A stretch of 64,000 nt of DNA. Source: Flavobacteriaceae bacterium NBU2977. Its GTDB lineage: Bacteria > Bacteroidota > Bacteroidia > Flavobacteriales > Flavobacteriaceae. Under the pieces are notes generated by a model. The model made no database searches. It saw only the letters and a program-made list of their open reading frames with translations, and was not told the origin of the DNA. Position numbers and translations under genes: made by a program. The stretch spans positions 1,736,001 to 1,800,000 of the forward strand of contig JAIOUW010000001.1 of the NCBI GenBank assembly GCA_019931105.1. The letters run 5' to 3'. Within the stretch, counting starts at the first letter, position 1; each line of letters opens with the position of its first letter. This document shows positions 1 to 64,000 of this stretch, one piece after another.

Positions 1-178
1 GCAGGCCAATGGCAAAAAGAATGTACCTGGTACTATTTCCAAATCTGAATTTGAGAAAGACCAGATTATCAAAGCACTTCAAAAGACCAACTACAATAAA
101 TCGAAGGCGGCCAAGCTATTACAGGTAACCCGTAAGACACTTTACAACCGAATCAATCATTATAACTTAGACTTGTAG
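1..178 (+). CDS. C-terminal end of a sigma-54-type regulator (partial)
   Basis: The gene begins before the window and only its last 58 codons are present. Reading from base 2 gives a Fis-type helix-turn-helix: the stretch KALQKTNYNKSKAAKLL followed by VTRKTLYNRI is the usual C-terminal DNA-binding module of NtrC-family sigma-54 activators. It ends at a TAG at 176-178. The tail overlaps the 3' end of the convergent hybrid histidine kinase by 26 bp. A kinase next to it suggests a phosphorelay pair, but the receiver and AAA+ domains are outside the window, so the partner assignment is inference. A plain Fis-like protein is an alternative, although the position at the end of a longer frame favours the response regulator. 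Confidence 0.75.
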   Translation, partial: QANGKKNVPGTISKSEFEKDQIIKALQKTNYNKSKAAKLLQVTRKTLYNRINHYNLDL

Positions 179-2621
179 CCAAATATTCGTTCAATTCGTC
201 GGTCAGGTTCGTTACTCCACTTTTCACTTTTTGCAGGGCATCGAGCAGTTGCCCCCGATTCATGATTTTCCAATTGGCGAGTTCCAATTTTTCCAAGGTT
301 GGCACGGTCGAATCGACTTTCAGCTGTCTGAACATGGGCAACATTCGATGCGCGACTTGATTGATTTTCGCGTAATCGATGACCGTTACGGCCTCTGAAA
401 GCTGTTGAATATTGATTTCGGTATCGCGAAGAAAAGTTTGTAGAACTTCACAAACGGCATTATCGTTATCACCTAAAAACGAATTGATTATTTCAAGATT
501 GAAATGGGTTGTCGATTCCTGCTCTTTTTTAATAGCAGGTTTTTCCGATATCTTTTCCGTTTTGATGCCGAGCATGTTGAGCATACCGATCAACTCGCCT
601 TTTGAAAAGGGTTTTTGAAGTACCTGGGCAAATCCTAATGCCGTATACGCCTCGACTTCAAGATCACGTCGTCCGGTCATGGCGATAATGGGTTGCCCTT
701 GGTAATGGTCGTATTTACCCGATTTTAATCTTTTCAGTACCTCGAATCCTGTAACCTGGGGCATTTGTATATCGGTCAAGACCAGGTCATAGGCCAAATA
801 CGAATCTTGTTTGATGGCCAAAAAATTGGAGAATGTATGTACGGTAATACCCATACTTTCGGCTAGTTCGCGTAGCATGCCCAAAAGGGCGCCATCATCA
901 TCGATAACCAGCATTTTCAACTTCGGAACCAAAAAGGCCGTGTCTTGTCGAACGGTTACGCCCTTGTTCGTCACTTCCAATGGAACCTGCAGCGTAAAGG
1001 TACTCCCTATACCTTCTTCACTTTTCAGTTTTAGCGAACCGTTGAGCAATTCGGCCAATTTTTTGGAAATGGTCAACCCCAGTCCGTACCCTCCGAATCT
1101 TTTTTCCGTCGAGTGGTCGGCCTGTGTAAATTCCTTGAAGATCAAGTGCTGTTTTTCGTTGGGAATACCGATTCCCGTATCGATTACGTCAATTTGCAGC
1201 AAAGTATTTTTTGATGAACGATTCTGCGCTATCGCTTTGATAGTAATGGAGCCTTCTTCGGTAAACTTAAAGGCGTTTCCAAGAAGATTGTTCAAAATTT
1301 GGCGAATGCGAAAAGGGTCGCCCAAAAGGGGCTTTTCGAGCTGCCCGTCGATTTCCAATGTTAGTTTTAGGTTTTTGTTGCGGTACAATGCCTCAACGTT
1401 CTCGGCGGTCTCCCGTATTAGATTGGCAGCGACAAAAGGCACTTTTTCGATATTCAGTTTACCCGCTTCCAGCTTCGAGAAATCCAAAAGGTCATTGACC
1501 AGATTACCGACGTATTCTGAAGCTGATTTTATATTTTTGAGGTAACGGGCCTGTTTGTCCGTAATGCCTGTATTCTCCATCAATTCGGTATAGCCCGATA
1601 TGGTATTCAAAGGTGTTCTAAGGTCGTGGCTTACGGTAGAAATGAGTTGTTCCCTACTTTTTAGTAGTGATTCCGAAAATTTCTTTTCTTTTTCAAGTTT
1701 TTGCCGATACAGTTGTACTTTCCAAAAATCGCGGTTGATCAAAAAGGTAAAAATACCGACGATTATGAACCCTAAGAGTGCCGTAATGCCCGCCAGCCGT
1801 ATGCTACGGCGCATCGTCGCTTGCCGCTTTTGGCCGACTTCATAGGTATTGGCCAAAATTTCCTGTTCTAAGGCCGCAATGATATTTTGAAGTTGTCTTG
1901 AAAGTTCCAGATCGTTTCTGTTGACCTCGAGCTCTTTCTGTGCCAAAGATTGCTGTGATTGGAAATCTTTGAGCTTCGCTCTTTCCAACATGACCCGAGA
2001 AGCCGATAAAATAGAATCGGCATATTCAGCATCGGCAGTTCCATCTTGATTTTTCGGAACATTTTGGCTCAAAAGCTTGGCATATTCCGTCAGCACTTTT
2101 TGTTCGTTCGGAGACAATTTATCGTAATCGGCCACCATATTTTCGGCCGAAAACCTTCCAAATGATTCTTTAATCTTATCGAATTCCTTCAAGGCCTTGT
2201 CCAAAGAATTATTGTTGGTCCTTTGTTTTTTCAATTGGCGGAGTTCATTGTTGTTCGCGACTTTCTGTCCCAATAAGACTTGAAGACTGTCCAAAAGTTC
2301 TTTCTGTTGTGCCGCCTGGGTCAATAATTTCAAAGAATCTATCGAGGTTTTTATCGAATCTATCTTTTGTGCATAGGAAAGAAAATTGTTGTCAGCGGTA
2401 CTGTTCAAGGCCAATTTTGAAAGACTTTCAGCTTCGTACAATTCTGTGACCAGAGCCCCGGTCTTGAGAAGCTTGACATCGGTATCTTCGCCTGAACCGG
2501 TGGCTATATAGTCTTGTATCTCAATGTAGATGAAGTAACCCGAAGTCAAGGCCAGAGCCAATAATACGAGGTAACTCAACATTATCTTTAAGGTAAACCG
2601 ATTTTTGGATTTTTCGTTCAT
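153..2621 (-). CDS. Hybrid sensor histidine kinase with receiver and HPt domains
   Basis: An 822-residue membrane sensor kinase. Two membrane helices (about residues 14-35 and 275-296) enclose a 240-residue, mostly helical extracytoplasmic sensor rich in coiled-coil sequence. They are followed by HisKA (phospho-acceptor His in STVSHDLRTPL, about residue 332), HATPase_c (N box GNAFKF, G box DTGIGIP), a receiver (acidic IDDD, phospho-Asp in LTDIQMPQ near 617, K in LQKPFS) and a C-terminal HPt-like helix bundle with His in NQVAHRML near 758. This is a complete His-Asp-His relay that probably ends on an external regulator, perhaps the truncated one next door. The frame can be extended to a GTG at 2636, but the ATG at 2621 has GGAGGG at a good distance upstream, so I prefer it. 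Confidence 0.93.
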   Translation of the reverse strand: MNEKSKNRFTLKIMLSYLVLLALALTSGYFIYIEIQDYIATGSGEDTDVKLLKTGALVTELYEAESLSKLALNSTADNNFLSYAQKIDSIKTSIDSLKLLTQAAQQKELLDSLQVLLGQKVANNNELRQLKKQRTNNNSLDKALKEFDKIKESFGRFSAENMVADYDKLSPNEQKVLTEYAKLLSQNVPKNQDGTADAEYADSILSASRVMLERAKLKDFQSQQSLAQKELEVNRNDLELSRQLQNIIAALEQEILANTYEVGQKRQATMRRSIRLAGITALLGFIIVGIFTFLINRDFWKVQLYRQKLEKEKKFSESLLKSREQLISTVSHDLRTPLNTISGYTELMENTGITDKQARYLKNIKSASEYVGNLVNDLLDFSKLEAGKLNIEKVPFVAANLIRETAENVEALYRNKNLKLTLEIDGQLEKPLLGDPFRIRQILNNLLGNAFKFTEEGSITIKAIAQNRSSKNTLLQIDVIDTGIGIPNEKQHLIFKEFTQADHSTEKRFGGYGLGLTISKKLAELLNGSLKLKSEEGIGSTFTLQVPLEVTNKGVTVRQDTAFLVPKLKMLVIDDDGALLGMLRELAESMGITVHTFSNFLAIKQDSYLAYDLVLTDIQMPQVTGFEVLKRLKSGKYDHYQGQPIIAMTGRRDLEVEAYTALGFAQVLQKPFSKGELIGMLNMLGIKTEKISEKPAIKKEQESTTHFNLEIINSFLGDNDNAVCEVLQTFLRDTEINIQQLSEAVTVIDYAKINQVAHRMLPMFRQLKVDSTVPTLEKLELANWKIMNRGQLLDALQKVKSGVTNLTDELNEYLATSLSYND

Positions 2622-2747
2622 ATCGCTGCCCTCCACAAAACTTGTTATAGATACGCAAAATCAGGAGATTTTGTTTACAACCAACCGTTAAAAATTTATC
2701 TGAAAAGCTATGAAAAATATAATTACGGACTTACATTTGCACCATCT

Positions 2748-2822
2748 CAAAGGGGTGCTTGTACAATCAGGCTGAGATTATACCCAATGAACCTGGGCGG
2801 GTAATGCCGCCAAGGGATGGCG
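2748..2822 (+). ncRNA. TPP riboswitch (THI element)
   Basis: The segment holds the conserved blocks of the thiamin pyrophosphate aptamer in order: GGGGTGC, then GGCTGAGA, TACCC, TGAACCTG, GGGTAATGCC and AAGGGA. It lies about 100 bp upstream of a TonB-dependent receptor on the same strand and nothing else follows in that transcript. The usual effect is repression when TPP is plentiful. The expression platform between 2823 and 2919 is not certain: I see no clear T-run terminator, but a hairpin covers the candidate start codon (see 2897-2920), which suggests control of translation. Confidence 0.93.
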
Positions 2823-2896
2823 AAAGCCACTATTTGGAATTTCTTCGTCCTTAGCTGGGCAAAAATCATTTTTAACTTGGAATAATGGCCCCTTTT

Positions 2897-2920
2897 ATTC
2901 GTAACAAATGTATTACGAAT
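2897..2920 (+). promoter_or_regulatory. Inverted repeat over the receptor start codon
   Basis: Perfect 8-bp arms ATTCGTAA and TTACGAAT are separated by 8 bases. The second arm includes the first two bases of the ATG at 2919. Downstream of the TPP aptamer this could act as a start-sequestering hairpin; it could also be a protein operator. The function is inferred. Confidence 0.45.
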
Positions 2921-5222
2921 GAAACCGCTCTATTCGATTATCAATTTTAGGACAGCTCTTTTATCGAGCGGTTCGATGCGACTGCTTAATAAGGGGAAAA
3001 CGCCCCGTATTAAAATTGTTTTTATCACTCTGGGCCTTGTCGGCCTGACCATGGGCCTGCATTCCCAAGAACAAAAAGAAGATTCCCTCAACGGTAAAAA
3101 AATTGTACTTGACGAAGTCTTCGTGTCGGCGGTAAGGGCCACCAATGAATCACCGGTAACCTATTCTAACTTAAAAAAGGAGGAAATCGCACCGCGCAAT
3201 CTCGGACAGGATATACCCATACTTATCAATTTTTTGCCTTCGGTGGTCACGACCTCCGATGCTGGTGCTGGCGTGGGCTATACGGGCATTCGCGTTCGTG
3301 GAAGTGATGCGACACGGGTCAATGTTACCATTAACGGTATTCCTTACAACGATTCAGAGTCACATGGCACATTTTGGGTGAACATGCCCGATTTCGCCTC
3401 TTCGACAGAGAGTTTGCAACTGCAGCGCGGCGTAGGTACATCGACCAATGGGGCTGGAGCCTTTGGGGCCAGCTTGAACCTCTTGACCGATGCGGTTTCC
3501 GAAGAAGCGTACGGGCGAATATCCTCTTCTTATGGCAGCTTCAATACGTTTCGGAACAACATAAAATTCAGTACCGGATTGTTGAACGACCATTTCGAGA
3601 TAGCGGGCCGTCTGTCAAGAATAACCTCAGATGGTTATATTGACAGGGCTTCCTCAGAATTGGATTCCTATTTTTTGCAAGGGGCCTTCAAGGATGAGAA
3701 TACGCTCGTAAAGGTATTATTGTTTGGAGGACATGAGATTACTTACCAGGCTTGGTACGGTACTCCATTGGCTAGGATAAACAATGACCTTGAAGGTGTG
3801 GAAAAATTTATTTCGGATAACGGACTTTCAGAAGCGGAGGCCGAAAACCTGAGAAATTCCGACCGACGGTATAATTATTACACGTATGAGAATGAAGAGG
3901 ATAACTATAAGCAGAACCATGCCCAATTGCTTTGGAACCAAGAAATTTCGGATGCCTGGAATACCAATTTGGCCTTTCACTATACACGGGGGCGGGGTTA
4001 TTTTGAGCAGTTCAGACAAGATGATGATTTTTCCACCTACGGATTCGAACCTTTGACGGTAAACGGAGAAGAAGTGAATACTACCGACCTGATCCGTCGC
4101 CGGTGGTTGGACAATCATTTTTATGGCGCTGTTGTTTCAGCTAAATACGATCATAGAAACCTGAACCTTATTATCGGAGGCGGATGGAACAAATACGATG
4201 GAGACCATTATGGCGAAATTATTTGGGCACGTTATGCTGGCAACAGTGAAATTAGGGACCGTTATTACGATGACGGCTCCGCAAAGACCGATTTTAACGG
4301 GTTTACAAAAGCAAATTACAAATTGAGCCAGAACTGGAATATATTCGGGGACCTGCAATATCGAAGAGTAGCATACCAGGCCAATGGGGAAGAGACGGGA
4401 ATCGTGGCCGACACCTTTGGTTTTTTTAATCCGAAGGTCGGGATCCTATATGATTTCAATAAGAACAACAATTTCTATTTTTCTTTTGCCGTTGCGAATC
4501 GTGAGCCGAATAGGAACGACTATGAAAACGGAAATCCCAAACCTGAAAGATTGCATGATTATGAATTGGGTTGGCGCTATGTTACCCCTAAAACTCAGTT
4601 AAGTACCAATGCCTATTTCATGAACTACAAAGACCAGCTGGTGCTAACGGGCGAACTTAATGATGTGGGCGCGCCACTGCGCGCCAATGTAGGTGACAGT
4701 TATCGCTTGGGCCTTGAAATGGATGCGAACATAGCGTTCGGCGATAATTTTCAATGGAGCCCGAATATTTCATTGAGCACCAATAAGAACAGGGATTTTG
4801 TATTTCAACGTGACGGTCAGATTCAAAACTTGGGAAACACCAATATCAGCTTTTCGCCCAACCTTATCGTCGGAAATCGCTTGACATTTAGACCTTCTGA
4901 AAACCTTCAGGTCTCTACATTGACCAAGTATGTGGGCAAACAGTATATGGGGAACATAGATTCTGAGGTCTCTATATTGGATGCTTATTTTCAGACCGAT
5001 TTGAACGTACAATACGAAATAACGACCAAGTCATTTGTAAAAAGTATTGTCTTATCAGGGCTGGTCAACAATATTTTCAATACTTTATATCAGTCAAATG
5101 GGTATTTCTATACCTATGATGATACTTGGTCGAATACTGATACGATTACCACTATTGAAGGTGCGGGCTATTACCCCCAAGCCGGAATTAACTTTTTGAT
5201 CGGTGCCACCGTGAATTTTTAG
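2919..5222 (+). CDS. TonB-dependent outer-membrane receptor, thiamin-regulated
   Basis: A 767-residue TonB-dependent transporter. After a signal-like hydrophobic stretch (IKIVFITLGLVGLTMGL), the plug domain carries GYTGIRVRGSDATRVNVTING and NDSESHGTFWVNMPD. The rest is a beta-barrel ending in an aromatic residue (IGATVNF), typical for BAM recognition. The upstream TPP riboswitch indicates that it imports thiamin, a thiamin precursor or a phosphorylated form across the outer membrane; TPP-controlled TonB receptors are known in Bacteroidota. No inner-membrane thiamin transporter or biosynthesis gene lies beside it. Start choice: ATG 2919 overlaps the hairpin downstream of the riboswitch, while ATG 2976 would give a more typical signal-peptide n-region; either is possible. 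The substrate is inferred from regulation only. Confidence 0.93.
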   Translation: MKPLYSIINFRTALLSSGSMRLLNKGKTPRIKIVFITLGLVGLTMGLHSQEQKEDSLNGKKIVLDEVFVSAVRATNESPVTYSNLKKEEIAPRNLGQDIPILINFLPSVVTTSDAGAGVGYTGIRVRGSDATRVNVTINGIPYNDSESHGTFWVNMPDFASSTESLQLQRGVGTSTNGAGAFGASLNLLTDAVSEEAYGRISSSYGSFNTFRNNIKFSTGLLNDHFEIAGRLSRITSDGYIDRASSELDSYFLQGAFKDENTLVKVLLFGGHEITYQAWYGTPLARINNDLEGVEKFISDNGLSEAEAENLRNSDRRYNYYTYENEEDNYKQNHAQLLWNQEISDAWNTNLAFHYTRGRGYFEQFRQDDDFSTYGFEPLTVNGEEVNTTDLIRRRWLDNHFYGAVVSAKYDHRNLNLIIGGGWNKYDGDHYGEIIWARYAGNSEIRDRYYDDGSAKTDFNGFTKANYKLSQNWNIFGDLQYRRVAYQANGEETGIVADTFGFFNPKVGILYDFNKNNNFYFSFAVANREPNRNDYENGNPKPERLHDYELGWRYVTPKTQLSTNAYFMNYKDQLVLTGELNDVGAPLRANVGDSYRLGLEMDANIAFGDNFQWSPNISLSTNKNRDFVFQRDGQIQNLGNTNISFSPNLIVGNRLTFRPSENLQVSTLTKYVGKQYMGNIDSEVSILDAYFQTDLNVQYEITTKSFVKSIVLSGLVNNIFNTLYQSNGYFYTYDDTWSNTDTITTIEGAGYYPQAGINFLIGATVNF

Positions 5223-5246
5223 GCAAAGTGGCAGAACGCCCTCCTG

Positions 5247-5684
5247 TTAGTTCGAGATGATAATGATGTTGCCACTGGCAGAAGCGCGGTATTCAAGCAT
5301 GTCGTAATAGCGTTTGCCATCATCGGGGCGATTCAAGAACTGTCCCGTAAAAAGGCTATACTCGAAATCATCACAGGAGCACACCACATTTTGGCCGTCA
5401 ATGGTCATTGTAGAACAATCGCTGGGGGCATGATTGGGGCAGCTTGCCTCGAAGACCCTGAACTGGTCAAAGCCCGTATTCATTACGAACGCGCCTCGGG
5501 TACCAACGGTCTGATTATCGATATAAACGGGATTGCCGGTATTGGTCAACGGACTGTATAAGGGTAGGTTCGTATTGATGTCGAACCGAAAACCGATTTC
5601 CTGTAAATACGGATTTCGGTTGGTGCCATCCTTACTACATGACAATACCAACAATACTAAAATTAAACACCAAATACGGTTCAT
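5247..5684 (-). CDS. Lipoprotein with degenerate Rieske-like domain
   Basis: The 145-residue product begins MNRIWCLILVLLVLSCSKDG, a type II signal peptide with lipobox LVLSC, so it should be a membrane-anchored lipoprotein. The second half resembles a Rieske [2Fe-2S] fold: CPNHAPSDC followed by VVCSCDDFEYSLFTG, where true Rieske proteins have C-x-H and C-x2-H. Here the first pair is C-x2-H and the His of the second pair is replaced by Asp, so a normal cluster is unlikely. A longer frame reaches 5717, but the ATG at 5684 places the lipobox correctly. It converges with the receptor gene (24-bp gap) and diverges from greA. The function is unknown. Confidence 0.75.
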   Translation of the reverse strand: MNRIWCLILVLLVLSCSKDGTNRNPYLQEIGFRFDINTNLPLYSPLTNTGNPVYIDNQTVGTRGAFVMNTGFDQFRVFEASCPNHAPSDCSTMTIDGQNVVCSCDDFEYSLFTGQFLNRPDDGKRYYDMLEYRASASGNIIIISN

Positions 5685-5735
5685 AGTTAAAAATACCGTT
5701 AGGGAAATCGCATACAAATTTGGGTAAAAAATATG

Positions 5736-5743
5736 TATCTTTG
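5736..5743 (+). promoter_or_regulatory. Promoter -7 element for greA
   Basis: TATCTTTG matches the Bacteroidota -7 consensus TAnnTTTG, 77 bp upstream of the greA start. The nearest TTTG (5719-5722) is closer than the usual -33 spacing. Confidence 0.6.
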
Positions 5744-5820
5744 CGTTAAATCCTCTCTAAAAAATCGGGGCTAGCCTTGATTGCCATAGAGGATTTTGTT
5801 ATTATATAAACGAGTAAGTT

Positions 5821-6297
5821 ATGGGTAACGTATCATATTATACCGCCGAAGGTTTGAAAAAGCTCAAAGACGAGCTAAATCATTTGCGTGACGTGGAAAG
5901 ACCAAAAGCTTCGCAGGCCATAGCAGAGGCACGCGATAAGGGCGATCTTTCCGAAAATGCGGAATACGATGCTGCCAAAGAGGCACAAGGGCTATTGGAA
6001 ATGAAGATTTCGAAAATGGAAGAAGTCTTGGCCAATGCCCGATTGATAGATGAATCACAGCTTGACACATCAAAGGTACTGGTGCTTTCAACAGTAAAGT
6101 TAAAGAACCAGAACAACGGTATGGAGATGAAATATACATTGGTCGCCGAAAGCGAGGCCGATTTGAAAGCAGGTAAGATTTCGGTCAGTTCGCCGATCGG
6201 TAAAGGTTTATTGGGCAAGAAGGTTGGTGAGGTGGCCGAGATTACTGTTCCGAACGGTACCTTGAAATTCGAGATTTTAGAGATAACCCGCGAATAA
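5821..6297 (+). CDS. greA: Transcription elongation factor GreA
   Basis: The 158-residue product has the family's usual length and layout. The N-terminal antiparallel coiled coil carries the conserved acidic tip region in ARDKGDLSENAEYDAAKEAQ, and the C-terminal FKBP-like domain includes SSPIGKGLLGKKVGE. GreA enters the RNA polymerase secondary channel and stimulates cleavage of backtracked transcripts. It is followed after 13 bp by the HIT-family gene on the same strand, so the two are probably cotranscribed from the TAnnTTTG promoter at 5736. Confidence 0.97.
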   Translation: MGNVSYYTAEGLKKLKDELNHLRDVERPKASQAIAEARDKGDLSENAEYDAAKEAQGLLEMKISKMEEVLANARLIDESQLDTSKVLVLSTVKLKNQNNGMEMKYTLVAESEADLKAGKISVSSPIGKGLLGKKVGEVAEITVPNGTLKFEILEITRE

Positions 6298-6310
6298 ACG
6301 AGTATTCAAA

Positions 6311-6703
6311 ATGCCTTCAATATTCACAAAAATCATCAAAGGCGAGATTCCATGCTATAAAGTAGCGGAAAATGATGATTTCTTCGCATTTCTTGATATC
6401 AATCCGAATGCCAAGGGACATACCCTTTGTATTCCCAAAAAAGAGGTGGACAAACTCATGGATCTTGACGAAGCGACCTATATGGGCCTAATGGCTTTTT
6501 CAAGAAAAGTGGGCAAGGCCATTGAACAGGCCTTGGATTGCAAAAGGGTCGGAATGACCGTTATCGGGCTTGAAGTGCCCCATGTGCATGTACACTTGAT
6601 ACCGCTCAACAACATGCAAGATGCTACCTTTCAGAAAAAGGTTTCATTGACCAAGGAGGAGTTTGAGAACATTGCGAACGCCATTCGTTCTAAAATTGAA
6701 TGA
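6311..6703 (+). CDS. HIT family nucleotide-binding protein
   Basis: A 130-residue histidine-triad protein. The catalytic triad is visible as HVHVHLIPL near residues 95-103, and the N-terminal FTKIIKGEIPCYKVAEND and FLDINPNAKGHTLCIPK are typical of HINT/PKCI-type purine nucleoside phosphoramidases. It is a cytosolic hydrolase of nucleotide phosphoramidates or dinucleoside polyphosphates; the physiological substrate is not readable. It probably forms an operon with greA. Its last 14 bases overlap the convergent zinc-ribbon gene. Confidence 0.95.
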   Translation: MPSIFTKIIKGEIPCYKVAENDDFFAFLDINPNAKGHTLCIPKKEVDKLMDLDEATYMGLMAFSRKVGKAIEQALDCKRVGMTVIGLEVPHVHVHLIPLNNMQDATFQKKVSLTKEEFENIANAIRSKIE

Positions 6704-7046
6704 GCCCCTGTAGGTACAGATAGACCGCTGCAGCTATAAGAACTATCGATAACAAAATAATGATGTAGAACAATCGGGTAAACCGAATGGAAGCTTTTTC
6801 GGGCTCGACCATTTTTTGGTAATATTCGAAAATACGTTCTATATCATCGGTCCATTTCACCGGATAAATATTCGAGCCACATTTGTTGCAAGTTACCTTG
6901 TTCGTGATTTCGCCAGTTGTACGATGAAAAAGCTTGCCGTATAGATGTTTTTGGTAGAATGTCAATTTTAAGTCTTGATTGAAACATTCCGGACAGTTGT
7001 TTGTCAGGTCGGCTTCTTTAATGACTTCCAATTTTTCCCTTGCCAT
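6690..7046 (-). CDS. Small zinc-ribbon membrane protein
   Basis: The 118-residue protein has an N-terminal zinc ribbon made of two Cys pairs (CPEC near residue 18 and CNKC near 54) and one C-terminal membrane helix (FYIIILLSIVLIAAAVYLYL). It looks tail-anchored, with the ribbon in the cytosol. The ATG shares its A with the TAA stop of the upstream kinase gene (TAATG), which indicates translational coupling and suggests the two proteins work together. I recognise no characterised family. Confidence 0.8.
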   Translation of the reverse strand: MAREKLEVIKEADLTNNCPECFNQDLKLTFYQKHLYGKLFHRTTGEITNKVTCNKCGSNIYPVKWTDDIERIFEYYQKMVEPEKASIRFTRLFYIIILLSIVLIAAAVYLYLQGLIQF

Positions 7047-8197
7047 TATTTAGGTATTTGTTTTAACGAAATCTGCATGATCGTACCTGCCTTACTTGAC
7101 GAATGTACTTTAATTTTTCCTTTATGGTATTCCTCGATGATTCTTTTAACAAGCGAAAGCCCTAAGCCCCAGCCCCTTTTTTTCGAGGTTACACCCGGAT
7201 TAAAAATGGTCTGATGGTCACTTTTTGGAATGCCATGCCCAGTGTCGGTAATCTGTATGTTCACATATTTGCCATCGGGAATGATCTCGATGTGAATACT
7301 GCCCTTTCCCTTCATCGCATCGATACCGTTTTTGACCAAATTTTCGATGGTCCAATGATAAAGGGCCGGGTTGAGCATGACTTTCATGTTTTCCACCTTT
7401 GATACGAACGAAAAATCGATAAGCTTTGAACTGCGCAATTTAAGATAATCGTAGGCGTCCTTTGTCTGGGCAACGATATCGTGCTCGTCCAACTTGGGCA
7501 ATGATCCGATTTTGGAAAAGCGCTCGGTAATGGTTTCAAGCCGATTGATATCCTTTTCAATTTCACGGGTAATGTCAGGGTTGATATTTTCGGTTTTCAG
7601 TATTTCGTTCCAGCCAAGCAATGATGATAAAGGGGTACCGATCTGGTGAGCCGTTTCCTTGGCCATGCCCGCCCAAAGTTTGTTCTGTTCCGAGGCCTTG
7701 TTGGTCTTGAAAAAGAAGAAAATGACCGCTCCGAACAAGAAAATTATTAGCAGCAGCGCCAGGGGATAATATTTAAGTTTGTTGAGTACTTCTGAATTCC
7801 CGTAATATAAGGTGGCCAGTTCTTCCCCTAGGTGGTCGATGACAATGGGTTGGTTCTCACTTTTGAACTTGGCGATCGTATTTTTAATGAAGACTGTATC
7901 CGTCGCTTTTTCAACGGGCATGTTATGAATTTTGGTCGAACCGTCTTTATTGACCAAGATCATGGGCGTCGAGATATTGTTTTGAAAAACTTTCAAAGGA
8001 AGGTCGCCGGGATCGGCATCTAAAGGGGCCGAAAGCAATTCGGAGTGGGCCGTGGCCCAGATTTCCATTTTATGGCGCTCCTCTTCCTTGAATTTTTTGA
8101 AAAAACTGTTCGTATTCCAAAGAATCAAACTGACGATAACAAACGATGCTATCAACAAAATGATATTCGAAGTCTTGTTTTTCGGATTGAATTGCAT
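7046..8197 (-). CDS. Membrane sensor histidine kinase (orphan)
   Basis: The 383-residue kinase has membrane helices at about 11-31 and 142-164 with a short extracytoplasmic domain between them. Next come a HisKA-like dimerisation region with the phospho-acceptor in KETAHQIGTPLSSLLG (near residue 185) and HATPase_c with N box ENLVKNGIDAM, G1 DTGHGIP and G2 GWGLGLSL. No response regulator is adjacent, so its partner is elsewhere. It is coupled to the downstream zinc-ribbon gene by a one-base stop/start overlap. The short kinase core with AHQIGTPL is common in Bacteroidota; the signal is unknown. Confidence 0.93.
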   Translation of the reverse strand: MQFNPKNKTSNIILLIASFVIVSLILWNTNSFFKKFKEEERHKMEIWATAHSELLSAPLDADPGDLPLKVFQNNISTPMILVNKDGSTKIHNMPVEKATDTVFIKNTIAKFKSENQPIVIDHLGEELATLYYGNSEVLNKLKYYPLALLLIIFLFGAVIFFFFKTNKASEQNKLWAGMAKETAHQIGTPLSSLLGWNEILKTENINPDITREIEKDINRLETITERFSKIGSLPKLDEHDIVAQTKDAYDYLKLRSSKLIDFSFVSKVENMKVMLNPALYHWTIENLVKNGIDAMKGKGSIHIEIIPDGKYVNIQITDTGHGIPKSDHQTIFNPGVTSKKRGWGLGLSLVKRIIEEYHKGKIKVHSSSKAGTIMQISLKQIPK

Positions 8198-8303
8198 CCA
8201 AGTATTTTCTTGCTTTAAAGATAACGTAAATAGATAGAAATTGGTGTCTGGACCATTTCAGGCACTTTTCCGGTAATGGGCAATTGGCTATCTTTACCAT
8301 GTT

Positions 8304-9185
8304 ATGAAAACAATGGTTTCCATCAGTCCGAATGAACTTTCAACGGGCCAGTTACATGCCTATCTTTTGGGTGCCGTAGGCCCAAGGCCCATCGCATTTG
8401 CGAGTACGGTAGATGAAAAAGGCAGGCCTAACCTTTCGCCTTTTAGTTTTTTCAATGTTTTTAGTGCGAATCCGCCAATATTGATTTTCTCGCCAGCAAG
8501 AAGGGTACGTGACAACACGACCAAACATACTCTGGAGAATGCATTGAAAACCCAAGAAGTAGTGATAAATGTTGTGAATTACGATATTGTTCAGCAAATG
8601 TCATTGGCGAGTACCGAGTATGGCGAAGGTATCAATGAGTTCAAAAAAGCGGGACTGGCCATGTTACGATCCGATTTGGTACAACCTTATCGGGTCGCCG
8701 AATCCCCGGTGCAGTTTGAATGTAAGGTTACAAAGGTTGAAGCTTTGGGAAAAGAGGGAGGTGCCGGAAACCTGATTTTTTCCGAAGTATTGAAAATACA
8801 CATTCATTCATCGATTCTGGATAAAAATGGAAACATAGACCAACATAAAATCGACCAGGTGGCCCGTATGGGAGGCAATTGGTATTGTCGTGCCACGGCC
8901 GGTATGTTCGAAGTGCCAAAACCATTGACCACTTTGGGAATCGGGGTGGATCAAATTCCTGAACAGATTCGATTGAGCAAGGTGTTGACCGGTAACGATC
9001 TAGGTATGTTGGGGAATATAGAAGAGATGCCGTCTGAAAAGGAAGTGGAAGAATTTATTGACGACAATAATGATTTGGCCAAGATTGTTGCAAGTGGCGA
9101 TCGATTAAAAATAGAGCGAAGGGCACAGAAGTTTTTGGAAGAAGGAAATGTTTTATCGGCTTGGAAACTATTACTTTCGAAATGA
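8304..9185 (+). CDS. Flavin reductase-like (flavoredoxin family) protein
   Basis: A 293-residue protein with the FMN-binding split-barrel of the DIM6/NTAB flavin reductase family. Typical segments are AVGPRPIAFASTVDEKG and NLSPFSFFNVFSANPP, with conserved SPARR nearby. Relatives bind FMN and either reduce flavin with NAD(P)H or pass electrons as flavoredoxins. The C-terminal 60 residues are an acidic, helical extension. The last bases overlap the next gene as ATGA, so the methyltransferase downstream is translationally coupled. The electron partner is not evident. Confidence 0.9.
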   Translation: MKTMVSISPNELSTGQLHAYLLGAVGPRPIAFASTVDEKGRPNLSPFSFFNVFSANPPILIFSPARRVRDNTTKHTLENALKTQEVVINVVNYDIVQQMSLASTEYGEGINEFKKAGLAMLRSDLVQPYRVAESPVQFECKVTKVEALGKEGGAGNLIFSEVLKIHIHSSILDKNGNIDQHKIDQVARMGGNWYCRATAGMFEVPKPLTTLGIGVDQIPEQIRLSKVLTGNDLGMLGNIEEMPSEKEVEEFIDDNNDLAKIVASGDRLKIERRAQKFLEEGNVLSAWKLLLSK

Positions 9186-9988
9186 AACGGATTCAACTTT
9201 TCGAATTTGAGGATTTTTCATGGTTTCCGTATTGGTTGCGTACATGCATGACCAATCTATTGATGGTATTGCACCGCATGATGGGTATCAGTGAGGTCTT
9301 GGCCGATTTGATTACAGATTCGCTTAAGAGGCAAGATTTGAATCAAATCGTTGATTTGGGTTCCGGTTCGGGCGGGGCCATGCCCGAGGTATTGCAGTTG
9401 GTGCGCAAAACGCCGCGATTCGAGCATGTTGAATTGATTTTGACAGATCTATATCCGAACCCCGAAATCGTTAAAAAATATGAGCATGGTGATATGCACG
9501 GGGTCACGTACCGAAGCAAACCTGTTGATGCAACGAATATTTCCAAGGCACCTCAAGGTCTCAAGACCATGATCAATAGTTTTCATCATATGCCGCCAGA
9601 GGCGGCCCGAAAAATATTGCAATCTTGTCAAGAGAACCGACAACCGCTTTTGGTCTATGAATTGGCGGAGAACAAAATGCCTTTGTTGCTATGGTGGCTT
9701 TTGCTTCCGATATCGCTTTTGATCTTAATGGTCATGGTGCTGTTTATGACACCTTTTGTCAAGCCGATGACCTGGCAGCAGTTGGTATTTACCTATTTGA
9801 TTCCAATCATACCCATTTGTTATGCTTGGGACGGACAGGCTTCTTTGCCGCGAATGTACGCCTTCAAAGACATCGACATACTTCTTGAAGGATTGCATTC
9901 TGATACCTATACCTGGGAAAAAGGTTATGCCTATAAGAAGAATAACAAGAAAACGGGAACTTATTTGATCGGCTTGCCAATCGGTTAG
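9182..9988 (+). CDS. SAM-dependent methyltransferase with a membrane segment
   Basis: The 268-residue protein has the class I methyltransferase motif I VDLGSGSGGAMPEV near residue 60 and a downstream acidic loop (LTDLYPNP). After about residue 165 a strongly hydrophobic stretch (LLLWWLLLPISLLILMVMVL) predicts at least one membrane helix, which is unusual for this fold. The start at 9182 uses an ATGA overlap with the flavin reductase stop; an earlier TTG at 9161 is less likely. The substrate is unknown; a membrane-embedded lipid or quinone-like substrate would fit the hydrophobic part, but that is a guess. Confidence 0.8.
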   Translation: MKRIQLFEFEDFSWFPYWLRTCMTNLLMVLHRMMGISEVLADLITDSLKRQDLNQIVDLGSGSGGAMPEVLQLVRKTPRFEHVELILTDLYPNPEIVKKYEHGDMHGVTYRSKPVDATNISKAPQGLKTMINSFHHMPPEAARKILQSCQENRQPLLVYELAENKMPLLLWWLLLPISLLILMVMVLFMTPFVKPMTWQQLVFTYLIPIIPICYAWDGQASLPRMYAFKDIDILLEGLHSDTYTWEKGYAYKKNNKKTGTYLIGLPIG

Positions 9989-10081
9989 TTAATCTTGATA
10001 ACTTCTTGGATCTATATTAGGACGATAAAGGTCTTACCCCTACTTTTAAAGACTTTATTTGTAAACATATAATTCGTAATC

Positions 10082-10459
10082 ATGGAAGTACAAGGAAAAA
10101 TAAAATTGATCGGTGAGACACAAACTTTTGGCAATAACGGTTTTAGAAAGCGGGAAGTTGTCGTTACCACCGAAGAACAATATCCACAACATTTAATGAT
10201 CGAGTTTGTTCAAGATAAGACCGAGCTTTTGAACAATTATAACGTAGGGCAGCCCGTTAAGATCAGCATCAATTTAAGAGGTCGTGAATGGACGAATCCG
10301 CAGGGCGAGGTAAAATATTTCAATTCGATCCAGGGTTGGCGTATCGAAAGCCTACAATCTGAAGCAGCGAACAACGAAATGCCCCCGGTCGCCCCGATCG
10401 AGGCATTTGAACCGGTCGATACATTAAATGAAGAAGAGCACGATGACCTGCCTTTCTAA
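10082..10459 (+). CDS. DUF3127 family protein (OB-fold-like)
   Basis: The 125-residue protein matches DUF3127: an N-terminal beta-rich domain (EVQGKIKLIGETQTF, FRKREVVVTTEE, RGREWTNPQGEVKYFNSIQGW) with an acidic tail ending EEEHDDLPF. The pattern of a small beta-barrel plus an acidic tip ending in DLPF resembles single-stranded DNA-binding proteins, whose tails recruit partners. A nucleic-acid role is therefore plausible but unproven. It stands alone, with a terminator hairpin downstream. Confidence 0.88.
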   Translation: MEVQGKIKLIGETQTFGNNGFRKREVVVTTEEQYPQHLMIEFVQDKTELLNNYNVGQPVKISINLRGREWTNPQGEVKYFNSIQGWRIESLQSEAANNEMPPVAPIEAFEPVDTLNEEEHDDLPF

Positions 10460-10544
10460 TTAAGAATAGTTAACGCAATGGTGCTCCGATAAGGTCGAAC
10501 GCATAGCCGGGGCCCTTGCACAAAATGAAGGTTTGACCCAATGG

Positions 10545-10580
10545 GCCTAAATGAAATGAACTGTTCGTTTAGGCTTTTTT
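10545..10580 (+). terminator. Rho-independent terminator after the DUF3127 gene
   Basis: A 9-bp stem (GCCTAAATG paired with CGTTTAGGC, one wobble pair) is followed by a run of T. It also covers the candidate ATG at 10541 of the next gene, which argues for the later start at 10595. Confidence 0.75.
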
Positions 10581-10594
10581 GTTACTTTAAGGGT

Positions 10595-12001
10595 ATGGAT
10601 TTTACCAAGGCCATAGAGCGTATTTTCAAGAAATATCTGCCGTCCCCTTTTACTTTGGCGGTACTTTTAACGCTATTGACCATACTATTGGCGCTGCTAT
10701 TGATCAAGAATACCGAAAAGTCATGGCATTTGACAACGGTTCTTTCGTATTGGGAAGACGGAATCTGGAATAATGGACTTTTGGTGTTTGCCTACCAAAT
10801 GATGCTGATTCTAGTTTTAGGACACGTTTTGGTGCTTAGCAAACCAATGGGAAAACTTATATTGCGTTTAACCGGCCTGGTGAAAGATTCGGCAGGCGCC
10901 GCTGTTTTGGTCGCACTTTCGACCATGTTGGTTTCTTTTTTTAATTGGGGTTTGGGCCTTATTTTCGGTGCGATCTTGGCCCGCAAGGTTGGCGAACATG
11001 CCCACAAAAACAATATTCCTGTTAATTATCCGCTTATAGGGGCCGCTGGCTATGTTGGTCTGATGGTCTGGCATGGCGGCATCAGTGGTTCGGCCCCTTT
11101 GAAGGTGTCTGAAGCCGGACATTTGCACTCATTGATGAAAGGCGTTTCGAAGTCCCACATGGTTTTAGAATTGCCCGACTTCATATCGACTTCCGAGACA
11201 ATTTTTAGTCCAATGAACATCGTCGTATTCATCGTATTGTTGATTTCGATTTCCATTTTGGCTTATCGTTTGGGAAAAAAGGCGAAACCTACGAATTGGG
11301 ACAGTGGCGAGTATAACTTTTCAACACCCGGCGTAGATAGTGGGTCAAGGGAGACCCCTGCGGCTCCAGAACATGATTTTGGGGAGTCCCTCGATCGTTC
11401 GGGATTCTTTGCCATGGGTTTCGGTATTTTGATTTTGGCAACTTTTCTGGTTCAATACTCCGAGATGATGGGCCAACTTAACATAACGCCGAACATGCTC
11501 AATTTTTTTATGCTCGGACTGGCTTTGCTGATGCATGGTAGCTTCAAGAATTTCTTAAAAGCGGTAGAAATGGCCATTGGTGATGTTTCGGGCATTTTGA
11601 TTCAATTTCCGTTGTATTTTGGCATTATGGGGATTATGGCCGGTAGCGGTATGATCGATTCTATTTCCGATTTTTTTGTTTCCATTTCAAATCGGACCAC
11701 CTTACCGATTTTTACTTTTTTTAGTGCGGGCATGGTAAATATTTTTGTTCCTAGCGGTGGTGGTCAATGGGCGGTACAGGGCCCTATGATCATCGAGTCC
11801 GCATTAAAGCTTGATATTCCATTGTCAAAGGCCGTTATGGCGCTCGCCTATGGTGATCAGGTTACCAACATGCTTCAACCCTTTTGGGCGTTGCCATTAT
11901 TGGGAATTACAAAGTTGAAAGCCAAGGAAATATTGCCTTATACCATCTTGTTTATGCTTGTTGGGGGATCTATCTATCTTTTAGGGCTATTCATCTTTTG
12001 A
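10595..12001 (+). CDS. Short-chain fatty acid transporter (AtoE family)
   Basis: A 468-residue integral membrane protein with about a dozen hydrophobic helices. It belongs to the TIGR00366/AtoE short-chain fatty acid transporter family; FVPSGGGQWAVQGP and AYGDQVTNMLQPFWALPLLGI are characteristic near the C terminus, and SFFNWGLGLIFGAILARKV near the middle. It should import short-chain fatty acids such as butyrate or acetoacetate. The ATG at 10595 was chosen because upstream ATGs fall in the terminator of the previous gene. The aat gene follows after 34 bp and may be cotranscribed. Confidence 0.93.
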   Translation: MDFTKAIERIFKKYLPSPFTLAVLLTLLTILLALLLIKNTEKSWHLTTVLSYWEDGIWNNGLLVFAYQMMLILVLGHVLVLSKPMGKLILRLTGLVKDSAGAAVLVALSTMLVSFFNWGLGLIFGAILARKVGEHAHKNNIPVNYPLIGAAGYVGLMVWHGGISGSAPLKVSEAGHLHSLMKGVSKSHMVLELPDFISTSETIFSPMNIVVFIVLLISISILAYRLGKKAKPTNWDSGEYNFSTPGVDSGSRETPAAPEHDFGESLDRSGFFAMGFGILILATFLVQYSEMMGQLNITPNMLNFFMLGLALLMHGSFKNFLKAVEMAIGDVSGILIQFPLYFGIMGIMAGSGMIDSISDFFVSISNRTTLPIFTFFSAGMVNIFVPSGGGQWAVQGPMIIESALKLDIPLSKAVMALAYGDQVTNMLQPFWALPLLGITKLKAKEILPYTILFMLVGGSIYLLGLFIF

Positions 12002-12035
12002 TACCTTTTCACTATTTTTAAAAAAAGAGGGCGCC

Positions 12036-12707
12036 ATGGAAAAGAGCGGACATTTCAGGCCTTTGTACTTTATATCCGATGAGCTATATTTTCCGCCGGT
12101 CGAAAATGCCAATATTGATGGACTTTTGGCCGTTGGCGGGGACCTCTCGCCTGAACGCCTCATATTGGCCTATAAAAGTGGAATATTTCCTTGGTTCAAT
12201 GAGAATTCAGTGATTTTATGGTGGTGCCCAGACCCGAGAATGGTACTTTATCCAAAGAAGATCAAGATTTCAAAAAGTATGCGAAAGGTTATGGGTTCGA
12301 ATCTTTTCAGATTGACAAAAGACACCTGTTTTGAAACCGTCATCGAAAATTGTGCAAAGATTCCCCGTTTGGGCCAGGAAGGTACTTGGATTACCCCCCA
12401 GATGAAAAACGCCTATTTAGCGCTGCATAAAACAGGAATTGCACATTCGTATGAAGTCTGGAAGGAAAACAAGTTGGTAGGCGGACTTTATGGAATCGAT
12501 TTGGGTCACGTCTTCTGTGGTGAGAGCATGTTCAGTTTGACCAGCAATGCCTCAAAATTTGCCCTTATCAAATTGGCGCAAGAACTTGACTCAAAAAATT
12601 ATGCCCTGATCGATTGCCAAGTCTATACCGAACACTTGGCAAGTCTTGGTGCTGAAGAAATAAGTAGAAGTTCTTTTCTGAGGCAGCTGAAGTGTATTGA
12701 CCAATAG
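12036..12707 (+). CDS. aat: Leucyl/phenylalanyl-tRNA--protein transferase
   Basis: The 223-residue product matches Aat: FPPVENANIDGLLAVGGDLSPE, then YKSGIFPWFNENSVILWWCPDPRMVL, and GLYGIDLGHVFCGESMFS. The enzyme moves Leu or Phe from charged tRNA to N-terminal Arg or Lys of proteins, marking them for ClpS/ClpAP in the N-degron pathway. The length is normal for the family. Its stop lies 4 bp from the end of the convergent MerR/B12 gene, so no room remains for a conventional terminator. Confidence 0.97.
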   Translation: MEKSGHFRPLYFISDELYFPPVENANIDGLLAVGGDLSPERLILAYKSGIFPWFNENSVILWWCPDPRMVLYPKKIKISKSMRKVMGSNLFRLTKDTCFETVIENCAKIPRLGQEGTWITPQMKNAYLALHKTGIAHSYEVWKENKLVGGLYGIDLGHVFCGESMFSLTSNASKFALIKLAQELDSKNYALIDCQVYTEHLASLGAEEISRSSFLRQLKCIDQ

Positions 12708-12711
12708 CTTG

Positions 12712-13605
12712 TTAAATTGATGCGGTCGCACTTTCCATTTTCTCGTTTAAAAGGCCTATGAATTCTTCGGGACTTTTCAAGACAACGATTTGATCTGATT
12801 CTTCTAAATTCTTTAAAAGCTTCGCTGAACCGGCCATGGCAATGGGAGATGTGGTTGAGGCCAGTAGCGAATTGATCAGGGTTTTGGTCTTTAGCGGCCT
12901 CGATATGGTAAGTAAGGTCATCATCAATTGGGGTTTGACCAACTGCACAACGGATCTGAGGTCTTCTTGGGGCACATTCTGTCCGAGATAGAAAGTTTTC
13001 CAACCCATTTCTTTCGCAAGATAATAGGCTAGCAAGAGGCCTATCTCATGAGTTTCTTCCTCCATTAAAAAAAGCACGATTTTGGGCGCGTCATCCTTAG
13101 GATGTGGAATGGCCTCAATGGCTGATAGAATCTTTTGTTTGATAAGATTGGAAATAAAGTGCTCTTGGGCGGGCAAAGCTTTATTGGTCCCCCAAAGAAC
13201 ACCAACATGATTCAGAAAAGGATAAACAAGATTCGTTATCGTCTTCATTAGGCCCGAACGCATAATATGCCTCCCCAAGATTTCAGAGAACCTGACCTCG
13301 TTCATTTCAAGCATACATAAAACCAAAGCGTTAATATCGTCTTTCGGAGATGCCTTCAAGAGTATTTCTGATACCTTATTATTGAGTTCTTTTTGAGACA
13401 TTTTATCGATGTGCGATATTCTATGGCCATTACGCAATAAAATACCAATGTTCAAAAGCATTCGAAGTTGATCGTCGGTATAGTACCTTATATTGGTATC
13501 GGTGCGTTTTGGTTCTAAAAAATTGTAACGGGTCTCCCACTTTCTCAAAGTATGCGCCTTGAAGTCGGTCAGGGAAACGATATCGGACATGGAATAAGTA
13601 GACAT
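12712..13605 (-). CDS. CarH-like B12-dependent MerR regulator (light sensor)
   Basis: The 297-residue protein has an N-terminal MerR helix-turn-helix (residues 4-70, with HTLRKWETRYNFLEPKRT), a helical B12-capping domain and a cobalamin-binding Rossmann domain. The capping domain keeps the W-x9-EH signature of CarH photoreceptors (W138, E148, H149), and the B12 domain keeps E-x-H-x-x-G (E184, H186, G189), whose His is the lower cobalt ligand. In Thermus CarH the residue after the Trp is His132, the upper ligand after photolysis; here it is Gly139. Such proteins bind adenosylcobalamin, repress carotenoid genes in the dark and release DNA in light. It is divergent from a fasciclin/carotenoid locus, and TTGTCTA motifs lie in the shared promoter region. 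Confidence 0.92.
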   Translation of the reverse strand: MSTYSMSDIVSLTDFKAHTLRKWETRYNFLEPKRTDTNIRYYTDDQLRMLLNIGILLRNGHRISHIDKMSQKELNNKVSEILLKASPKDDINALVLCMLEMNEVRFSEILGRHIMRSGLMKTITNLVYPFLNHVGVLWGTNKALPAQEHFISNLIKQKILSAIEAIPHPKDDAPKIVLFLMEEETHEIGLLLAYYLAKEMGWKTFYLGQNVPQEDLRSVVQLVKPQLMMTLLTISRPLKTKTLINSLLASTTSPIAMAGSAKLLKNLEESDQIVVLKSPEEFIGLLNEKMESATASI

Positions 13606-13623
13606 GTAGAACTTTTAGGTCTT

Positions 13624-13631
13624 CAAATATA
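13624..13631 (-). promoter_or_regulatory. -7 element of the carH-like gene
   Basis: On the minus strand TATATTTG matches TAnnTTTG, 19 bp upstream of the regulator's start. It overlaps a TTGTCTA motif (13630-13636), which suggests autoregulation. Confidence 0.6.
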
Positions 13632-13774
13632 GACAAGATATTTCGTAAACACACGATATGGACGGTAATAATCCATTGAATTCAAGAATTTTGTCTAATA
13701 TTTAACAAAAAAAGTTTGACAATCTTATTTTTCATTTGTATTCTTGTCTAACTTTAACCATAAAATATTAGACA
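13630..13774. promoter_or_regulatory. Divergent control region with four TTGTCTA-type motifs
   Basis: Copies of TTGTCTA, or its end TGTCTAA, occur at 13630-13636 (minus strand), 13691-13698 and 13744-13751 (plus strand) and 13768-13774 (minus strand, TGTCTAA). At 13744 the motif runs directly into TAACTTTA, a near match to the -7 consensus, 18 bp before the fasciclin ATG; at 13630 it runs into the regulator's own -7 box. This repeated placement over both promoters is what one expects for operators of the CarH-like repressor. The operator assignment is inference. Confidence 0.55.
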
Positions 13775-15297
13775 TGAAAAAGAGAATTCACTATTTGTTT
13801 ATGGTCGTGGGAGTTTCACTATTGGCTTTTGCCTGTAGTGATAACTCCGATGACGACCAGTTGATGGAAACTTCACAAACCATTGTTGAAGTGGCACAAG
13901 ACACCGATGTCCTAACTTCTTTAGTCGGCGCACTCGCCAAAGCTGATGAGGCAGACGACTCTGATTTAATCGGAACATTGAGCGGAAATGGGCCTTTTAC
14001 AGTTTTTGCCCCCACTAATGAAGCATTCACCAATCTTCTGAACGCCTTGGACGATTATGGATCATTGGAAGATTTCGATACCGATGAAGACCGAATGATA
14101 TTGGCCTCAATCTTAAAGTATCATGTTATAGCCGGAGTTGGCGCAAAATCAACCGACCTTTCTGATGGGCAGCAGCTCAGTACTGTGTTACAAGAAAATC
14201 TAAGCGTACGACTTGACAATGGCGTTTTCATATCAGATGCCACCGAAACTGATGCCGCTGTTGTCGTTGCCGATGTAATGGCCAGTAACGGAGTGGTACA
14301 TTTAATAGATAAGGTTCTAGTACCGCAGGTGGTTCTCGATCAAATAAACGATTCGGAAACCGTTACTTCGACTTTGACCGATTTGGTAGTGGAAACTGAG
14401 GCCCTATCGGTTTTAGAGGCTGCGGTTATTAAAGCCGATTTGGCCGAAACACTTAGCTCTGATGGGCCTTTTACCGTATTTGCCCCGACGAATGACGCTT
14501 TTATTGCTTTATTGGACGCTCTTGGCGAAGATTATAATAGCTTGGATGATTTCGATACTGAAGATGAAATGGCATTGTTGAAAGATATATTATTATATCA
14601 TGTTATTGTAGGAGCCTCTGTACTTTCGACCGATTTGGCAGAGGGCGATGTCGATACGGCGCTCGCAAATAATTCAATTGCGGTGATCGCTTCGGGTGAA
14701 ACATTCGTTATCGGAGACGCTTCTGATGTGAACGCCAATATTACCGGTGTTGATATTATGGCGTCAAATGGAGTTGCGCACACTATCGATAAGGTGTTGC
14801 TTCCGCAATCGGCCATTGATTTCATAGCATCGATGAACGCAAAGAATATAGTGGAACTCGCCATTGATACAGAAGATTTGAGCGCTTTGGTGGCTGCATT
14901 GCAGCAAGCCGATGCCGGCTTGGTCGAGTTATTGTCAGGTGAGGGGCCCTTCACCGTTTTTGCCCCCACGAACCAGGCATTTGAGAATTTGCTGCATGAA
15001 TTAGGAGATGATTATAATAGCTTGGAAGATTTTGACACCGAGGAAGAAAAGGCTACACTGGCGAACATCTTGACCTATCATGTTGTCTCTGGTGCGGCGG
15101 TTTATTCTAATGCGCTGAGTGATGGACAGGTTGTGACCATGGCCCAAGAGAATGAGACTACCATTCTGATCAATGGTTCGGACATTGATGTTCAAGACGG
15201 TCAACACAATACATCTCGGGTCTTGGTAGCCGATCAAGAGGCAAGAAATGGGGTGGTTCATATTGTTGATCGCGTTTTATTGCCCCCAAGTCACTGA
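13774..15297 (+). CDS. Lipoprotein with three fasciclin (FAS1) domains
   Basis: The 507-residue protein starts MKKRIHYLFMVVGVSLLAFAC, a lipoprotein signal with lipobox LAFAC. Three FAS1 repeats follow at about 37-190, 199-350 and 357-505. Each carries GPFTVFAPTN-x-AF, a YHV motif and a closing NGVVH or NGVAH block; repeats two and three share long identical segments around YNSL-DDFDTE, showing recent internal duplication. It is acidic and calcium-binding in appearance, probably outer-membrane-anchored and adhesive. The frame extends to a TTG at 13744, but the ATG at 13774 gives the proper signal peptide. The gene sits between the light regulator and crtI, with a terminator after it; its link to carotenoids is unknown. 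Confidence 0.92.
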   Translation: MKKRIHYLFMVVGVSLLAFACSDNSDDDQLMETSQTIVEVAQDTDVLTSLVGALAKADEADDSDLIGTLSGNGPFTVFAPTNEAFTNLLNALDDYGSLEDFDTDEDRMILASILKYHVIAGVGAKSTDLSDGQQLSTVLQENLSVRLDNGVFISDATETDAAVVVADVMASNGVVHLIDKVLVPQVVLDQINDSETVTSTLTDLVVETEALSVLEAAVIKADLAETLSSDGPFTVFAPTNDAFIALLDALGEDYNSLDDFDTEDEMALLKDILLYHVIVGASVLSTDLAEGDVDTALANNSIAVIASGETFVIGDASDVNANITGVDIMASNGVAHTIDKVLLPQSAIDFIASMNAKNIVELAIDTEDLSALVAALQQADAGLVELLSGEGPFTVFAPTNQAFENLLHELGDDYNSLEDFDTEEEKATLANILTYHVVSGAAVYSNALSDGQVVTMAQENETTILINGSDIDVQDGQHNTSRVLVADQEARNGVVHIVDRVLLPPSH

Positions 15298-15330
15298 TGC
15301 GAAAATAATGTTGGTTTAGTTGGTTGTTCA

Positions 15331-15371
15331 GGGCATCGATGTCACGGTCTTAAGTGATTTCGATGCCTTTT
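15331..15371 (+). terminator. Terminator between the FAS1 gene and crtI
   Basis: An 8-bp stem GGCATCGA/TCGATGCC with an inner TCAC/GTGA helix is followed by TTTT. It suggests that crtI has its own promoter or depends on read-through. Confidence 0.6.
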
Positions 15372-15442
15372 ATGGTAGAGATAATTCGCTTAAATTGAGA
15401 TCGGCACCTAAGATTGAATATGATACTTAATCGAAATCGAAA

Positions 15443-16906
15443 TTGAAGAAGAAGAAAATCGTCGTCATCGGTTCGGGATTTTCATCATTGTCGGCAAGTT
15501 GTTATTTGGCAAAGGCCGGTTATGATGTTCTAATACTCGAAAAGAACTATGAAATAGGGGGTAGGGCGCGTCAACTTAAAAAGAATGGCTTTGTCTTTGA
15601 TATCGGCCCCACTTTCTATTGGATGCCCGATGTTTTTGAAAGTTTTTTCGGTGATTTTAAGAAATCCCCTGAACAGTTCTATAATCTGATAAAGCTGAAT
15701 CCGGCTTATCGGGTATATTTCGGTCAAGGTGATGCTATCAGTATCGCCGATAATTTGGGTGAAATAAAAGGAACATTCGAGGGTATCGAAGAGGGTAGTG
15801 CCCGAAAACTGGAAAAATTCATCTCGTTGGCCAAGAAAAACTACGACTTGGCCATCAAGCAGCTGGTTTATAAACCGGGAGAAAATGTTTTCGAAATTAT
15901 CAATATGCAGACGATCTTAAGGATTAGCGATTTTTTTCGATCGACCAAGCGGCAAATTGGGCGCTATGTCAAGAATAAGAAATTACGGTCCATTCTAGAG
16001 TTTCCAGTACTTTTTTTAGGCGCAAAACCAAGTAATACGCCTTCCTTCTATAACTTCATGAATTACGCTGATTTTGGCCTTGGCACATGGCATCCGATGG
16101 GCGGTATGTACAAAGTTGTTGAGGCGATGACCTCATTGGCTTTGCAGCTGGGTGTTGAAATAAGAACCAATGACCCCGTGCAAGGTTTTGAAATTGAGGG
16201 TGACCAGGTAAAAAGGGTGAAAACGACCAAAGAGTCGTATGACTGTGATATTGTACTCAGTGGTGCCGATTACCATCATACCGAGGCTTTATTGCCTTTG
16301 GAATTCAGGCAGTATCCTGAGTCTTTTTGGCAGAAAAAGATTTTTGCTCCCTCGGCACTTTTATTCTATGTAGCGTTTGACAAAAAAATAAAAAATGTTT
16401 CGCACCACACACTGTTTTTCGATACTGATTTTGAAGCACATGCAAAGACCATTTATGACACCAATGAATGGGCCGAAAAACCACTGTTTTATGGTAGTTT
16501 TCCAAGCATAACCGATAATACTACTGCCCCCGAAGGCAAGGAGGCGGGTATATTTTTGATTCCGATAGCTTCTGATTTAAAAGACACTCCCGATATCAGG
16601 GAGCAATATTTTGATCAGATAATTCGACGTTTGGAGTATCTCACAGATCAAAAAGTGGCCGAACATATAATATTTAAAGAATCATATTGTGTCAACGATT
16701 TCAAGGCCGATTATAATTCATATAAAGGTAATGCCTATGGCTTGGCAAATACACTCCGTCAGACGCACATTCTGAGACCGAAAATGAAAAGCAAAAAGCT
16801 TAAAAACCTATATTTCACAGGTCAGCTGACCGTACCTGGCCCAGGGGTTCCGCCATCACTGATTTCGGGAAAAATTGTAAGTGACCTAATCTCAAAGTAC
16901 CATTAA
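15443..16906 (+). CDS. crtI: Phytoene desaturase (CrtI)
   Basis: The 487-residue flavoprotein begins with the FAD dinucleotide fold (VVIGSGFSSLSASCYLAKAG and LILEKNYEIGGRAR) and ends with the CrtI FAD motif YFTGQLTVPGPGVPPSLISGK. It desaturates phytoene stepwise to lycopene at the membrane. The start codon appears to be TTG at 15443: an in-frame stop lies at 15428-15430, there is no ATG or GTG between, and the next internal Met would remove the essential Rossmann motif. Two bases separate it from crtB, so they form one operon. Confidence 0.96.
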   Translation: MKKKKIVVIGSGFSSLSASCYLAKAGYDVLILEKNYEIGGRARQLKKNGFVFDIGPTFYWMPDVFESFFGDFKKSPEQFYNLIKLNPAYRVYFGQGDAISIADNLGEIKGTFEGIEEGSARKLEKFISLAKKNYDLAIKQLVYKPGENVFEIINMQTILRISDFFRSTKRQIGRYVKNKKLRSILEFPVLFLGAKPSNTPSFYNFMNYADFGLGTWHPMGGMYKVVEAMTSLALQLGVEIRTNDPVQGFEIEGDQVKRVKTTKESYDCDIVLSGADYHHTEALLPLEFRQYPESFWQKKIFAPSALLFYVAFDKKIKNVSHHTLFFDTDFEAHAKTIYDTNEWAEKPLFYGSFPSITDNTTAPEGKEAGIFLIPIASDLKDTPDIREQYFDQIIRRLEYLTDQKVAEHIIFKESYCVNDFKADYNSYKGNAYGLANTLRQTHILRPKMKSKKLKNLYFTGQLTVPGPGVPPSLISGKIVSDLISKYH

Positions 16907-16908
16907 AG

Positions 16909-17745
16909 ATGAAGTATTTATTTGACAGCTCGAGCTTTGATTGTAGTAAGTTGGTCACTAAGTCGTACAGTACTTCATTTTCGATGGGCATAAAGCTTTT
17001 CTCGCCTACGATTCGCCCTGCTATTTATGCCATATACGGTTTCGTGAGGTATGCAGATGAAATCGTCGATTCTTTTCACGATTATGATCAAGAAGAGCTT
17101 TTCAATGAATTCGAACAGGAATATTACAAGTCCGTTGAACGACGTATTAGCTTAAACCCGATTTTGAACGCCTTTCAAGAGATTGTCCATAAATACGGAC
17201 TTCAACGGTATGTAGAGGATTTCATGGATCGCATGCGAATGGATCTTGACAAAAAAGATTACACCTCAAGAAAGGAGTACGAAAATTATATATATGGCTC
17301 AGCCGATGTGGTCGGCCTTATGTGCCTTCGTGTTTTTGTGAACAACGATGAAGAGAAATTTCTGAAATTGAAGGACTATGCAATGCATTTGGGTTCGGCT
17401 TTTCAAAAGGTCAATTTTTTAAGAGATTTAAAACAAGATAGTGAGGAACTTGGGCGATCTTATTTTCCTCAACTGAAAGATGGCAAATTGAACGAAAAGG
17501 CGAAGGATAAGATAATCGCGGAAATTGAAGGTGATTTCAAAGAGGCCTATAAGGGTATTGTTCTTCTTCCCTTGGAAGGAAAACTTGGTGTTTACCTGGC
17601 ATATCTTTATTATCAGCGTTTGTTAAAAAAGTTGAAGAATACAGATTGTGAAAAAATCATGAACGAAAGAGTTCGCATTTCGAACCCTTTGAAATTACTG
17701 TTGCTGACAAAGGCCGTCATAAGATTTAGGTTCAACTATATTTAA
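16909..17745 (+). CDS. crtB: Phytoene synthase (CrtB)
   Basis: The 278-residue squalene/phytoene synthase family enzyme condenses two geranylgeranyl diphosphates to phytoene. The first aspartate-rich region is VRYADEIVDSF (near residue 46) and the second is NFLRDLKQDSEELGRSYFP (near 170). SYSTSFSMGIKLF near the N terminus is also typical. The start is 2 bp after the crtI stop. The GGPP synthase is not in the window. Confidence 0.96.
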   Translation: MKYLFDSSSFDCSKLVTKSYSTSFSMGIKLFSPTIRPAIYAIYGFVRYADEIVDSFHDYDQEELFNEFEQEYYKSVERRISLNPILNAFQEIVHKYGLQRYVEDFMDRMRMDLDKKDYTSRKEYENYIYGSADVVGLMCLRVFVNNDEEKFLKLKDYAMHLGSAFQKVNFLRDLKQDSEELGRSYFPQLKDGKLNEKAKDKIIAEIEGDFKEAYKGIVLLPLEGKLGVYLAYLYYQRLLKKLKNTDCEKIMNERVRISNPLKLLLLTKAVIRFRFNYI

Positions 17746-17801
17746 CAACTTGGTTTCGGTACATTATATTTATTTTTATCATTAATGAGATTTATTGGCC
17801 A

Positions 17802-18260
17802 ATGACGATCTTACTATACATAGTGGTTACTTTGATTTCATTCTTGCTTATGGAAGTTGTGACTTGGTTGACCCATAAGTTTGTAATGCATGGGTTTTTG
17901 TGGGTACTTCATGAAGATCACCATCAACCCAGATATCAGGGTGTTTTTGAAAAGAACGATACTTTTTTTGTAATAGGGGCCATACCTAGTATTTTGCTTT
18001 TTTATTTTGGCACTTTCCCCAGTTTGAATTATTTGTTCTTTATCGGCCTTGGGATTTTTCTATATGGAGCCTGCTACTTCCTTGTACATGATGTAATCAT
18101 TCATCGAAGGTTCAAATGGTTCGATAATGTGAAGAATCCATATTTTAAGGCACTTCGCAAAGCCCACAAGGTGCATCATAAACATCTTGGCAAAGAAGAT
18201 GGGGAGTGTTTCGGTATGCTCTATGTGCCCATGAAGTACTTTAAACAGTATATTAAATAA
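17802..18260 (+). CDS. crtZ: Beta-carotene hydroxylase (CrtZ)
   Basis: A 152-residue membrane di-iron hydroxylase of the fatty acid hydroxylase superfamily. The histidine boxes are visible as THKFVMH, HEDHH, HDVIIHRR and HKVHHKH, with four hydrophobic helices. It hydroxylates both beta-ionone rings of beta-carotene to give zeaxanthin. The stop overlaps the next start as TAATG, so crtY is translationally coupled. Confidence 0.96.
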   Translation: MTILLYIVVTLISFLLMEVVTWLTHKFVMHGFLWVLHEDHHQPRYQGVFEKNDTFFVIGAIPSILLFYFGTFPSLNYLFFIGLGIFLYGACYFLVHDVIIHRRFKWFDNVKNPYFKALRKAHKVHHKHLGKEDGECFGMLYVPMKYFKQYIK

Positions 18261-18955
18261 TGCAGTCGTACACCTATTTGTTGATAGACATCGGGTGTAT
18301 TCTCGTTCCCTTCGCGGCCAGTTTTTATCCCAAACATAGATTTTTCAACGATTGGAAGCCATTTTTCATTGCCAACGGCATAGTGGGCCTTTTCTTTTTG
18401 CTTTGGGACGCTTACTTTACATCAAAGGGCATTTGGGGTTTTAATGCCGACTACCTCACAGGGCTTTATATCTTTAATCTGCCGCTTGAAGAGGTTCTAT
18501 TTTTTGTCTGCATTCCTTATGCCTGCGTGTTCACCTATTTTGCCTTAAAGTATTTGGCAGAAAAAAACCCGTTGGGCCGATATCAAAGAATCCTGACAAT
18601 TATATTGATTTTCGTGCTTTTAGGCCTGGGAGTGCTTTATTCTGATAGATGGTACACAGGTATGACCTTTCTTTTGACCGCTACATACCTTATTTTCAGA
18701 TTGATAAGAAGGACAAACCTTGCTTATCATTATCTCGCTTATTTTCTTATCCTTCCTTTTTTCTTTATTAGCAACGGTATTCTTACCGGAAGCCTTTTAG
18801 ATGCCCCTATAGTATGGTACAACGATGAAGAGATTATTGGAATACGATTGTTTACAATTCCCGTTGAAGATACAATTTATGGACTGCTGTTGATTGTATT
18901 GAACATTGACCTGTACGAATTTTTGAGAAAGAGATTTTTACTGCAGCAATCTTAG
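18260..18955 (+). CDS. crtY: Lycopene beta-cyclase, CrtYcd type
   Basis: The 231-residue integral membrane protein contains two tandem lycopene cyclase domains of the CrtYc/CrtYd type fused in one chain. Each has the conserved acidic motif: NLPLEEVLFF near residue 73 and IPVEDTIYGL near 200. About seven hydrophobic helices are present. It cyclises both ends of lycopene to beta-carotene. With crtI, crtB and crtZ it completes a route from GGPP to zeaxanthin. Its last 18 bases overlap the convergent DNA repair gene. Confidence 0.93.
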   Translation: MQSYTYLLIDIGCILVPFAASFYPKHRFFNDWKPFFIANGIVGLFFLLWDAYFTSKGIWGFNADYLTGLYIFNLPLEEVLFFVCIPYACVFTYFALKYLAEKNPLGRYQRILTIILIFVLLGLGVLYSDRWYTGMTFLLTATYLIFRLIRRTNLAYHYLAYFLILPFFFISNGILTGSLLDAPIVWYNDEEIIGIRLFTIPVEDTIYGLLLIVLNIDLYEFLRKRFLLQQS

Positions 18956-19606
18956 GGCCTCTCTTTTACTTAAGGGTTCCAAAGGTGTTTTGGTCGCGAA
19001 GTCGCTTACCCAAGCCGGGTTTGTGCGACTATAGTCGCGTAGGGCCCAACCAATGGCCTTATTGATAAAAAATTCCTTTGAACCCAAAAGCGAATTTATT
19101 ACGCGGGCAAGAAGTTCGGTATCCATGTTATCTTTGCTCAACAACTGAAAAATTAGGCAAGAGCGTTGCAGCCAGATATTGTTCGAAGCAAGCCATTTTT
19201 CAATATAAGGGTCTCGCTGTTCGGGAAATTTCTTGAAATATTCCGAGATGAGTTTTGGTGCTATGAAATCGACGGTATCCCACCAAGAATTGGTCGTTAC
19301 CATAAACTCAAAAAGCTGTATGTCTCTTTTCTCGAACTGTTTGACGTACTTCTGCGCCAATTCTTGTGCAAAATAATGGTACTCACGTTGGGGTCTGTTC
19401 CAAAGCAGCCTTATCAAGCCATCAAGATTTTCTTTGACAGGCAAGTATTCTTTGGCTAGAAACGGTTTTTGAATCGATCTTCGAATAGGGGTCTTTATGC
19501 CATAGAACAAGAATTGGTCTCGCAAATAGGCCTTTTGTTCGGCGGCGATCTTCGAATCTGAATGGGCTTCGAACTCAACTCTGAGAACTTTGATATAATC
19601 GTTCAT
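18938..19606 (-). CDS. DNA alkylation repair protein (AlkD-like)
   Basis: The 222-residue all-helical HEAT-repeat protein matches the DNA_alkylation_repair family: FYGIKTPIRR, WNRPQREYHYFAQEL, NSWWDTVDFIAPKL and INKAIGWALRDYSR. AlkD-type glycosylases remove bulky or cationic N3- and N7-alkylpurines without base flipping. NSWWDTVD matches the catalytic Trp/Asp region, so it is probably active. The 3' end overlaps crtY. A second alkylation glycosylase (Tag) lies 0.8 kb away on the same strand. Confidence 0.93.
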   Translation of the reverse strand: MNDYIKVLRVEFEAHSDSKIAAEQKAYLRDQFLFYGIKTPIRRSIQKPFLAKEYLPVKENLDGLIRLLWNRPQREYHYFAQELAQKYVKQFEKRDIQLFEFMVTTNSWWDTVDFIAPKLISEYFKKFPEQRDPYIEKWLASNNIWLQRSCLIFQLLSKDNMDTELLARVINSLLGSKEFFINKAIGWALRDYSRTNPAWVSDFATKTPLEPLSKREALRLLQ

Positions 19607-19757
19607 TTATAATTATAATTGGTTCGTTGAAAATCACAAATTAAGCACTAATCTGGTAGTTGTTTAGAGAATGTTCTAGGATTTGAAATATCCTGTAAAG
19701 TCATCTTGGCAGTGAACGTTACTACATGTTAAATCAATGAGTAATGCGAATAGATTT

Positions 19758-20345
19758 CTAATACAATATATGGTCATAGTTCGGCGGAAGCGACTTTCGT
19801 ATTTTTTCAAAATTACCATCGGCATCGAACAATATCTCGAATTGCTCATAATTTTTGTCGTTTTTTCCCGCGACCATCAATTCATATTTAATGCTGGGCA
19901 GCATCAGATTTTGAAATGCATTTTTTAAGGTGGTCTCGTTATCATTCTCCAACAATGGATATTGCTATTGCAATTTTAGAATGCGATATTTTGAGAAGGT
20001 TTTTCCAAGGTACGCGTTTAATTTGGCGAGCACATCATTAGGGATGTCTACCAGTTTTATTTCGATTTCGACATCTTCAAAGACACCGTTTTCATCAAAT
20101 TCAATGCTATATTTTAGGCGGTCTTTTTGGAATTTGGCCTCGTAGCTGACTTTGGCACTATCAATTTCCCTATAATAGCGTATGCGTTTCGCTTGCTCCA
20201 AATCGCTAGAAATAAAATCGAGCGCCACCTGTGGAAATTGTGATTTTTTGATACGATGTTCACGTTCGTACTTATTTTGGGAAAAAGCATAGGATGCACT
20301 CAATAGAAAGAAAATCAAAAAAGCGGGAAAAATTTTAGCTTTCAT
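19758..20345 (-). pseudogene. Secreted PepSY-like protein gene broken by an in-frame amber codon
   Basis: From the ATG at 20345 the frame encodes a signal peptide (MKAKIFPAFLIFFLLSASYAFSQ) and a mixed alpha/beta domain, then meets TAG at 19965-19967 (codon 127). The same frame resumes straight after it (QYPLLENDNETTLKN) and runs to TAA at 19758 with a sensible second half, YELMVAGKNDKNYEQFEILFDADG. That half has no ATG or GTG start and repeats the style of the first (KYSIEFDENG), like the tandem repeats of PepSY-like secreted proteins. A CAG to TAG change would explain it. A truncated 126-residue product, read-through or a base-call error are the alternatives. Confidence 0.75.
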
Positions 20346-20401
20346 AATTTTAGATAAGGTATAACGTCAGGAATTTTGCGCATACTGGGCAAACCTATTT
20401 T

Positions 20402-20965
20402 TTAAATCTCGTTGTAACGAAAACAATTGATTTCGTGGTCGTTGACCATACCGGTAGCCTGCATGTGGGCGTAAACTACCGTACTGCCGACAAATTTAAA
20501 GCCCCTTTTCTTTAAGTCTTTACTAATTGTGTCTGAAAGTAGGGTGTTGGCTGGAGCTTCCCTATAGCTCTTCAGTTTATTCTTGATAGGCTTGCCATCG
20601 ACAAATCCCCAAATATAATTACTGAAACTTCCGAATTCTTCTTGCACCTTTAGAAATGCCCGGGCATTTGTTACCGTTGCATTGATTTTCAGCTTATTCC
20701 TAATAATGCCCGTATCTTGTAAAAGTGAATCCTTTTTGGCTTGATCGTACTCGGCAATTTTATTGTAGTCAAAATAATCGAAGGCCTTTCTGAAATTTTC
20801 GCGTTTTCGTAGAACGGTAATCCAGCTAAGTCCTGCTTGAAAAGTTTCGAGAATCAAAAACTCAAAAAGGGTTGAATCGTCTTTGACGGGTACGCCCCAT
20901 TCTTTGTCATGATAGGCCTCATAAAGGTCATCGCCCAAACACCAGCCACATCTGTTTTTTTCCAT
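20402..20965 (-). CDS. tag: DNA-3-methyladenine glycosylase I (Tag)
   Basis: The 187-residue product has the Tag hallmarks: CGWCLGDDLYEAYHDKEWGVP at the N terminus with the zinc-binding Cys and His, FEFLILETFQAGLSWITVLRKR in the helix-hairpin-helix region, and the second zinc-binding half with VYAHMQATGMVNDHEINCFR. It excises 3-methyladenine from DNA. The length is normal. It is probably a single-gene transcript; a terminator hairpin for the gene upstream lies just before it. Confidence 0.97.
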   Translation of the reverse strand: MEKNRCGWCLGDDLYEAYHDKEWGVPVKDDSTLFEFLILETFQAGLSWITVLRKRENFRKAFDYFDYNKIAEYDQAKKDSLLQDTGIIRNKLKINATVTNARAFLKVQEEFGSFSNYIWGFVDGKPIKNKLKSYREAPANTLLSDTISKDLKKRGFKFVGSTVVYAHMQATGMVNDHEINCFRYNEI

Positions 20966-20987
20966 CGGTATAAAGATAGCAAATAGA

Positions 20988-21014
20988 CAAAACGCACCCC
21001 ATGTTGGGGCGCGT
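20988..21014 (-). terminator. Terminator for the small secreted-protein gene
   Basis: Read on the minus strand, a 9-bp stem (ACGCGCCCC with GGGGTGCGT, one wobble) and loop AACAT are followed by TTTTG. It lies downstream of the gene at 21088-21450. Confidence 0.7.
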
Positions 21015-21087
21015 TACTTTGTTAAATAAGGGTTTATTGATAATAATGGTTAGGGTATTTAATTTCTGGAATTCTCGGTATTGAAAG

Positions 21088-21450
21088 CTACCCCTTCATT
21101 CTTAACTCCCCATTTTGTAGTGCTTTGGATATTTCGGCCTTTACAGTTGGATAGAACCTGAAAAAATTATGTCCGTCTTTTCGCCTCAGTGTGGCATTTA
21201 GGTTGCCGTCTTTGTCCGTTTCTATTTGGGCAACGATCAATTTTTTTCCGACAAGCTCATTGAAATTTGCTATTGCACCGCGTTTGATAATGAAATTTTT
21301 TCTTGGGAAATGAATATAGCGATAGTTCGATCCGGCAGTTTGAGCGAGTACTACAATATCGCCCTCCGAGATCGTACCCTCCTTGTCCTGCGCCTTTAAG
21401 ATTGCTCCAAAACTTAAAAATAAAGTCAATACTAATGCTGCTCGTCTCAT
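21088..21450 (-). CDS. Secreted protein of unknown function
   Basis: The 120-residue product from the ATG at 21450 has a clear signal peptide (MRRAALVLTLFLSFGAILKAQ) and then a small, probably beta-rich domain with basic patches (HFPRKNFIIKRGAIANF and TLRRKDGHNFFRFYP). An earlier ATG at 21477 would put extra residues ahead of the signal. I recognise no family. It is monocistronic, with a terminator downstream. It is divergent from the TetR operon across about 320 bp. Confidence 0.7.
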   Translation of the reverse strand: MRRAALVLTLFLSFGAILKAQDKEGTISEGDIVVLAQTAGSNYRYIHFPRKNFIIKRGAIANFNELVGKKLIVAQIETDKDGNLNATLRRKDGHNFFRFYPTVKAEISKALQNGELRMKG

Positions 21451-21610
21451 AATGTTGTGTATTAGGGTTAATGTCATCTTCTTTATTCTATAATTCTATA
21501 ATCCGAAATTGATAATCTATCATCTTATATGGTGCAAATTGTATCCGTTTTATGGAATTCTCAATAAAAATGATTTGAAATGCGAATATAGCATTTTGAT
21601 TATTTAAGAA

Positions 21611-21665
21611 AGTAATACTATTGTTAATTAGTTGTTAAACTATTAATTAATGATAGTATTACTAT
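21611..21665. promoter_or_regulatory. Paired palindromic operators ahead of the TetR operon
   Basis: Two related palindromes lie 31 bp apart: AGTAATACT (21611-21619) and ATAGTATTACTAT (21653-21665, perfect 13-bp palindrome). Together they also form an 11-bp inverted repeat. The second abuts the -7 box at 21666. The position and symmetry fit binding sites of the TetR regulator encoded just downstream. Confidence 0.6.
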
Positions 21666-21673
21666 TATATTTG
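21666..21673 (+). promoter_or_regulatory. -7 element of the TetR-ABC-HlyD-TolC operon
   Basis: TATATTTG matches TAnnTTTG and lies about 100 bp upstream of the TetR start. The rest of the leader to 21773 shows no further clear element apart from one TTGTCTAAA at 21752. Confidence 0.6.
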
Positions 21674-21773
21674 TTCCAATCTTACAAGAGAAGGCAAGCT
21701 ATGGCCAAGAATTTGTTTCTTGAATTATTGGTAAAAGTTTGAACGACTTTCTTGTCTAAACAACCGCAAAAAC

Positions 21774-22460
21774 ATGGATCAATTATTGCAATCGGTAACT
21801 ATTCGTATCAATGATAAACTATACGTCAAAGACCCTGAATCATCGGAGTTGGGAAAACGAATCGTAACAGAAAGCATAGCTATGATCGTCGACATAGGCT
21901 TCGAGTCTTTCACTTTTAGAAAATTGGGTATAAAAATCGGCTCTAACGAAAGCTCGGTTTATCGCTATTTTGAGAATAAGCACAAATTGTTGCTGTACCT
22001 GACCTCATGGTATTGGGGTTGGTTGGAGTATCAACTGGTTTTCGCTACCAATAGCATAGCCGACCCATCTGAGAGGCTGAAAAGGGCTATCCAGGTGGTA
22101 ACTAGAACAATCGAAGAAGATTCGGCATTTTCACATATCAATGAGATATTGCTCAACAAAATTGTAATCAACGAGTATTCAAAATCATATTTGACCAAAG
22201 AAGTCGATGCCGAGAACAAGGATGGATATTTCGTAATCTACAAAAGATTGGTCAATAGAATAAGTGCTATGATCAAGGCCGTTAACAACGAATACGAATA
22301 CCCCTTAAGCTTGGCAAGTACGGTTTTGGAAGGTTCATTGCACCAGCATTTTTTAAAAGACCATTTTACCTCGCTGACCGATTGTCGTGAAAACGTCGAT
22401 CCGACCGAATATTTTATACAACTAGTCTTCAATACCTTAACGCTCGACAACAATGGCTAA
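21774..22460 (+). CDS. TetR/AcrR family regulator of an efflux operon
   Basis: The 228-residue protein has a TetR-type DNA-binding domain at about residues 24-72 (RIVTESIAMIVDIGFESFTFRKLGIKIG region, then SSVYRYFENKHKLLLYLTSWYW), followed by a helical ligand domain. It overlaps the following ABC gene by 8 bp and is the first gene of TetR-ABC-HlyD-TolC. The palindromes over its own promoter suggest that it represses the operon until an inducer, probably a transported compound, binds. Confidence 0.9.
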   Translation: MDQLLQSVTIRINDKLYVKDPESSELGKRIVTESIAMIVDIGFESFTFRKLGIKIGSNESSVYRYFENKHKLLLYLTSWYWGWLEYQLVFATNSIADPSERLKRAIQVVTRTIEEDSAFSHINEILLNKIVINEYSKSYLTKEVDAENKDGYFVIYKRLVNRISAMIKAVNNEYEYPLSLASTVLEGSLHQHFLKDHFTSLTDCRENVDPTEYFIQLVFNTLTLDNNG

Positions 22461-24120
22461 AACCGTTATGACCGCTTGGCAACGGTTGATGGGACTACTG
22501 AAATTGGATAAAAGGGATGTATTGCAAACCTTTTACTACGCAATCTTTGCAGGCCTTGTCAATTTATCTTTGCCACTGGGCATCCAGGCTATAATCAATT
22601 TGATACAGGGCGCTGAAATCAGTACCTCATGGATCATATTGGTGGTTCTTGTAACCGGAGGTGTGGCCTTTGGGGGAATACTTCAATTGATGCAGATCCG
22701 CATCATTGAAAATTTGCAACAGAAGATTTTTACACGGGCCTCTTTCGAGTTTACCTATCGTTTCCCAAAAATTAAGATGAGCGAGCTACGAAATTACTAT
22801 CCTCCTGAGCTCGCCAATCGTTTTTTTGACATCCTTACCGTGCAAAAGGGCCTGGCAAAGATATTGGTCGATATTCCCGCAGGGGTGCTACAGATAATAT
22901 TTGGACTTTTGCTACTCTCATTTTATCATCCCTTCTTCATTGTTTACGGTATATTATTGCTGCTGCTCATATATGTTGTTTTCAGGTTCACTGCCCAAAA
23001 AGGAATGGAGACCAGTCTTGCAGAGTCGAAGAGCAAATACAAGGTAGCCCATTGGATACAAGAAGTGGCCCGTTCATTGGTCAGTTTTAAACTTTCAGGA
23101 AGAACCAGCCTTGCGGTCAATAAAAATGATACCTTGGTTACCGAGTATTTAGAGGCCCGTGAGAGCCATTTCCGTATTCTTGTGCTCCAGTTTATTCAAA
23201 TGATCGGATTCAAAGTGCTTGTCACTGCCGGACTCTTGGTCATTGGTGGACTTCTCGTCTTGAACCAGGAAATGAATATCGGGCAGTTCGTGGCAGCCGA
23301 GATTATTATTCTTCTGGTAATTACTTCGGTGGAAAAGCTGATTCGTGGTTTGGAAACCTTCTACGACTTGCTGACTTCATTGGAAAAGCTGGGTCAAGTT
23401 GTTGACAAAGACCTTGAAAATCAGGAAGGGGAAAAACCCCTTACCGAAACGACCGATATTACCATTGAGTTGGATGGTGTCTCATTGAGCGAATTAGGCA
23501 ACGGCACGAAAAAATTGGATGACGTGTCTTTGAAAGTCCATCCGAAAAGTTCGACTTTGATTACGGGGCCCAACGGTTCGGGAAAAACGACTTTGCTTCG
23601 CATGATAGCGGGTATTATAGAGCCCGAAGAAGGCAACATCTATGTGAACGATATTTCCTTGAAAGGAATAAATGCCAATCATTACCGATCGTTTTTGGGC
23701 CAATCCCTGACCGAGGAATCCCCTTTTGAAGGTACGATTTTGGAGAATATCACTTTTGGCGATGAAGCCATTTCGCAAAAGGACCTTTATTGGGCCATAG
23801 AGCATGCCGGGTTGTTGCCTTTTGTAAAGCAACAGCCCAAGGGACTTAATACGATCATATATCCCGAAGGAAAGCAAATACCGTACACGATATCGAAAAA
23901 GATAGTCTTGGCGCGCAGTATTGTGCGCAAACCTAAATTATTGATTTTGAACGACGCCCTAAATCAATTTGATGAGGTAGAAGCGACCCGTATAATGAAT
24001 TTCCTGACCGATTCTGACAAACCTTGGTCTTTGGTAGTGGTGAGCCATAACGAAAAATGGGCGGGTCTTTGCGATCGGGTCATAACGATGGAACAAGGTA
24101 AGATTGTTTCTGAAAAGTAG
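22453..24120 (+). CDS. ABC exporter with degenerate ATPase motifs
   Basis: The 555-residue half-transporter has an exporter membrane domain with about six helices (residues 25-300) fused to an ATPase domain. Walker A is intact (TGPNGSGKTT, 371-380), as are the Q-loop Gln (FLGQSL) and the H-loop (VVVSHNEKW, H532). However, the LSGGQ signature is replaced by IPYTISKK (about 476-483), the Walker B Asp-Glu is Asn-Asp (LLILND, N500 D501), and the D-loop is NQFD. ATP binding seems possible, but normal hydrolysis is doubtful. It overlaps tetR upstream and is followed 6 bp later by hlyD. There is no peptidase domain. The substrate is unknown; a type I secretion-like or drug efflux role is inferred from the neighbours. 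Confidence 0.9.
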   Translation: MAKTVMTAWQRLMGLLKLDKRDVLQTFYYAIFAGLVNLSLPLGIQAIINLIQGAEISTSWIILVVLVTGGVAFGGILQLMQIRIIENLQQKIFTRASFEFTYRFPKIKMSELRNYYPPELANRFFDILTVQKGLAKILVDIPAGVLQIIFGLLLLSFYHPFFIVYGILLLLLIYVVFRFTAQKGMETSLAESKSKYKVAHWIQEVARSLVSFKLSGRTSLAVNKNDTLVTEYLEARESHFRILVLQFIQMIGFKVLVTAGLLVIGGLLVLNQEMNIGQFVAAEIIILLVITSVEKLIRGLETFYDLLTSLEKLGQVVDKDLENQEGEKPLTETTDITIELDGVSLSELGNGTKKLDDVSLKVHPKSSTLITGPNGSGKTTLLRMIAGIIEPEEGNIYVNDISLKGINANHYRSFLGQSLTEESPFEGTILENITFGDEAISQKDLYWAIEHAGLLPFVKQQPKGLNTIIYPEGKQIPYTISKKIVLARSIVRKPKLLILNDALNQFDEVEATRIMNFLTDSDKPWSLVVVSHNEKWAGLCDRVITMEQGKIVSEK

Positions 24121-24126
24121 AAGATA

Positions 24127-25479
24127 ATGCTGAATATTTCCAATAATCCGCTGAATAAAACGGTCCACCTGACGGGTTTCAAATCCACGAGTAAGGTGTT
24201 TCACCAACGGCACTATAAGCATTTTAATCGATTTTTATTGGCCTCCGCCCTTTTTGGGTTCGTTGCTTTATTTTTGCCGTGGACCCAAAACATCAGGGCA
24301 AAAGGCTATTTGACGACATTAAAGCCCGACCAAAGGCCTCAGACCATTCAATCGCCAATACCGGGGCGTATTGAAAAATGGTATGTTCAAGAAGGTGATT
24401 TTGTACAAAAGGGAGATACGATACTTTTCATTTCAGAGATAAAGAACGAGTACTTTGACCCTAAATTGGTAGAGCGTACCGGGCAGCAGATAAAGGCCAA
24501 ATCAATGTCGGTCGAATCGTATGAAGGTAAGGTCAAGGTTCTGAACAATCAAATAAACGCTTTGGTAAATGAGCGCAGATTGAAACTCGAGCAAGCAAAG
24601 AACAAGCTGAAGCAATCGAGGTTAAAGGTACAAAGCGATAGCATTGATTTAGAGGCCGCCAAGACAAATATCTTAATCGCCGAACGACAGTTCGACCGCA
24701 CCGAGCAACTGCAAGAAGAAGGGCTCAAGGCAATGACCGATGTCGAGGAAAAACGACTGAAATTACAAGAGGCCCAAGCGAAACTGGTTTCACAAGAAAA
24801 CAAATTACTTACGGCTAGAAACGAGGTGCTCAATGCAGAAATGGAGATCAATCGTGTACAAGCGGAATATACCGATAAGATTTCCAAGGCCCAAAGCGAC
24901 ATGTATACCGCCCGATCGAACCAGTTCGATTCGGAGGCGCAGGTAACAAAATTGGAGAACGAGTATGCCAATTATTCAATGCGCAATGACCTCTATTACA
25001 TACGCTCACCTCAGACGGGGTATATCAACAAGGCACTTCAGGGAGGAATTGGCGAGACGTTCAAAGAAGGAGATCGTTTAGTAGGTATAATGCCCGCGGA
25101 TTACGATATGGCGGTCGAGACCTTTATCGAGCCTTTAGATTTGCCCTTGGTGCACGTAGGCGAGAAAGTGCGTATACAATTTGATGGTTGGCCCGCTATT
25201 GTTTTTTCCGGATGGCCAAACGTTTCATACGGAACTTATGGGGGCAAAGTGGTGGCCGTTGAGACGTTTATCAGCGATAATGGCAAATACCGTGTTCTTT
25301 TGGCGCCGGATCCAGACGACCATCCATGGCCAAAAGATATACGGGTGGGATCTGGCGCCAACACTATTGCCCTGTTGGAAGATGTACCCATTTGGTATGA
25401 GATATGGAGACAGTTGAACGGCTTTCCGCCCAACTATTATCAGCCTGAAAAAAACATGGCCAAATCGAATAAAAAATGA
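24127..25479 (+). CDS. HlyD-family membrane fusion protein
   Basis: The 450-residue periplasmic adaptor has one N-terminal membrane helix (FLLASALFGFVALFLPW), a split lipoyl domain (SPIPGRIEKWYVQEGDFVQKGDT; later IRSPQTGYINKALQGGIGE), a long coiled-coil hairpin of about 150 residues between them and a beta-barrel C-terminal part. It bridges the inner-membrane ABC protein to the TolC channel encoded next. Its stop overlaps the tolC start as ATGA. Confidence 0.93.
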   Translation: MLNISNNPLNKTVHLTGFKSTSKVFHQRHYKHFNRFLLASALFGFVALFLPWTQNIRAKGYLTTLKPDQRPQTIQSPIPGRIEKWYVQEGDFVQKGDTILFISEIKNEYFDPKLVERTGQQIKAKSMSVESYEGKVKVLNNQINALVNERRLKLEQAKNKLKQSRLKVQSDSIDLEAAKTNILIAERQFDRTEQLQEEGLKAMTDVEEKRLKLQEAQAKLVSQENKLLTARNEVLNAEMEINRVQAEYTDKISKAQSDMYTARSNQFDSEAQVTKLENEYANYSMRNDLYYIRSPQTGYINKALQGGIGETFKEGDRLVGIMPADYDMAVETFIEPLDLPLVHVGEKVRIQFDGWPAIVFSGWPNVSYGTYGGKVVAVETFISDNGKYRVLLAPDPDDHPWPKDIRVGSGANTIALLEDVPIWYEIWRQLNGFPPNYYQPEKNMAKSNKK

Positions 25480-26882
25480 TGAAAAAATTTGTTTTTCATT
25501 TGATATTGGGGTTCCTTAGCTTTGGTTCTATTTCTGCCCAAGATACTTTGGTATTAAAGTTCGATGAATACTTGGGGTATGTCAAAAAGTTTCATCCGAT
25601 TGCCAAGCAGGCCCAATTGACATTGGGTATTGGCCAAGCCAACCTTATGAAGGCCCGTGGCGGTTTCGACCCTAAAGTAGAGATTGATTATGATCGAAAA
25701 GAGTTCAAGGGCACCGAATACTATGATCGTCTAAATGCCACTTTCAAGATTCCGACGTGGTACGGCATCGAGCTTAAAGGAAATTTCCAGCAGAACGAAG
25801 GTGATTTTTTAAATCCGGTGGAGACTGTGCCGTCAGAAGGACTTTACAGCGCGGGAGTTTCGGTTTCACTTGGTCGCGATTCATGGATAAATGGTCGCAT
25901 GGCCACCCTAAAACAGGCCAAACTTTTTCGAGAGCGAACAAAGGCTGATTTTGACCAGCTCGTAAACCAAATCCTCTTTGATGCTTCCTTGGCTTATTTT
26001 GACTGGTTGCGCGCATATAAAGAAACTGAAGTCTATTCTAATTTTCTTGAAAATGCCAAAGTGAGGTTCAGGGGCACCAAGCAAAGGGCCGAAACAGGCG
26101 ATATAGCGGCAATAGATACTGTCGAAGCAAAAATAGCCGTGCAAAACAGGGCCTTGAGCTTAGAACAGGCCAAGGTGCAATTGAGGAATAAATCCCTTGA
26201 ACTTTCCAATTATTTGTGGGTGGGTGATAATATTCCAGTAGAGCTTCGGGCCGATGTCGTGCCCGATATCGATCTCGAAGGCACAATAGATACCACACTG
26301 GAAATACTTGGCAAACCTCTGGATAGTTTTGGCATCGAGGATCATCCAAAGATCAAATCATTGGGCTATAAAATAGATGGTTTACGCGTTGAAAAGAAGT
26401 TGAAGGAAAACCGTTTATTGCCTCGGATCGATCTTGAATACAATTTTCTGACCGAAACTCCAGAATTATTGAATTCTTTTGCTGCCGAACAATATAAGGG
26501 AGGTTTTGTTTTTCAAGTACCCCTCTTCTTGAGAAAGGAAAGGGGAGATCTTAAGTTGGCCAAGTTCAAGCTTCGTGATGCACAATTTGAATTTGATAAT
26601 GCCGAGATCGAAATAAAGAATAAGGTATTGGCCATTTACTATGAACTGAATTCCTTTCAAGTGCAGAATGCATTGATAGATGATATTGTTGCCGATTACG
26701 AGACATTGTTAGCCGCAGAAGAACGAAAATTCAGTTTTGGGGAAAGCTCGCTGTTTTTGATCAACTCGCGCGAGAGCAAGTTGATCGATGCCAGATTAAA
26801 ACAGGTCGAGGTCGAGAACAAATATTACCTGTCGAAGGCAAAATTATTCCAAAGCCTTTCAATAAACCCTAAAAACCTATAA
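25476..26882 (+). CDS. TolC-family outer-membrane channel
   Basis: The 468-residue protein has a signal peptide (MMKKFVFHLILGFLSFGSISAQ) and the two helical repeats of outer-membrane efflux proteins, including FDASLAYFDWLRAYKETEVY and KFSFGESSLFLINSRESKLIDA. It should form the trimeric exit duct for the ABC-HlyD pair. It ends the operon; no clear terminator hairpin was seen in the 100 bp after it, only a near-palindrome around GGTTTAAACC. Confidence 0.92.
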   Translation: MMKKFVFHLILGFLSFGSISAQDTLVLKFDEYLGYVKKFHPIAKQAQLTLGIGQANLMKARGGFDPKVEIDYDRKEFKGTEYYDRLNATFKIPTWYGIELKGNFQQNEGDFLNPVETVPSEGLYSAGVSVSLGRDSWINGRMATLKQAKLFRERTKADFDQLVNQILFDASLAYFDWLRAYKETEVYSNFLENAKVRFRGTKQRAETGDIAAIDTVEAKIAVQNRALSLEQAKVQLRNKSLELSNYLWVGDNIPVELRADVVPDIDLEGTIDTTLEILGKPLDSFGIEDHPKIKSLGYKIDGLRVEKKLKENRLLPRIDLEYNFLTETPELLNSFAAEQYKGGFVFQVPLFLRKERGDLKLAKFKLRDAQFEFDNAEIEIKNKVLAIYYELNSFQVQNALIDDIVADYETLLAAEERKFSFGESSLFLINSRESKLIDARLKQVEVENKYYLSKAKLFQSLSINPKNL

Positions 26883-26981
26883 CTGTAAGTTTTTAAATGT
26901 TATGTCTACTAATATTGGTTTAAACCCAATTCTAGTACGATCACGTGTCCTTGCTCGGCTTGAAAAAATAAAATTTGAACT

Positions 26982-27608
26982 ATGTCAGAACAATATGTTC
27001 ACCTTAAGAGTACCCAAAAATTGATCGAAGAGGCTCTTCTGAGGGCCATTAAATATGATGAATACCGTAAAATGGTTTCGCAAATGGCACAAGACGGAAG
27101 ATCAACGGGACCAAAACAAACCGAGGCATTGGCGAATTATACCATTCTCAATGATAGACGAATGAAGCGCTTTGATAAGACATTCAAAATAAAACCTGAA
27201 TATGCCGAAAAAATAAAAGGTCATAAACGCAAGGTCATTTGGTTGGTGTTGACCGAGAGCTGGTGTGGCGATGCCGCACCGAGTTTACCCGTTATGAACA
27301 AAATGGCCGAACTGAACCCCAATATCGACTTTAAAGTTGCATTACGTGATGAGAACATTGAGTTGATGGATCGTTTTAGGTATAACGAAACATTGTCGAT
27401 CCCGAAATTGATCATGACGGATAAAACCACTGGAGAAATATTGGGAGACTGGGGCCCCAGGCCAAGTACGGCTACAAAAATGGCGGAAAAAAATAAAAAG
27501 GAGCATGGTAAACTCACTGCTGAGTTCAAAGAAGGGCTACAGGTCTGGTACAACAAGGATAAGGGTCAAAATATTCTTGATGATTTAATAGGCCTTCTCT
27601 TGAAATAG
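26982..27608 (+). CDS. Thioredoxin-family protein with a single Cys
   Basis: The 208-residue protein fits the thioredoxin_9 group. The active-site region reads LTESWCGDAAPSLPVMNKM, so the usual C-x2-C is C-x2-A and only one redox Cys remains. Downstream segments DFKVALRDENIELMDRFRYN and SIPKLIMTDKTTGEILGDWGPRP match this family. There is no signal peptide, so it is cytosolic. A dithiol oxidoreductase role is unlikely; a monothiol or bacillithiol-type reaction is possible. The 3' end overlaps the convergent gene by 24 bp. Confidence 0.88.
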   Translation: MSEQYVHLKSTQKLIEEALLRAIKYDEYRKMVSQMAQDGRSTGPKQTEALANYTILNDRRMKRFDKTFKIKPEYAEKIKGHKRKVIWLVLTESWCGDAAPSLPVMNKMAELNPNIDFKVALRDENIELMDRFRYNETLSIPKLIMTDKTTGEILGDWGPRPSTATKMAEKNKKEHGKLTAEFKEGLQVWYNKDKGQNILDDLIGLLLK

Positions 27609-28322
27609 ATAGGTGATCGTTCCTTTTTGGTCAGCTCTATCAGATGACGAACTGAATTTGGCCTTCAGGGCGTACATGATGGCATTATCTACCAAACAGC
27701 CGTTTGAAGTACCCGAACTCTTGGCATTGAAATCGGCGTCAGTGACATTTCCATTGCTATCGACCGTAATGTTGATCACGACTTTACCTCCTTCGATACA
27801 AGTGTATATTGGTGGAGGCAATCTTCGACTGCTTCTGTCGACCAACGAATAGGAAATCGAAGTTTTTCTTTTAGCTAGGTTGTTGGTATACTCTTCTTTT
27901 TGGGCTTCCTTTTCACCCAACATCTGTTTTTTCTCTTCCCTTTTTTTGGCTAGTTCCTTGACCCGCTCGGCATATTCAGAATCGGAAAGCAGATCTGAAG
28001 GGTCATCACTCTCTGCCGCGGCCGCTTTTTCTTCCATCAGTTCTTCCAAGGTTTTCAACGGCTCGGGATTGCCTATGCTTGGTTTTGCCGTTTCATTGAA
28101 GGCCATGTGGCTCTTGATGGGGTCGGCGTTCTGAAGTTCTTCGCGAAGTTTTTCCTCCTCTTTAATAAGTTCTTCAAGGTCTTCCTGCTCCAATACCATT
28201 TCGACCACATATTCATCTTCTTCCTGCTGTTGCCCCAAGTGTATGTTGTAGAGGGCCAATACCATAATGGCCAGCGAAAATGTGGTGATCAAGAACGATA
28301 AATGTTTTCGGTTCAGGTTCAT
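27585..28322 (-). CDS. TonB-like energy transducer protein
   Basis: The 245-residue protein has one N-terminal membrane helix (LSFLITTFSLAIMVLALYNI), a long charged, Glu/Lys-rich periplasmic linker (residues 45-165) and a C-terminal domain resembling TonB (GGKVVINITVDSNGNVTDADFN and ALKAKFSSSSDRADQKGTITYLF). The linker is acidic rather than Pro-rich. It may couple proton motive force to an outer-membrane partner, but no ExbB or ExbD gene is adjacent. It lies directly upstream of truB in the opposite sense of the ribosomal/wall gene order, as commonly found in this clade. Confidence 0.75.
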   Translation of the reverse strand: MNLNRKHLSFLITTFSLAIMVLALYNIHLGQQQEEDEYVVEMVLEQEDLEELIKEEEKLREELQNADPIKSHMAFNETAKPSIGNPEPLKTLEELMEEKAAAAESDDPSDLLSDSEYAERVKELAKKREEKKQMLGEKEAQKEEYTNNLAKRKTSISYSLVDRSSRRLPPPIYTCIEGGKVVINITVDSNGNVTDADFNAKSSGTSNGCLVDNAIMYALKAKFSSSSDRADQKGTITYLFQEKAY

Positions 28323-28387
28323 AGTGCAATAACCCCAATTTCTAAAAATTATTTGAATTATTCGTTGAACGGAATAAAACGCCCCGG

Positions 28388-29107
28388 TTATTGTTGTGAA
28401 TCGTTGGTTTTATCGAGTAATCGATTCGCGAACTTATTAGGGTCTTGGGCCTTATCTACGTTAAAATCACCTATTTTGGTTCTTCTAAGGCACGATAAAT
28501 AGCCCCCGCATTCCAAAGATAGCCCCAAATCATGTGCCAAAGACCTGATATAAGTGCCTTTACTGCACACCACCCTGAATTGCACTTCGGGCATGGTGAT
28601 TTTGGTGATTTCGAATGTCGAAATGGTTACTTTTCTTTTTTTTATTTCGACTTCCTTCCCTTCCCGGGCATATTCATAAAGGCGTTTCCCATCTTTCTTA
28701 AGGGCCGAGAATATGGGTGGCGTCTGTTCGATTTCGCCAACGAATCCACTTGCTTTTTCATGGATAAGTTCCTCTGCAATATGATCTGTAGAAAAGGTTT
28801 TGTCCACCTCGGTCTCCATATCGTATGAAGGGGTGGTCGCCCCTAGGGTAATGGTGCCCGTATATTCTTTGGCCTGCCCTTGAAGCTCGTTGATCTTTTT
28901 GGTGAATTTGCCCGTACAGATCAAAAGAAGTCCAGTTGCAAGGGGATCCAACGTACCTGCATGGCCGATTTTTATTTTCTTGAGATCGAATTTTTTACGA
29001 ATGGCCCATTTGATTTTGTTGACCGCCTGAAAAGACGACCACCCTAAGGGCTTGTCAATGAGTAATAGTTGTCCGTTCAGGAAGTCCTCTTCGGTTCTAG
29101 AATCCAT
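28388..29107 (-). CDS. truB: tRNA pseudouridine(55) synthase TruB
   Basis: The 239-residue product matches TruB: LLIDKPLGWSSFQAVNKIK, then the catalytic-Asp motif KIGHAGTLDPLATGLLLICTG, and RVVCSKGTYIRSLAHDLG. It converts U55 of the T-loop in tRNA to pseudouridine. It lacks the extended C-terminal PUA domain of longer forms, as is usual in Bacteroidota. It is the last gene of a minus-strand cluster ftsX, DUF3098, uppP, truB. Confidence 0.97.
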   Translation of the reverse strand: MDSRTEEDFLNGQLLLIDKPLGWSSFQAVNKIKWAIRKKFDLKKIKIGHAGTLDPLATGLLLICTGKFTKKINELQGQAKEYTGTITLGATTPSYDMETEVDKTFSTDHIAEELIHEKASGFVGEIEQTPPIFSALKKDGKRLYEYAREGKEVEIKKRKVTISTFEITKITMPEVQFRVVCSKGTYIRSLAHDLGLSLECGGYLSCLRRTKIGDFNVDKAQDPNKFANRLLDKTNDSQQ

Positions 29108-29155
29108 TTTACTTTTGTTCTAAGGCCAAAATCGAATGGGTCGATGAAGGTTCGT

Positions 29156-29950
29156 CTAACCCCAAAAACTAAAGGCGATGGCGATCAAACCCACAATGAC
29201 GCAGTACATCGCAAAATAGGTCAATTTACTTTTTTTGACCAATTGGATCATCCAGGTACAGGCGGCAAGACCAGCGATAAACGCTGCAACGAATCCAGCT
29301 CCCATGGCAACATTGTTCTCGCCGTGAAAGCTCAGTTCGCCGCTCATGATATCTTTTGCGATCTTTCCAAAAATCAAAGGAACGACCATCAAGAACGAAA
29401 ATCTGGCGGCCTTGGTCTTATCAACGCCGAGCAAGACCGAGGTCGAAATCGTGGCCCCACTCCGCGAAATGCCCGGAAGCATGGCTATGGCCTGTGAAAC
29501 CCCCACTATAAGGGCATTTGAATAACTTACCTTTTTATCGGTGTCTTTCGCCTTGTCGGCGAAAAAAAGCAGTATCGCTGTCACGATCAACATGAATCCT
29601 ACAAAACGTATGTTTCCTCCAAAAAAGGCTTCCAATTGTTCCTCAAAAAATAAACCCACGAGAACCGCGGGGATCATCGATATGATAATTTTTAGTGAAA
29701 ATCGGGCCTCTTCGTTCCATTCAAAACTGAGGAGCCCACGAATGATTTCCCAAACATCCTTCCGAAACACGACAAGGGTACTCAATGCTGTCGCGAAATG
29801 AAGCACTACAGTGAACAATAGACTTTCTTCGGGAACAGAGCTATCACCAAGAATTGCTTTGCCCAATTCTAAATGACCACTTGAAGAAACCGGAAGAAAT
29901 TCGGTCAGCCCCTGAATAATGCCCAGGATAATGGCGTCTAGAGTATCCAA
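29156..29950 (-). CDS. uppP: Undecaprenyl-diphosphate phosphatase (UppP/BacA)
   Basis: The 264-residue membrane protein has about eight helices and both signature loops: QGLTEFLPVSSSGHLELGK near the N terminus and GVSQAIAMLPGISRSGATI in the middle. It recycles undecaprenyl diphosphate to the monophosphate carrier for peptidoglycan and other envelope polymers. The start lies 2 bp after the DUF3098 stop, so they are cotranscribed. Confidence 0.97.
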   Translation of the reverse strand: MDTLDAIILGIIQGLTEFLPVSSSGHLELGKAILGDSSVPEESLLFTVVLHFATALSTLVVFRKDVWEIIRGLLSFEWNEEARFSLKIIISMIPAVLVGLFFEEQLEAFFGGNIRFVGFMLIVTAILLFFADKAKDTDKKVSYSNALIVGVSQAIAMLPGISRSGATISTSVLLGVDKTKAARFSFLMVVPLIFGKIAKDIMSGELSFHGENNVAMGAGFVAAFIAGLAACTWMIQLVKKSKLTYFAMYCVIVGLIAIAFSFWG

Positions 29951-29952
29951 AA

Positions 29953-30222
29953 TCAGTCTTTGTTCTTATGCGGATTCAACAAAATGGCATAGACTTCGAT
30001 ACCGAGACCAATCAATACCAAGGTCGGCGCCAAACGAATTCTTCGAAAACTGTAGATATCCTCATTGAAGACATTAGGGTCATCGCTACCGCCGCCGCTC
30101 ATCAAAATGAAGCCTAGAACAATAAAGGCGATTCCGATGAACATGAACATATAGTTCTTTTTCTGGAAGATGAATTCTTGCTTAGATGCCTCTATCGTTC
30201 GTTGTTTTTGTTTTTTGCCCAT
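29953..30222 (-). CDS. DUF3098 small membrane protein
   Basis: The 89-residue protein has two membrane helices (YMFMFIGIAFIVLGFILMSGGG and APTLVLIGLGIEVYAILL) with a conserved loop DPNVFNEDIYSFRRIRLAPT between them, matching DUF3098. It is always small and lies between ftsX and uppP in many Bacteroidota, which hints at an envelope or division role, but no function is established. Confidence 0.92.
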   Translation of the reverse strand: MGKKQKQRTIEASKQEFIFQKKNYMFMFIGIAFIVLGFILMSGGGSDDPNVFNEDIYSFRRIRLAPTLVLIGLGIEVYAILLNPHKNKD

Positions 30223-30303
30223 GGTGCAAAGTTAACGAAGTTGCGTAAAAAAGTTTAAAAGTTTATCGTTTTTGTGCGTCGTGTTTGCAATTGAACTTGA
30301 TTT

Positions 30304-31182
30304 TTAATAGTACAGTTCGTCCGTTCTCAGATTTAAAAAACGTTGTGTCGCAAAAAACGTACTGATGAACGAAATCAGCACGCCGAGAACAAATACGGCA
30401 ACGAACAAAATGATCAACATCGATGTATCTTTAAAAAGGTTCAATTCGGGAAAAGAACCGTTTATATAATAAAGCACACCGGCCAATGCCAATAATGCCA
30501 AGAGACTGCCCAGCATGCCCAATTTGATGTTCGTCCAGATAAAGGGCCTGCGAATAAAGGTCTTTGTCGCACCTACCATTTGCATGGTCTTGATGATAAA
30601 ACGTTTTGAATAAATCGACAGGCGGATCGAACTATTGATCAACAAGACGGCGATAAAGGTGAAAATGGCGCTGGCGATCAAGATCCAGAAGCTTATCTTT
30701 TTGACGTTTTCACTCAACAGCCCCACCAAGGGTTTGTCGTAACTCACTTCATCGACATAATTCTTTTTGGATAGTTCGGCCGCGATTTCCTCGATTTTTT
30801 CAAGCGATACGAAATCGGCCTTCAATTGCACATCGATTGAATTTTTCAACGGATTATAGCCTAGAAATTCTATAAAATTCTCCCCGATCTCCTTGCTATG
30901 TTGTTCGGCGGCTTCCTCCTTTGAGACATATGTGGCAGCCTTGGTATATTCGGCCATGGCCAGACTCTTTTGCAACTGGTCGATCTCGACTTCCTTGGCC
31001 GAATCTTTAAGAAAAAGTGAGATGGTAATCTGTTCCTTGAAATGGTCGGCCATCTTTTTGGTGTTCAAGACCAGAAGACCCAAGATTCCCAATAAAAAAA
31101 GTACCAATCCGATACTCAATACCACCGAGAAATACGAAGATATCAGTTTGCGCTTTTGATAACTTTCGAAAGATTTGCTCAT
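30304..31182 (-). CDS. ftsX: Cell division protein FtsX
   Basis: The 292-residue protein has four membrane helices and a large extracytoplasmic domain between the first two, as in FtsX. Typical segments are LGLLVLNTKKMADHFKEQITISLFLKD (split around the first helix exit) and MQMVGATKTFIRRPFIW. With the ATPase FtsE (not adjacent) it regulates peptidoglycan hydrolases at the division site. The start at 31182 (MSKSFESYQKRKLIS) is preferred over 31242, because the latter adds 20 residues of unrelated sequence. It is divergent from leuS. Confidence 0.95.
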   Translation of the reverse strand: MSKSFESYQKRKLISSYFSVVLSIGLVLFLLGILGLLVLNTKKMADHFKEQITISLFLKDSAKEVEIDQLQKSLAMAEYTKAATYVSKEEAAEQHSKEIGENFIEFLGYNPLKNSIDVQLKADFVSLEKIEEIAAELSKKNYVDEVSYDKPLVGLLSENVKKISFWILIASAIFTFIAVLLINSSIRLSIYSKRFIIKTMQMVGATKTFIRRPFIWTNIKLGMLGSLLALLALAGVLYYINGSFPELNLFKDTSMLIILFVAVFVLGVLISFISTFFATQRFLNLRTDELYY

Positions 31183-31229
31183 ATCTGGGGAATGAAAGTG
31201 TAAAAGTAGGAAAGTAATTTGATTAAACT

Positions 31230-31237
31230 TATTTTTG
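31230..31237 (+). promoter_or_regulatory. Candidate -7 element of leuS
   Basis: TATTTTTG matches TAnnTTTG, 80 bp upstream of the leuS ATG at 31318. Confidence 0.45.
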
Positions 31238-31317
31238 TGCATTAGGTAATGAAAGGATCACGAAGGATGCTCGCACACGGGATTCCGGATGTGGTCATTT
31301 GTTTTTATGGAAGTAAG

Positions 31318-34300
31318 ATGAACTACAATTTCAACGAAATTGAGGCCAAATGGCAAAAATATTGGGCCGAACACCAAACCTTTAAGGCCGAGAACAACTC
31401 GGGGAAGGAAAAATTCTACGTGCTCGATATGTTTCCGTACCCCTCTGGGGCAGGACTTCACGTAGGCCACCCATTGGGTTATATCGCAAGCGATATTTAT
31501 GCCCGCTATAAAAGGCACAAGGGGTTTAATGTGTTGCACCCGCAAGGATACGACTCCTTCGGATTGCCCGCTGAACAGTATGCGATTCAAACGGGCCAAC
31601 ACCCGGCGATTACTACGGAAGAAAATATCAAAACCTATAGAAGGCAGTTAGACCAACTCGGATTTTCCTTTGATTGGAGCCGTGAAGTACGTACCTCGGA
31701 TCCAAAATATTACAAATGGACACAATGGATCTTTATTCAACTGTTCAATTCGTGGTATAACAAAGACACGGACAAGGCAGAAGACATAGAAACCTTGATG
31801 TCAAGATTTGCTGCGGAAGGAAATACCAAGGTCAATGCCGCCTGTGATGAAGATGTTTCCCAGTTTTCGGCAGATGACTGGAATTCTTTTTCAAGCAAGG
31901 AGCAACAAGAAATCTTGCTCAAATACCGATTGACCTATTTGGCCGATACCGAAGTGAATTGGGTTCCGGCCTTGGGTACGGTTCTTGCCAACGACGAAAT
32001 CGTAAACGGGGTTTCCGAACGTGGCGGACACCCCGTTGTACGCAAGAAAATGACGCAGTGGAGCATGCGCATCACGGCCTATGCCCAACGCTTGCTCGAC
32101 GGATTGAACACCATAGATTGGCCACAGCCTTTAAAGGATTCGCAGACGAATTGGATCGGTAGGAGCGAAGGGGCAAGTGTTAATTTTAAGGTCCTCCCCC
32201 TAGCCCCCTCCGAGGGAGGGGGAATTACTCCGCGGTATATTACTGCAGATTCGGATTTATATCCTGTTTTATTGGAACGGGCTAAAGAGATGCGTAAAAA
32301 TCCAACTGCCGCTGAAGATAAACTATGGCAGGCCCTAAGAAGAAAAAATCTTGATGTCCGATTTAGGCGACAGCATCCCATTTACAGATTCATTGTCGAT
32401 TTTGTTTGCCTCGAGAAAGGCCTGATAATAGAAGTTGATGGGAAAATACACGAGTATCAATTAGACAACGATGCCCAGCGCACCCTTGAGTTGGAGCAAA
32501 AAAAAGGATATACGGTTATACGATTCGACAATGACGAGGTACTAAATGATTTGGAAAGAGTGGTTTCAGAAATTGAAGATGTGTTGAACTCCCTCCCCTT
32601 GGGGGAGGGTTGGGGAGGGGATTTTGAAATCGAAGTTTTCACCACCCGCCCAGATACCATTTTCGGGGCCTCTTTCATGACGCTTGCACCTGAACATGAA
32701 CTGGTGCCAAAAATCACCACCCCTGAACAAAAAGCCGAGGTCGAGGCCTATATCGAAGCCACCGCAAAACGTTCTGAGCGGGATCGTATGGCCGATGTTA
32801 AAACGGTTTCCGGTACGTTTACGGGTGCGTATGCCGAACATCCGTTTACCAAAGAACCGGTTCCTATTTGGATCGGCGACTATGTCTTGGCAGGCTACGG
32901 TACGGGAGCGGTGATGTCCGTTCCATGCGGTGATCAGCGCGATTATGATTTTGCCAAACATTTCGGTATTCCGATTCCGAATATTTTCGAGGGCATCGAT
33001 ATTTCTGAGGAAGCTTTTGCCGATAAGGAAAAGACCATTATCGCCAATTCCGATTTTCTAAACGGACTTTCCTATAAAGAAGCTGTTAAGAAAGTGATCG
33101 CCGAATTGGAAAAAATCGGTCAGGGCAAGGGCAAGGTGAATTACCGATTGCGTGATGCCGTTTTTAGTAGACAGCGGTATTGGGGCGAACCCTTTCCGGT
33201 GTATTATGATGAAGAAGGTATGCCGCAAATGTTGGATGAAAAATTTCTGCCGCTAGAACTGCCCGAAGTCGATAAATACTTACCGACGGAAACCGGCGAC
33301 CCGCCGTTGGGCAATGCCAAAAAGTGGCATTGGCTGCAATATGGCGGTGATGGAAAAGTGGTGTCAAAGGAGGAATTTGAAAATTCATCTCCTGAAGGAA
33401 GGTTGGGCGGACCTTTGGAGTTGAACACCATGCCCGGATGGGCCGGCAGTTCGCAATACTTCAACCGCTATATGGATCCGCACAACGATAAGGAAATCTT
33501 CTCGCGGGAAGCCATCGACTATTGGCAAGATGTTGACCTGTATATCGGCGGTAGCGAACATGCCACAGGGCATTTATTGTACAGCCGTTTTTGGCAAAAG
33601 TTTATGTTCGATAAAGGCCTCGTGCCCAAAGCCGAGTTTGCCAAAAAACTGATCAATCAAGGAATGATTACGGGGACGAGTGCCTTTGTTTATAGAATGC
33701 AACAAGACACAATGCTTAAGGATGGCATAGATGTTCTAAAAGCTTTGGATATAAAAAGGAAAGAATATTTTTTGTCGAAAAGTCTAAATGACGATTATAT
33801 CGGCGGAGTATATAATCCGATTTTGGAAAAGGTAAAATCTCAAATTATAGAAGATTATAAAAAAGTGGGTGTTGAAGCCCAATGGTTCGAAGAAGTGCAC
33901 CCCACATCCAACCCAATTCACGCCGATGTATCATTCGTTAATGCATCAGATGAATTAGATATCGAAGCTTTCAAAAATTGGAGACCTGAATATAAAGACG
34001 CTATATTTATTTTAGAAAACGGCGAATTGTACGATTCTAACTCCCTCCCCTTGGGGGAGGGCCGGGGAGGGGTCTTCAGAGTCTCCCGCGAAATCGAAAA
34101 AATGTCCAAATCCAAATACAATGTCGTCAATCCCGATGATATTTGTGAGGAGTACGGGGCCGACAGCCTTCGCATGTACGAAATGTTCCTCGGTCCATTG
34201 GAGCAATCAAAACCTTGGAACACGGCCGGTATCACGGGGGTACATTCTTTTTTGAAAAAATTATGGAGATTATACCACTCCGGTCCGAACGGAGAATTCC

Positions 34301-34791
34301 ACGTAACGGACTCTCCCCCTTCGGGGGAGCCGGAGGGGGCCAAAACATTGCACAAAACCATCAAAAAAGTTGAGGACGACATCGAAAACTTCAGTTTTAA
34401 CACCTCGGTCTCCACTTTTATGATCTGTGTCAACGAATTGACCGCACAGAAGTGTCATAGCCGTGAAATTTTGGAACCATTGGCGATTTTGGTGTCGCCC
34501 TATGCTCCGCATATCGCAGAAGAACTTTGGGGGAAATTGGGCCATGGGGAGTCAATAGCCTTCGCGCCTTTTCCGAAATTTGAGGAGAAATATTTGGTGG
34601 AAAGTACAAAGGAGTACCCGATTTCCTTTAATGGCAAGATGCGTTTCACGATGGAACTTCCGTTAGACTTGAGCAAAGAAGAAATCGAGGCCGCGGTCAT
34701 GGCGAATGAAAAAACGCAACAACAATTACAGGGCCGAACGCCCAAGAAAGTGATCGTCGTGCCCGGAAAGATCGTTAACATTGTGGGATAA
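31318..34791 (+). CDS. leuS: Leucyl-tRNA synthetase interrupted by a DUF559 domain and GC-rich repeats
   Basis: The 1157-residue frame encodes a full class I LeuRS: HIGH motif as HVGH in [10 protein letters not shown] (near residue 48), editing-domain motif [10 protein letters not shown] (near 441), [16 protein letters not shown] (near 928) and the C-terminal [19 protein letters not shown]. It is about 150-200 residues longer than usual flavobacterial LeuRS. The excess includes residues 293-435, a complete DUF559 nuclease-like domain between inverted palindromes placed in the loop before the TTRPD strand; short repeat-encoded peptides [11 protein letters not shown] (near 908, just before KMSKS) and [10 protein letters not shown] (near 998); and an AT-rich extra segment near 800-850. 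All insertions keep the frame, so the enzyme is probably made and active, unless a second leuS exists elsewhere. The start at 31318 is preferred to 31249 because conserved LeuRS begins [16 protein letters not shown]. Confidence 0.95.
32194..32227 (+). repeat. GC-rich palindromic repeat, copy 1 (left end of the DUF559 element)
   Basis: Contains the 8-bp stem CCCCCTCC/GGAGGGGG with loop GAG, preceded by CCTCCCCCTAG. It is translated as [10 protein letters not shown] within LeuRS. It is in inverted orientation to the other three copies. Confidence 0.85.
32587..32621 (-). repeat. GC-rich palindromic repeat, copy 2 (right end of the DUF559 element)
   Basis: Contains CCCTCCCC/GGGGAGGG with loop TTG, then TTGGGGAGGGG. 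It is translated as [11 protein letters not shown]. It differs from copy 3 only at two central bases (TT versus CC). Confidence 0.85.
34039..34072 (-). repeat. GC-rich palindromic repeat, copy 3 (solo, before KMSKS)
   Basis: Almost identical to copy 2 and in the same orientation, with no DUF559 sequence attached. It is translated as [11 protein letters not shown] directly ahead of the strand leading to KMSKS. The frame is kept. Confidence 0.85.
34310..34340 (-). repeat. GC-rich palindromic repeat, copy 4 (solo, diverged)
   Basis: Stem CTCCCCC/GGGGGAG with loop TTC is followed by CCGGAGGGGG. It has the same architecture as copies 2 and 3 but is more diverged. It is translated as [10 protein letters not shown] in a loop of the C-terminal helical domain. 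Confidence 0.75.
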
Positions 34792-34887
34792 TCTCCTTTA
34801 CTTTAAGAAGAGTGAAGAGATAAGGGGCCACGGCAACAACATGAGCGTCACTTTGAACCCTTATGTTTCGAAACGGGCAAGCAATAA

Positions 34888-35163
34888 ATGAAAACCAATA
34901 AACCGACCATGGGCAACATTGAAATATTAGGTTTGGTGGCCGCTGCGATCACCACCTCGGGATTTGTTCCGCAAGTCTACAAAATCTGGAAAGAAAAATC
35001 CACCCACGATATTTCCTTGAACATGTACCTGCTCTTAACCTTGGGGTTGACGCTATGGCTTATCTATGGAATCAATATCGAAAGTTGGCCCGTAATTTTG
35101 GCCAATGGCATAACCTTGATACTTGTATTGGGTATTGTGGCACTAAAGATCAAATACAAGTAA
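34888..35163 (+). CDS. SemiSWEET family sugar transporter
   Basis: The 91-residue protein has three hydrophobic helices and the PQ-loop motif (TTSGFVPQVYKIWKEKST), matching bacterial SemiSWEETs, which dimerise to move small sugars through the inner membrane. YLLLTLGLTLWLIYGI is the conserved second helix. The start may be the ATG at 34909 (MGNIEILG), which removes seven polar residues. The substrate is unknown. Confidence 0.9.
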   Translation: MKTNKPTMGNIEILGLVAAAITTSGFVPQVYKIWKEKSTHDISLNMYLLLTLGLTLWLIYGINIESWPVILANGITLILVLGIVALKIKYK

Positions 35164-35278
35164 ACGACATTTTGTCGCCCTCCAGTATTTGGCGAGGTTT
35201 TTGTTTTAATGGTATGGATTCCGAACCTAAAAAAAAGGAATCTTTATTATATTTAATAAAATTTAAATCGAACATACT

Positions 35279-35977
35279 ATGGGAATGGGATATTGGATAT
35301 TAATCGGGGGTATTGGCTTGATCAGTATGCTGGTAAGCGGCAGACTGAAAAGCAAGTTTGCCCAGTACTCGAAAGTGCACCTTCAAAATGGAATGAGCGG
35401 TGCTGAGGTCGCTGAAAAAATGTTGGCCGATCACGGCATTCGTGATGTCAAGGTTGTTTCTACTCCGGGCATGCTTTCAGATCATTACAACCCGAAGAAC
35501 AAGACCGTAAATCTAAGTGAAGGGGTCTATAATCAACGCAATGCGGCGGCGGCGGCGGTCGCTGCGCATGAATGTGGGCATGCCGTGCAACATGCACAGG
35601 CCTATGAATGGTTGACCATGCGCTCGAAATTGGTTCCGGTGGTCAGTGTGACATCGGGCATGTCGATGTGGGTGGTTTTCGGCGGATTGATGCTGGGTGC
35701 CGCCGCCGGGGTAGGTCTTGGTTACTGGATCGCAGTTGTCGGATTGGGCATGATGGCTCTCGCCACCCTGTTCAGTTTTGTTACCCTGCCGGTGGAATAT
35801 GATGCGAGCAATCGCGCCCTGGCATGGTTGAAAGCGAAGAACATCGTTACCCAACAAGAATACAAAGGTTCCGAGGATGCCTTGAAATGGGCGGCCCGCA
35901 CCTATTTGGTCGCTGCCATTGGTTCGTTGGCGACCCTGATTTATTTTGGACTTCAGGTATTCGGAGGAAGGGATTAA
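35279..35977 (+). CDS. Zinc metallopeptidase of the YugP family
   Basis: The 232-residue membrane protease has an N-terminal helix, the zinc motif AAHECGHAVQHA (HExxH-like, HECGH near residue 99) and two or three further hydrophobic helices. Upstream segments GMSGAEVAEKMLADHGI and SDHYNPKNKTVNLSEGVYN are typical of the neutral zinc metallopeptidase family 2 (DUF2268-unrelated, YugP-like). The substrates are unknown. A terminator at 36008 follows. Confidence 0.92.
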   Translation: MGMGYWILIGGIGLISMLVSGRLKSKFAQYSKVHLQNGMSGAEVAEKMLADHGIRDVKVVSTPGMLSDHYNPKNKTVNLSEGVYNQRNAAAAAVAAHECGHAVQHAQAYEWLTMRSKLVPVVSVTSGMSMWVVFGGLMLGAAAGVGLGYWIAVVGLGMMALATLFSFVTLPVEYDASNRALAWLKAKNIVTQQEYKGSEDALKWAARTYLVAAIGSLATLIYFGLQVFGGRD

Positions 35978-36007
35978 GAGCAAAGCTCGGTAAATTCAAA
36001 AGATAGT

Positions 36008-36043
36008 AACCCGTAAGGCTCAAACAAGGTTTTGCGGGTTTTA
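36008..36043 (+). terminator. Terminator after the zinc peptidase gene
   Basis: A 9-bp stem AACCCGTAA/TTGCGGGTT (one wobble) is followed by TTTAT. It separates the gene from the convergent Lrp-family gene and may serve both. Confidence 0.65.
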
Positions 36044-36047
36044 TACA

Positions 36048-36518
36048 TTAAATCGTAATCTGCCGGTCGATTTGCTGCGCCAGCGAAATGAAAGTCTCGG
36101 TTCTCGATACCCCTTCGATTTGTTGTATTTCTTTATTGAGTACCTGCATCAGATGTTCGTTGTCACGACAGAGCACCTTTATCAAGATCGACCAGTTTCC
36201 CGTAGTATAATGGCATTCCAAAACTTCGGGAATCTTTTCAAGTTGCTTTACCGCAATGGGGTTGCTCATGGCCTTATCCAAATAAATGCCGATATACGCC
36301 ATCGTGGTATAGCCCATAATCTTTGGGTTGATAATGAACTTAGACCCTGCCAGCAGACCCGAAGCTTCTAGTTTTCGAAGGCGTTGATGAATGGCCGCGC
36401 CTGAAATACCAATGTTCCGGGCGATTTCAAGTACCGGTTTGCGGGCATCATCCATCAAAAATCTTAGAATCTTTTTGTCGATACCGTCAATTTTTACTTT
36501 TTCGTTATCTGATTTCAT
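36048..36518 (-). CDS. Lrp/AsnC family transcriptional regulator
   Basis: The 156-residue protein has an N-terminal winged helix-turn-helix (IDKKILRFLMDDARKPVLEIARNIGISG, broken as two helices, then AIHQRLRKLEASGL) and a C-terminal RAM domain that binds amino acids. Saccharopine dehydrogenase lies upstream on the same strand, 85 bp away, so control of lysine degradation is a reasonable inference. Confidence 0.95.
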   Translation of the reverse strand: MKSDNEKVKIDGIDKKILRFLMDDARKPVLEIARNIGISGAAIHQRLRKLEASGLLAGSKFIINPKIMGYTTMAYIGIYLDKAMSNPIAVKQLEKIPEVLECHYTTGNWSILIKVLCRDNEHLMQVLNKEIQQIEGVSRTETFISLAQQIDRQITI

Positions 36519-36603
36519 GATTATGGTTTCATTCTATCGGTTAAAATAATCAATTATCAGACAAACCTATTTTGATTTAGGGCAAATAGCGATTTTTGAT
36601 AAG

Positions 36604-37977
36604 CTATTTATCGGAAATGGAATCAGGATTATACCCCAAGTAGGGTACGTTATATTCTTTAAAGACTACACCGTAGGCTTCCAACTCCTTAAGGATGGGT
36701 TCGTAGATTTCCTTGGAAATAGGGATTTGCACACCTGGGCGGGTTATTTTTTTGTTCAATATGAGCAGGGTGGCAATGGCGACCGGTAGTCCGACGGTCT
36801 TGGCCATCGCCGTATGGGACCGGTCTTCTCCGATGACCGCCATATTGGCGTCTATTTGATAATTGCGGCCATTGAGTTGGTATCCGAATTTGTGGTACAT
36901 CACGATCATGTCTTTGTCGTCATTGTCGAGAGTCCAACTATCTTCGAGCACATATTGTAACATTTGCGCGGGGGTCGCTTTCTTTAACGGTATTGTTTTC
37001 TTGGCATCAAAAAGATTGAGTTCGAGCAATTTTTCCCACCTGATATCATCTTGGTCGATTTTCAGATAGTGACGGGTCTTCAATTCTACCGAATCTGTTG
37101 GCGAATAAGGCAAAAAAAGGTTCACGAATTCACGGTACGACATCCCTTCGGAATTTTCGATGACATAGCTGTCATCGGTCATGCCCAGCTGTACGAACAT
37201 GTTCCAGGCTTTTGAAAAACCGACACGGCGCATGGTGCCCCTGTAAAGGGTCAAGACATCCTGCAGGCCGTAGGCCTCGCGATAATCAAGAGAATCACGA
37301 TTGGCATATCCTTCGAAACGACCGTATCCTTCAATGTCAAAAAACTCGGTACGGCGAAAAAGCCTATGGTAAGGAATGTATTTGTAGGTACCCTCTTGAA
37401 GAAACTTTGCCGCCCCGCCCTGCCCCGCGAGTACCACGTTGCGCGGATTCCATGTGAACTTATAGTTCCAAAGATTGTTGTCAGATTCGGGAGCTACCAG
37501 TCCGCCGGTAAAAGATTCGAACAAGAGCATTTTGCCGCCTTTGGCACGAATTCGGTCGATGACCTGCATGGCGCTCATATGGTCGATACCGGGATCTAGC
37601 CCGATCTCGTTCATGAAAATCAATCCTTTTGCTTGGGCATGCGCATTTAATTCCTTGATCTCTTTACTTACATAAGAGGCCGTCACAAGATGCTTTTCCA
37701 AGGCAATGCAGTCCTTGGCAACCTCAATATGAAACCTTGCCGGAAGCATTGAAACCACGATGTCAGCAATTTGTATGTTTTTTTTACGGTCTTCTTCATT
37801 GAAAATATCCAACTTGAGAACGGTACATGCCGAATGTTCTTGAATATGCATCGGTATCGTACTGGGGTCGATATCGCCAATGGTCAGATGCAGATTTTCG
37901 TTCCCGGCTTTTTCTATAAAATAATCGAGCAGGTACGAAGTGGATTTTCCAGCGCCTAATACAAGTATTTTCCGCAT
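36604..37977 (-). CDS. Saccharopine dehydrogenase family protein
   Basis: The 457-residue enzyme begins with an NAD(P) Rossmann motif (ILVLGAGKSTSYLLDYF) and continues with the saccharopine dehydrogenase catalytic domain (MNEIGLDPGIDHMSAMQVIDRI, ESFTGGLVAPESDNNLWNYKF and TWNPRNVVLAGQGGAAKFL). It probably interconverts saccharopine with glutamate and aminoadipate semialdehyde in lysine degradation. The Lrp-type regulator follows directly. The C-terminal DUF-like part (VMYHKFGYQLNG) is typical of the lysine-ketoglutarate group. Confidence 0.94.
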   Translation of the reverse strand: MRKILVLGAGKSTSYLLDYFIEKAGNENLHLTIGDIDPSTIPMHIQEHSACTVLKLDIFNEEDRKKNIQIADIVVSMLPARFHIEVAKDCIALEKHLVTASYVSKEIKELNAHAQAKGLIFMNEIGLDPGIDHMSAMQVIDRIRAKGGKMLLFESFTGGLVAPESDNNLWNYKFTWNPRNVVLAGQGGAAKFLQEGTYKYIPYHRLFRRTEFFDIEGYGRFEGYANRDSLDYREAYGLQDVLTLYRGTMRRVGFSKAWNMFVQLGMTDDSYVIENSEGMSYREFVNLFLPYSPTDSVELKTRHYLKIDQDDIRWEKLLELNLFDAKKTIPLKKATPAQMLQYVLEDSWTLDNDDKDMIVMYHKFGYQLNGRNYQIDANMAVIGEDRSHTAMAKTVGLPVAIATLLILNKKITRPGVQIPISKEIYEPILKELEAYGVVFKEYNVPYLGYNPDSISDK

Positions 37978-37991
37978 TATTGCTTATTGGT

Positions 37992-37999
37992 TAACTTTG
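37992..37999 (+). promoter_or_regulatory. Candidate -7 element of the DUF423 gene
   Basis: TAACTTTG matches TAnnTTTG, 62 bp upstream of the DUF423 start and just past the start of the divergent saccharopine dehydrogenase gene. Confidence 0.45.
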
Positions 38000-38060
38000 A
38001 TATAACGAAGGGCTAAGGTATCAAATTGTTACATTTATAAAAAAAAGAACTTTTCAAGTT

Positions 38061-38447
38061 ATGAACAAAACAATATTTTTGACCGCCGTCATTATGGGCG
38101 TTTTGGCAATAGGATTGGGTGCTTTCGGTGCCCATGGGCTTGAAAAATTGGTCGATGCCGATTCCGTAGCGACATTCGAGACCGGAGTAATGTATCAGAT
38201 GTACCATGCCCTTTTCTTGCTGATCCTGGCCGGTTTTGTAAAAATATCAGAAAGAAGTAAAAAGTTGGTGTTCTACCTAATAATGACAGGTGTATTGTTC
38301 TTTTCTTTTTCGATTTATCTATTGGCGACCAACAGTCTCACCACTTTTGATTTCAAGACGATAGGTTTCATTACCCCGATCGGTGGATTACTGCTCATTT
38401 TGGGTTGGATTGTCTTGGGCTATCGTGGTTTCCGGAATTTCAACTAA
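38061..38447 (+). CDS. DUF423 membrane protein
   Basis: The 128-residue protein has four hydrophobic helices and the DUF423 start pattern (MGVLAIGLGAFGAHGLEKL) with TGVMYQMYHALFLLILAGF and GFITPIGGLLLILGWI. The family is widespread in bacteria with no defined function. It is followed by pckA after 68 bp, which has its own -7 box. Confidence 0.93.
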   Translation: MNKTIFLTAVIMGVLAIGLGAFGAHGLEKLVDADSVATFETGVMYQMYHALFLLILAGFVKISERSKKLVFYLIMTGVLFFSFSIYLLATNSLTTFDFKTIGFITPIGGLLLILGWIVLGYRGFRNFN

Positions 38448-38486
38448 TAAATTCGCAAAGTTATAGACCATAAATTTATTTTATGA

Positions 38487-38494
38487 TAATTTTG
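38487..38494 (+). promoter_or_regulatory. -7 element of pckA
   Basis: TAATTTTG matches TAnnTTTG, 21 bp upstream of the pckA ATG, giving a short leader. Confidence 0.6.
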
Positions 38495-38515
38495 CGTACT
38501 TAAAAACCCATCTGA

Positions 38516-40132
38516 ATGAATATATCGGAAAATTCTGCCTCAACCATTTCTCTGAAAGAATATGGAATCGAACACGATAATGTACATTATCAATTATCCC
38601 CAAGAAAGTTGCATGATATAACCTTGGAAAAAGCAATGGGAAATGAGGCTTCTTCAGGAGCTTTGGCGATAAATACCGGTGAGTTTACCGGAAGATCGCC
38701 GATGGACCGATTCATCGTAAAAGATGGAGTTACTACAGATGAGGTTTGGTGGGGCGACATCAATATACCTTTTGAACCCGAAAAATTCGATCGGCTCTAT
38801 GATAAGGTCATCGCGTATCTGAACGATAAAGAGTTGTTCGTTCGCGATTGTTATGCGTGTGCTGACCATAATTACCGTATGGATATTCGTGTTATCAACG
38901 AATACCCCTGGTCGAACCAATTCGCCTATAATATGTTCATCAGGCCCACCCTCGAAGAGTTAAAACATTTTGAACCTGAGTGGACGGTCATCAATGCTCC
39001 CGGTTTTAAGGCCGATGCTTCGGTCGATGGCACGAGACAGCACAATTTCGCCATTTTGAATTTTACGCGAAAGATTGCCCTGATAGGTGGTACGGGCTAT
39101 ACCGGAGAAATCAAAAAAGGTATTTTTTCCGCCTTGAATTTTATACTTCCCGTTCAAAAGAACACCCTGCCCATGCATTGTTCCGCCAATGTTGGAACAA
39201 ATGGTGATACGGCCATTTTTTTCGGACTTTCTGGAACAGGTAAAACCACTTTGTCGACCGATGCCAACCGTAAGTTGATCGGCGATGACGAGCACGGTTG
39301 GAACAATGAAAATGCCGTTTTCAATTTTGAGGGGGGTTGTTATGCCAAGGTCATCAATCTATCCGAAGAAAATGAGCCTGAAATTTTCGGGGCGATAAAA
39401 AAGGGGGCAATACTCGAAAATGTCATAATGGATGAGGCCGGGAATGTCGATTTTGCCGATACCTCGATTACTCAGAATACAAGGGTGAGTTACCCTATTT
39501 ATCATATACCTAATGTTCAAAGGCCTTCCATTGGTAAGAACCCAAAGAACATTTTCTTTTTGACGGCCGATGCCTTTGGGGTATTGCCCCCGATTTCTAA
39601 GTTGACACCGAGCCAAGCGGCCTATCATTTCATTTCGGGGTATACAGCGAAAGTTGCCGGAACGGAAGCGGGAGTTGTAGAGCCCGTACCCTCGTTTTCG
39701 GCGTGTTTTGGAGCACCCTTTATGCCATTGCATCCGGCGAAATATGCCGAAATGTTAAGTAAGAAAATGACGAACGCAGGGGTAAACGTGTGGCTGGTGA
39801 ACACAGGTTGGACTGGCGGACCCTACGGAGTGGGTACAAGGATGAAATTGAAATATACGCGGGCCATGATCAACGCGGTCCTTAATGGTGATCTAGGGTT
39901 ATATTCTTACGATGCATACCACATTCATTCGGTTTTCGGGGTAGCGCAGCCAAGGGAATGCCCTGGCGTACCAACCGACGTACTTAGCCCGAGAACAACA
40001 TGGAACGATGATGAGGCTTACTATAGAACCGCCTTTAAATTGTCAAATGCCTTTCGGGAGAATTTCAAGAAATTCGAGGCCTTTGCCAGCGAGGAAATCA
40101 GAAGGGGAGGCCCTCAAAGATATGCCTACTAA
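38516..40132 (+). CDS. pckA: Phosphoenolpyruvate carboxykinase (ATP)
   Basis: The 538-residue enzyme matches ATP-dependent PEPCK: TGEFTGRSPMDRFIVKD at the N terminus, the kinase P-loop FFGLSGTGKTTLSTD, the metal site IGDDEHGW and the downstream RVSYPIYHIPN. It converts oxaloacetate and ATP to phosphoenolpyruvate, CO2 and ADP, the first committed step of gluconeogenesis. The length is normal for the family. It is monocistronic. Confidence 0.98.
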   Translation: MNISENSASTISLKEYGIEHDNVHYQLSPRKLHDITLEKAMGNEASSGALAINTGEFTGRSPMDRFIVKDGVTTDEVWWGDINIPFEPEKFDRLYDKVIAYLNDKELFVRDCYACADHNYRMDIRVINEYPWSNQFAYNMFIRPTLEELKHFEPEWTVINAPGFKADASVDGTRQHNFAILNFTRKIALIGGTGYTGEIKKGIFSALNFILPVQKNTLPMHCSANVGTNGDTAIFFGLSGTGKTTLSTDANRKLIGDDEHGWNNENAVFNFEGGCYAKVINLSEENEPEIFGAIKKGAILENVIMDEAGNVDFADTSITQNTRVSYPIYHIPNVQRPSIGKNPKNIFFLTADAFGVLPPISKLTPSQAAYHFISGYTAKVAGTEAGVVEPVPSFSACFGAPFMPLHPAKYAEMLSKKMTNAGVNVWLVNTGWTGGPYGVGTRMKLKYTRAMINAVLNGDLGLYSYDAYHIHSVFGVAQPRECPGVPTDVLSPRTTWNDDEAYYRTAFKLSNAFRENFKKFEAFASEEIRRGGPQRYAY

Positions 40133-40237
40133 AAACTAGGCTGACCAAAAGGTGGCTGCAAATGTCTTATTGACCTTGTCGGAATAATTTAAATTGTTGA
40201 AAATCAAAAACGGTTTCGACAGGCTAAACAAGAATAC

Positions 40238-40984
40238 TTATTTCTTATTCGCTTCAGTGATATATTTTTGAAGCGCCATGGTCATCGAGGGTGTTTCAGG
40301 TGTCGGGGCCTTGATATCGATACGTAGGCCGGCGTCGGTGGCCGCATTTACCGTAGAGTTTCCGAATACTGCGATTCGCGTATCGTTTTGTTCAAAATCA
40401 GGAAAGTTCTTCAATAAAGATTCGATTCCTGATGGACTAAAGAAAACCAGTACATCGTAATATACATCACGAAGATCAGATAAGTCACTGATCACGGTCT
40501 TGTAAAAGATTCCCCTTGTCCAATCGATTCCGATTTTGTCCAATGTTTCTGGCACTATGCTTTTTAGGGAGTCTGAAGAGGGTAAAAGAAATTTTTCGTC
40601 TTTGTATTTCTTAAAGAGTGCGGCCAAATCGGCAAAATTCATCTTGCCTACATATATTTTTCGTTTGCGGTAGACTACATATTTCTGAAGGTAGTACGCA
40701 ACCGCCTCAGATTGGCAAAAGTATTTCATCGAGTCGGGCACCTTGAAGCGCATTTCTTCGGCTATTCTAAAGTAATGGTCAACCGCATTTCTACTGGTAA
40801 GTATGACGGCGGTGTAATTCTTAAGGTCTATTTTTTGCTGACGAACCGATTTGGCATCGACCCCCTCAACGTGTATAAAAGGGCGGAAATCTACCTTGAC
40901 CTTGGCCTTATCGATTAGTTTCGAATAAGGGGAGTTCTCCATCTTCGGTTCCGGTTGAGATACCAAAATCGTTTTTACTTTCAT
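40238..40984 (-). CDS. hemD: Uroporphyrinogen-III synthase
   Basis: The 248-residue product has the two-domain HemD layout: ILVSQPEPKMENSPYSKLI and AVILTSRNAVDHYF in the first half, VLVFFSPSGIESLLKNFP and IAVFGNSTVNAATDAG in the second. It closes hydroxymethylbilane into uroporphyrinogen III for haem and sirohaem. HemD sequences diverge strongly, but both diagnostic loops are present. It lies 10 bp downstream of a DUF4271 gene, a common Bacteroidota pairing. Confidence 0.93.
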   Translation of the reverse strand: MKVKTILVSQPEPKMENSPYSKLIDKAKVKVDFRPFIHVEGVDAKSVRQQKIDLKNYTAVILTSRNAVDHYFRIAEEMRFKVPDSMKYFCQSEAVAYYLQKYVVYRKRKIYVGKMNFADLAALFKKYKDEKFLLPSSDSLKSIVPETLDKIGIDWTRGIFYKTVISDLSDLRDVYYDVLVFFSPSGIESLLKNFPDFEQNDTRIAVFGNSTVNAATDAGLRIDIKAPTPETPSMTMALQKYITEANKK

Positions 40985-40994
40985 ACACCTTGTA

Positions 40995-41648
40995 TTATTT
41001 AAGATAGCTTCCTAGAATGATCAGTGGCGCAATTTCAAGAGCGCAAAGGTACAAAATAAAATAGAAAAAGTTATTTGAGATCAATTTTTGATGATTCCTC
41101 AGTAGGGTGATCCAGCCGATTCCATTAACAAAAAAAATAAGCGCCAAAGCTACATAAATCACAAGTTTTGAGTCTTTTAACAAGTAGGCAAGTATAACGT
41201 TTGCCAAGAACATAATGAAGCCGCTGTGATTTAGGTAAGAGCTTTTCTTGAAAATGATCTCACTTATGGCCCTGTTCGTCCCAAAAATAAATCCGTTGGC
41301 AAATTGAAGTAAGACCTTGACCCCGATGAAGCCGATCATACCTGCCAAAATCATTAAAAAAACTGCGGCATCGATCTGTTGTGATGGTTCAGAGAAGGCT
41401 TTCCATATAAAAAAAACAAAAAGTGAAAAATTAATGATCAAAAAGATACTGAAGAAAATGTGGAACCAATTGACCAACTTCTCTTTTTTGTTGTACATGA
41501 AGATATACTTGTTGTTAAAGGGCAGAATCGCGAAGTTCAAGAAACGATTGTAAAAAATACCCTTTGCTATTACGACGAACAAGAGACTGCCAAAAATCAG
41601 TATGGTAATCCAATCGATGTTTTCGGTAGTTCTTATTATTGGTTCCAT
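40995..41648 (-). CDS. DUF4271 membrane protein
   Basis: The 217-residue protein has about six hydrophobic helices and matches DUF4271 (segments FAILPFNNKYIFMYNKKEKL and GTNRAISEIIFKKSSYLNHSG). It has no known function. The tight spacing before hemD suggests cotranscription. Its 5' end overlaps the upstream glycosyltransferase gene by 13 bp. Confidence 0.9.
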   Translation of the reverse strand: MEPIIRTTENIDWITILIFGSLLFVVIAKGIFYNRFLNFAILPFNNKYIFMYNKKEKLVNWFHIFFSIFLIINFSLFVFFIWKAFSEPSQQIDAAVFLMILAGMIGFIGVKVLLQFANGFIFGTNRAISEIIFKKSSYLNHSGFIMFLANVILAYLLKDSKLVIYVALALIFFVNGIGWITLLRNHQKLISNNFFYFILYLCALEIAPLIILGSYLK

Positions 41649-43315
41649 TGTTCTATCTTGATGTTGGTTCCATTAAGTCCGTATGGAAGGTCGTTCTCCG
41701 AGATGCCTAATCTAAAATATTTGGGGTCTTCCATATCAGTTCTTGGAAGACTAAACGTAAAATTCGTTGTATCATTGGCTTTTAAGACCGAAATTTTTTG
41801 TTCGGGCTTTAAGTCATTGATGGGTTGCGTATCCCTGACTTCTTTGTAGGCATTAAGATAGGCCACGCCGAATTTCAATTTATCAAGCGCAATGTCGATA
41901 GTATAAGGATTATAGACTTTTAGGCTCAAGTTATTATTAATAAGGTCGTCAAGTTCCGATTCGTCGACGATGCATTCTAATTTTCTGTACGACGCGAAAT
42001 CATCGATAAACTTTGCATAGAATATGTCGCCATTGGTTCTTTTATATGAAATATCCCGCTCGGGAATATAAGGGGAGATGTACAGTACTTTTTTGTGTTG
42101 CACCCTAAATTCAGAGCTATCGATAGAATACTGATTTTTGCGATAGTTCATATTGTTCAGTGAATAGGATGGGTGACCCGAGTAGAACTCGTACATCGGT
42201 GCGAAGCGATATGAATTTTCAAACACGACCGGATTGTCATTCGCGATCGCCACCACTTTTTTTACCCAATCTTTATTGCCATGGGTTTCATAATAAATAG
42301 GAAATAACGGCTCATAGATCAACCCGATCCGTAAGATGGCAATGACGATAATATTCACAAGACCCATTCTAAAAACCCATTTTCGGGTCTGTTCATCCTT
42401 CAGCAAATAGTTAAATGTCAAAATTGCCAAGGGAATTGAGATAACTATAATCCATTGTGTTTGTACCCTGCGGTTGAAGCTCGAAATAAAAAAGAAAACA
42501 ATAAATCCGTAGGTCAAATAAAGAAGGGCCTTTGTAAAGAGGTCCGAGGCCTTTGTCCTTAAAAGTGACCTATAGATCCAAGGGAAGGTAAGACCGAAGA
42601 TCGCCACAAGGTTCAAAAAGAACCCCAAGGTATATTTATTGAAATTGTAGGCGGCATTAGGTCTATCGAAAAGATGGTATTTGACCGACACAAAATCGTT
42701 TTCGTACAACCAGATAAAATGTGGCAAATAACTAAGTAGGGCTACAATTACGGCCATCCAGGCATATTTGTTGGTCAACAATTTCAAGTTTGAAAGCAAC
42801 ACAAAAACAATGACCAATACCGCGTGGTATTTGCTATACATCAATGCCGACATGGTTAGGCCCAAAACTAGGGCCTTTACAAAGGTGTTCTTATCAAGAA
42901 AGTTCTTGTAAGCCAATAGAAAAAGGGCCGTAAAGAACAATAGGGGTGTGTCTGGCAATGTCAAGAAGCCATAGGCGTTCAATAATGTCATGGATAAGGC
43001 CAGCACAAAAAAATCAATGATATGACCTTTCTTTTTTTCGTCATCGATCATTGCCCAGATGACAATCAGCGTTCCGATCGATAACAGGCAACTTACAAAG
43101 CGTACGCCCAGTTCACCATCGAAAAAGAAGCTACTCAATTTGATCATTAAGGCGACCATTGGAGGGTGGTCGAAATAACCCCAAGACATTTCTTGGGCAT
43201 AAAACCAATAATAGGCCTCATCAAAAATAAGTTCGGTGAAATGGGCTTGAAGAAGATTGATAATGAATATACCACAAATAAAAAATAAAAAAAGTCTGGG
43301 GCGGTTTTGTGGCAT
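41636..43315 (-). CDS. GT39-like membrane glycosyltransferase
   Basis: The 559-residue protein resembles the PMT_2/ArnT glycosyltransferase group: a short N-terminal helix, the conserved acidic loop ELIFDEAYYWFYAQEMSWG with FDHPPMVALMI, then about ten further helices and a soluble C-terminal domain. Such enzymes move a sugar from a polyprenyl phosphate to lipid or protein on the outer face of the membrane. The divergent gene encodes a polyprenol-phosphate sugar synthase that could supply the donor. The acceptor is unknown. Confidence 0.88.
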   Translation of the reverse strand: MPQNRPRLFLFFICGIFIINLLQAHFTELIFDEAYYWFYAQEMSWGYFDHPPMVALMIKLSSFFFDGELGVRFVSCLLSIGTLIVIWAMIDDEKKKGHIIDFFVLALSMTLLNAYGFLTLPDTPLLFFTALFLLAYKNFLDKNTFVKALVLGLTMSALMYSKYHAVLVIVFVLLSNLKLLTNKYAWMAVIVALLSYLPHFIWLYENDFVSVKYHLFDRPNAAYNFNKYTLGFFLNLVAIFGLTFPWIYRSLLRTKASDLFTKALLYLTYGFIVFFFISSFNRRVQTQWIIVISIPLAILTFNYLLKDEQTRKWVFRMGLVNIIVIAILRIGLIYEPLFPIYYETHGNKDWVKKVVAIANDNPVVFENSYRFAPMYEFYSGHPSYSLNNMNYRKNQYSIDSSEFRVQHKKVLYISPYIPERDISYKRTNGDIFYAKFIDDFASYRKLECIVDESELDDLINNNLSLKVYNPYTIDIALDKLKFGVAYLNAYKEVRDTQPINDLKPEQKISVLKANDTTNFTFSLPRTDMEDPKYFRLGISENDLPYGLNGTNIKIEQWNQ

Positions 43316-43475
43316 TCGGTTCGATATCTATGTTAAAGAAATGGTACGATTTACCAAACTTCTATTATTTCATTAAGCTAGATAAGCACCCAAAATTACG
43401 AATTATAAGGATTATGCAACCTTTTAAAAAAATGATAAATGGCGAAATGTCGGTTATGTTGCGCTTTTAAAATAC

Positions 43476-43483
43476 TATTTTTG
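43476..43483 (+). promoter_or_regulatory. -7 element of the polyprenol-phosphate glycosyltransferase operon
   Basis: TATTTTTG matches TAnnTTTG, 19 bp before the ATG at 43503, which supports that start. Confidence 0.55.
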
Positions 43484-43502
43484 CCCGTATACCGTGAAGT
43501 CA

Positions 43503-44231
43503 ATGTCTGAACGACTAGTTATTATTCCCACCTATAACGAGATCGAAAACATCGAGGCCATTATTCAGGCGGTGTTCGACCTTTCGACCGATTTCGACGT
43601 TTTGATTGTAGACGATAACTCGCCAGACGGTACTTCGGCAGCGGTAATCGGGTTGCAAAAGAAGTATTCCCAAAGACTTTTTCTCGAGACCCGGCAAGGA
43701 AAGTCAGGCCTTGGAACAGCGTATATCCACGGCTTTAAGTGGGCCATTGCCCGTAAGTATGACTATATCTTTGAGATGGATGCCGACTTTTCACATGACC
43801 CGACAGATTTGCCACGTTTGTACAGGGCATGTCTCAACGGGGCCGATGTTGCGATTGGTTCCCGTTATAAGAAGGGGGTCAATGTCGTTGATTGGCCTTT
43901 ATATCGTATCTTATTGTCTTATGGCGCTTCTTTTTATGTGAAGATGATAACCGGTATGCGCGTACACGATCCAACGGCCGGCTTTGTGTGTTACAAACGT
44001 CATGTGCTTGAAAATATAAAGCTAGATTCCATTAGGTTCATAGGCTATGCTTTTCAGATTGAAATGAAGTTCAGGGCGTATCTGTTGGGGTATAAAATCG
44101 AGGAGATATCCATTATTTTCAAGGATCGTATCAAGGGGAAATCAAAAATGAGTTCTTCAATAGTGAATGAAGCTATTATTGGTGTCTTGAAAATGAAAAT
44201 ACGAAGCATGTTCACGAAAGAGAGGTTTTAG
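43503..44231 (+). CDS. Polyprenol monophosphomannose synthase (GT2)
   Basis: A 242-residue GT2 enzyme of the Dpm1 type without membrane helices: RLVIIPTYNEIENIEAII, the DDNSPDGT nucleotide-binding site, FEMDADFSHDPTDLPRL (DxD motif) and DPTAGFVCYKRHVLENI. It should make polyprenyl-phosphate mannose or glucose from a nucleotide sugar. A GTG at 43494 is possible, but the ATG at 43503 fits the promoter. It heads a cluster with dihydroorotase (2-bp gap) and DUF4296, a common flavobacterial order. Confidence 0.94.
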   Translation: MSERLVIIPTYNEIENIEAIIQAVFDLSTDFDVLIVDDNSPDGTSAAVIGLQKKYSQRLFLETRQGKSGLGTAYIHGFKWAIARKYDYIFEMDADFSHDPTDLPRLYRACLNGADVAIGSRYKKGVNVVDWPLYRILLSYGASFYVKMITGMRVHDPTAGFVCYKRHVLENIKLDSIRFIGYAFQIEMKFRAYLLGYKIEEISIIFKDRIKGKSKMSSSIVNEAIIGVLKMKIRSMFTKERF

Positions 44232-44233
44232 CA

Positions 44234-45568
44234 ATGGATAGAATATTGATAAAAAACGCACGAATTGTCAACGAGAACAGGGTTTTCGAGAGCGATGTGT
44301 TGTTGCAGGACAAAATTATTTCAAGAATAGATCGTGACATCAGCGACGACAAGGCAGAGCATATTGATTTAAAAGGAAACCTTTTGATTCCGGGAATTAT
44401 AGATGATCAAGTGCATTTCAGGGAACCCGGACTTACCCATAAAGGTAATATTGCCTCCGAGAGCAGGGCGGCCATAGCCGGTGGGATCACATCGTTTATG
44501 GAGCAGCCGAACACTGTTCCGCAGACCATTACCATAGAAAAGTTGGAAGAAAAGTTCGCTTTGGCCAACACATCTTCTTATGCCAATTATTCATTTTTGT
44601 TCGGGGGTACGAACGACAATCTTGAAGAAATAAAACGCTTGGACAAAAAGGCCTGTTCGGGTATAAAACTGTTTTTAGGATCCTCGACGGGCAATATGTT
44701 GGTCGACGACGAGGCCGTTATCGAAAAGATTTTCTTGAATACCGAAATGGTGATTTCCGCCCATTGTGAAGACGAGGAAACCATTAGAAATAACTTGGCA
44801 CTATACAAGGCGCGTTACGGAGATGACATTCCGGTGAAATACCATCCGCTGATACGAAGTGAAGAGGCTTGTTATCTTTCTTCTTCAAAAGCGATTGCAC
44901 TGGCAAAAAAGACAGGTGCGAGATTTCACGTCTTTCACGTCTCAACAGGCAAGGAAACCGATTTGTTCAGAAATGACATTCCTTTGGAACAGAAGAAGAT
45001 TACCGCCGAGGTGTGTATTCACCATTTGTGGTTTTCAGAGGAAGATTATGATACCAAAGGAACCCTGATCAAGTGGAATCCGGCCGTGAAAACCGCCCAA
45101 GATCGCTCACAATTGTGGGAAGCACTTCTAGACGACCGTATCGACGTGATTGCGACCGATCATGCACCCCATACCCTTAACGAAAAGAACAATGTCTATA
45201 CAAAGGCACCCTCAGGAGGTCCTTTGGTGCAACATGCCTTGGTGGCGATGCTCGATAAGTATCATGAAGGGGTACTTTCATTGGAAAAGATAGTCGAAAA
45301 AATGTGCCATAACCCGGCAATACTCTTCGAGGTTGAAAAACGCGGGTTCATCAGGGAGGGGTATTTTGCCGATTTGGTGGCCGCTGACCTATCAAGTAAT
45401 TGGAGTGTTGCCAAGGAAAATATTGCCTATAAGTGTGGATGGTCACCTTTTGAAGGGCATTCTTTTAAATCTAAAGTATCACATACTTTTGTAAATGGGC
45501 ATTTGGCCTACAAAAATGGCGATATTTCTTCGAAGAGAAATGCCATGCGCCTAACTTTTGACAGATGA
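44234..45568 (+). CDS. pyrC: Dihydroorotase
   Basis: The 444-residue amidohydrolase matches dihydroorotase: N-terminal composite domain, IPGIIDDQVHFREPGLTHKG, GGITSFMEQPNT, GIKLFLGSSTGNMLV, ISAHCEDE and DVIATDHAPHT with the catalytic Asp. The first His of the usual HxH metal motif is Gln (DQVH), which I recall as common in Bacteroidota members, so it is probably still functional. It forms dihydroorotate from carbamoyl aspartate in pyrimidine synthesis. Its stop overlaps the next start as ATGA. Confidence 0.94.
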   Translation: MDRILIKNARIVNENRVFESDVLLQDKIISRIDRDISDDKAEHIDLKGNLLIPGIIDDQVHFREPGLTHKGNIASESRAAIAGGITSFMEQPNTVPQTITIEKLEEKFALANTSSYANYSFLFGGTNDNLEEIKRLDKKACSGIKLFLGSSTGNMLVDDEAVIEKIFLNTEMVISAHCEDEETIRNNLALYKARYGDDIPVKYHPLIRSEEACYLSSSKAIALAKKTGARFHVFHVSTGKETDLFRNDIPLEQKKITAEVCIHHLWFSEEDYDTKGTLIKWNPAVKTAQDRSQLWEALLDDRIDVIATDHAPHTLNEKNNVYTKAPSGGPLVQHALVAMLDKYHEGVLSLEKIVEKMCHNPAILFEVEKRGFIREGYFADLVAADLSSNWSVAKENIAYKCGWSPFEGHSFKSKVSHTFVNGHLAYKNGDISSKRNAMRLTFDR

Positions 45569-45999
45569 GTGTAAAGAAAGGTTTATTCATAACCGTAGTT
45601 TTGACAATATGCGCTTGCGGAGAGAAACTCATGGAAAAACCCGAGGGTCTCATTCCCAAGGAAAAAATGGTGGCAGTATTGGCCGACATGGCCATTGTCA
45701 ATTCGGCCAAGGGTACCAATATCGGTTTTTTTAGGGATTATGATATTGAACCTACCATGTTCGTTTTTGAAAAGCATGGTATCGATAGTGTTCTGTTCGT
45801 GACAAGTGATAGATACTATGCCTCATTGCCCGTTGAGTATGAGGCGATTTATACCGAAGTGGAACTGTTGTTGACCAATTGGGAAAATGAGCTCAAAGAG
45901 ACAAAGAAACTGGGTGATAGTCTTCGAAGAATTGAATTGGAGTCAAAGCAAAAACTAAAGGATTCGACGCTGCAAAAAGTCAACGATTCTCTTCCTTGA
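45565..45999 (+). CDS. DUF4296 lipoprotein
   Basis: The 144-residue protein has a lipoprotein signal (MSVKKGLFITVVLTICACGE, lipobox near Cys18) and a helical DUF4296 domain (LIPKEKMVAVLADMAIVNSAKG, FEKHGIDSVLFVTSDRYYAS). It is translationally coupled to dihydroorotase. The function is unknown. The acidic, Lys/Glu-rich C-terminal tail overlaps the convergent epimerase gene by 20 bp. Confidence 0.9.
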   Translation: MSVKKGLFITVVLTICACGEKLMEKPEGLIPKEKMVAVLADMAIVNSAKGTNIGFFRDYDIEPTMFVFEKHGIDSVLFVTSDRYYASLPVEYEAIYTEVELLLTNWENELKETKKLGDSLRRIELESKQKLKDSTLQKVNDSLP

Positions 46000-46987
46000 A
46001 TTTTGCACAGCAAAACTCTATAACGGGTTCCAAAGGCTCGAACTCAAAATCCAAACTTTTTTTTATTTTTTCGTTGGTATAATCGTCACGTTGATACAAT
46101 GATTTGATCGAGTTTTTTGTGATCCGCCTTTCGCGAGAGGTAAGAAGATTGGCCAGATAATCGAAATATCTTCCGATTTGCAATTGCCAGTGCTTCAGTT
46201 CTTTATGCGGAGGCCGCTTGCCCAAATTTTTACAGATCAAGGTCAGTATTGTTTTAAAGCTAATGTTATTCGCCACTACAATGTATCGTTCGTTCTGTAT
46301 TTTAGAGTCAGTCAAGCGTATCATAAGTTCCACAACATCGTTGATGCTCACAAAACCTGTTCCGCCTGGCGGATAATATGGATAACCTTTATTGGCCGTC
46401 GTAAAAAATTCTCCGCTCCCATGGTTCCAAAAACCCGGGCCAAGAATTACACCGGGGTTTACGATTACCACAGGTAGCCCCTCTTGAGCGCCACGCCAAA
46501 CTTCCATTTCGGCGTCATATTTTGTAAGGGCATAGACGTTGACGTTCCTTTCGACCCAATCGTTTTCCTCAGAAGCGGGTTGGTTGTCGGTGCTCTTGCC
46601 AATGGCCCCGATTGTACTGACGTAGCATAGTTTTTTTATTTTTTCCGACAGACAAAGATTGACGATATTGGCCGTGCCCTCGGTATTTATTTTTTGGAGT
46701 ACGGGGTATTTTTTTGGATCAAAAGATATCAAGGCAGCGGTGTGGTACACCTGATCAATGTTTTCAAAAGCTGCTTCTAGGGCCGTAATGTCGCTCAAAT
46801 CCGCGCTGACCCAATGAATCTTTTCGAACAAATCGAATGCATTATCGGCATAGTACGAAAATATTTTACGAACACGGTTTAAATCACTATTGTCACGATG
46901 GATCGCACGTACTGAGACCCCTTTTTGAAGTAGCCGAAGTAGAAGATGTGAACCTACCAAACCCGTTCCGCCAGTGACCAAGACCAT
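45980..46987 (-). CDS. NAD-dependent epimerase/dehydratase
   Basis: A 335-residue extended short-chain dehydrogenase. The NAD motif is VLVTGGTGLVGSHLLLRLL at the start; the active-site Ser and YxxxK are in CYVSTIGAIG and YALTKYDAEME. The substrate-binding part includes PGVILGPGFWNHGSGEFF, like dihydroflavonol-4-reductase-type or 3-beta-hydroxysteroid-like members. The true substrate is not readable. Confidence 0.93.
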   Translation of the reverse strand: MVLVTGGTGLVGSHLLLRLLQKGVSVRAIHRDNSDLNRVRKIFSYYADNAFDLFEKIHWVSADLSDITALEAAFENIDQVYHTAALISFDPKKYPVLQKINTEGTANIVNLCLSEKIKKLCYVSTIGAIGKSTDNQPASEENDWVERNVNVYALTKYDAEMEVWRGAQEGLPVVIVNPGVILGPGFWNHGSGEFFTTANKGYPYYPPGGTGFVSINDVVELMIRLTDSKIQNERYIVVANNISFKTILTLICKNLGKRPPHKELKHWQLQIGRYFDYLANLLTSRERRITKNSIKSLYQRDDYTNEKIKKSLDFEFEPLEPVIEFCCAKFKEENR

Positions 46988-47055
46988 GCTGTAAATTTAG
47001 CGATTCGCAACGGATTTAATCCATGCGGCCCCAAATCAAAACATGCAAATTACTT

Positions 47056-47063
47056 TATATTTG
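47056..47063 (+). promoter_or_regulatory. -7 element of tyrS
   Basis: TATATTTG matches TAnnTTTG, 27 bp before the ATG at 47091 and inside the possible longer frame, so it argues for the shorter protein. Confidence 0.6.
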
Positions 47064-47090
47064 CAGCTATCGAACTTTTTTAAAGAAAAA

Positions 47091-48386
47091 ATGGCCTTGA
47101 ACTTTGTCGAAGAATTAAGATGGCGTGGAATGTTGCACGATGTCATGCCCGGTACCGAAGAACATCTGATGAACGAAATGCAGTCGGCCTATGTTGGCAT
47201 TGACCCGACCGCCGACTCGTTACATATTGGGCATCTGGTGGGTGTAATGATGTTGCGCCATTTTCAGTTGGCAGGCCACAAGCCATACGCTTTGGTTGGT
47301 GGGGCAACGGGAATGATAGGTGATCCTTCGGGCAAATCCTCGGAGCGTAATCTTTTGGACGAAACAACATTGAAACATAACCAGGAAGCCCTAAAAGACC
47401 AGCTTTCTAGATTTCTTGATTTTGAAAGCGATATGGATAATGCCGCCGTTCTCGTCAATAATTATGATTGGATGAAAGATTTTTCATTCCTTGATTTTAT
47501 CCGTGATGTGGGCAAACATATCACGGTCAACTATATGATGGCGAAAGATTCGGTAAAAAAGCGATTGACGTCCGACGCAAAGGAAGGCATGTCATTTACC
47601 GAATTTACCTATCAACTGGTGCAGGGGTACGATTTTTTACATTTGTACCAAAACTATGGTTGCACCCTACAAATGGGGGGGAGCGATCAGTGGGGAAACA
47701 TTACTACCGGAACCGAACTTATTCGAAGAATAGGTGGCGGAAAGGGTTACGCCATGACCTGTCCGTTGATTACCAAGGCCGACGGCACAAAATTCGGGAA
47801 AACCGAAGGCGGCAATATCTGGTTGGATGCCAAAAGGACCTCTCCCTATAGATTCTATCAATATTGGCTGAATACCTCAGATGAGGATGCTGCAAAGTAT
47901 ATCAAGATCTTTACCTTCTTATCAAAACAGGAAATCGAGAACCTGATAGAAGAGCATCGAGAAGCGCCACATATGCGAGCACTTCAAAAACGATTGGCCG
48001 TGGAGATAACGGTAATGGTCCACTCGCAGGAAGATTTGGACAATGCCCTGATGGCCAGCGATATACTTTTTGGTAAATCGACTTCAAATGATCTGAAAAA
48101 ATTGGACGAGAAAACATTTCTCGATGTGTTCGAAGGTGTTCCCCAAGCTGAGATATCTAAAACCGATTTTCAGAACGGGATCGATATGATCGCTGCCCTT
48201 TCGGCCAAGACGGGTTTTTTGGCATCGAACGGTGAAGCAAGAAGGGAACTCAAGCAAAATTCCATTTCGGTCAATAAAGAGAAGGTAAAAGAGGACTATA
48301 CAATTACCGATGCTGATTTGATAAATGATAAGTATATACTCTTACAACGGGGCAAGAAAAATTATTTCGTTCTCTTGGTTAACTAG
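47091..48386 (+). CDS. tyrS: Tyrosyl-tRNA synthetase
   Basis: The 431-residue class I synthetase shows [20 protein letters not shown] (HIGH motif HIGH), [20 protein letters not shown] and KFGKTEGG (KMSKS-like), and a C-terminal S4 RNA-binding domain ([20 protein letters not shown]). The ATG at 47091 ([17 protein letters not shown]) is chosen over 47043 because the -7 box lies between them. The ankyrin gene follows after 12 bp. Confidence 0.97.
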
Positions 48387-48398
48387 TGATAAAAGTTT

Positions 48399-49052
48399 AT
48401 GGAGGTTTATAGGCCAAATGTCGTGGCGGAGCTCGAAACATTTTATGGCGATCTTCTAACGAATTTTGGAAGTTATTCTACGATCAAAGACCATCTCGCC
48501 GATTTGTCGGCAAGGATGTGGGAAGGGATTCAGGACGGAAATAATGCGGTTTTCAAAGAAATAAGCAATTACCACTGGTCGCACTTAGGAAAAAGCACTG
48601 AAAACCTGATTGTCTTGAATCTCGATGAAAATGACTGTAAAAAAACGATTGCCAATGAGTACGGGTTTCGGCGATGGACCGAAGTAGAGCATGTGAACAG
48701 ACCTTATAACATAGCTTTCGAAAACACGGTCAATGCCATGCTGGAAGGTGATTTTTCAACATTGAAGAGCAACATTTCCAAAACAAAAGAGCTTGTCAAT
48801 ACAAAATCGCTTTATGGGCATCGGGCAACACTTTTGCATTATGCCGCGACGAACGGGGTCGAAATTTGGAGACAAAAAGTGCCGATGAACCTTCCGGAAA
48901 TTGTGCGTTATTTGATAGAAAATGGAGCCAATAAAAAGGCCAAAATGAAAGTCTATGGAGGCGAGTACACGGCCGCTGAATTGCTGCCTTCAAGTGCGCA
49001 TCCTTACGATGCCGGGCTTATGAACGAGTTAAAGACGGCATTTGATCATTGA
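48399..49052 (+). CDS. Ankyrin-repeat-like protein
   Basis: The 217-residue protein has a helical N-terminal half without a recognised family and ankyrin-like repeats in the second half (ATLLHYAATNGVEIW and LPEIVRYLIENGANKKAK). It has no signal peptide, so it is probably cytosolic and mediates protein contacts. It is close behind tyrS and may be cotranscribed. It ends one base before the convergent LuxE-like gene. Confidence 0.8.
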   Translation: MEVYRPNVVAELETFYGDLLTNFGSYSTIKDHLADLSARMWEGIQDGNNAVFKEISNYHWSHLGKSTENLIVLNLDENDCKKTIANEYGFRRWTEVEHVNRPYNIAFENTVNAMLEGDFSTLKSNISKTKELVNTKSLYGHRATLLHYAATNGVEIWRQKVPMNLPEIVRYLIENGANKKAKMKVYGGEYTAAELLPSSAHPYDAGLMNELKTAFDH

Positions 49053-50030
49053 TCAAAGTGCCATCAAATTGCACCCTCGAATGTCGGAATGATCAAATCT
49101 TCCCAATACCTCAAAACTACCATCTTCATGAACTTTACCAAGATCTTGGGTTGCAATAAATGAACATGAATTGAGATTGGCCAGGTCGGTTATGTTGATT
49201 CCCCCGGTTTTGCCGGTAATCGGATCGGCAAGGGGGTCTTCGGTATCGCGAACCTGGATCTTCATCCATGGGGGTGTCCAAAAAACCCCATTTCCTTTCG
49301 AATAGGCCTGAGAAAGTAGTTCGGTCATTCCGTATTCAGAATGTATGGCATCAACGCCGAAGCCTTTTTTGAGCAAAGTGTGCAGTTCTTCACGGATCAA
49401 TTCTTTACGACGGCCCTTCATACCACCGGTTTCCATGATAATGGTATTCTTTAACCTGAAATCATGTTTTTCGATCAAATCCAGAAGTGCGAAAGTGACA
49501 CCGACCAACAAAATTTTGTTTCCTTTGGCATCCAAGATCCGCAATTTATCGGCTAAACCGGGTAGGTCGTTTAAATAAAAGCCACTTTCAGGATTTTTAC
49601 TTTTCTTGATCAAGTCATCCATCATATAGATCAATGAGGAGCCTCTGCGGTCAAGGTATGATGGTAAAAGGGCCAAAATGCAGAACTCTGAAACCGCGCC
49701 ATAAAATATCTCGAAGCTCTTAAGATAGCTCGTCTCGTACAATTTGAGGTCGTTCACATAATGTTTACTCGTTTGGTTACCTGTCGTACCGCTACTTGTA
49801 AACATAATTTCATGGTCGACATTGTCGACAATGACTTTTTTTGATTTGAAAAATTCAATCGGTAAAAAAGGGATATCTGCAAAATGCCTGACGTTATCCG
49901 TATTTTTGTTTAAATACCTGCAGAACTCGCGATATACTGGGTTTGTCTCAATTTGAAATCGAAAAATGGAAAGTGCCTCGGTTTCAAACTCGCTTTGTGT
50001 TTTTATCGAGAAGATTTTATGAGCTTCCAT
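49053..50030 (-). CDS. LuxE-like acyl-protein synthetase
   Basis: The 325-residue protein matches the LuxE/acyl-protein synthetase family of adenylating enzymes: IPFLPIEFFKSKKV, the nucleotide motif MFTSSGTTGNQTSKHYV and HSEYGMTELLSQAYSKGNG. Family members activate a fatty acid as acyl-AMP and transfer it to an enzyme Cys or another carrier. No luxC, luxD or luciferase gene is near, so bioluminescence is not implied; it may feed a lipid or capsule pathway. The ATG at 50030 is only 6 bp after a TAnnTTTG box, so the mRNA may be leaderless. Confidence 0.85.
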   Translation of the reverse strand: MEAHKIFSIKTQSEFETEALSIFRFQIETNPVYREFCRYLNKNTDNVRHFADIPFLPIEFFKSKKVIVDNVDHEIMFTSSGTTGNQTSKHYVNDLKLYETSYLKSFEIFYGAVSEFCILALLPSYLDRRGSSLIYMMDDLIKKSKNPESGFYLNDLPGLADKLRILDAKGNKILLVGVTFALLDLIEKHDFRLKNTIIMETGGMKGRRKELIREELHTLLKKGFGVDAIHSEYGMTELLSQAYSKGNGVFWTPPWMKIQVRDTEDPLADPITGKTGGINITDLANLNSCSFIATQDLGKVHEDGSFEVLGRFDHSDIRGCNLMAL

Positions 50031-50036
50031 CAGACC

Positions 50037-50044
50037 CAAAGTTA
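50037..50044 (-). promoter_or_regulatory. -7 element of the LuxE-like gene
   Basis: On the minus strand TAACTTTG matches TAnnTTTG and ends 6 bp before the ATG, so transcription would begin at or next to the start codon. Confidence 0.45.
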
Positions 50045-50117
50045 GTCATTGCCAACGTGATGAAAAAAGCCTTTTCTGTTGGTGGTAAGGAAGAATTCGG
50101 ATTTTATAATAGCAGAC

Positions 50118-50441
50118 TTATTTTACGACCAATTTTCGTGTAACCGTTTTTTTACGCTGCACCACGCGAACGACATATACGCCCGGTACCAATCTTGAAA
50201 TGTTCAAGGTATTGCCATCTACTCTTTCGGTCAAGACAACCTCACCGAAAACATCATAAACTGCTATGTCTTTGGGGCCTATTTCATGGCCGATCATATA
50301 GACTTGATCATCATAGACGGGATTCGGGTACAATTTGAACGCCAATGTCTCTTCAGATTGTCGCTTCTGAAAATCAAGGGGTTCTTGTGCGGATAGCGCG
50401 TAGGTAAGCACTAAAAATAGTGCGGTGTAGAGTATTCGCAT
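50118..50441 (-). CDS. Tiny secreted protein consisting of a T9SS type A sorting domain
   Basis: The 107-residue product has a signal peptide (MRILYTALFLVLTYALSAQ), about 18 linker residues and then a T9SS type A sorting domain (FKLYPNPVYDDQVYM, IAVYDVFGEVVL, NISRLVPGVYVVRVV and the basic end RKLVVK). There is no cargo domain between them. Type IX secretion normally uses this C-terminal domain to export large proteins, so a protein made of little else is odd. A paralogue lies 180 bp away on the same strand. Confidence 0.85.
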   Translation of the reverse strand: MRILYTALFLVLTYALSAQEPLDFQKRQSEETLAFKLYPNPVYDDQVYMIGHEIGPKDIAVYDVFGEVVLTERVDGNTLNISRLVPGVYVVRVVQRKKTVTRKLVVK

Positions 50442-50617
50442 AGGTATTGATTTGGGATCAACAGGTTAAAGATAGTTAAAGGCTATACCAGCAACGATAA
50501 AATGTTGTGAAATTCGACTAAATGTATGTAAACGGAAAATCGAATGACCGTTCATCGATATTTGGAGCGAGTCATCGAGGTACGACTGCCAATGCCAAAA
50601 ACAAAATGAGTAAATAG

Positions 50618-50926
50618 TTACTTGATTATTAACTTTCTAGTGGCAACCTTATCCTTTTCGAAAACCCGTAATACATAAACACCGGCATCGAGATCCGAAA
50701 CATTGAGTTCAGAACCTAAAATAGTTGTCTGAAGTACTTGTGTGCCCAAAACATCGAAGATAAAGACCTTCTTGGGTGCATCTGCCCTTGTTTGAATATA
50801 AACCTTACCTGTAGTAACAGGATTTGGATAAAGCTTGAACCCGTCAATATCACCGTTGGGCTTTGAATCTTGTCCATAGCCTATGGTAACGAAAAGCAAG
50901 AAAATTAGAAGGTAAAAGTGCTTCAT
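50618..50926 (-). CDS. Second tiny T9SS sorting-domain protein
   Basis: The 102-residue product has a signal peptide (MKHFYLLIFLLFVTIGYGQ) and a T9SS type A domain (FKLYPNPVTTGKVYIQ, VFIFDVLGTQVLQ, NVSDLDAGVYVLRVF and KVATRKLIIK). The start at 50926 is used because the upstream extension to 51007 lacks a signal and runs past the -7 box at 50954. It is clearly related to the protein at 50118. Adaptor or decoy roles for T9SS are speculative. Confidence 0.83.
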   Translation of the reverse strand: MKHFYLLIFLLFVTIGYGQDSKPNGDIDGFKLYPNPVTTGKVYIQTRADAPKKVFIFDVLGTQVLQTTILGSELNVSDLDAGVYVLRVFEKDKVATRKLIIK

Positions 50927-50953
50927 ACAGTAGGTTGAGCAAAAAATATACCA

Positions 50954-50961
50954 CAAATATA
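50954..50961 (-). promoter_or_regulatory. -7 element of the second T9SS-tail gene
   Basis: On the minus strand TATATTTG matches TAnnTTTG, 27 bp ahead of the ATG at 50926. The rest of the roughly 300-bp intergenic stretch to 51223 shows only the next promoter. Confidence 0.55.
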
Positions 50962-51190
50962 ATAATTCTACATCCTGATTGGCTTCGCTATCAAAGTAAT
51001 ATGGCAATTATTCGATGAAATGCACAACTTTTTCAGTCGTCTTATCATTATTCATAAAAAAAAGACATCCTGCAAAGTATGATCGCTTCTATTTGGTAAA
51101 CCAGTACGAACTACTTAGACAGGATAATGTTATGTAATTGTTATCATATTAAATCAACGTTAAGTGCGTTCTGTCTAATAGTATTATCTT

Positions 51191-51198
51191 TAAATTTG
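51191..51198 (+). promoter_or_regulatory. -7 element of the response regulator gene
   Basis: TAAATTTG matches TAnnTTTG, 24 bp before the ATG of the OmpR-type regulator. Confidence 0.5.
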
Positions 51199-51222
51199 AA
51201 GGTTGATCAACTATAATTAGCC

Positions 51223-51909
51223 ATGAAAAAGAGTGATATTCGAATACTTTTGGTAGATGATGAACCTGACATTTTAGAAATAGTCAAGTACAATTTGTCT
51301 TCTGAAGGGTACGAGGTTTTTACCGCGAAGAACGGAGTCGAAGGTGTCGCCAAGGCCAAAAAGAAAAAGCCCCATCTGATTATTTTAGATGTTATGATGC
51401 CCGAGATGGATGGTATTGAGGCCTGTGAGATAATACGAGGCACGACCGGTCTTGAAAATACCATTATTACCTTTCTTACCGCACGGGGAGAAGACTACTC
51501 CCAAGTGGCTGGTTTTGATGCCGGAGCGGATGACTATATTACCAAGCCCATTAAACCTAAGGTTTTGATAAGTAAGGTAAAGGCACTATTAAGAAGGTTG
51601 AAGGAGAATACGGTGCAACACGAAGATATTGTCAAAGTAGGCAACATTGTTATTAACCGTGAAGAATACAAAATAGTGAATAACGGCCAAGAAATGGTGC
51701 TTCCTAGAAAAGAATTTGAGCTTTTGGCCTTATTGACCTCAAAACCGAGCAAAGTCTTTAAAAGAGAGGTAATTCTTGATCGGGTATGGGGCAACGAGGT
51801 GGTCGTCGGAGGCCGAACCATAGATGTGCATATTCGAAAATTGCGTGAAAAGATCGGCGACGAGCACTTTAAGACTGTCAAGGGGGTGGGTTATAAATTT
51901 GTTTTATGA
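51223..51909 (+). CDS. OmpR/PhoB-family response regulator
   Basis: The 228-residue protein has an N-terminal receiver (LLVDDEPDILEIVKYNL, phospho-Asp in IILDVMMPEMDG near residue 57, and ITKPIKPK) and a C-terminal winged helix (LPRKEFELLALL, VILDRVWGNEVVVGGRTIDVH, KTVKGVGYKFVL). It is paired with the sensor kinase 155 bp downstream. The order and domains recall PhoB/PhoR phosphate control, which is a plausible guess, not proven. Confidence 0.95.
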   Translation: MKKSDIRILLVDDEPDILEIVKYNLSSEGYEVFTAKNGVEGVAKAKKKKPHLIILDVMMPEMDGIEACEIIRGTTGLENTIITFLTARGEDYSQVAGFDAGADDYITKPIKPKVLISKVKALLRRLKENTVQHEDIVKVGNIVINREEYKIVNNGQEMVLPRKEFELLALLTSKPSKVFKREVILDRVWGNEVVVGGRTIDVHIRKLREKIGDEHFKTVKGVGYKFVL

Positions 51910-52063
51910 TGCTTTCAATTTTTTGAATTGAACCCTAAATCATTACGCCTATGTCTGGATACCGTTTTTTAAGGGTGGCCATGAACCCTGTTCCCTTTCT
52001 TTAGTGGCCAAAAAATCAAAATGATTAACTTTCGCCAAAATGCGGTTAAGTTAAGATAAGCCA

Positions 52064-53119
52064 ATGCCTTCGCGCCATAAAAAATCATATCGATTCGCTT
52101 TTCGCTCTGCGATTTTTATAACCCTGATTCTTTCGCTTTTAGTGTTTGCCGTAGCTTACCATATGGGCAATATCGATACGTATTGGATTGCGATAGTGCT
52201 GTTCGCCGTTGCAGTTTTCATAGTGTCCTTTATTGTTTTGCAGATTAGGGTAGAGAAGTTTATTTATAAAAGGATTAAAAAAATATATGATGACGTAACC
52301 CTTCTTGAATCCACTTCGCTGACATCGGGCCCGATTACTACCGATATGAAGACCCTTACCGAGGAAATAGAAAAATTTGCGAAAGACAAAAAGATAGAAA
52401 TAGATACACTCAAGATCCGCGAAGAATATCGAAAAGATTTTCTTGGCAATGTTTCCCATGAACTGAAGACCCCGCTTTTTACCGTTCAAGGATATATAGA
52501 AACACTCTTGAACGGAGCAATGGAAGACAAGGCCATTCGAAAAAAATATTTGCAGAGGGCGGCCAAGGGGGTAGATCGGTTAATTTATATTATCAAGGAT
52601 CTAGATTTGATAACAAAACTTGAAGTTGGCGACCTGAATCTCGAAAAAGAAAATTTCGATATCGTTGAATTGATAGAAAATGTCTTTGACCTATTAGAGA
52701 TGAAGGCCTCGAAGAAGAAGATATCGCTCACTTTTGATATGGCCTATCCGAACCCTATATATGTCAGGGCAGATAAGGAAAAAATACAGCAAGTGTTGAC
52801 TAACCTTATCGTAAACTCCATAAAATATGGGCATAAAAATGGTACAACCGAGGTAAGTGTCGAAAATTTGATACATAACAAAGTGATCGTCAGGGTTACC
52901 GACAATGGTGAGGGCATTCCTGAACAACATATTCCGCGACTTTTCGAACGGTTCTACAGGGTCGACAAAAGTGGTAGTAGAAGTGAGGGCGGGTCTGGTC
53001 TGGGCCTGGCCATTGTAAAGCACATTATTGAAAGACATAATGAAAAAATCTATGTTGAAAGTGAACTGGGCATAGGGTCTGAATTTTCTTTTACAATGGA
53101 GAAATCAAAAAACAGGTAG
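52064..53119 (+). CDS. PhoR-like membrane sensor histidine kinase
   Basis: The 351-residue kinase has two N-terminal helices with almost no extracytoplasmic domain (FRSAIFITLILSLLVFAVAYH and DTYWIAIVLFAVAVFIVSFIV, each split in the real sequence), then HisKA with FLGNVSHELKTPLFTVQGYI (His near residue 134) and HATPase_c (NLIVNSIKYG, DNGEGIP, GSGLGLAIV). It probably senses through membrane partners, as PhoR does with Pst. It acts with the preceding regulator. Confidence 0.95.
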   Translation: MPSRHKKSYRFAFRSAIFITLILSLLVFAVAYHMGNIDTYWIAIVLFAVAVFIVSFIVLQIRVEKFIYKRIKKIYDDVTLLESTSLTSGPITTDMKTLTEEIEKFAKDKKIEIDTLKIREEYRKDFLGNVSHELKTPLFTVQGYIETLLNGAMEDKAIRKKYLQRAAKGVDRLIYIIKDLDLITKLEVGDLNLEKENFDIVELIENVFDLLEMKASKKKISLTFDMAYPNPIYVRADKEKIQQVLTNLIVNSIKYGHKNGTTEVSVENLIHNKVIVRVTDNGEGIPEQHIPRLFERFYRVDKSGSRSEGGSGLGLAIVKHIIERHNEKIYVESELGIGSEFSFTMEKSKNR

Positions 53120-53153
53120 AACTGAACAAGGCCGCCCGCAAACAAGATTTCCT

Positions 53154-53161
53154 TAGCTTTG
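53154..53161 (+). promoter_or_regulatory. -7 element of trmB
   Basis: TAGCTTTG matches TAnnTTTG and ends 15 bp before the GTG start at 53177, so it fixes that start. Confidence 0.55.
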
Positions 53162-53176
53162 TACCAAAATTTTTTT

Positions 53177-53848
53177 GTGGGAAGCAAGAACAAGCTAAAA
53201 CGGTTCAAAGAGAACGAATCTTTTCAAAATGTTATACAGCCCAGACGGTCAGATATCGAATCTGGTGCGTCGGGCCTGAAGGGAAATTGGGCAAAGTATT
53301 TTAAGAACGATAAGCCTATCGTTCTTGAATTGGGCTGTGGCAAAGGCGAATACACCATCGGATTGGCAAGATCAAACCCTTACAGAAATTATATTGGGGT
53401 CGATATTAAGGGGGCACGGCTATGGCGGGGCGCGAAAACTGCGCATGAAGAAAAACTTGCCAATGTTGCCTTTCTTCGAACGCAGATAGAACTGATCGAC
53501 CAACTTTTCGATAAAAATGAGGTTTCTGAAATCTGGATAACCTTTCCCGACCCCCAGATCAAATACAAGAGAACCAAACATCGAATGACCAATGCCGGTT
53601 TTTTGGAAAAATACCGAAAAATCTTAAAACCCAACGGACTCATACATCTGAAGACCGATAGTGAATTCATGCACGGATATACTTTGGGATTACTCCATGG
53701 GCTTGGACTCGAAGTGGTCTATGCGAATCATGACGTCTACAAAAATGAAGGAAGCCCCAAAGAAGTGCTCGACATACAGACATTCTACGAAAAACAGTAT
53801 CTTGAAAAGGGAAAACCCATTACATACATCCAATTCAGGATTAACTGA
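53177..53848 (+). CDS. trmB: tRNA (guanine-N7)-methyltransferase
   Basis: The 223-residue product begins at GTG with GSKNKLKRFKENESF, the common flavobacterial TrmB start. It carries the SAM motif LELGCGKGEYTIGLA, the linker IGVDIKGARLWRGAKTA and the catalytic WITFPDPQIKYKRTKHRM. It makes m7G46 in tRNA variable loops. A longer frame from a TTG at 53159 overlaps the promoter and is rejected. The LysE gene follows 3 bp later. Confidence 0.95.
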   Translation: MGSKNKLKRFKENESFQNVIQPRRSDIESGASGLKGNWAKYFKNDKPIVLELGCGKGEYTIGLARSNPYRNYIGVDIKGARLWRGAKTAHEEKLANVAFLRTQIELIDQLFDKNEVSEIWITFPDPQIKYKRTKHRMTNAGFLEKYRKILKPNGLIHLKTDSEFMHGYTLGLLHGLGLEVVYANHDVYKNEGSPKEVLDIQTFYEKQYLEKGKPITYIQFRIN

Positions 53849-53851
53849 TAT

Positions 53852-54481
53852 ATGGAACATTTATTGATCCTATTCTTTGCCACTTTTTCGGCGGCCTTTA
53901 TGGCTACGGTCCCACCGGGGTTGTTGAACATGAACGCGGCCAAGATCAGTGTGGATAAAGGAAAACTGAACGGTGTCGTTTTCAGTCTTGGGGTTTCGTC
54001 GATGATCATGATCCAATCGACCATAGCGGTCTACATCTCAAAATTCTTGTACAAAAATCCGGAGGTAATCGATTGGCTGTTGAAGATTGCTCTGGGCGTG
54101 TTCGCTTTCTTTGCGATATACTTTTTTGTGGCCGCGAAAAAGAACAGGGTCAAATCGCCCAAAAAAGTAGCGGTAAGCAAAAGGAACAGTTTTTACAAAG
54201 GGTTTCTGTTGGCGGCGGTAAACTTATTGACAATTCCTTATTACAGTGGGTTGAACGCCATGTGGAACGCTTCCGGGTGGATTAAGTTCGAGGCCACCGA
54301 TATTCTTACCTTTATTCTGGCGGCTGGCCTGGGAACCTTTTCGGTGCTTTATCTTTACGTGTTTTATTTCAATAAATTGGAAACCAAAACGAATCGTTTT
54401 TCAAAGAACAGTAATTATATTTTAAGTGCTTTGATGGTGCTGCTGCTTGTCATTACCATTATTCGAATATTTTACAAATGA
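53852..54481 (+). CDS. LysE-family amino acid exporter
   Basis: The 209-residue membrane protein has six hydrophobic helices and the LysE/RhtB start FFATFSAAFMATVPPGLLNMNAAK. It should export an amino acid or related metabolite. It sits between trmB (3-bp gap) and the alkyltransferase-like gene, whose start overlaps its stop (ATGA), so the three form an operon of unrelated functions. Confidence 0.9.
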   Translation: MEHLLILFFATFSAAFMATVPPGLLNMNAAKISVDKGKLNGVVFSLGVSSMIMIQSTIAVYISKFLYKNPEVIDWLLKIALGVFAFFAIYFFVAAKKNRVKSPKKVAVSKRNSFYKGFLLAAVNLLTIPYYSGLNAMWNASGWIKFEATDILTFILAAGLGTFSVLYLYVFYFNKLETKTNRFSKNSNYILSALMVLLLVITIIRIFYK

Positions 54482-54816
54482 AAAACACCGATAACAAAAA
54501 CTTTTTTGAAAAAGTATACAATGTGGCAAAATTGATTCCCTATGGTCGGGTTACTTCGTACGGGGCCATCGCCAAATATTTGGGAACCGCCCGAAGCGCC
54601 AGAATGGTGGGTTGGGCAATGAACGGTGCCGGTAATATGGAAGAGATACCTGCCCATCGTGTTGTCAATAGAGTTGGCCTTTTGACGGGCAAACACCATT
54701 TTGACGGTTCTAATTTGATGCAACAATTATTGGAGAGTGAGGGTTTAAAGGTCGTTGACAATCAAATAGTCGATTTTGAAAAATACTTTTGGGATCCCTT
54801 TAAAGAGCTTGGCTAA
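54478..54816 (+). CDS. Alkyltransferase-like protein (ATL)
   Basis: The 112-residue protein has the DNA-binding fold of O6-alkylguanine transferases (IPYGRVTSYGAIAKYLG and MVGWAMNGAG), but the active-site motif PCHR reads PAHR (Ala59 in EEIPAHRVVNR), so it cannot accept alkyl groups. Such ATL proteins bind O6-alkylguanine and hand it to nucleotide excision repair; Thermus has a similar Ala form. It is translationally coupled to the LysE gene. Confidence 0.93.
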   Translation: MKNTDNKNFFEKVYNVAKLIPYGRVTSYGAIAKYLGTARSARMVGWAMNGAGNMEEIPAHRVVNRVGLLTGKHHFDGSNLMQQLLESEGLKVVDNQIVDFEKYFWDPFKELG

Positions 54817-54852
54817 AATCGATTTTAAACTTTTAAAACCTGCGGGGTTCTT

Positions 54853-56199
54853 TTATTCAAAACTAAGAGTGAAAACAGTATACTCATTTGAGCTTACCTG
54901 TATTGTGCCTCCGTGCAAATGCATGATCTGCTTTGAAAGACTTAGGCCGATTCCCGTGCCTGTGTCCTTGGTGGTAAAAAAAGGAACGAAGATTTCTTCG
55001 ATTACATCCGCCGGTATTCCGGGGCCATTGTCGATAACTTGAATGTATTTTGTGCCGTTTGCAGTGCTTCCAGCTGCCATTTTGATCTTTCCATTTTCTT
55101 GACCCTGTAAAGATTGCAGCGCATTTTTGCAGAGGTTGATCAATATCTGTGAAACCTGTTTCTCGTCCAAATAGAGTTCAAGTTCCTCGGGATCCGATAC
55201 TACTGAGAATTCAACATGTTGCTGGTCATTTTCTTGGCTCATCAGCACCTTCACCTTTTCTAATAACCGTTGGGCGTTGATAAGGCTTTTATCGGGTTTG
55301 GGCAAACTTAAGAAGCTCCTGTACGACTGTACGAAATCCATGAGATTTCCCCCTTGTTCTTTTATAACTTCTAGTCCTTTGACCGTATTTGAAATGTGAT
55401 TTTCGTTAAAATCCTTTAATGGTACAAGCCCCTGATTGGTCTTGTAATATTTAAGTATGGATTCTGAAATCGAGGTTATCGGGGTAATCGTATTCATAAT
55501 TTCATGGGTGAGAACACGGATCAGTTTTACCCATGAATCGGTTTCCTTTTCGTCAAGTTCTTTGTGTATATCTTGCACAACGACCAATAATAGTTCCCTT
55601 CCTTCTGAAGAGATCGAAGTCGATTTGAGCGCCAATTGTTTTTTTTCCCTTTCATTGATGAGCTGTACCAATTTTCGTTCGAATGGTTTTAGCTCTTCGA
55701 AAAGTTCATACAGTTTTTGGTCAACTTGAGAAAGTTGTTTGATATGGTTCAGAGGGGTATAGTCAAATAGTTTTTCAATGGTGGGGTTGGCAAAGAGAAT
55801 ATGGCCTTTCTCGTTTATCGTTAAAATACCGATATCGGCCTGTTTTATTATTTCTTGATAATATTGTTCTTGGGCTTGTTTTTTTAAATGGATTTCCTGT
55901 ATCATCTCATTGAGCATATTGAGACTGTGATTGAGCTCTTCCAGAGATTTTACCGTGAGTTTTTCAGGAAATCGTAAGGTAAAATCCTCGTTTTTTATGG
56001 CATCGAAAAAATAGGCGATCTTTCGATTGGTCTGATTTACATAATGGATCAACAAAGAAGTCAAGAGGATCAATACGAACAAGGCCAGCCCGGCAAGTAT
56101 ATATTGTTCTCTAAAAAAGAAATAGCCTACGCCAAGTGCCGCCAGTGCAATGAATATGATGCGAAATACAAGTTGTAGATAAATATGTCTACTTACCAT
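54853..56199 (-). CDS. NtrB-like sensor histidine kinase with PAS domain
   Basis: The 448-residue kinase has two membrane helices (about 10-28 and 34-52) with hardly any external loop, a HAMP-like stretch, a PAS domain (ADIGILTINEKGHILFANPTIE), HisKA with RVLTHEIMNTITPITSI and HATPase_c (NLCKNALQSL, DNGPGIP, GTGIGLSLS). It lies 90 bp downstream of a sigma-54 activator and should be its kinase. Signals probably come from membrane or envelope state. Confidence 0.94.
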   Translation of the reverse strand: MVSRHIYLQLVFRIIFIALAALGVGYFFFREQYILAGLALFVLILLTSLLIHYVNQTNRKIAYFFDAIKNEDFTLRFPEKLTVKSLEELNHSLNMLNEMIQEIHLKKQAQEQYYQEIIKQADIGILTINEKGHILFANPTIEKLFDYTPLNHIKQLSQVDQKLYELFEELKPFERKLVQLINEREKKQLALKSTSISSEGRELLLVVVQDIHKELDEKETDSWVKLIRVLTHEIMNTITPITSISESILKYYKTNQGLVPLKDFNENHISNTVKGLEVIKEQGGNLMDFVQSYRSFLSLPKPDKSLINAQRLLEKVKVLMSQENDQQHVEFSVVSDPEELELYLDEKQVSQILINLCKNALQSLQGQENGKIKMAAGSTANGTKYIQVIDNGPGIPADVIEEIFVPFFTTKDTGTGIGLSLSKQIMHLHGGTIQVSSNEYTVFTLSFE

Positions 56200-56289
56200 A
56201 TTTTTAAAGTTCTACCTAAAAGAATGTTTTTATGAATTTTGGTTTTTGAAAGGGGGCCAAATAAAGAAAATACTTTTTTGAACATTCGA

Positions 56290-57654
56290 CTATTTCCCCT
56301 TTTTTTTGATTTTATTGTATAAGGTCTGCCTTGAAATACCTAGCTGTTCCGCTGCGGCACTATAGTTTCCGTCATTTTGGTCAAGGGCGTTCGAGATCAT
56401 CTGCGCTTCCATTTCTTCCAAGGTTATCATATTTTTTTCCGCCGATGGCATGTATTTAGTGTTCAACATAAAGTCGGTCGATTTCAGAACGTTCCCCTCA
56501 GAAAGAATTACCGCTCTTTCAATAGTATGTAGGAGCTCACGAACGTTTCCCGGCCACTGATAGGCCATTAGTTTTTCTTGTGCGGCCTGATTGATTTTTA
56601 GTCCTGGTTTACCGTATTTGTGGCTAAACTTGTTCAAATAGAAATCGGCCAAAACGAGAATATCGTTTTCTCTTTCCCGTAATGGGGGTACCTCTACCGA
56701 AATGGTATTGATACGGTACAAGAGATCTTCCCTAAAAAGTCCGTCAGTAACCATTTTATCCAAATTTTCGTTGGTAGCGCAGATCAAACGAATATCGACC
56801 GGAATCGACTTGTTCGAACCTACCCGTACTACGGCCTTGTTCTGTATGGCCGATAATAGCTTGGCCTGTGTTTGTAGTGATAGATTGCCAATTTCATCTA
56901 AAAACAAGGTGCCGCCGTTGGCCGCTTCGAATTTGCCGGCCCTATCTTCTTTGGCATCTGTAAATGCCCCTTTTAAATGACCGAACAATTCGCTCTCGAA
57001 AAGATTCTCAGAGATCGAGCCCATATCAACGGCAATAAACACTTCGTTCTTTCGAACTGAGAGCCCGTGCAATTCTCTTGCGATCAGTTCTTTTCCCGTT
57101 CCGTTTTCACCCGTGACCAATACGTTGACATCGGTTTTGGCCACTTTGCCTACCAATTTGAGCACGGCATCGAGTGCTTTTGAATTTCCTATGATATGGT
57201 TTTTGCCCTGATTGATTACCTGCTTTAGGTTATTTTCTTTTTGTTTAAGGGTGTTTATTTCTTTGCGCGATTTACGTAGTTCATAGGCCGATTTCACGGT
57301 CGCCAATAATTTGTCATTGTTCCATGGTTTCAGCACAAAATCGGCCGCCCCTTCTTTCAAGGCCTTTACGGCAAGATCTACCGCTCCATACGCGGTCATC
57401 ATGACTACAGAGGTTTGAGGAGACTTTTTTTGGATTTCCCTCAGCCAAAAAAGGCCTTCGTTACCTGTATTGACACCTGCAGAAAAGTTCATGTCAAGCA
57501 TTACGATATCGAAATCGACCAAATTGGGAAAAGAAGTGATTTGGTTCGGATTGAATATTGTCTTGACCGTTTTGTATTCGAATTGTAATAAGATTTCCAA
57601 AGCACTAAGTACACTCTTATTATCATCTATGACAAGAATTTTTGCATCTACCAT
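56290..57654 (-). CDS. NtrC-family sigma-54-dependent response regulator
   Basis: The 454-residue activator has a receiver (Asp54 in IVMLDMNFS, Lys109 in LKPWNN), an AAA+ domain (Walker A GENGTGKE 182-189; Walker B GGTLFLDEIG) and a Fis-type HTH at the C terminus (AAAEQLGISRQTLYNKIKKK). The sigma-54-contact loop, usually GAFTGA, reads GAFTDA (229-234); this variant occurs in other activators, so function is probably kept. It is divergent from the TolC-HlyD-MacB export operon, whose upstream region holds a sigma-54-like promoter and palindromic sites. Confidence 0.95.
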   Translation of the reverse strand: MVDAKILVIDDNKSVLSALEILLQFEYKTVKTIFNPNQITSFPNLVDFDIVMLDMNFSAGVNTGNEGLFWLREIQKKSPQTSVVMMTAYGAVDLAVKALKEGAADFVLKPWNNDKLLATVKSAYELRKSRKEINTLKQKENNLKQVINQGKNHIIGNSKALDAVLKLVGKVAKTDVNVLVTGENGTGKELIARELHGLSVRKNEVFIAVDMGSISENLFESELFGHLKGAFTDAKEDRAGKFEAANGGTLFLDEIGNLSLQTQAKLLSAIQNKAVVRVGSNKSIPVDIRLICATNENLDKMVTDGLFREDLLYRINTISVEVPPLRERENDILVLADFYLNKFSHKYGKPGLKINQAAQEKLMAYQWPGNVRELLHTIERAVILSEGNVLKSTDFMLNTKYMPSAEKNMITLEEMEAQMISNALDQNDGNYSAAAEQLGISRQTLYNKIKKKGK

Positions 57655-57722
57655 ACCAGCGTATTGTTGTCTATAGCTTCACCAAAAAACATTCCATTCG
57701 ACTCCAGATTTTTTTGATTGAA

Positions 57723-57811
57723 TGTCAATGGCCCAATTCGTGGGGTTTTAAAAGCTTTTAAAGCTACGATTTGAAAATGACAAAATTTTGAAAGTGTCAA
57801 TATTTTTGACA
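57723..57811. promoter_or_regulatory. Upstream sites TGTCA/TGACA for the sigma-54 activator
   Basis: TGTCAA at 57723-57728, TGACA at 57778-57782 and a palindrome TGTCAA-N5-TTGACA at 57795-57811 lie in the 284-bp divergent region, roughly 100-190 bp upstream of the candidate sigma-54 promoter. This is where enhancer sites of an NtrC-type protein normally lie. The assignment is inference. Confidence 0.5.
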
Positions 57812-57896
57812 GCGTGTGTATAACTATTTTACAGTATATTCTTTATTGTTTATTGCTTATTTATATAAAAAACTGATAATCAGATATATGCATTTA

Positions 57897-57912
57897 TGGC
57901 ACAAGACTGGTT
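57897..57912 (+). promoter_or_regulatory. Candidate sigma-54 (-24/-12) promoter of the export operon
   Basis: TGGCAC-N5-TGGTT has a perfect -24 block and a partial -12 block (TTGC expected), 26 bp ahead of the tolC start. A second TGGCAT at 57920 is weaker. Confidence 0.4.
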
Positions 57913-57937
57913 ATGTATGTGGCATACTATTTAGAAT

Positions 57938-59284
57938 ATGAACTTTAAATCTTCATTACGGCTTTTTTTATTTCTCTTGATAGGGGCAAGCACCTTTGCT
58001 CAAGAGAAGTGGACTTTAGATGAGTGCGTGGCCTACGCACTTGGGCATAATTTGCAACTAAATGATTTGAGATATAGTGCAGATTCGAGCAAAGAAACTT
58101 ACAAACAGTCAATACGAAATCTACTGCCGGGTGTAGAGGCCTCATCAAGTTATACGATTAATTACGGAAGAAGTACAGACCCCTTTACCAATGATGTCGT
58201 TACGACCGACTTCTTTTCGAACAATTATTCATTGAACTCCTCTATCGATTTGTTCCAGGGTTTTCAAAAGATAAATTCGATAAAGGCCTCCAAATTTTTG
58301 TATAAAGCGGCCCAGAACGAGACCTTGCACGAAAAGTATCTTTTGGCGTTTCGTGTTATGCAGGCTTTTTATGATATCGAGTTTTATAAAGGATTGGTCG
58401 CCATTTCAAGGGAGCAGCTCAATGTCTCACAGACGAACTACGACTTGGTCGATAAGCAAATCGAACTAGGGCTCAAGGCCGGAGCCGATTTATTCGAAGC
58501 AGAATCATTGTTGTTGACCGATAAATTGAATGTTACGCAGAGCGAGAACCAGTTGATGGCGGCAAAATTACAGCTCATTCAAGAAATGAACCTGGAGAAT
58601 ACGAGCGATATCGATATTCAAACACGTATCGATTCGAAATTGACCGAAGAAGCTGCTCCAGAAATACATTCCGATTCGATCTATTCTACCGCAAGGGAGT
58701 TTATTCCACTGATAAAGGCCCATGAATTGCGCGCACGGGCCGCCAAGAAACAAGTAGCAATAGCCCGGGGAAGGCTTTATCCATCACTTTCACTTTTTGC
58801 GGGAATAGGAACGGGCTATTTTGAAACCACCCGTGACTCTTTGGCCAATACCCTGCCCTTTCGCGAGCAGTTCAGAGACAATACGTCACGTTATGTCGGG
58901 GTCAATTTGAACATACCCATAAGCTATGGTTGGTCTTTGCGAAGTCGTGTAAAACAGGCAAAAATAGAACGCTCAAGGGCCGAAAACAATTTGAAGATTC
59001 AAGAGCAAGAGCTTTTTCAGACAATCGAACAGTTGGTGCAAGCCTACAATGCACTTGGGGTTGAGTATAATCAGAGCACAAAAAAAATGGAATCGCAGCG
59101 TATGGCTTTTTCCATTGCCCAAAAACGATATGAAAAGGGAATGATCAATGCCATAGAATTGTTCACGGCAAAGAATCTTTTTGCAAGTGCCCAAAACGAG
59201 AATTTACAGGTAAGGTTAAGATTGGAGATCAACAAAAGCACCTTGGATTTTTACAGCGGCCTTCCGGTATTTAATATAAACTAG
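57938..59284 (+). CDS. TolC-family outer-membrane channel (second copy)
   Basis: The 448-residue protein has a signal peptide (MNFKSSLRLFLFLLIGASTFAQ) and the outer-membrane efflux protein repeats (WTLDECVAYALGHNLQLNDL at the start, typical of the Bacteroidota TolC group; later KRYEKGMINAIELFTAKNLF). It is first in the operon TolC-HlyD-ABC-permease, which resembles a MacAB-TolC macrolide, peptide or stress exporter. It is not closely alike to the channel at 25.5 kb. Confidence 0.92.
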   Translation: MNFKSSLRLFLFLLIGASTFAQEKWTLDECVAYALGHNLQLNDLRYSADSSKETYKQSIRNLLPGVEASSSYTINYGRSTDPFTNDVVTTDFFSNNYSLNSSIDLFQGFQKINSIKASKFLYKAAQNETLHEKYLLAFRVMQAFYDIEFYKGLVAISREQLNVSQTNYDLVDKQIELGLKAGADLFEAESLLLTDKLNVTQSENQLMAAKLQLIQEMNLENTSDIDIQTRIDSKLTEEAAPEIHSDSIYSTAREFIPLIKAHELRARAAKKQVAIARGRLYPSLSLFAGIGTGYFETTRDSLANTLPFREQFRDNTSRYVGVNLNIPISYGWSLRSRVKQAKIERSRAENNLKIQEQELFQTIEQLVQAYNALGVEYNQSTKKMESQRMAFSIAQKRYEKGMINAIELFTAKNLFASAQNENLQVRLRLEINKSTLDFYSGLPVFNIN

Positions 59285-59295
59285 ACAGAATAGAA

Positions 59296-59322
59296 TGATT
59301 GCCGCTTTCGCGGAAATGACAA
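59296..59322. repeat. Short palindromic repeat between tolC and hlyD
   Basis: The core is ATTGCCGC-TTTC-GCGGAAAT followed by GAC: a hairpin with four GC pairs, one mismatch and three AT pairs. It resembles the dispersed bacterial repeat whose translations read like SFPRKRESR. It may act as an RNA processing or stability site between the two genes. Confidence 0.5.
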
Positions 59323-59336
59323 CAAAAGAATTAAAA

Positions 59337-60587
59337 ATGGACATACAATTAGAAAAGAAAAAAGGTTTAAGGCCCAAGCATTACGGTTACATTGCTCTCG
59401 GCCTATTGTTGCTGTTCTTGGCATATCAATTACTTTTCGTGACTTCGGTTTCCACTTTTCGAACAGAAAAGGATAAGCTATCCATAGCACAGGTCACACA
59501 GGGCAAGTTTGACGATTATATTACCATCAATGGCAATGTTGCGCCTATTGCAACGATATATATGGATGCCTACGAAGGCGGTAGGGTGAGCGAGAAATTG
59601 ATCGAAGAGGGGGCCACCGTAAAAAAGGGAGATATTATTTTGAAGCTTGAAAACATGAATTTGTACGAGCAGATCTTGGCCAGCGAAAGTAATCTTGCCC
59701 TAAAGCAAAATGACCTCCGTTCGACAAAATTGACGTTCGATCAGCGTCAAGTAGAGGGTAGAAAGTCTTTGGCGACCGCTAGTACCGACTTGCAGCGTTT
59801 GAAACGAAATTTCGAACAGAATCAGGCGCTTTATGACGATGAACTTATTTCAAAAGAAGAATACCTGAAATCAAAAGAAGATTATGAGCTTTCCCAAAAG
59901 CAATATGATATCATAAAACTGCAAACGGAAAACGATGACGAGCTTCGCAAGACCTCGTTGACGGGCTTGGATGCCGACCTTGCCCGCATGCAGAAAACCT
60001 TGGGCATGGTTTACCAACGCCTCGATCATTTGAACGTTAGGGCGCCGGCTGATGGTCAATTGGGCTTCTTGGACGCCGAAATAGGCCAAAGTATTTCCCA
60101 GGGTGAACGCATAGGTCAGATCAATGTGCTCACCGACTATAAGATAGAAGCAAGTATCGACGAACATTATATCGATCGGGTACAGCGTGATCTAACGGCC
60201 GTACTTGAGCGTAACGGAAATGAATTTCCATTGCGCTTACGTAAGGTTTATCCTGAGGTAAGAAACGGAAAGTTCAAGGTCGATTTGGTCTTTACCGAAG
60301 AGAAACCAGAGACCATTCGTACAGGTCAGAGCTATAACATCAAATTACAACTGGGCGAATCGAGCGAAGCCCTTTTATTGCCAAAAGGTAGTTTCTTTCA
60401 GAGTACTGGCGGCCAATGGATTTTCGTAGTTGGTCCCGATGGGAGTGAGGCGTTAAGGAGAAATATCCGGATAGGAAAGCAGAACTCCAGATATTATGAG
60501 GTACTAGAGGGACTGCAAGCGGGCGAAAATGTGATAACCAGTAATTACGATAGCTTCGGCGAGTCAGAGAAAATAGTGTTAAAATAG
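59337..60587 (+). CDS. HlyD/MacA-type periplasmic adaptor
   Basis: The 416-residue protein has one N-terminal membrane helix (YIALGLLLLFLAYQLLFV), a lipoyl half (GGRVSEKLIEEGATVKKGDIIL), a coiled-coil hairpin of about 120 residues, the second lipoyl half (RAPADGQLGFLDAEIGQ) and beta-barrel and membrane-proximal domains. It links the MacB-like proteins to TolC. The start at 59337 (MDIQLEKKKGLRPKHYG) is chosen; 59295 lies within the repeat. Confidence 0.93.
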   Translation: MDIQLEKKKGLRPKHYGYIALGLLLLFLAYQLLFVTSVSTFRTEKDKLSIAQVTQGKFDDYITINGNVAPIATIYMDAYEGGRVSEKLIEEGATVKKGDIILKLENMNLYEQILASESNLALKQNDLRSTKLTFDQRQVEGRKSLATASTDLQRLKRNFEQNQALYDDELISKEEYLKSKEDYELSQKQYDIIKLQTENDDELRKTSLTGLDADLARMQKTLGMVYQRLDHLNVRAPADGQLGFLDAEIGQSISQGERIGQINVLTDYKIEASIDEHYIDRVQRDLTAVLERNGNEFPLRLRKVYPEVRNGKFKVDLVFTEEKPETIRTGQSYNIKLQLGESSEALLLPKGSFFQSTGGQWIFVVGPDGSEALRRNIRIGKQNSRYYEVLEGLQAGENVITSNYDSFGESEKIVLK

Positions 60588-60653
60588 AATATAACTGTCA
60601 CCAAAACAGAATAGTGCAGTCTTTAATTATAACATGTTAAAAACAATCAAGAA

Positions 60654-61349
60654 ATGATACATATCCAAAATTTGAAAAAAAGTTTTAGAACGGAGGAGGT
60701 CGAGACCTTGGCATTGAACAATGTCAACCTAAAGGTCGAGGACGGAGAATTTGCCGCCATTATGGGCCCTTCGGGTTGTGGTAAATCTACCCTTCTCAAC
60801 ATCATCGGTATGCTCGATAATCCGACCGAGGGCAGCTACAAGTTTGCGGGCCATGAGGTCGGAGGGCTAAAAGAACGCCAGCGCACAGAGTTGCGTAAGG
60901 GAAACTTAGGTTTCGTCTTTCAAAGTTTTAACCTCATCGATGAACTTACCGTTTTTGAAAATGTCGAGCTTCCGTTGATCTATCTCAAGGAAAGTAAAAG
61001 CAGCCGTCGTGAAAAAGTCATGAAGGTTTTGGAACGGATGAAGATTGCGCATCGCGAAAAACATTTTCCCCACCAACTTTCCGGAGGTCAGCAACAGCGT
61101 GTAGCGATTGCCAGGGCGGTGGTTACCAATCCGAAACTGATCCTTGCCGATGAGCCGACAGGTAATCTGGACTCGAAAAACGGAATCGAGGTCATGAACC
61201 TGTTGACCGAATTGAACCAAGAAGGTACCACCATAGTAATGGTAACGCACTCTGATCGTGATTCACACTATGCGCATAGGGTCATCAACCTGTTCGATGG
61301 TCAGATAGTAACGGAAAGCCAGAATAGGGCTGTTGGGGCAATGATGTAA
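60654..61349 (+). CDS. MacB-type ABC transporter ATPase
   Basis: The 231-residue ATPase has all motifs intact: Walker A GPSGCGKST, Q-loop FVFQSFN, signature LSGGQQQRVAIARA, Walker B LILADEPTGNLDS and H-loop MVTHSD. It belongs to the LolD/MacB subfamily that powers FtsX-like permeases by mechanotransmission rather than moving substrate through the membrane. It works with the permease encoded 48 bp downstream. Confidence 0.96.
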   Translation: MIHIQNLKKSFRTEEVETLALNNVNLKVEDGEFAAIMGPSGCGKSTLLNIIGMLDNPTEGSYKFAGHEVGGLKERQRTELRKGNLGFVFQSFNLIDELTVFENVELPLIYLKESKSSRREKVMKVLERMKIAHREKHFPHQLSGGQQQRVAIARAVVTNPKLILADEPTGNLDSKNGIEVMNLLTELNQEGTTIVMVTHSDRDSHYAHRVINLFDGQIVTESQNRAVGAMM

Positions 61350-61397
61350 CAACATCGGGTTTATTCATCAATCATCAATCATCAAAAAGCGGGGACC

Positions 61398-63830
61398 ATG
61401 TTTAAAAACTATATTAAAATCGCTTGGCGAAGTCTCAAAAAACAGCCTTTTTTTACCTCCCTAAATATCTTCGGCCTAGCCATTGGTATTGCCGGGGGTT
61501 TGCTTATTTCATTGTATATCTATGATGAGCTGAGTTATGACACCATGTTCGCCGATGCAGATAGAATATATAGAGTGAACGCCGATATCAAGTTCGGAGG
61601 TCCGGCCCGTGATTTTGCGGTTCAGTCCGCACCGATGGCCGCTACCTTAAAAAATGACTACCCCGAGGTAGAATTGGCGACCCGTTTCAGAACGACGGGC
61701 AGCATGTTGATCAAAGAAAGTGGTACCGAGACCAATGTAAAAGAAGAACAGACAACTTATGTAGATGCGACGTTTTTTGAAATGTTCGGAGTTTCCCTTT
61801 TAATAGGTGATACGGCGACGGCACTCAAAGAACCCAATACGCTGATCCTTACCAAGACCGCTGCCGAAAAACATTTTAACGTGAACGAGGCATTGGGCCA
61901 GCACTTGGTGTTGAATAATGGTGATACTTATACGGTTACCGGGGTAATCGAAGATTTGCCTCGAAACTCTTTTCTTAGGGATCATAGTGTCTTTATGGCG
62001 ATGGAAGGTTATGAAGATTCGCGTAATACCGAATGGGGCAGCCATAATTACCAAACCTATGTCAAGCTGATACCCGGTGCCGATGCCAAAGGTTTTGAAA
62101 CTTCCCTCAAAAACATATTGAAGGATTATGTAATGCCTTGGGCGCAGCAAATCTATCCTGGCGTTTCCCTTGAACAATTTGAGCAATCGGGCAATTATAT
62201 CAGATATAGTATTATTGGTTTGACCGACATTCATTTGCATTCCGACCGTGTAGCTGAGATCAGCCCCAACAATAGAATCGAGAACATTTACATTTTATCG
62301 TTCATTGCCGTATTTCTCATCGTTTTGGCTAGTGTGAACTTTATGAACTTATCGACCGCGCATTCATTAAAACGGGCCAAAGAGGTCGGTATTCGTAAGA
62401 CCTTAGGCTCTGGGAGAGCCGCCCTTGTTCGTCAATTTTTGATCGAATCGACGTTGATTGTACTTTTCTCGCTAATAATGGCACTGATACTCTCGGCTTT
62501 GGCTTTGCCCCTCTTTAACTCCCTGTCCGGTAAGGAAATTTCACTTCCTTTGTTAAATCCTGTTTTTTGGTTGGTTCTATTGGCTGCCACCGCGATATTG
62601 GCCCTTTTGTCAGGCAGTTACCCATCTTTGTTTATGTCGCGTTTCATTCCCGTGAAAGTACTCAAGGGAAGTGGCGAGAACAGTTTGGGGGGCAGTAAGA
62701 TCCGCAATGCTCTGGTCATTTTTCAATTTGCCATATCCGTTTTTCTTATAGTGGCGACCCTTGTGGTCTACCAGCAATTGCGGTTCATACAGAACAAGGA
62801 ACTTGGTTTTAATAAAGATCAAGTTTTGGTGGTGAACGATGTATTTGCGATCGGGCAACGCGCAAACTCCCTAAAGGATCAGGTCCAAGGTTTAGGATTT
62901 GTCGAAAGTGCCACGTTGAGCAGCTACCTTCCGACCCCATCGAGTCGAAGCGACAGCTCCTTTTTTAAGGAAGGATCCACCGAGCAGGAAAATGCCATTA
63001 ATATGCAGGCTTGGGGCGTTGACCATGAGTATATGTCCACATTGGGACTCAAGATTGTCGCAGGTCGTAATTTTGACCGTCAGTTCGGCACGGACTCCTT
63101 GGGTATAATCGTCAATGAATCGGCTTTGAACATTTTGGGGTTGCAACCTGAGGAGGCCTTGGGATTAAGGCTTTCGCGAGACCTTGGTCAAGAGAATCCT
63201 GAGTTTTATAAAGTCATAGGTGTGGTCGAAAATTTTCACTTCGATTCGATGCGTAGTGATATTGGTGCACTCAGCCTTACTTTGGCCGACAATGGTGGAA
63301 GCATGGCCGTCAAGCTTAAGGCCGGCGATTTTTCGAATGTCGTGGCTCAGGTCGAAGCCGTCTGGAATAAAGTGGCCCCGGACCAACCTTTCAACTATTA
63401 TTTTATGGATGAATCGTTCAATACCACCTACGAAGCCGAACAACGTTTAGGTCGAATCTTTATGATTTTTTCCATACTCTCGATCATCATTGCCTGTCTC
63501 GGTCTTTTCGGGTTGGCCGCCTTCAACGCCGAAAAACGTACCAAGGAAATCGGGGTACGCAAGGTGCTTGGCGCCAGTGTCGGGCAGGTCGCCTACCAGC
63601 TTACCGTCGACTTTTTAAAACTAGTTGGTATCGGAATACTTATTTCACTGCCGATTGGGTGGTTTGCCATGAACAAATGGCTCGAAGACTTTTCGTACCG
63701 TATTGAAATAGGTGCATGGGTATTTGTTTTGGCCGCTTTATTGGCCATCGCAGTTTCCATAATAACGGTAAGCTATCAGAGCATAAAGGCAGCGATCGTA
63801 AACCCTGTAAAAAGTTTACGTACCGAGTGA
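61398..63830 (+). CDS. FtsX/MacB-like ABC permease
   Basis: The 810-residue permease is of the duplicated Bacteroidota type: an N-terminal helix (FFTSLNIFGLAIGIAGGLLIS), a MacB periplasmic core domain, an FtsX domain of three helices (ENIYILSFIAVFLIVLASVNFMN region with RAKEVGIRKTLGSGR), a second periplasmic domain and a second FtsX domain (RTKEIGVRKVLGASVGQVAY). It couples ATP use to periplasmic movements that drive export or signalling through the adaptor and TolC. Confidence 0.94.
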   Translation: MFKNYIKIAWRSLKKQPFFTSLNIFGLAIGIAGGLLISLYIYDELSYDTMFADADRIYRVNADIKFGGPARDFAVQSAPMAATLKNDYPEVELATRFRTTGSMLIKESGTETNVKEEQTTYVDATFFEMFGVSLLIGDTATALKEPNTLILTKTAAEKHFNVNEALGQHLVLNNGDTYTVTGVIEDLPRNSFLRDHSVFMAMEGYEDSRNTEWGSHNYQTYVKLIPGADAKGFETSLKNILKDYVMPWAQQIYPGVSLEQFEQSGNYIRYSIIGLTDIHLHSDRVAEISPNNRIENIYILSFIAVFLIVLASVNFMNLSTAHSLKRAKEVGIRKTLGSGRAALVRQFLIESTLIVLFSLIMALILSALALPLFNSLSGKEISLPLLNPVFWLVLLAATAILALLSGSYPSLFMSRFIPVKVLKGSGENSLGGSKIRNALVIFQFAISVFLIVATLVVYQQLRFIQNKELGFNKDQVLVVNDVFAIGQRANSLKDQVQGLGFVESATLSSYLPTPSSRSDSSFFKEGSTEQENAINMQAWGVDHEYMSTLGLKIVAGRNFDRQFGTDSLGIIVNESALNILGLQPEEALGLRLSRDLGQENPEFYKVIGVVENFHFDSMRSDIGALSLTLADNGGSMAVKLKAGDFSNVVAQVEAVWNKVAPDQPFNYYFMDESFNTTYEAEQRLGRIFMIFSILSIIIACLGLFGLAAFNAEKRTKEIGVRKVLGASVGQVAYQLTVDFLKLVGIGILISLPIGWFAMNKWLEDFSYRIEIGAWVFVLAALLAIAVSIITVSYQSIKAAIVNPVKSLRTE

Positions 63831-63898
63831 AACACTTTCTAAATTAATGAGTCTTTTTATATAACGAACCTAATACATCAATCATAAATCGAACGGTC

Positions 63899-64000
63899 AT
63901 GTTTAAGAACTATTTGAAAATCGCTTGGCGAAACCTAATAAAGAGTAAGGGCTATTCGGCCATCAATATTGGCGGGCTGGCCCTTGGTATGGCCGTGACC
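63899..64000 (+). CDS. Second FtsX/MacB-like ABC permease (partial)
   Basis: The gene runs past the window end; 34 codons are seen. MFKNYLKIAWRNLIKSKGY and AINIGGLALGMAV closely match the start of the preceding permease, and the 5' leader (ATCAATCAT) is shared too, so it is a tandem paralogue in the same operon. Confidence 0.85.
   Translation, partial: MFKNYLKIAWRNLIKSKGYSAINIGGLALGMAVT

Follow-up and report, generated by a model that had tools for sequence, protein, structure and literature searches.

A DUF559 nuclease domain between inverted palindromes, in frame within a flavobacterial leucyl-tRNA synthetase: a candidate homing-type element

The leuS gene and its insert

The window, that is the whole stretch of 64,000 nucleotides analysed here, comes from Flavobacteriaceae bacterium NBU2977 (genome G000 in our set), whose genome comprises 3.82 Mb in 18 contigs. 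It carries a gene for leucyl-tRNA synthetase (LeuRS) which is interrupted in frame by a nuclease-like domain. The conserved start of LeuRS is probably the ATG at 31318, judged by eye. The features of the locus are as follows:

31249..34791, + strand: leuS (leucyl-tRNA synthetase); a single open frame, 1180 aa with the insert included
32193..32224, - strand: left palindromic end, with a C-rich tail outside and the hairpin inside; 39.7 bits; encodes an 11-residue linker
32225..32274, + strand: N-terminal extension of the TA-x-x-x-x-Y-x-x-L type, which recurs in copies in other hosts (by eye)
32275..32586, + strand: DUF559 (PF04480), a Vsr/EDxHD-like endonuclease domain with its active-site residues intact
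32589..32620, + strand: right palindromic end, with the hairpin inside and a G-rich tail outside; 43.0 bits; encodes a 12-residue linker
34041..34072, + strand: solitary palindrome, nearly the same as the right end; 42.7 bits; in frame, in another loop of leuS
34310..34339, + strand: fourth palindrome, more diverged; 22.9 bits; in frame in leuS

An earlier note, made from the sequence alone, had claimed that a complete DUF559 domain with the expected acidic residues lies within leuS, and this was borne out by the score of the insert against PF04480 (120.8 bits, curated cut-off 20.6, profile positions 5-108 of 109). Searched within LeuRS the domain scored 115.7 bits, and Pfam recognised the LeuRS domains together with DUF559 at residues 322-425 of the searched stretch. 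The two ends were rightly described as inverted hairpin palindromes, since a single covariance model matches both of them, one on each strand. Everything is in frame with leuS, as the note had it; the length of 428 bp that it gave does not hold, not being divisible by three. Nor is the editing loop split, as had been claimed: comparison with empty leuS genes showed that the insert largely takes the place of the native loop, which has about 10 residues.

The palindromes at 34041-34072 and 34310-34339 are additional to the two that the note had listed. The former is missing from the leuS of the same-genus genome G001, where this loop is short. The region 33700-33990 of the window (leuS residues about 800-890) differs strongly between G000 and G001, most of the gene being about 90% alike.

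Pfam found no intein domain in LeuRS and no Rfam family reached its gathering score in leuS, so that an intron or intein was ruled out. An assembly artefact was also discarded, because the identical anatomy is present in complete and named genomes. The AlphaFold model of LeuRS (1159 residues, mean pLDDT 82.0, 27 sequences) presents the insert as a domain of its own, which lies between strands 284-294 and 439-444. Values of pLDDT below 50 were obtained at residues 298-309, 430-436 and 914-918, which are largely encoded by three of the palindromes, and at 378-380 inside the domain; the stretch encoded by the fourth palindrome (34310) did not fall below 50. The enlarged LeuRS would presumably be soluble and functional.

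Distribution of the domain and of its palindromes

A probe joining the two leuS flanks was run on 249 Flavobacteriaceae genomes and 243 of them gave a leuS match. The gene was unsplit in 203 and split at this loop in 40, and DUF559 occupied the loop in 21 genomes, a patchy distribution. The empty site for which the note had proposed a search is thus common, and the domain is not in all relatives. When 30 of the 203 unsplit matches were read, 29 had loops 10-20 residues long, and the pattern did not resolve the remaining one. The other 19 split genes carry in-frame inserts of 21-49 residues without DUF559, and in genome G249 the loop holds a GC-rich palindrome of the same type as the ends of the cassette, alone. 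Because the contents of the loop vary between genomes, it can be said that it tolerates inserts and that the DUF559 cassette is one kind of occupant. A single old domain inherited vertically in leuS was rejected as the whole story, given the 21 carriers among 243 genomes and the presence of the domain in many other enzymes. The identity of the insert exceeded that of the host in only 6 of 190 leuS pairs.

Several particular contents of this loop were also observed. At least 10 of 19 genomes (L151-L169) have other palindromic repeats there, CGTC-like by eye (e.g. GTCATTGCGAG...GAAGCAATCT), sometimes two or three in tandem and with no DUF559. Among the 21 DUF559 copies, that of G137 has a broken frame, in a genome which is 64% complete. 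The LeuRS of G004 (L022/L106) and of G138 (L104) contain decayed DUF559 domains, still in frame, which have lost several active-site residues, and a hairpin scan found no palindromes at these two copies. In Maribacter halichondriae (L186) the leuS frame is broken at about position 5660 of the locus, near a C run, possibly by a sequencing error.

The loci fetched from elsewhere consisted of 60 regions and 80 named loci, the latter being the best 80 of the search matches and leaning toward copies similar to the query. Among them palindrome-ended DUF559 domains were found inside MetH (at three sites), RecG, RecJ, IleRS, ValRS, MetRS and a second site of LeuRS. Fusions of DUF559 to HisD, HemD, IspF, guanylate kinase and a threonine-dehydratase-type enzyme were assigned from host-family profiles, and Pfam added as hosts methylmalonyl-CoA mutase (two loci), CoA-transferase III, the aconitase family, a DegT aminotransferase, an epimerase and chorismate synthase. 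By profile search, at least nine kinds of enzyme are internal hosts (LeuRS, MetH, RecG, RecJ, IleRS, ValRS, MetRS, methylmalonyl-CoA mutase and CoA-transferase III), and at least six further kinds carry the domain as a fusion; locus L102 has no named host in this list. One LeuRS case (L198) lies outside the Bacteroidota, in a Paceibacterota MAG (binning as deposited). Guanylate kinase is preceded by an in-frame DUF559 in two Bacteroidales loci (L207 and L226). In eight genomes (L065, L074, L076, L080, L084, L085, L086 and L091) a palindrome-bearing DUF559 is fused in frame just upstream of the N-terminus of HemD, identified by Pfam for L065. These HemD-fused copies form a separate clade (100/99) in the 75-row tree described below.

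The covariance model of the palindrome was trained on 40 hand-picked ends, with DUF559 flanks partly from the genomes that were later searched; the training set includes both ends of the window insert and the palindrome at 34310, and not the one at 34041. At E<=0.01 this model had four matches in the 64-kb window, all in leuS. The whole source genome (3.8 Mb) had eight matches at this threshold, three of them in leuS, and 21 at E<=1, four of them in leuS, so the repeat does occur elsewhere in its own genome, where the note had suggested looking for it. These are short palindromes dispersed in several copies per genome, as REP are, with 16 copies in G206 and 28 in G025 besides the 21 in the source genome. 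They also lie as in-frame inserts in conserved proteins, as Rickettsia palindromic elements (RPE) do. The repeats which the note had proposed to seek at other DUF559 loci are present both at solo genes and in frame in other proteins. Neither of the two outcomes that the note named as refuting it, a domain shared by all relatives and an absence of the repeats at other DUF559 loci, was thus obtained.

The orientation of the ends depends on the kind of copy. For internal inserts the tails point outward at 112 and inward at 8 of 176 ends, 56 being unscorable, and for terminal fusions outward at 29 and inward at 8 of 56, while solo DUF559 genes have no consistent inverted ends (17 outward and 19 inward of 76); hairpins scoring below 3.5 were taken as none in these counts, and the rows include at least five loci counted twice. 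A REPIN is an inverted pair of REPs. Because of the tail directions, the in-frame copies can be considered a defined inverted unit, REPIN-like with an enzyme inside, and the solo genes just palindrome-rich. Moreover, the left and right ends of the same fused copy are more alike than shuffled ends (0.433 versus 0.286 for 63 pairs; none of 300 shuffles was as high). A G-rich outward tail was present in 144 of the 188 scored ends and GTAG in 3. Among the 40 training ends 25 of 120 forward frames and 12 of 120 reverse frames are closed by a stop, compared to 35% for random 32-mers of the window; the ends are therefore easier to translate through.

Hairpin density in the fetched loci was about 3-5 per kb within 150 bp of DUF559 and 0.1-0.2 beyond 600 bp, a difference of about 20- to 30-fold and beyond what chance would give, in a sample whose 33 solo rows include eight loci counted twice. 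Weak, partial or decayed DUF559 copies, taken as a control (seven rows, one locus twice), had no hairpins in the 2.1 kb alongside, and no hairpin was found within 150 bp at five loci of Vsr-like or helicase-borne relatives. Across the 249 genomes, matches to the palindrome model occurred in 53 of 91 with a strong DUF559 (E<1e-9 in the genome search) versus 9 of 158 others (Fisher p 3e-20), with 244 copies in the former and 17 in the latter, about a 20-fold enrichment; this test leans toward its training set, which, as said above, came from the surroundings of DUF559 and shares some genomes with the search. Matches were absent from the remaining 38 of the 91 strong-DUF559 genomes, and the nine other genomes match without a strong DUF559. 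In G206 the palindrome family of the leuS insert is also the one at 10 of the 12 other match places that were read outside leuS, whereas in G025 the amplified family differs from that at its leuS insert. The idea that the palindrome of the leuS insert is always the one amplified in the genome was therefore abandoned.

Relatedness of the copies and the nuclease domain

In a tree of 75 rows from the family sample, the copies in LeuRS, MetH, RecG, IleRS and HisD shared one clade (99/94), and both DUF559 copies of the G240 metH came out as sisters (100/90). With the named loci added, a tree of 150 rows placed solo genes among the in-frame copies and the single in-frame clade was lost; copies below 80 bits or 95 residues were left out of this tree and of the active-site count given below. 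The site label required 39 changes on the larger tree (minimum 15, shuffled mean 91.9), L074 and L091 (HemD fusions) and L188 (second LeuRS site) being scored as 'other', and its well-supported branches forced at least three changes each for LeuRS and MetH-A. Such a tree points to descent mostly faithful to site, with repeated jumps.

The metH copies give an example of relatedness across sites. The two copies of L247 are 88% identical, and site B of L235 resembles site A of L247 (79%) more closely than site A of L235 itself (51%), which points to exchange between the two sites. Filled and empty sites also coexist within a genus, as the RecG and IleRS sites are filled in G272 and are without DUF559 in G021; MetH-A was excluded from this comparison, the empty-site pattern having matched 2 of 11 loci. 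When filled and empty sites were aligned no target duplication, such as a MITE leaves on classical transposition, was visible by eye; the pairs are diverged and the native loop residues seem to have been replaced. At MetH site B one genus has three inserts (L323, L324 and L326), a DUF559 cassette in G000 and other palindromes in G001 and G002, of which by eye one is GC-rich and one CGTC-like.

Compared with its counterpart in G001, the window insert showed no trace of having been transferred or co-converted recently, its divergence being about that of the flanks (16 of 113 identical-residue codons differ in the insert and 6-8 of 40 in the neighbouring blocks). A recent exchange between these two genomes had been considered from the whole-gene dS values (0.595 for the host and 0.289 for the insert) and was rejected on a block-by-block view of the gene; the host value is raised because of variable regions in leuS. 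The types of palindromic end are scattered over the host leuS tree (P-ILSFPKG shows six changes, and 153 of 500 shuffles were as low), which fits weakly with repeated replacement. Relatives on plasmid (36) and phage (3) records are all below 60% identity and uninformative on origin.

Profile search of the insert retrieved 3hrl, the DUF559 protein NGO0050 of Neisseria (2.5e-32), and the homing endonuclease I-Bth0305I, 3r3p (2.4e-7), a mobile-intron protein by its PDB title. A structural model of the insert (mean pLDDT 79.5) gave the same two structures with Foldseek (1.2e-6 and 5.8e-5) and Vsr weakly (0.23). NGO0050 belongs to the same family as the insert, which is listed with unknown function. 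Each of the five active-site positions (E, D, E, D and H) is retained in 108 or more of the 109 fused copies. The domain is predicted to have a Vsr/EDxHD-type fold with the acidic active-site residues of that family. In addition, dN/dS was 0.036-0.114 in the 7 of 10 pairs that were scorable (of the others two were saturated and one was a repeated locus). This purifying selection could be due to a selfish enzyme in renewed use, to a benefit for the host or to constraint on folding.

A possible homing-type mode of spread

We consider it probable, with moderate confidence, that the insert is a homing-type element with REP-like palindromes as its ends and a predicted nuclease translated within the host enzyme. 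The note had recognised the anatomy of a small mobile element, and this is well supported as regards ends plus enzyme, tolerance in frame and spread between sites. In favour of a homing-type element are the patchy distribution, the recurrence of the cassette in many enzymes, the relatedness of copies across sites, the outward tails and mutual similarity of the ends, the co-occurrence with palindromes, the differing occupancy within a genus, the retained active site under purifying selection, the match to I-Bth0305I, and the modelled insert domain with its low-confidence linkers. The unit would be a small selfish element, [tail-hairpin]-DUF559-[hairpin-tail], whose palindromes would form a REP-like family with few copies in the genome. 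As an enzyme of the Vsr/EDxHD homing type, DUF559 would cut or nick palindrome-bearing or empty sites, and repair of the break would then copy the entire cassette, or just a palindrome, into the cut site. The palindrome would therefore serve both as end of the element and as landing site in homing. That DUF559 is what moves the palindromes is suggested by their co-occurrence and by its homology to homing endonucleases. As the element would be translated as linker-domain-linker, copies in surface loops of essential enzymes may be tolerated and hard to lose by imprecise deletion. Several findings weigh against a homing-type element. Copy numbers are low in the source genome, and the strong clustering of inserts by site would equally result from long vertical descent. 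The 38 strong-DUF559 genomes without a palindrome match, the nine with matches but no strong DUF559, the bias of that test toward its training set and the different amplified palindrome in G025 also count on this side. So do the lack of any trace of recent transfer between G000 and G001, the solo genes among the in-frame copies of the larger tree, the mere 6 of 190 leuS pairs in which the insert is the more similar part, and the fourth leuS palindrome, whose stretch is not below pLDDT 50.

Other explanations were weighed against the same data. The palindromes might be moved by other machinery, with the DUF559 frames as cargo spread by recombination between repeats. Unrelated palindromes without DUF559 (CGTC-like by eye) do occupy the same LeuRS and MetH loops, and solo genes lack a consistent end orientation, both of which speak for such a passenger; nevertheless, the almost complete retention of the active site in fused copies, dN/dS of about 0.1 or less and the concentration of palindrome copies in DUF559 genomes make a passive role unlikely. 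It is improbable, too, that the nuclease recognises conserved host sequence and homes only to the leuS, metH or recG allele, the palindromes being incidental linkers. Homing of this classical kind would account for the reuse of identical sites in distant taxa, including the Paceibacterota MAG (binning as deposited), and for the homology to I-Bth0305I, but close copies sit in unrelated target sequences, sister copies occupy two sites of one gene and palindrome-type ends are found in all the intact cases read.

Finally, DUF559 could have been gained long ago in LeuRS and kept for defence, nucleic-acid handling or regulation. We regard such a host-serving domain as very unlikely, given the 203 of 243 relatives without a split, the same domain in unrelated enzymes and the persistence in the LeuRS of G004 and G138 of decayed copies minus active-site residues, even though strong purifying selection, the grouping together of most LeuRS inserts in the trees and a weak PADLOC match of DUF559 (1.5e-5, to a homing-endonuclease profile) speak for it.

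The homing-type element can be compared with several known systems. RPE are palindromic repeats of 105-146 bp, described as non-autonomous, which lie in frame in conserved protein genes of Rickettsia, including gmk (PMC2229807). Both systems have in-frame palindromes that are tolerated in conserved proteins, with guanylate kinase as a host in both; unlike RPE, the present element has a nuclease domain between two palindromes and is translated as a whole unit within the host protein. In the REP/RAYT system (TnpA-REP, REPtrons) short tail-plus-hairpin repeats stand beside an enzyme gene and solitary copies elsewhere (PMC3733652). Here, too, tail-plus-hairpin repeats flank an enzyme gene and solitary copies are found elsewhere. 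However, the enzyme is of Vsr/EDxHD type whereas RAYT is an HUH tyrosine transposase, for which Pfam gave no match in the leuS frame (only LeuRS domains and DUF559, with its Vsr-like fold), and the palindromes are in frame in proteins and without the GTAG tag (the 3 of 188 ends given above). The comparison to RAYT drawn in the note therefore stands for the way of working and fails for membership.

With I-Bth0305I, an EDxHD homing endonuclease, the domain shares its sequence profile and fold and, in our proposal, spread of homing type, but no intron or intein was found in leuS. Fungal mitochondrial rps3, itself intron-borne, has a homing endonuclease fused in frame (PMC7902536). The nuclease is likewise in frame with a host protein here, but the present inserts lie within a range of unrelated bacterial enzymes and have palindromes at their borders. 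In its way of working the element is like RAYT/REP and homing elements, and it is neither a RAYT system nor an intein or intron.

No description of such an element was found in the open-licence literature, and the titles and abstract openings on DUF559 in this literature gave no link to palindromes or in-frame mobility. We see an even chance that, in Bacteroidota and also outside them, this is a kind of mobile element not described before. It would persist as a translated domain in essential enzymes, with its palindromic DNA ends serving also as flexible peptide linkers and its nuclease copying the unit into new loops. If this is true, the large 'unknown function' family DUF559 would gain a function, and DUF559 would be the missing mobility enzyme for a large set of transposase-less orphan palindromic repeats. 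Selfish elements would then also be able to spread through coding DNA without splicing, by being translated as a loop. Fused 'DUF559 proteins' in annotations should be regarded with caution, as they are ordinary enzymes bearing an element. Moreover, the loops that are used mark where essential enzymes naturally tolerate insertions, which can be of use in protein engineering.

A DUF559-like endonuclease domain was also observed in a different setting. At L105:3166-5316 (G150, region of C1:236312) a 717-aa protein has this domain inside a probable intein, called from a Pfam Intein_splicing match of 2.2e-6 that is under its cut-off. A nuclease of the Vsr/DUF559 type may thus act as an intein homing nuclease too.
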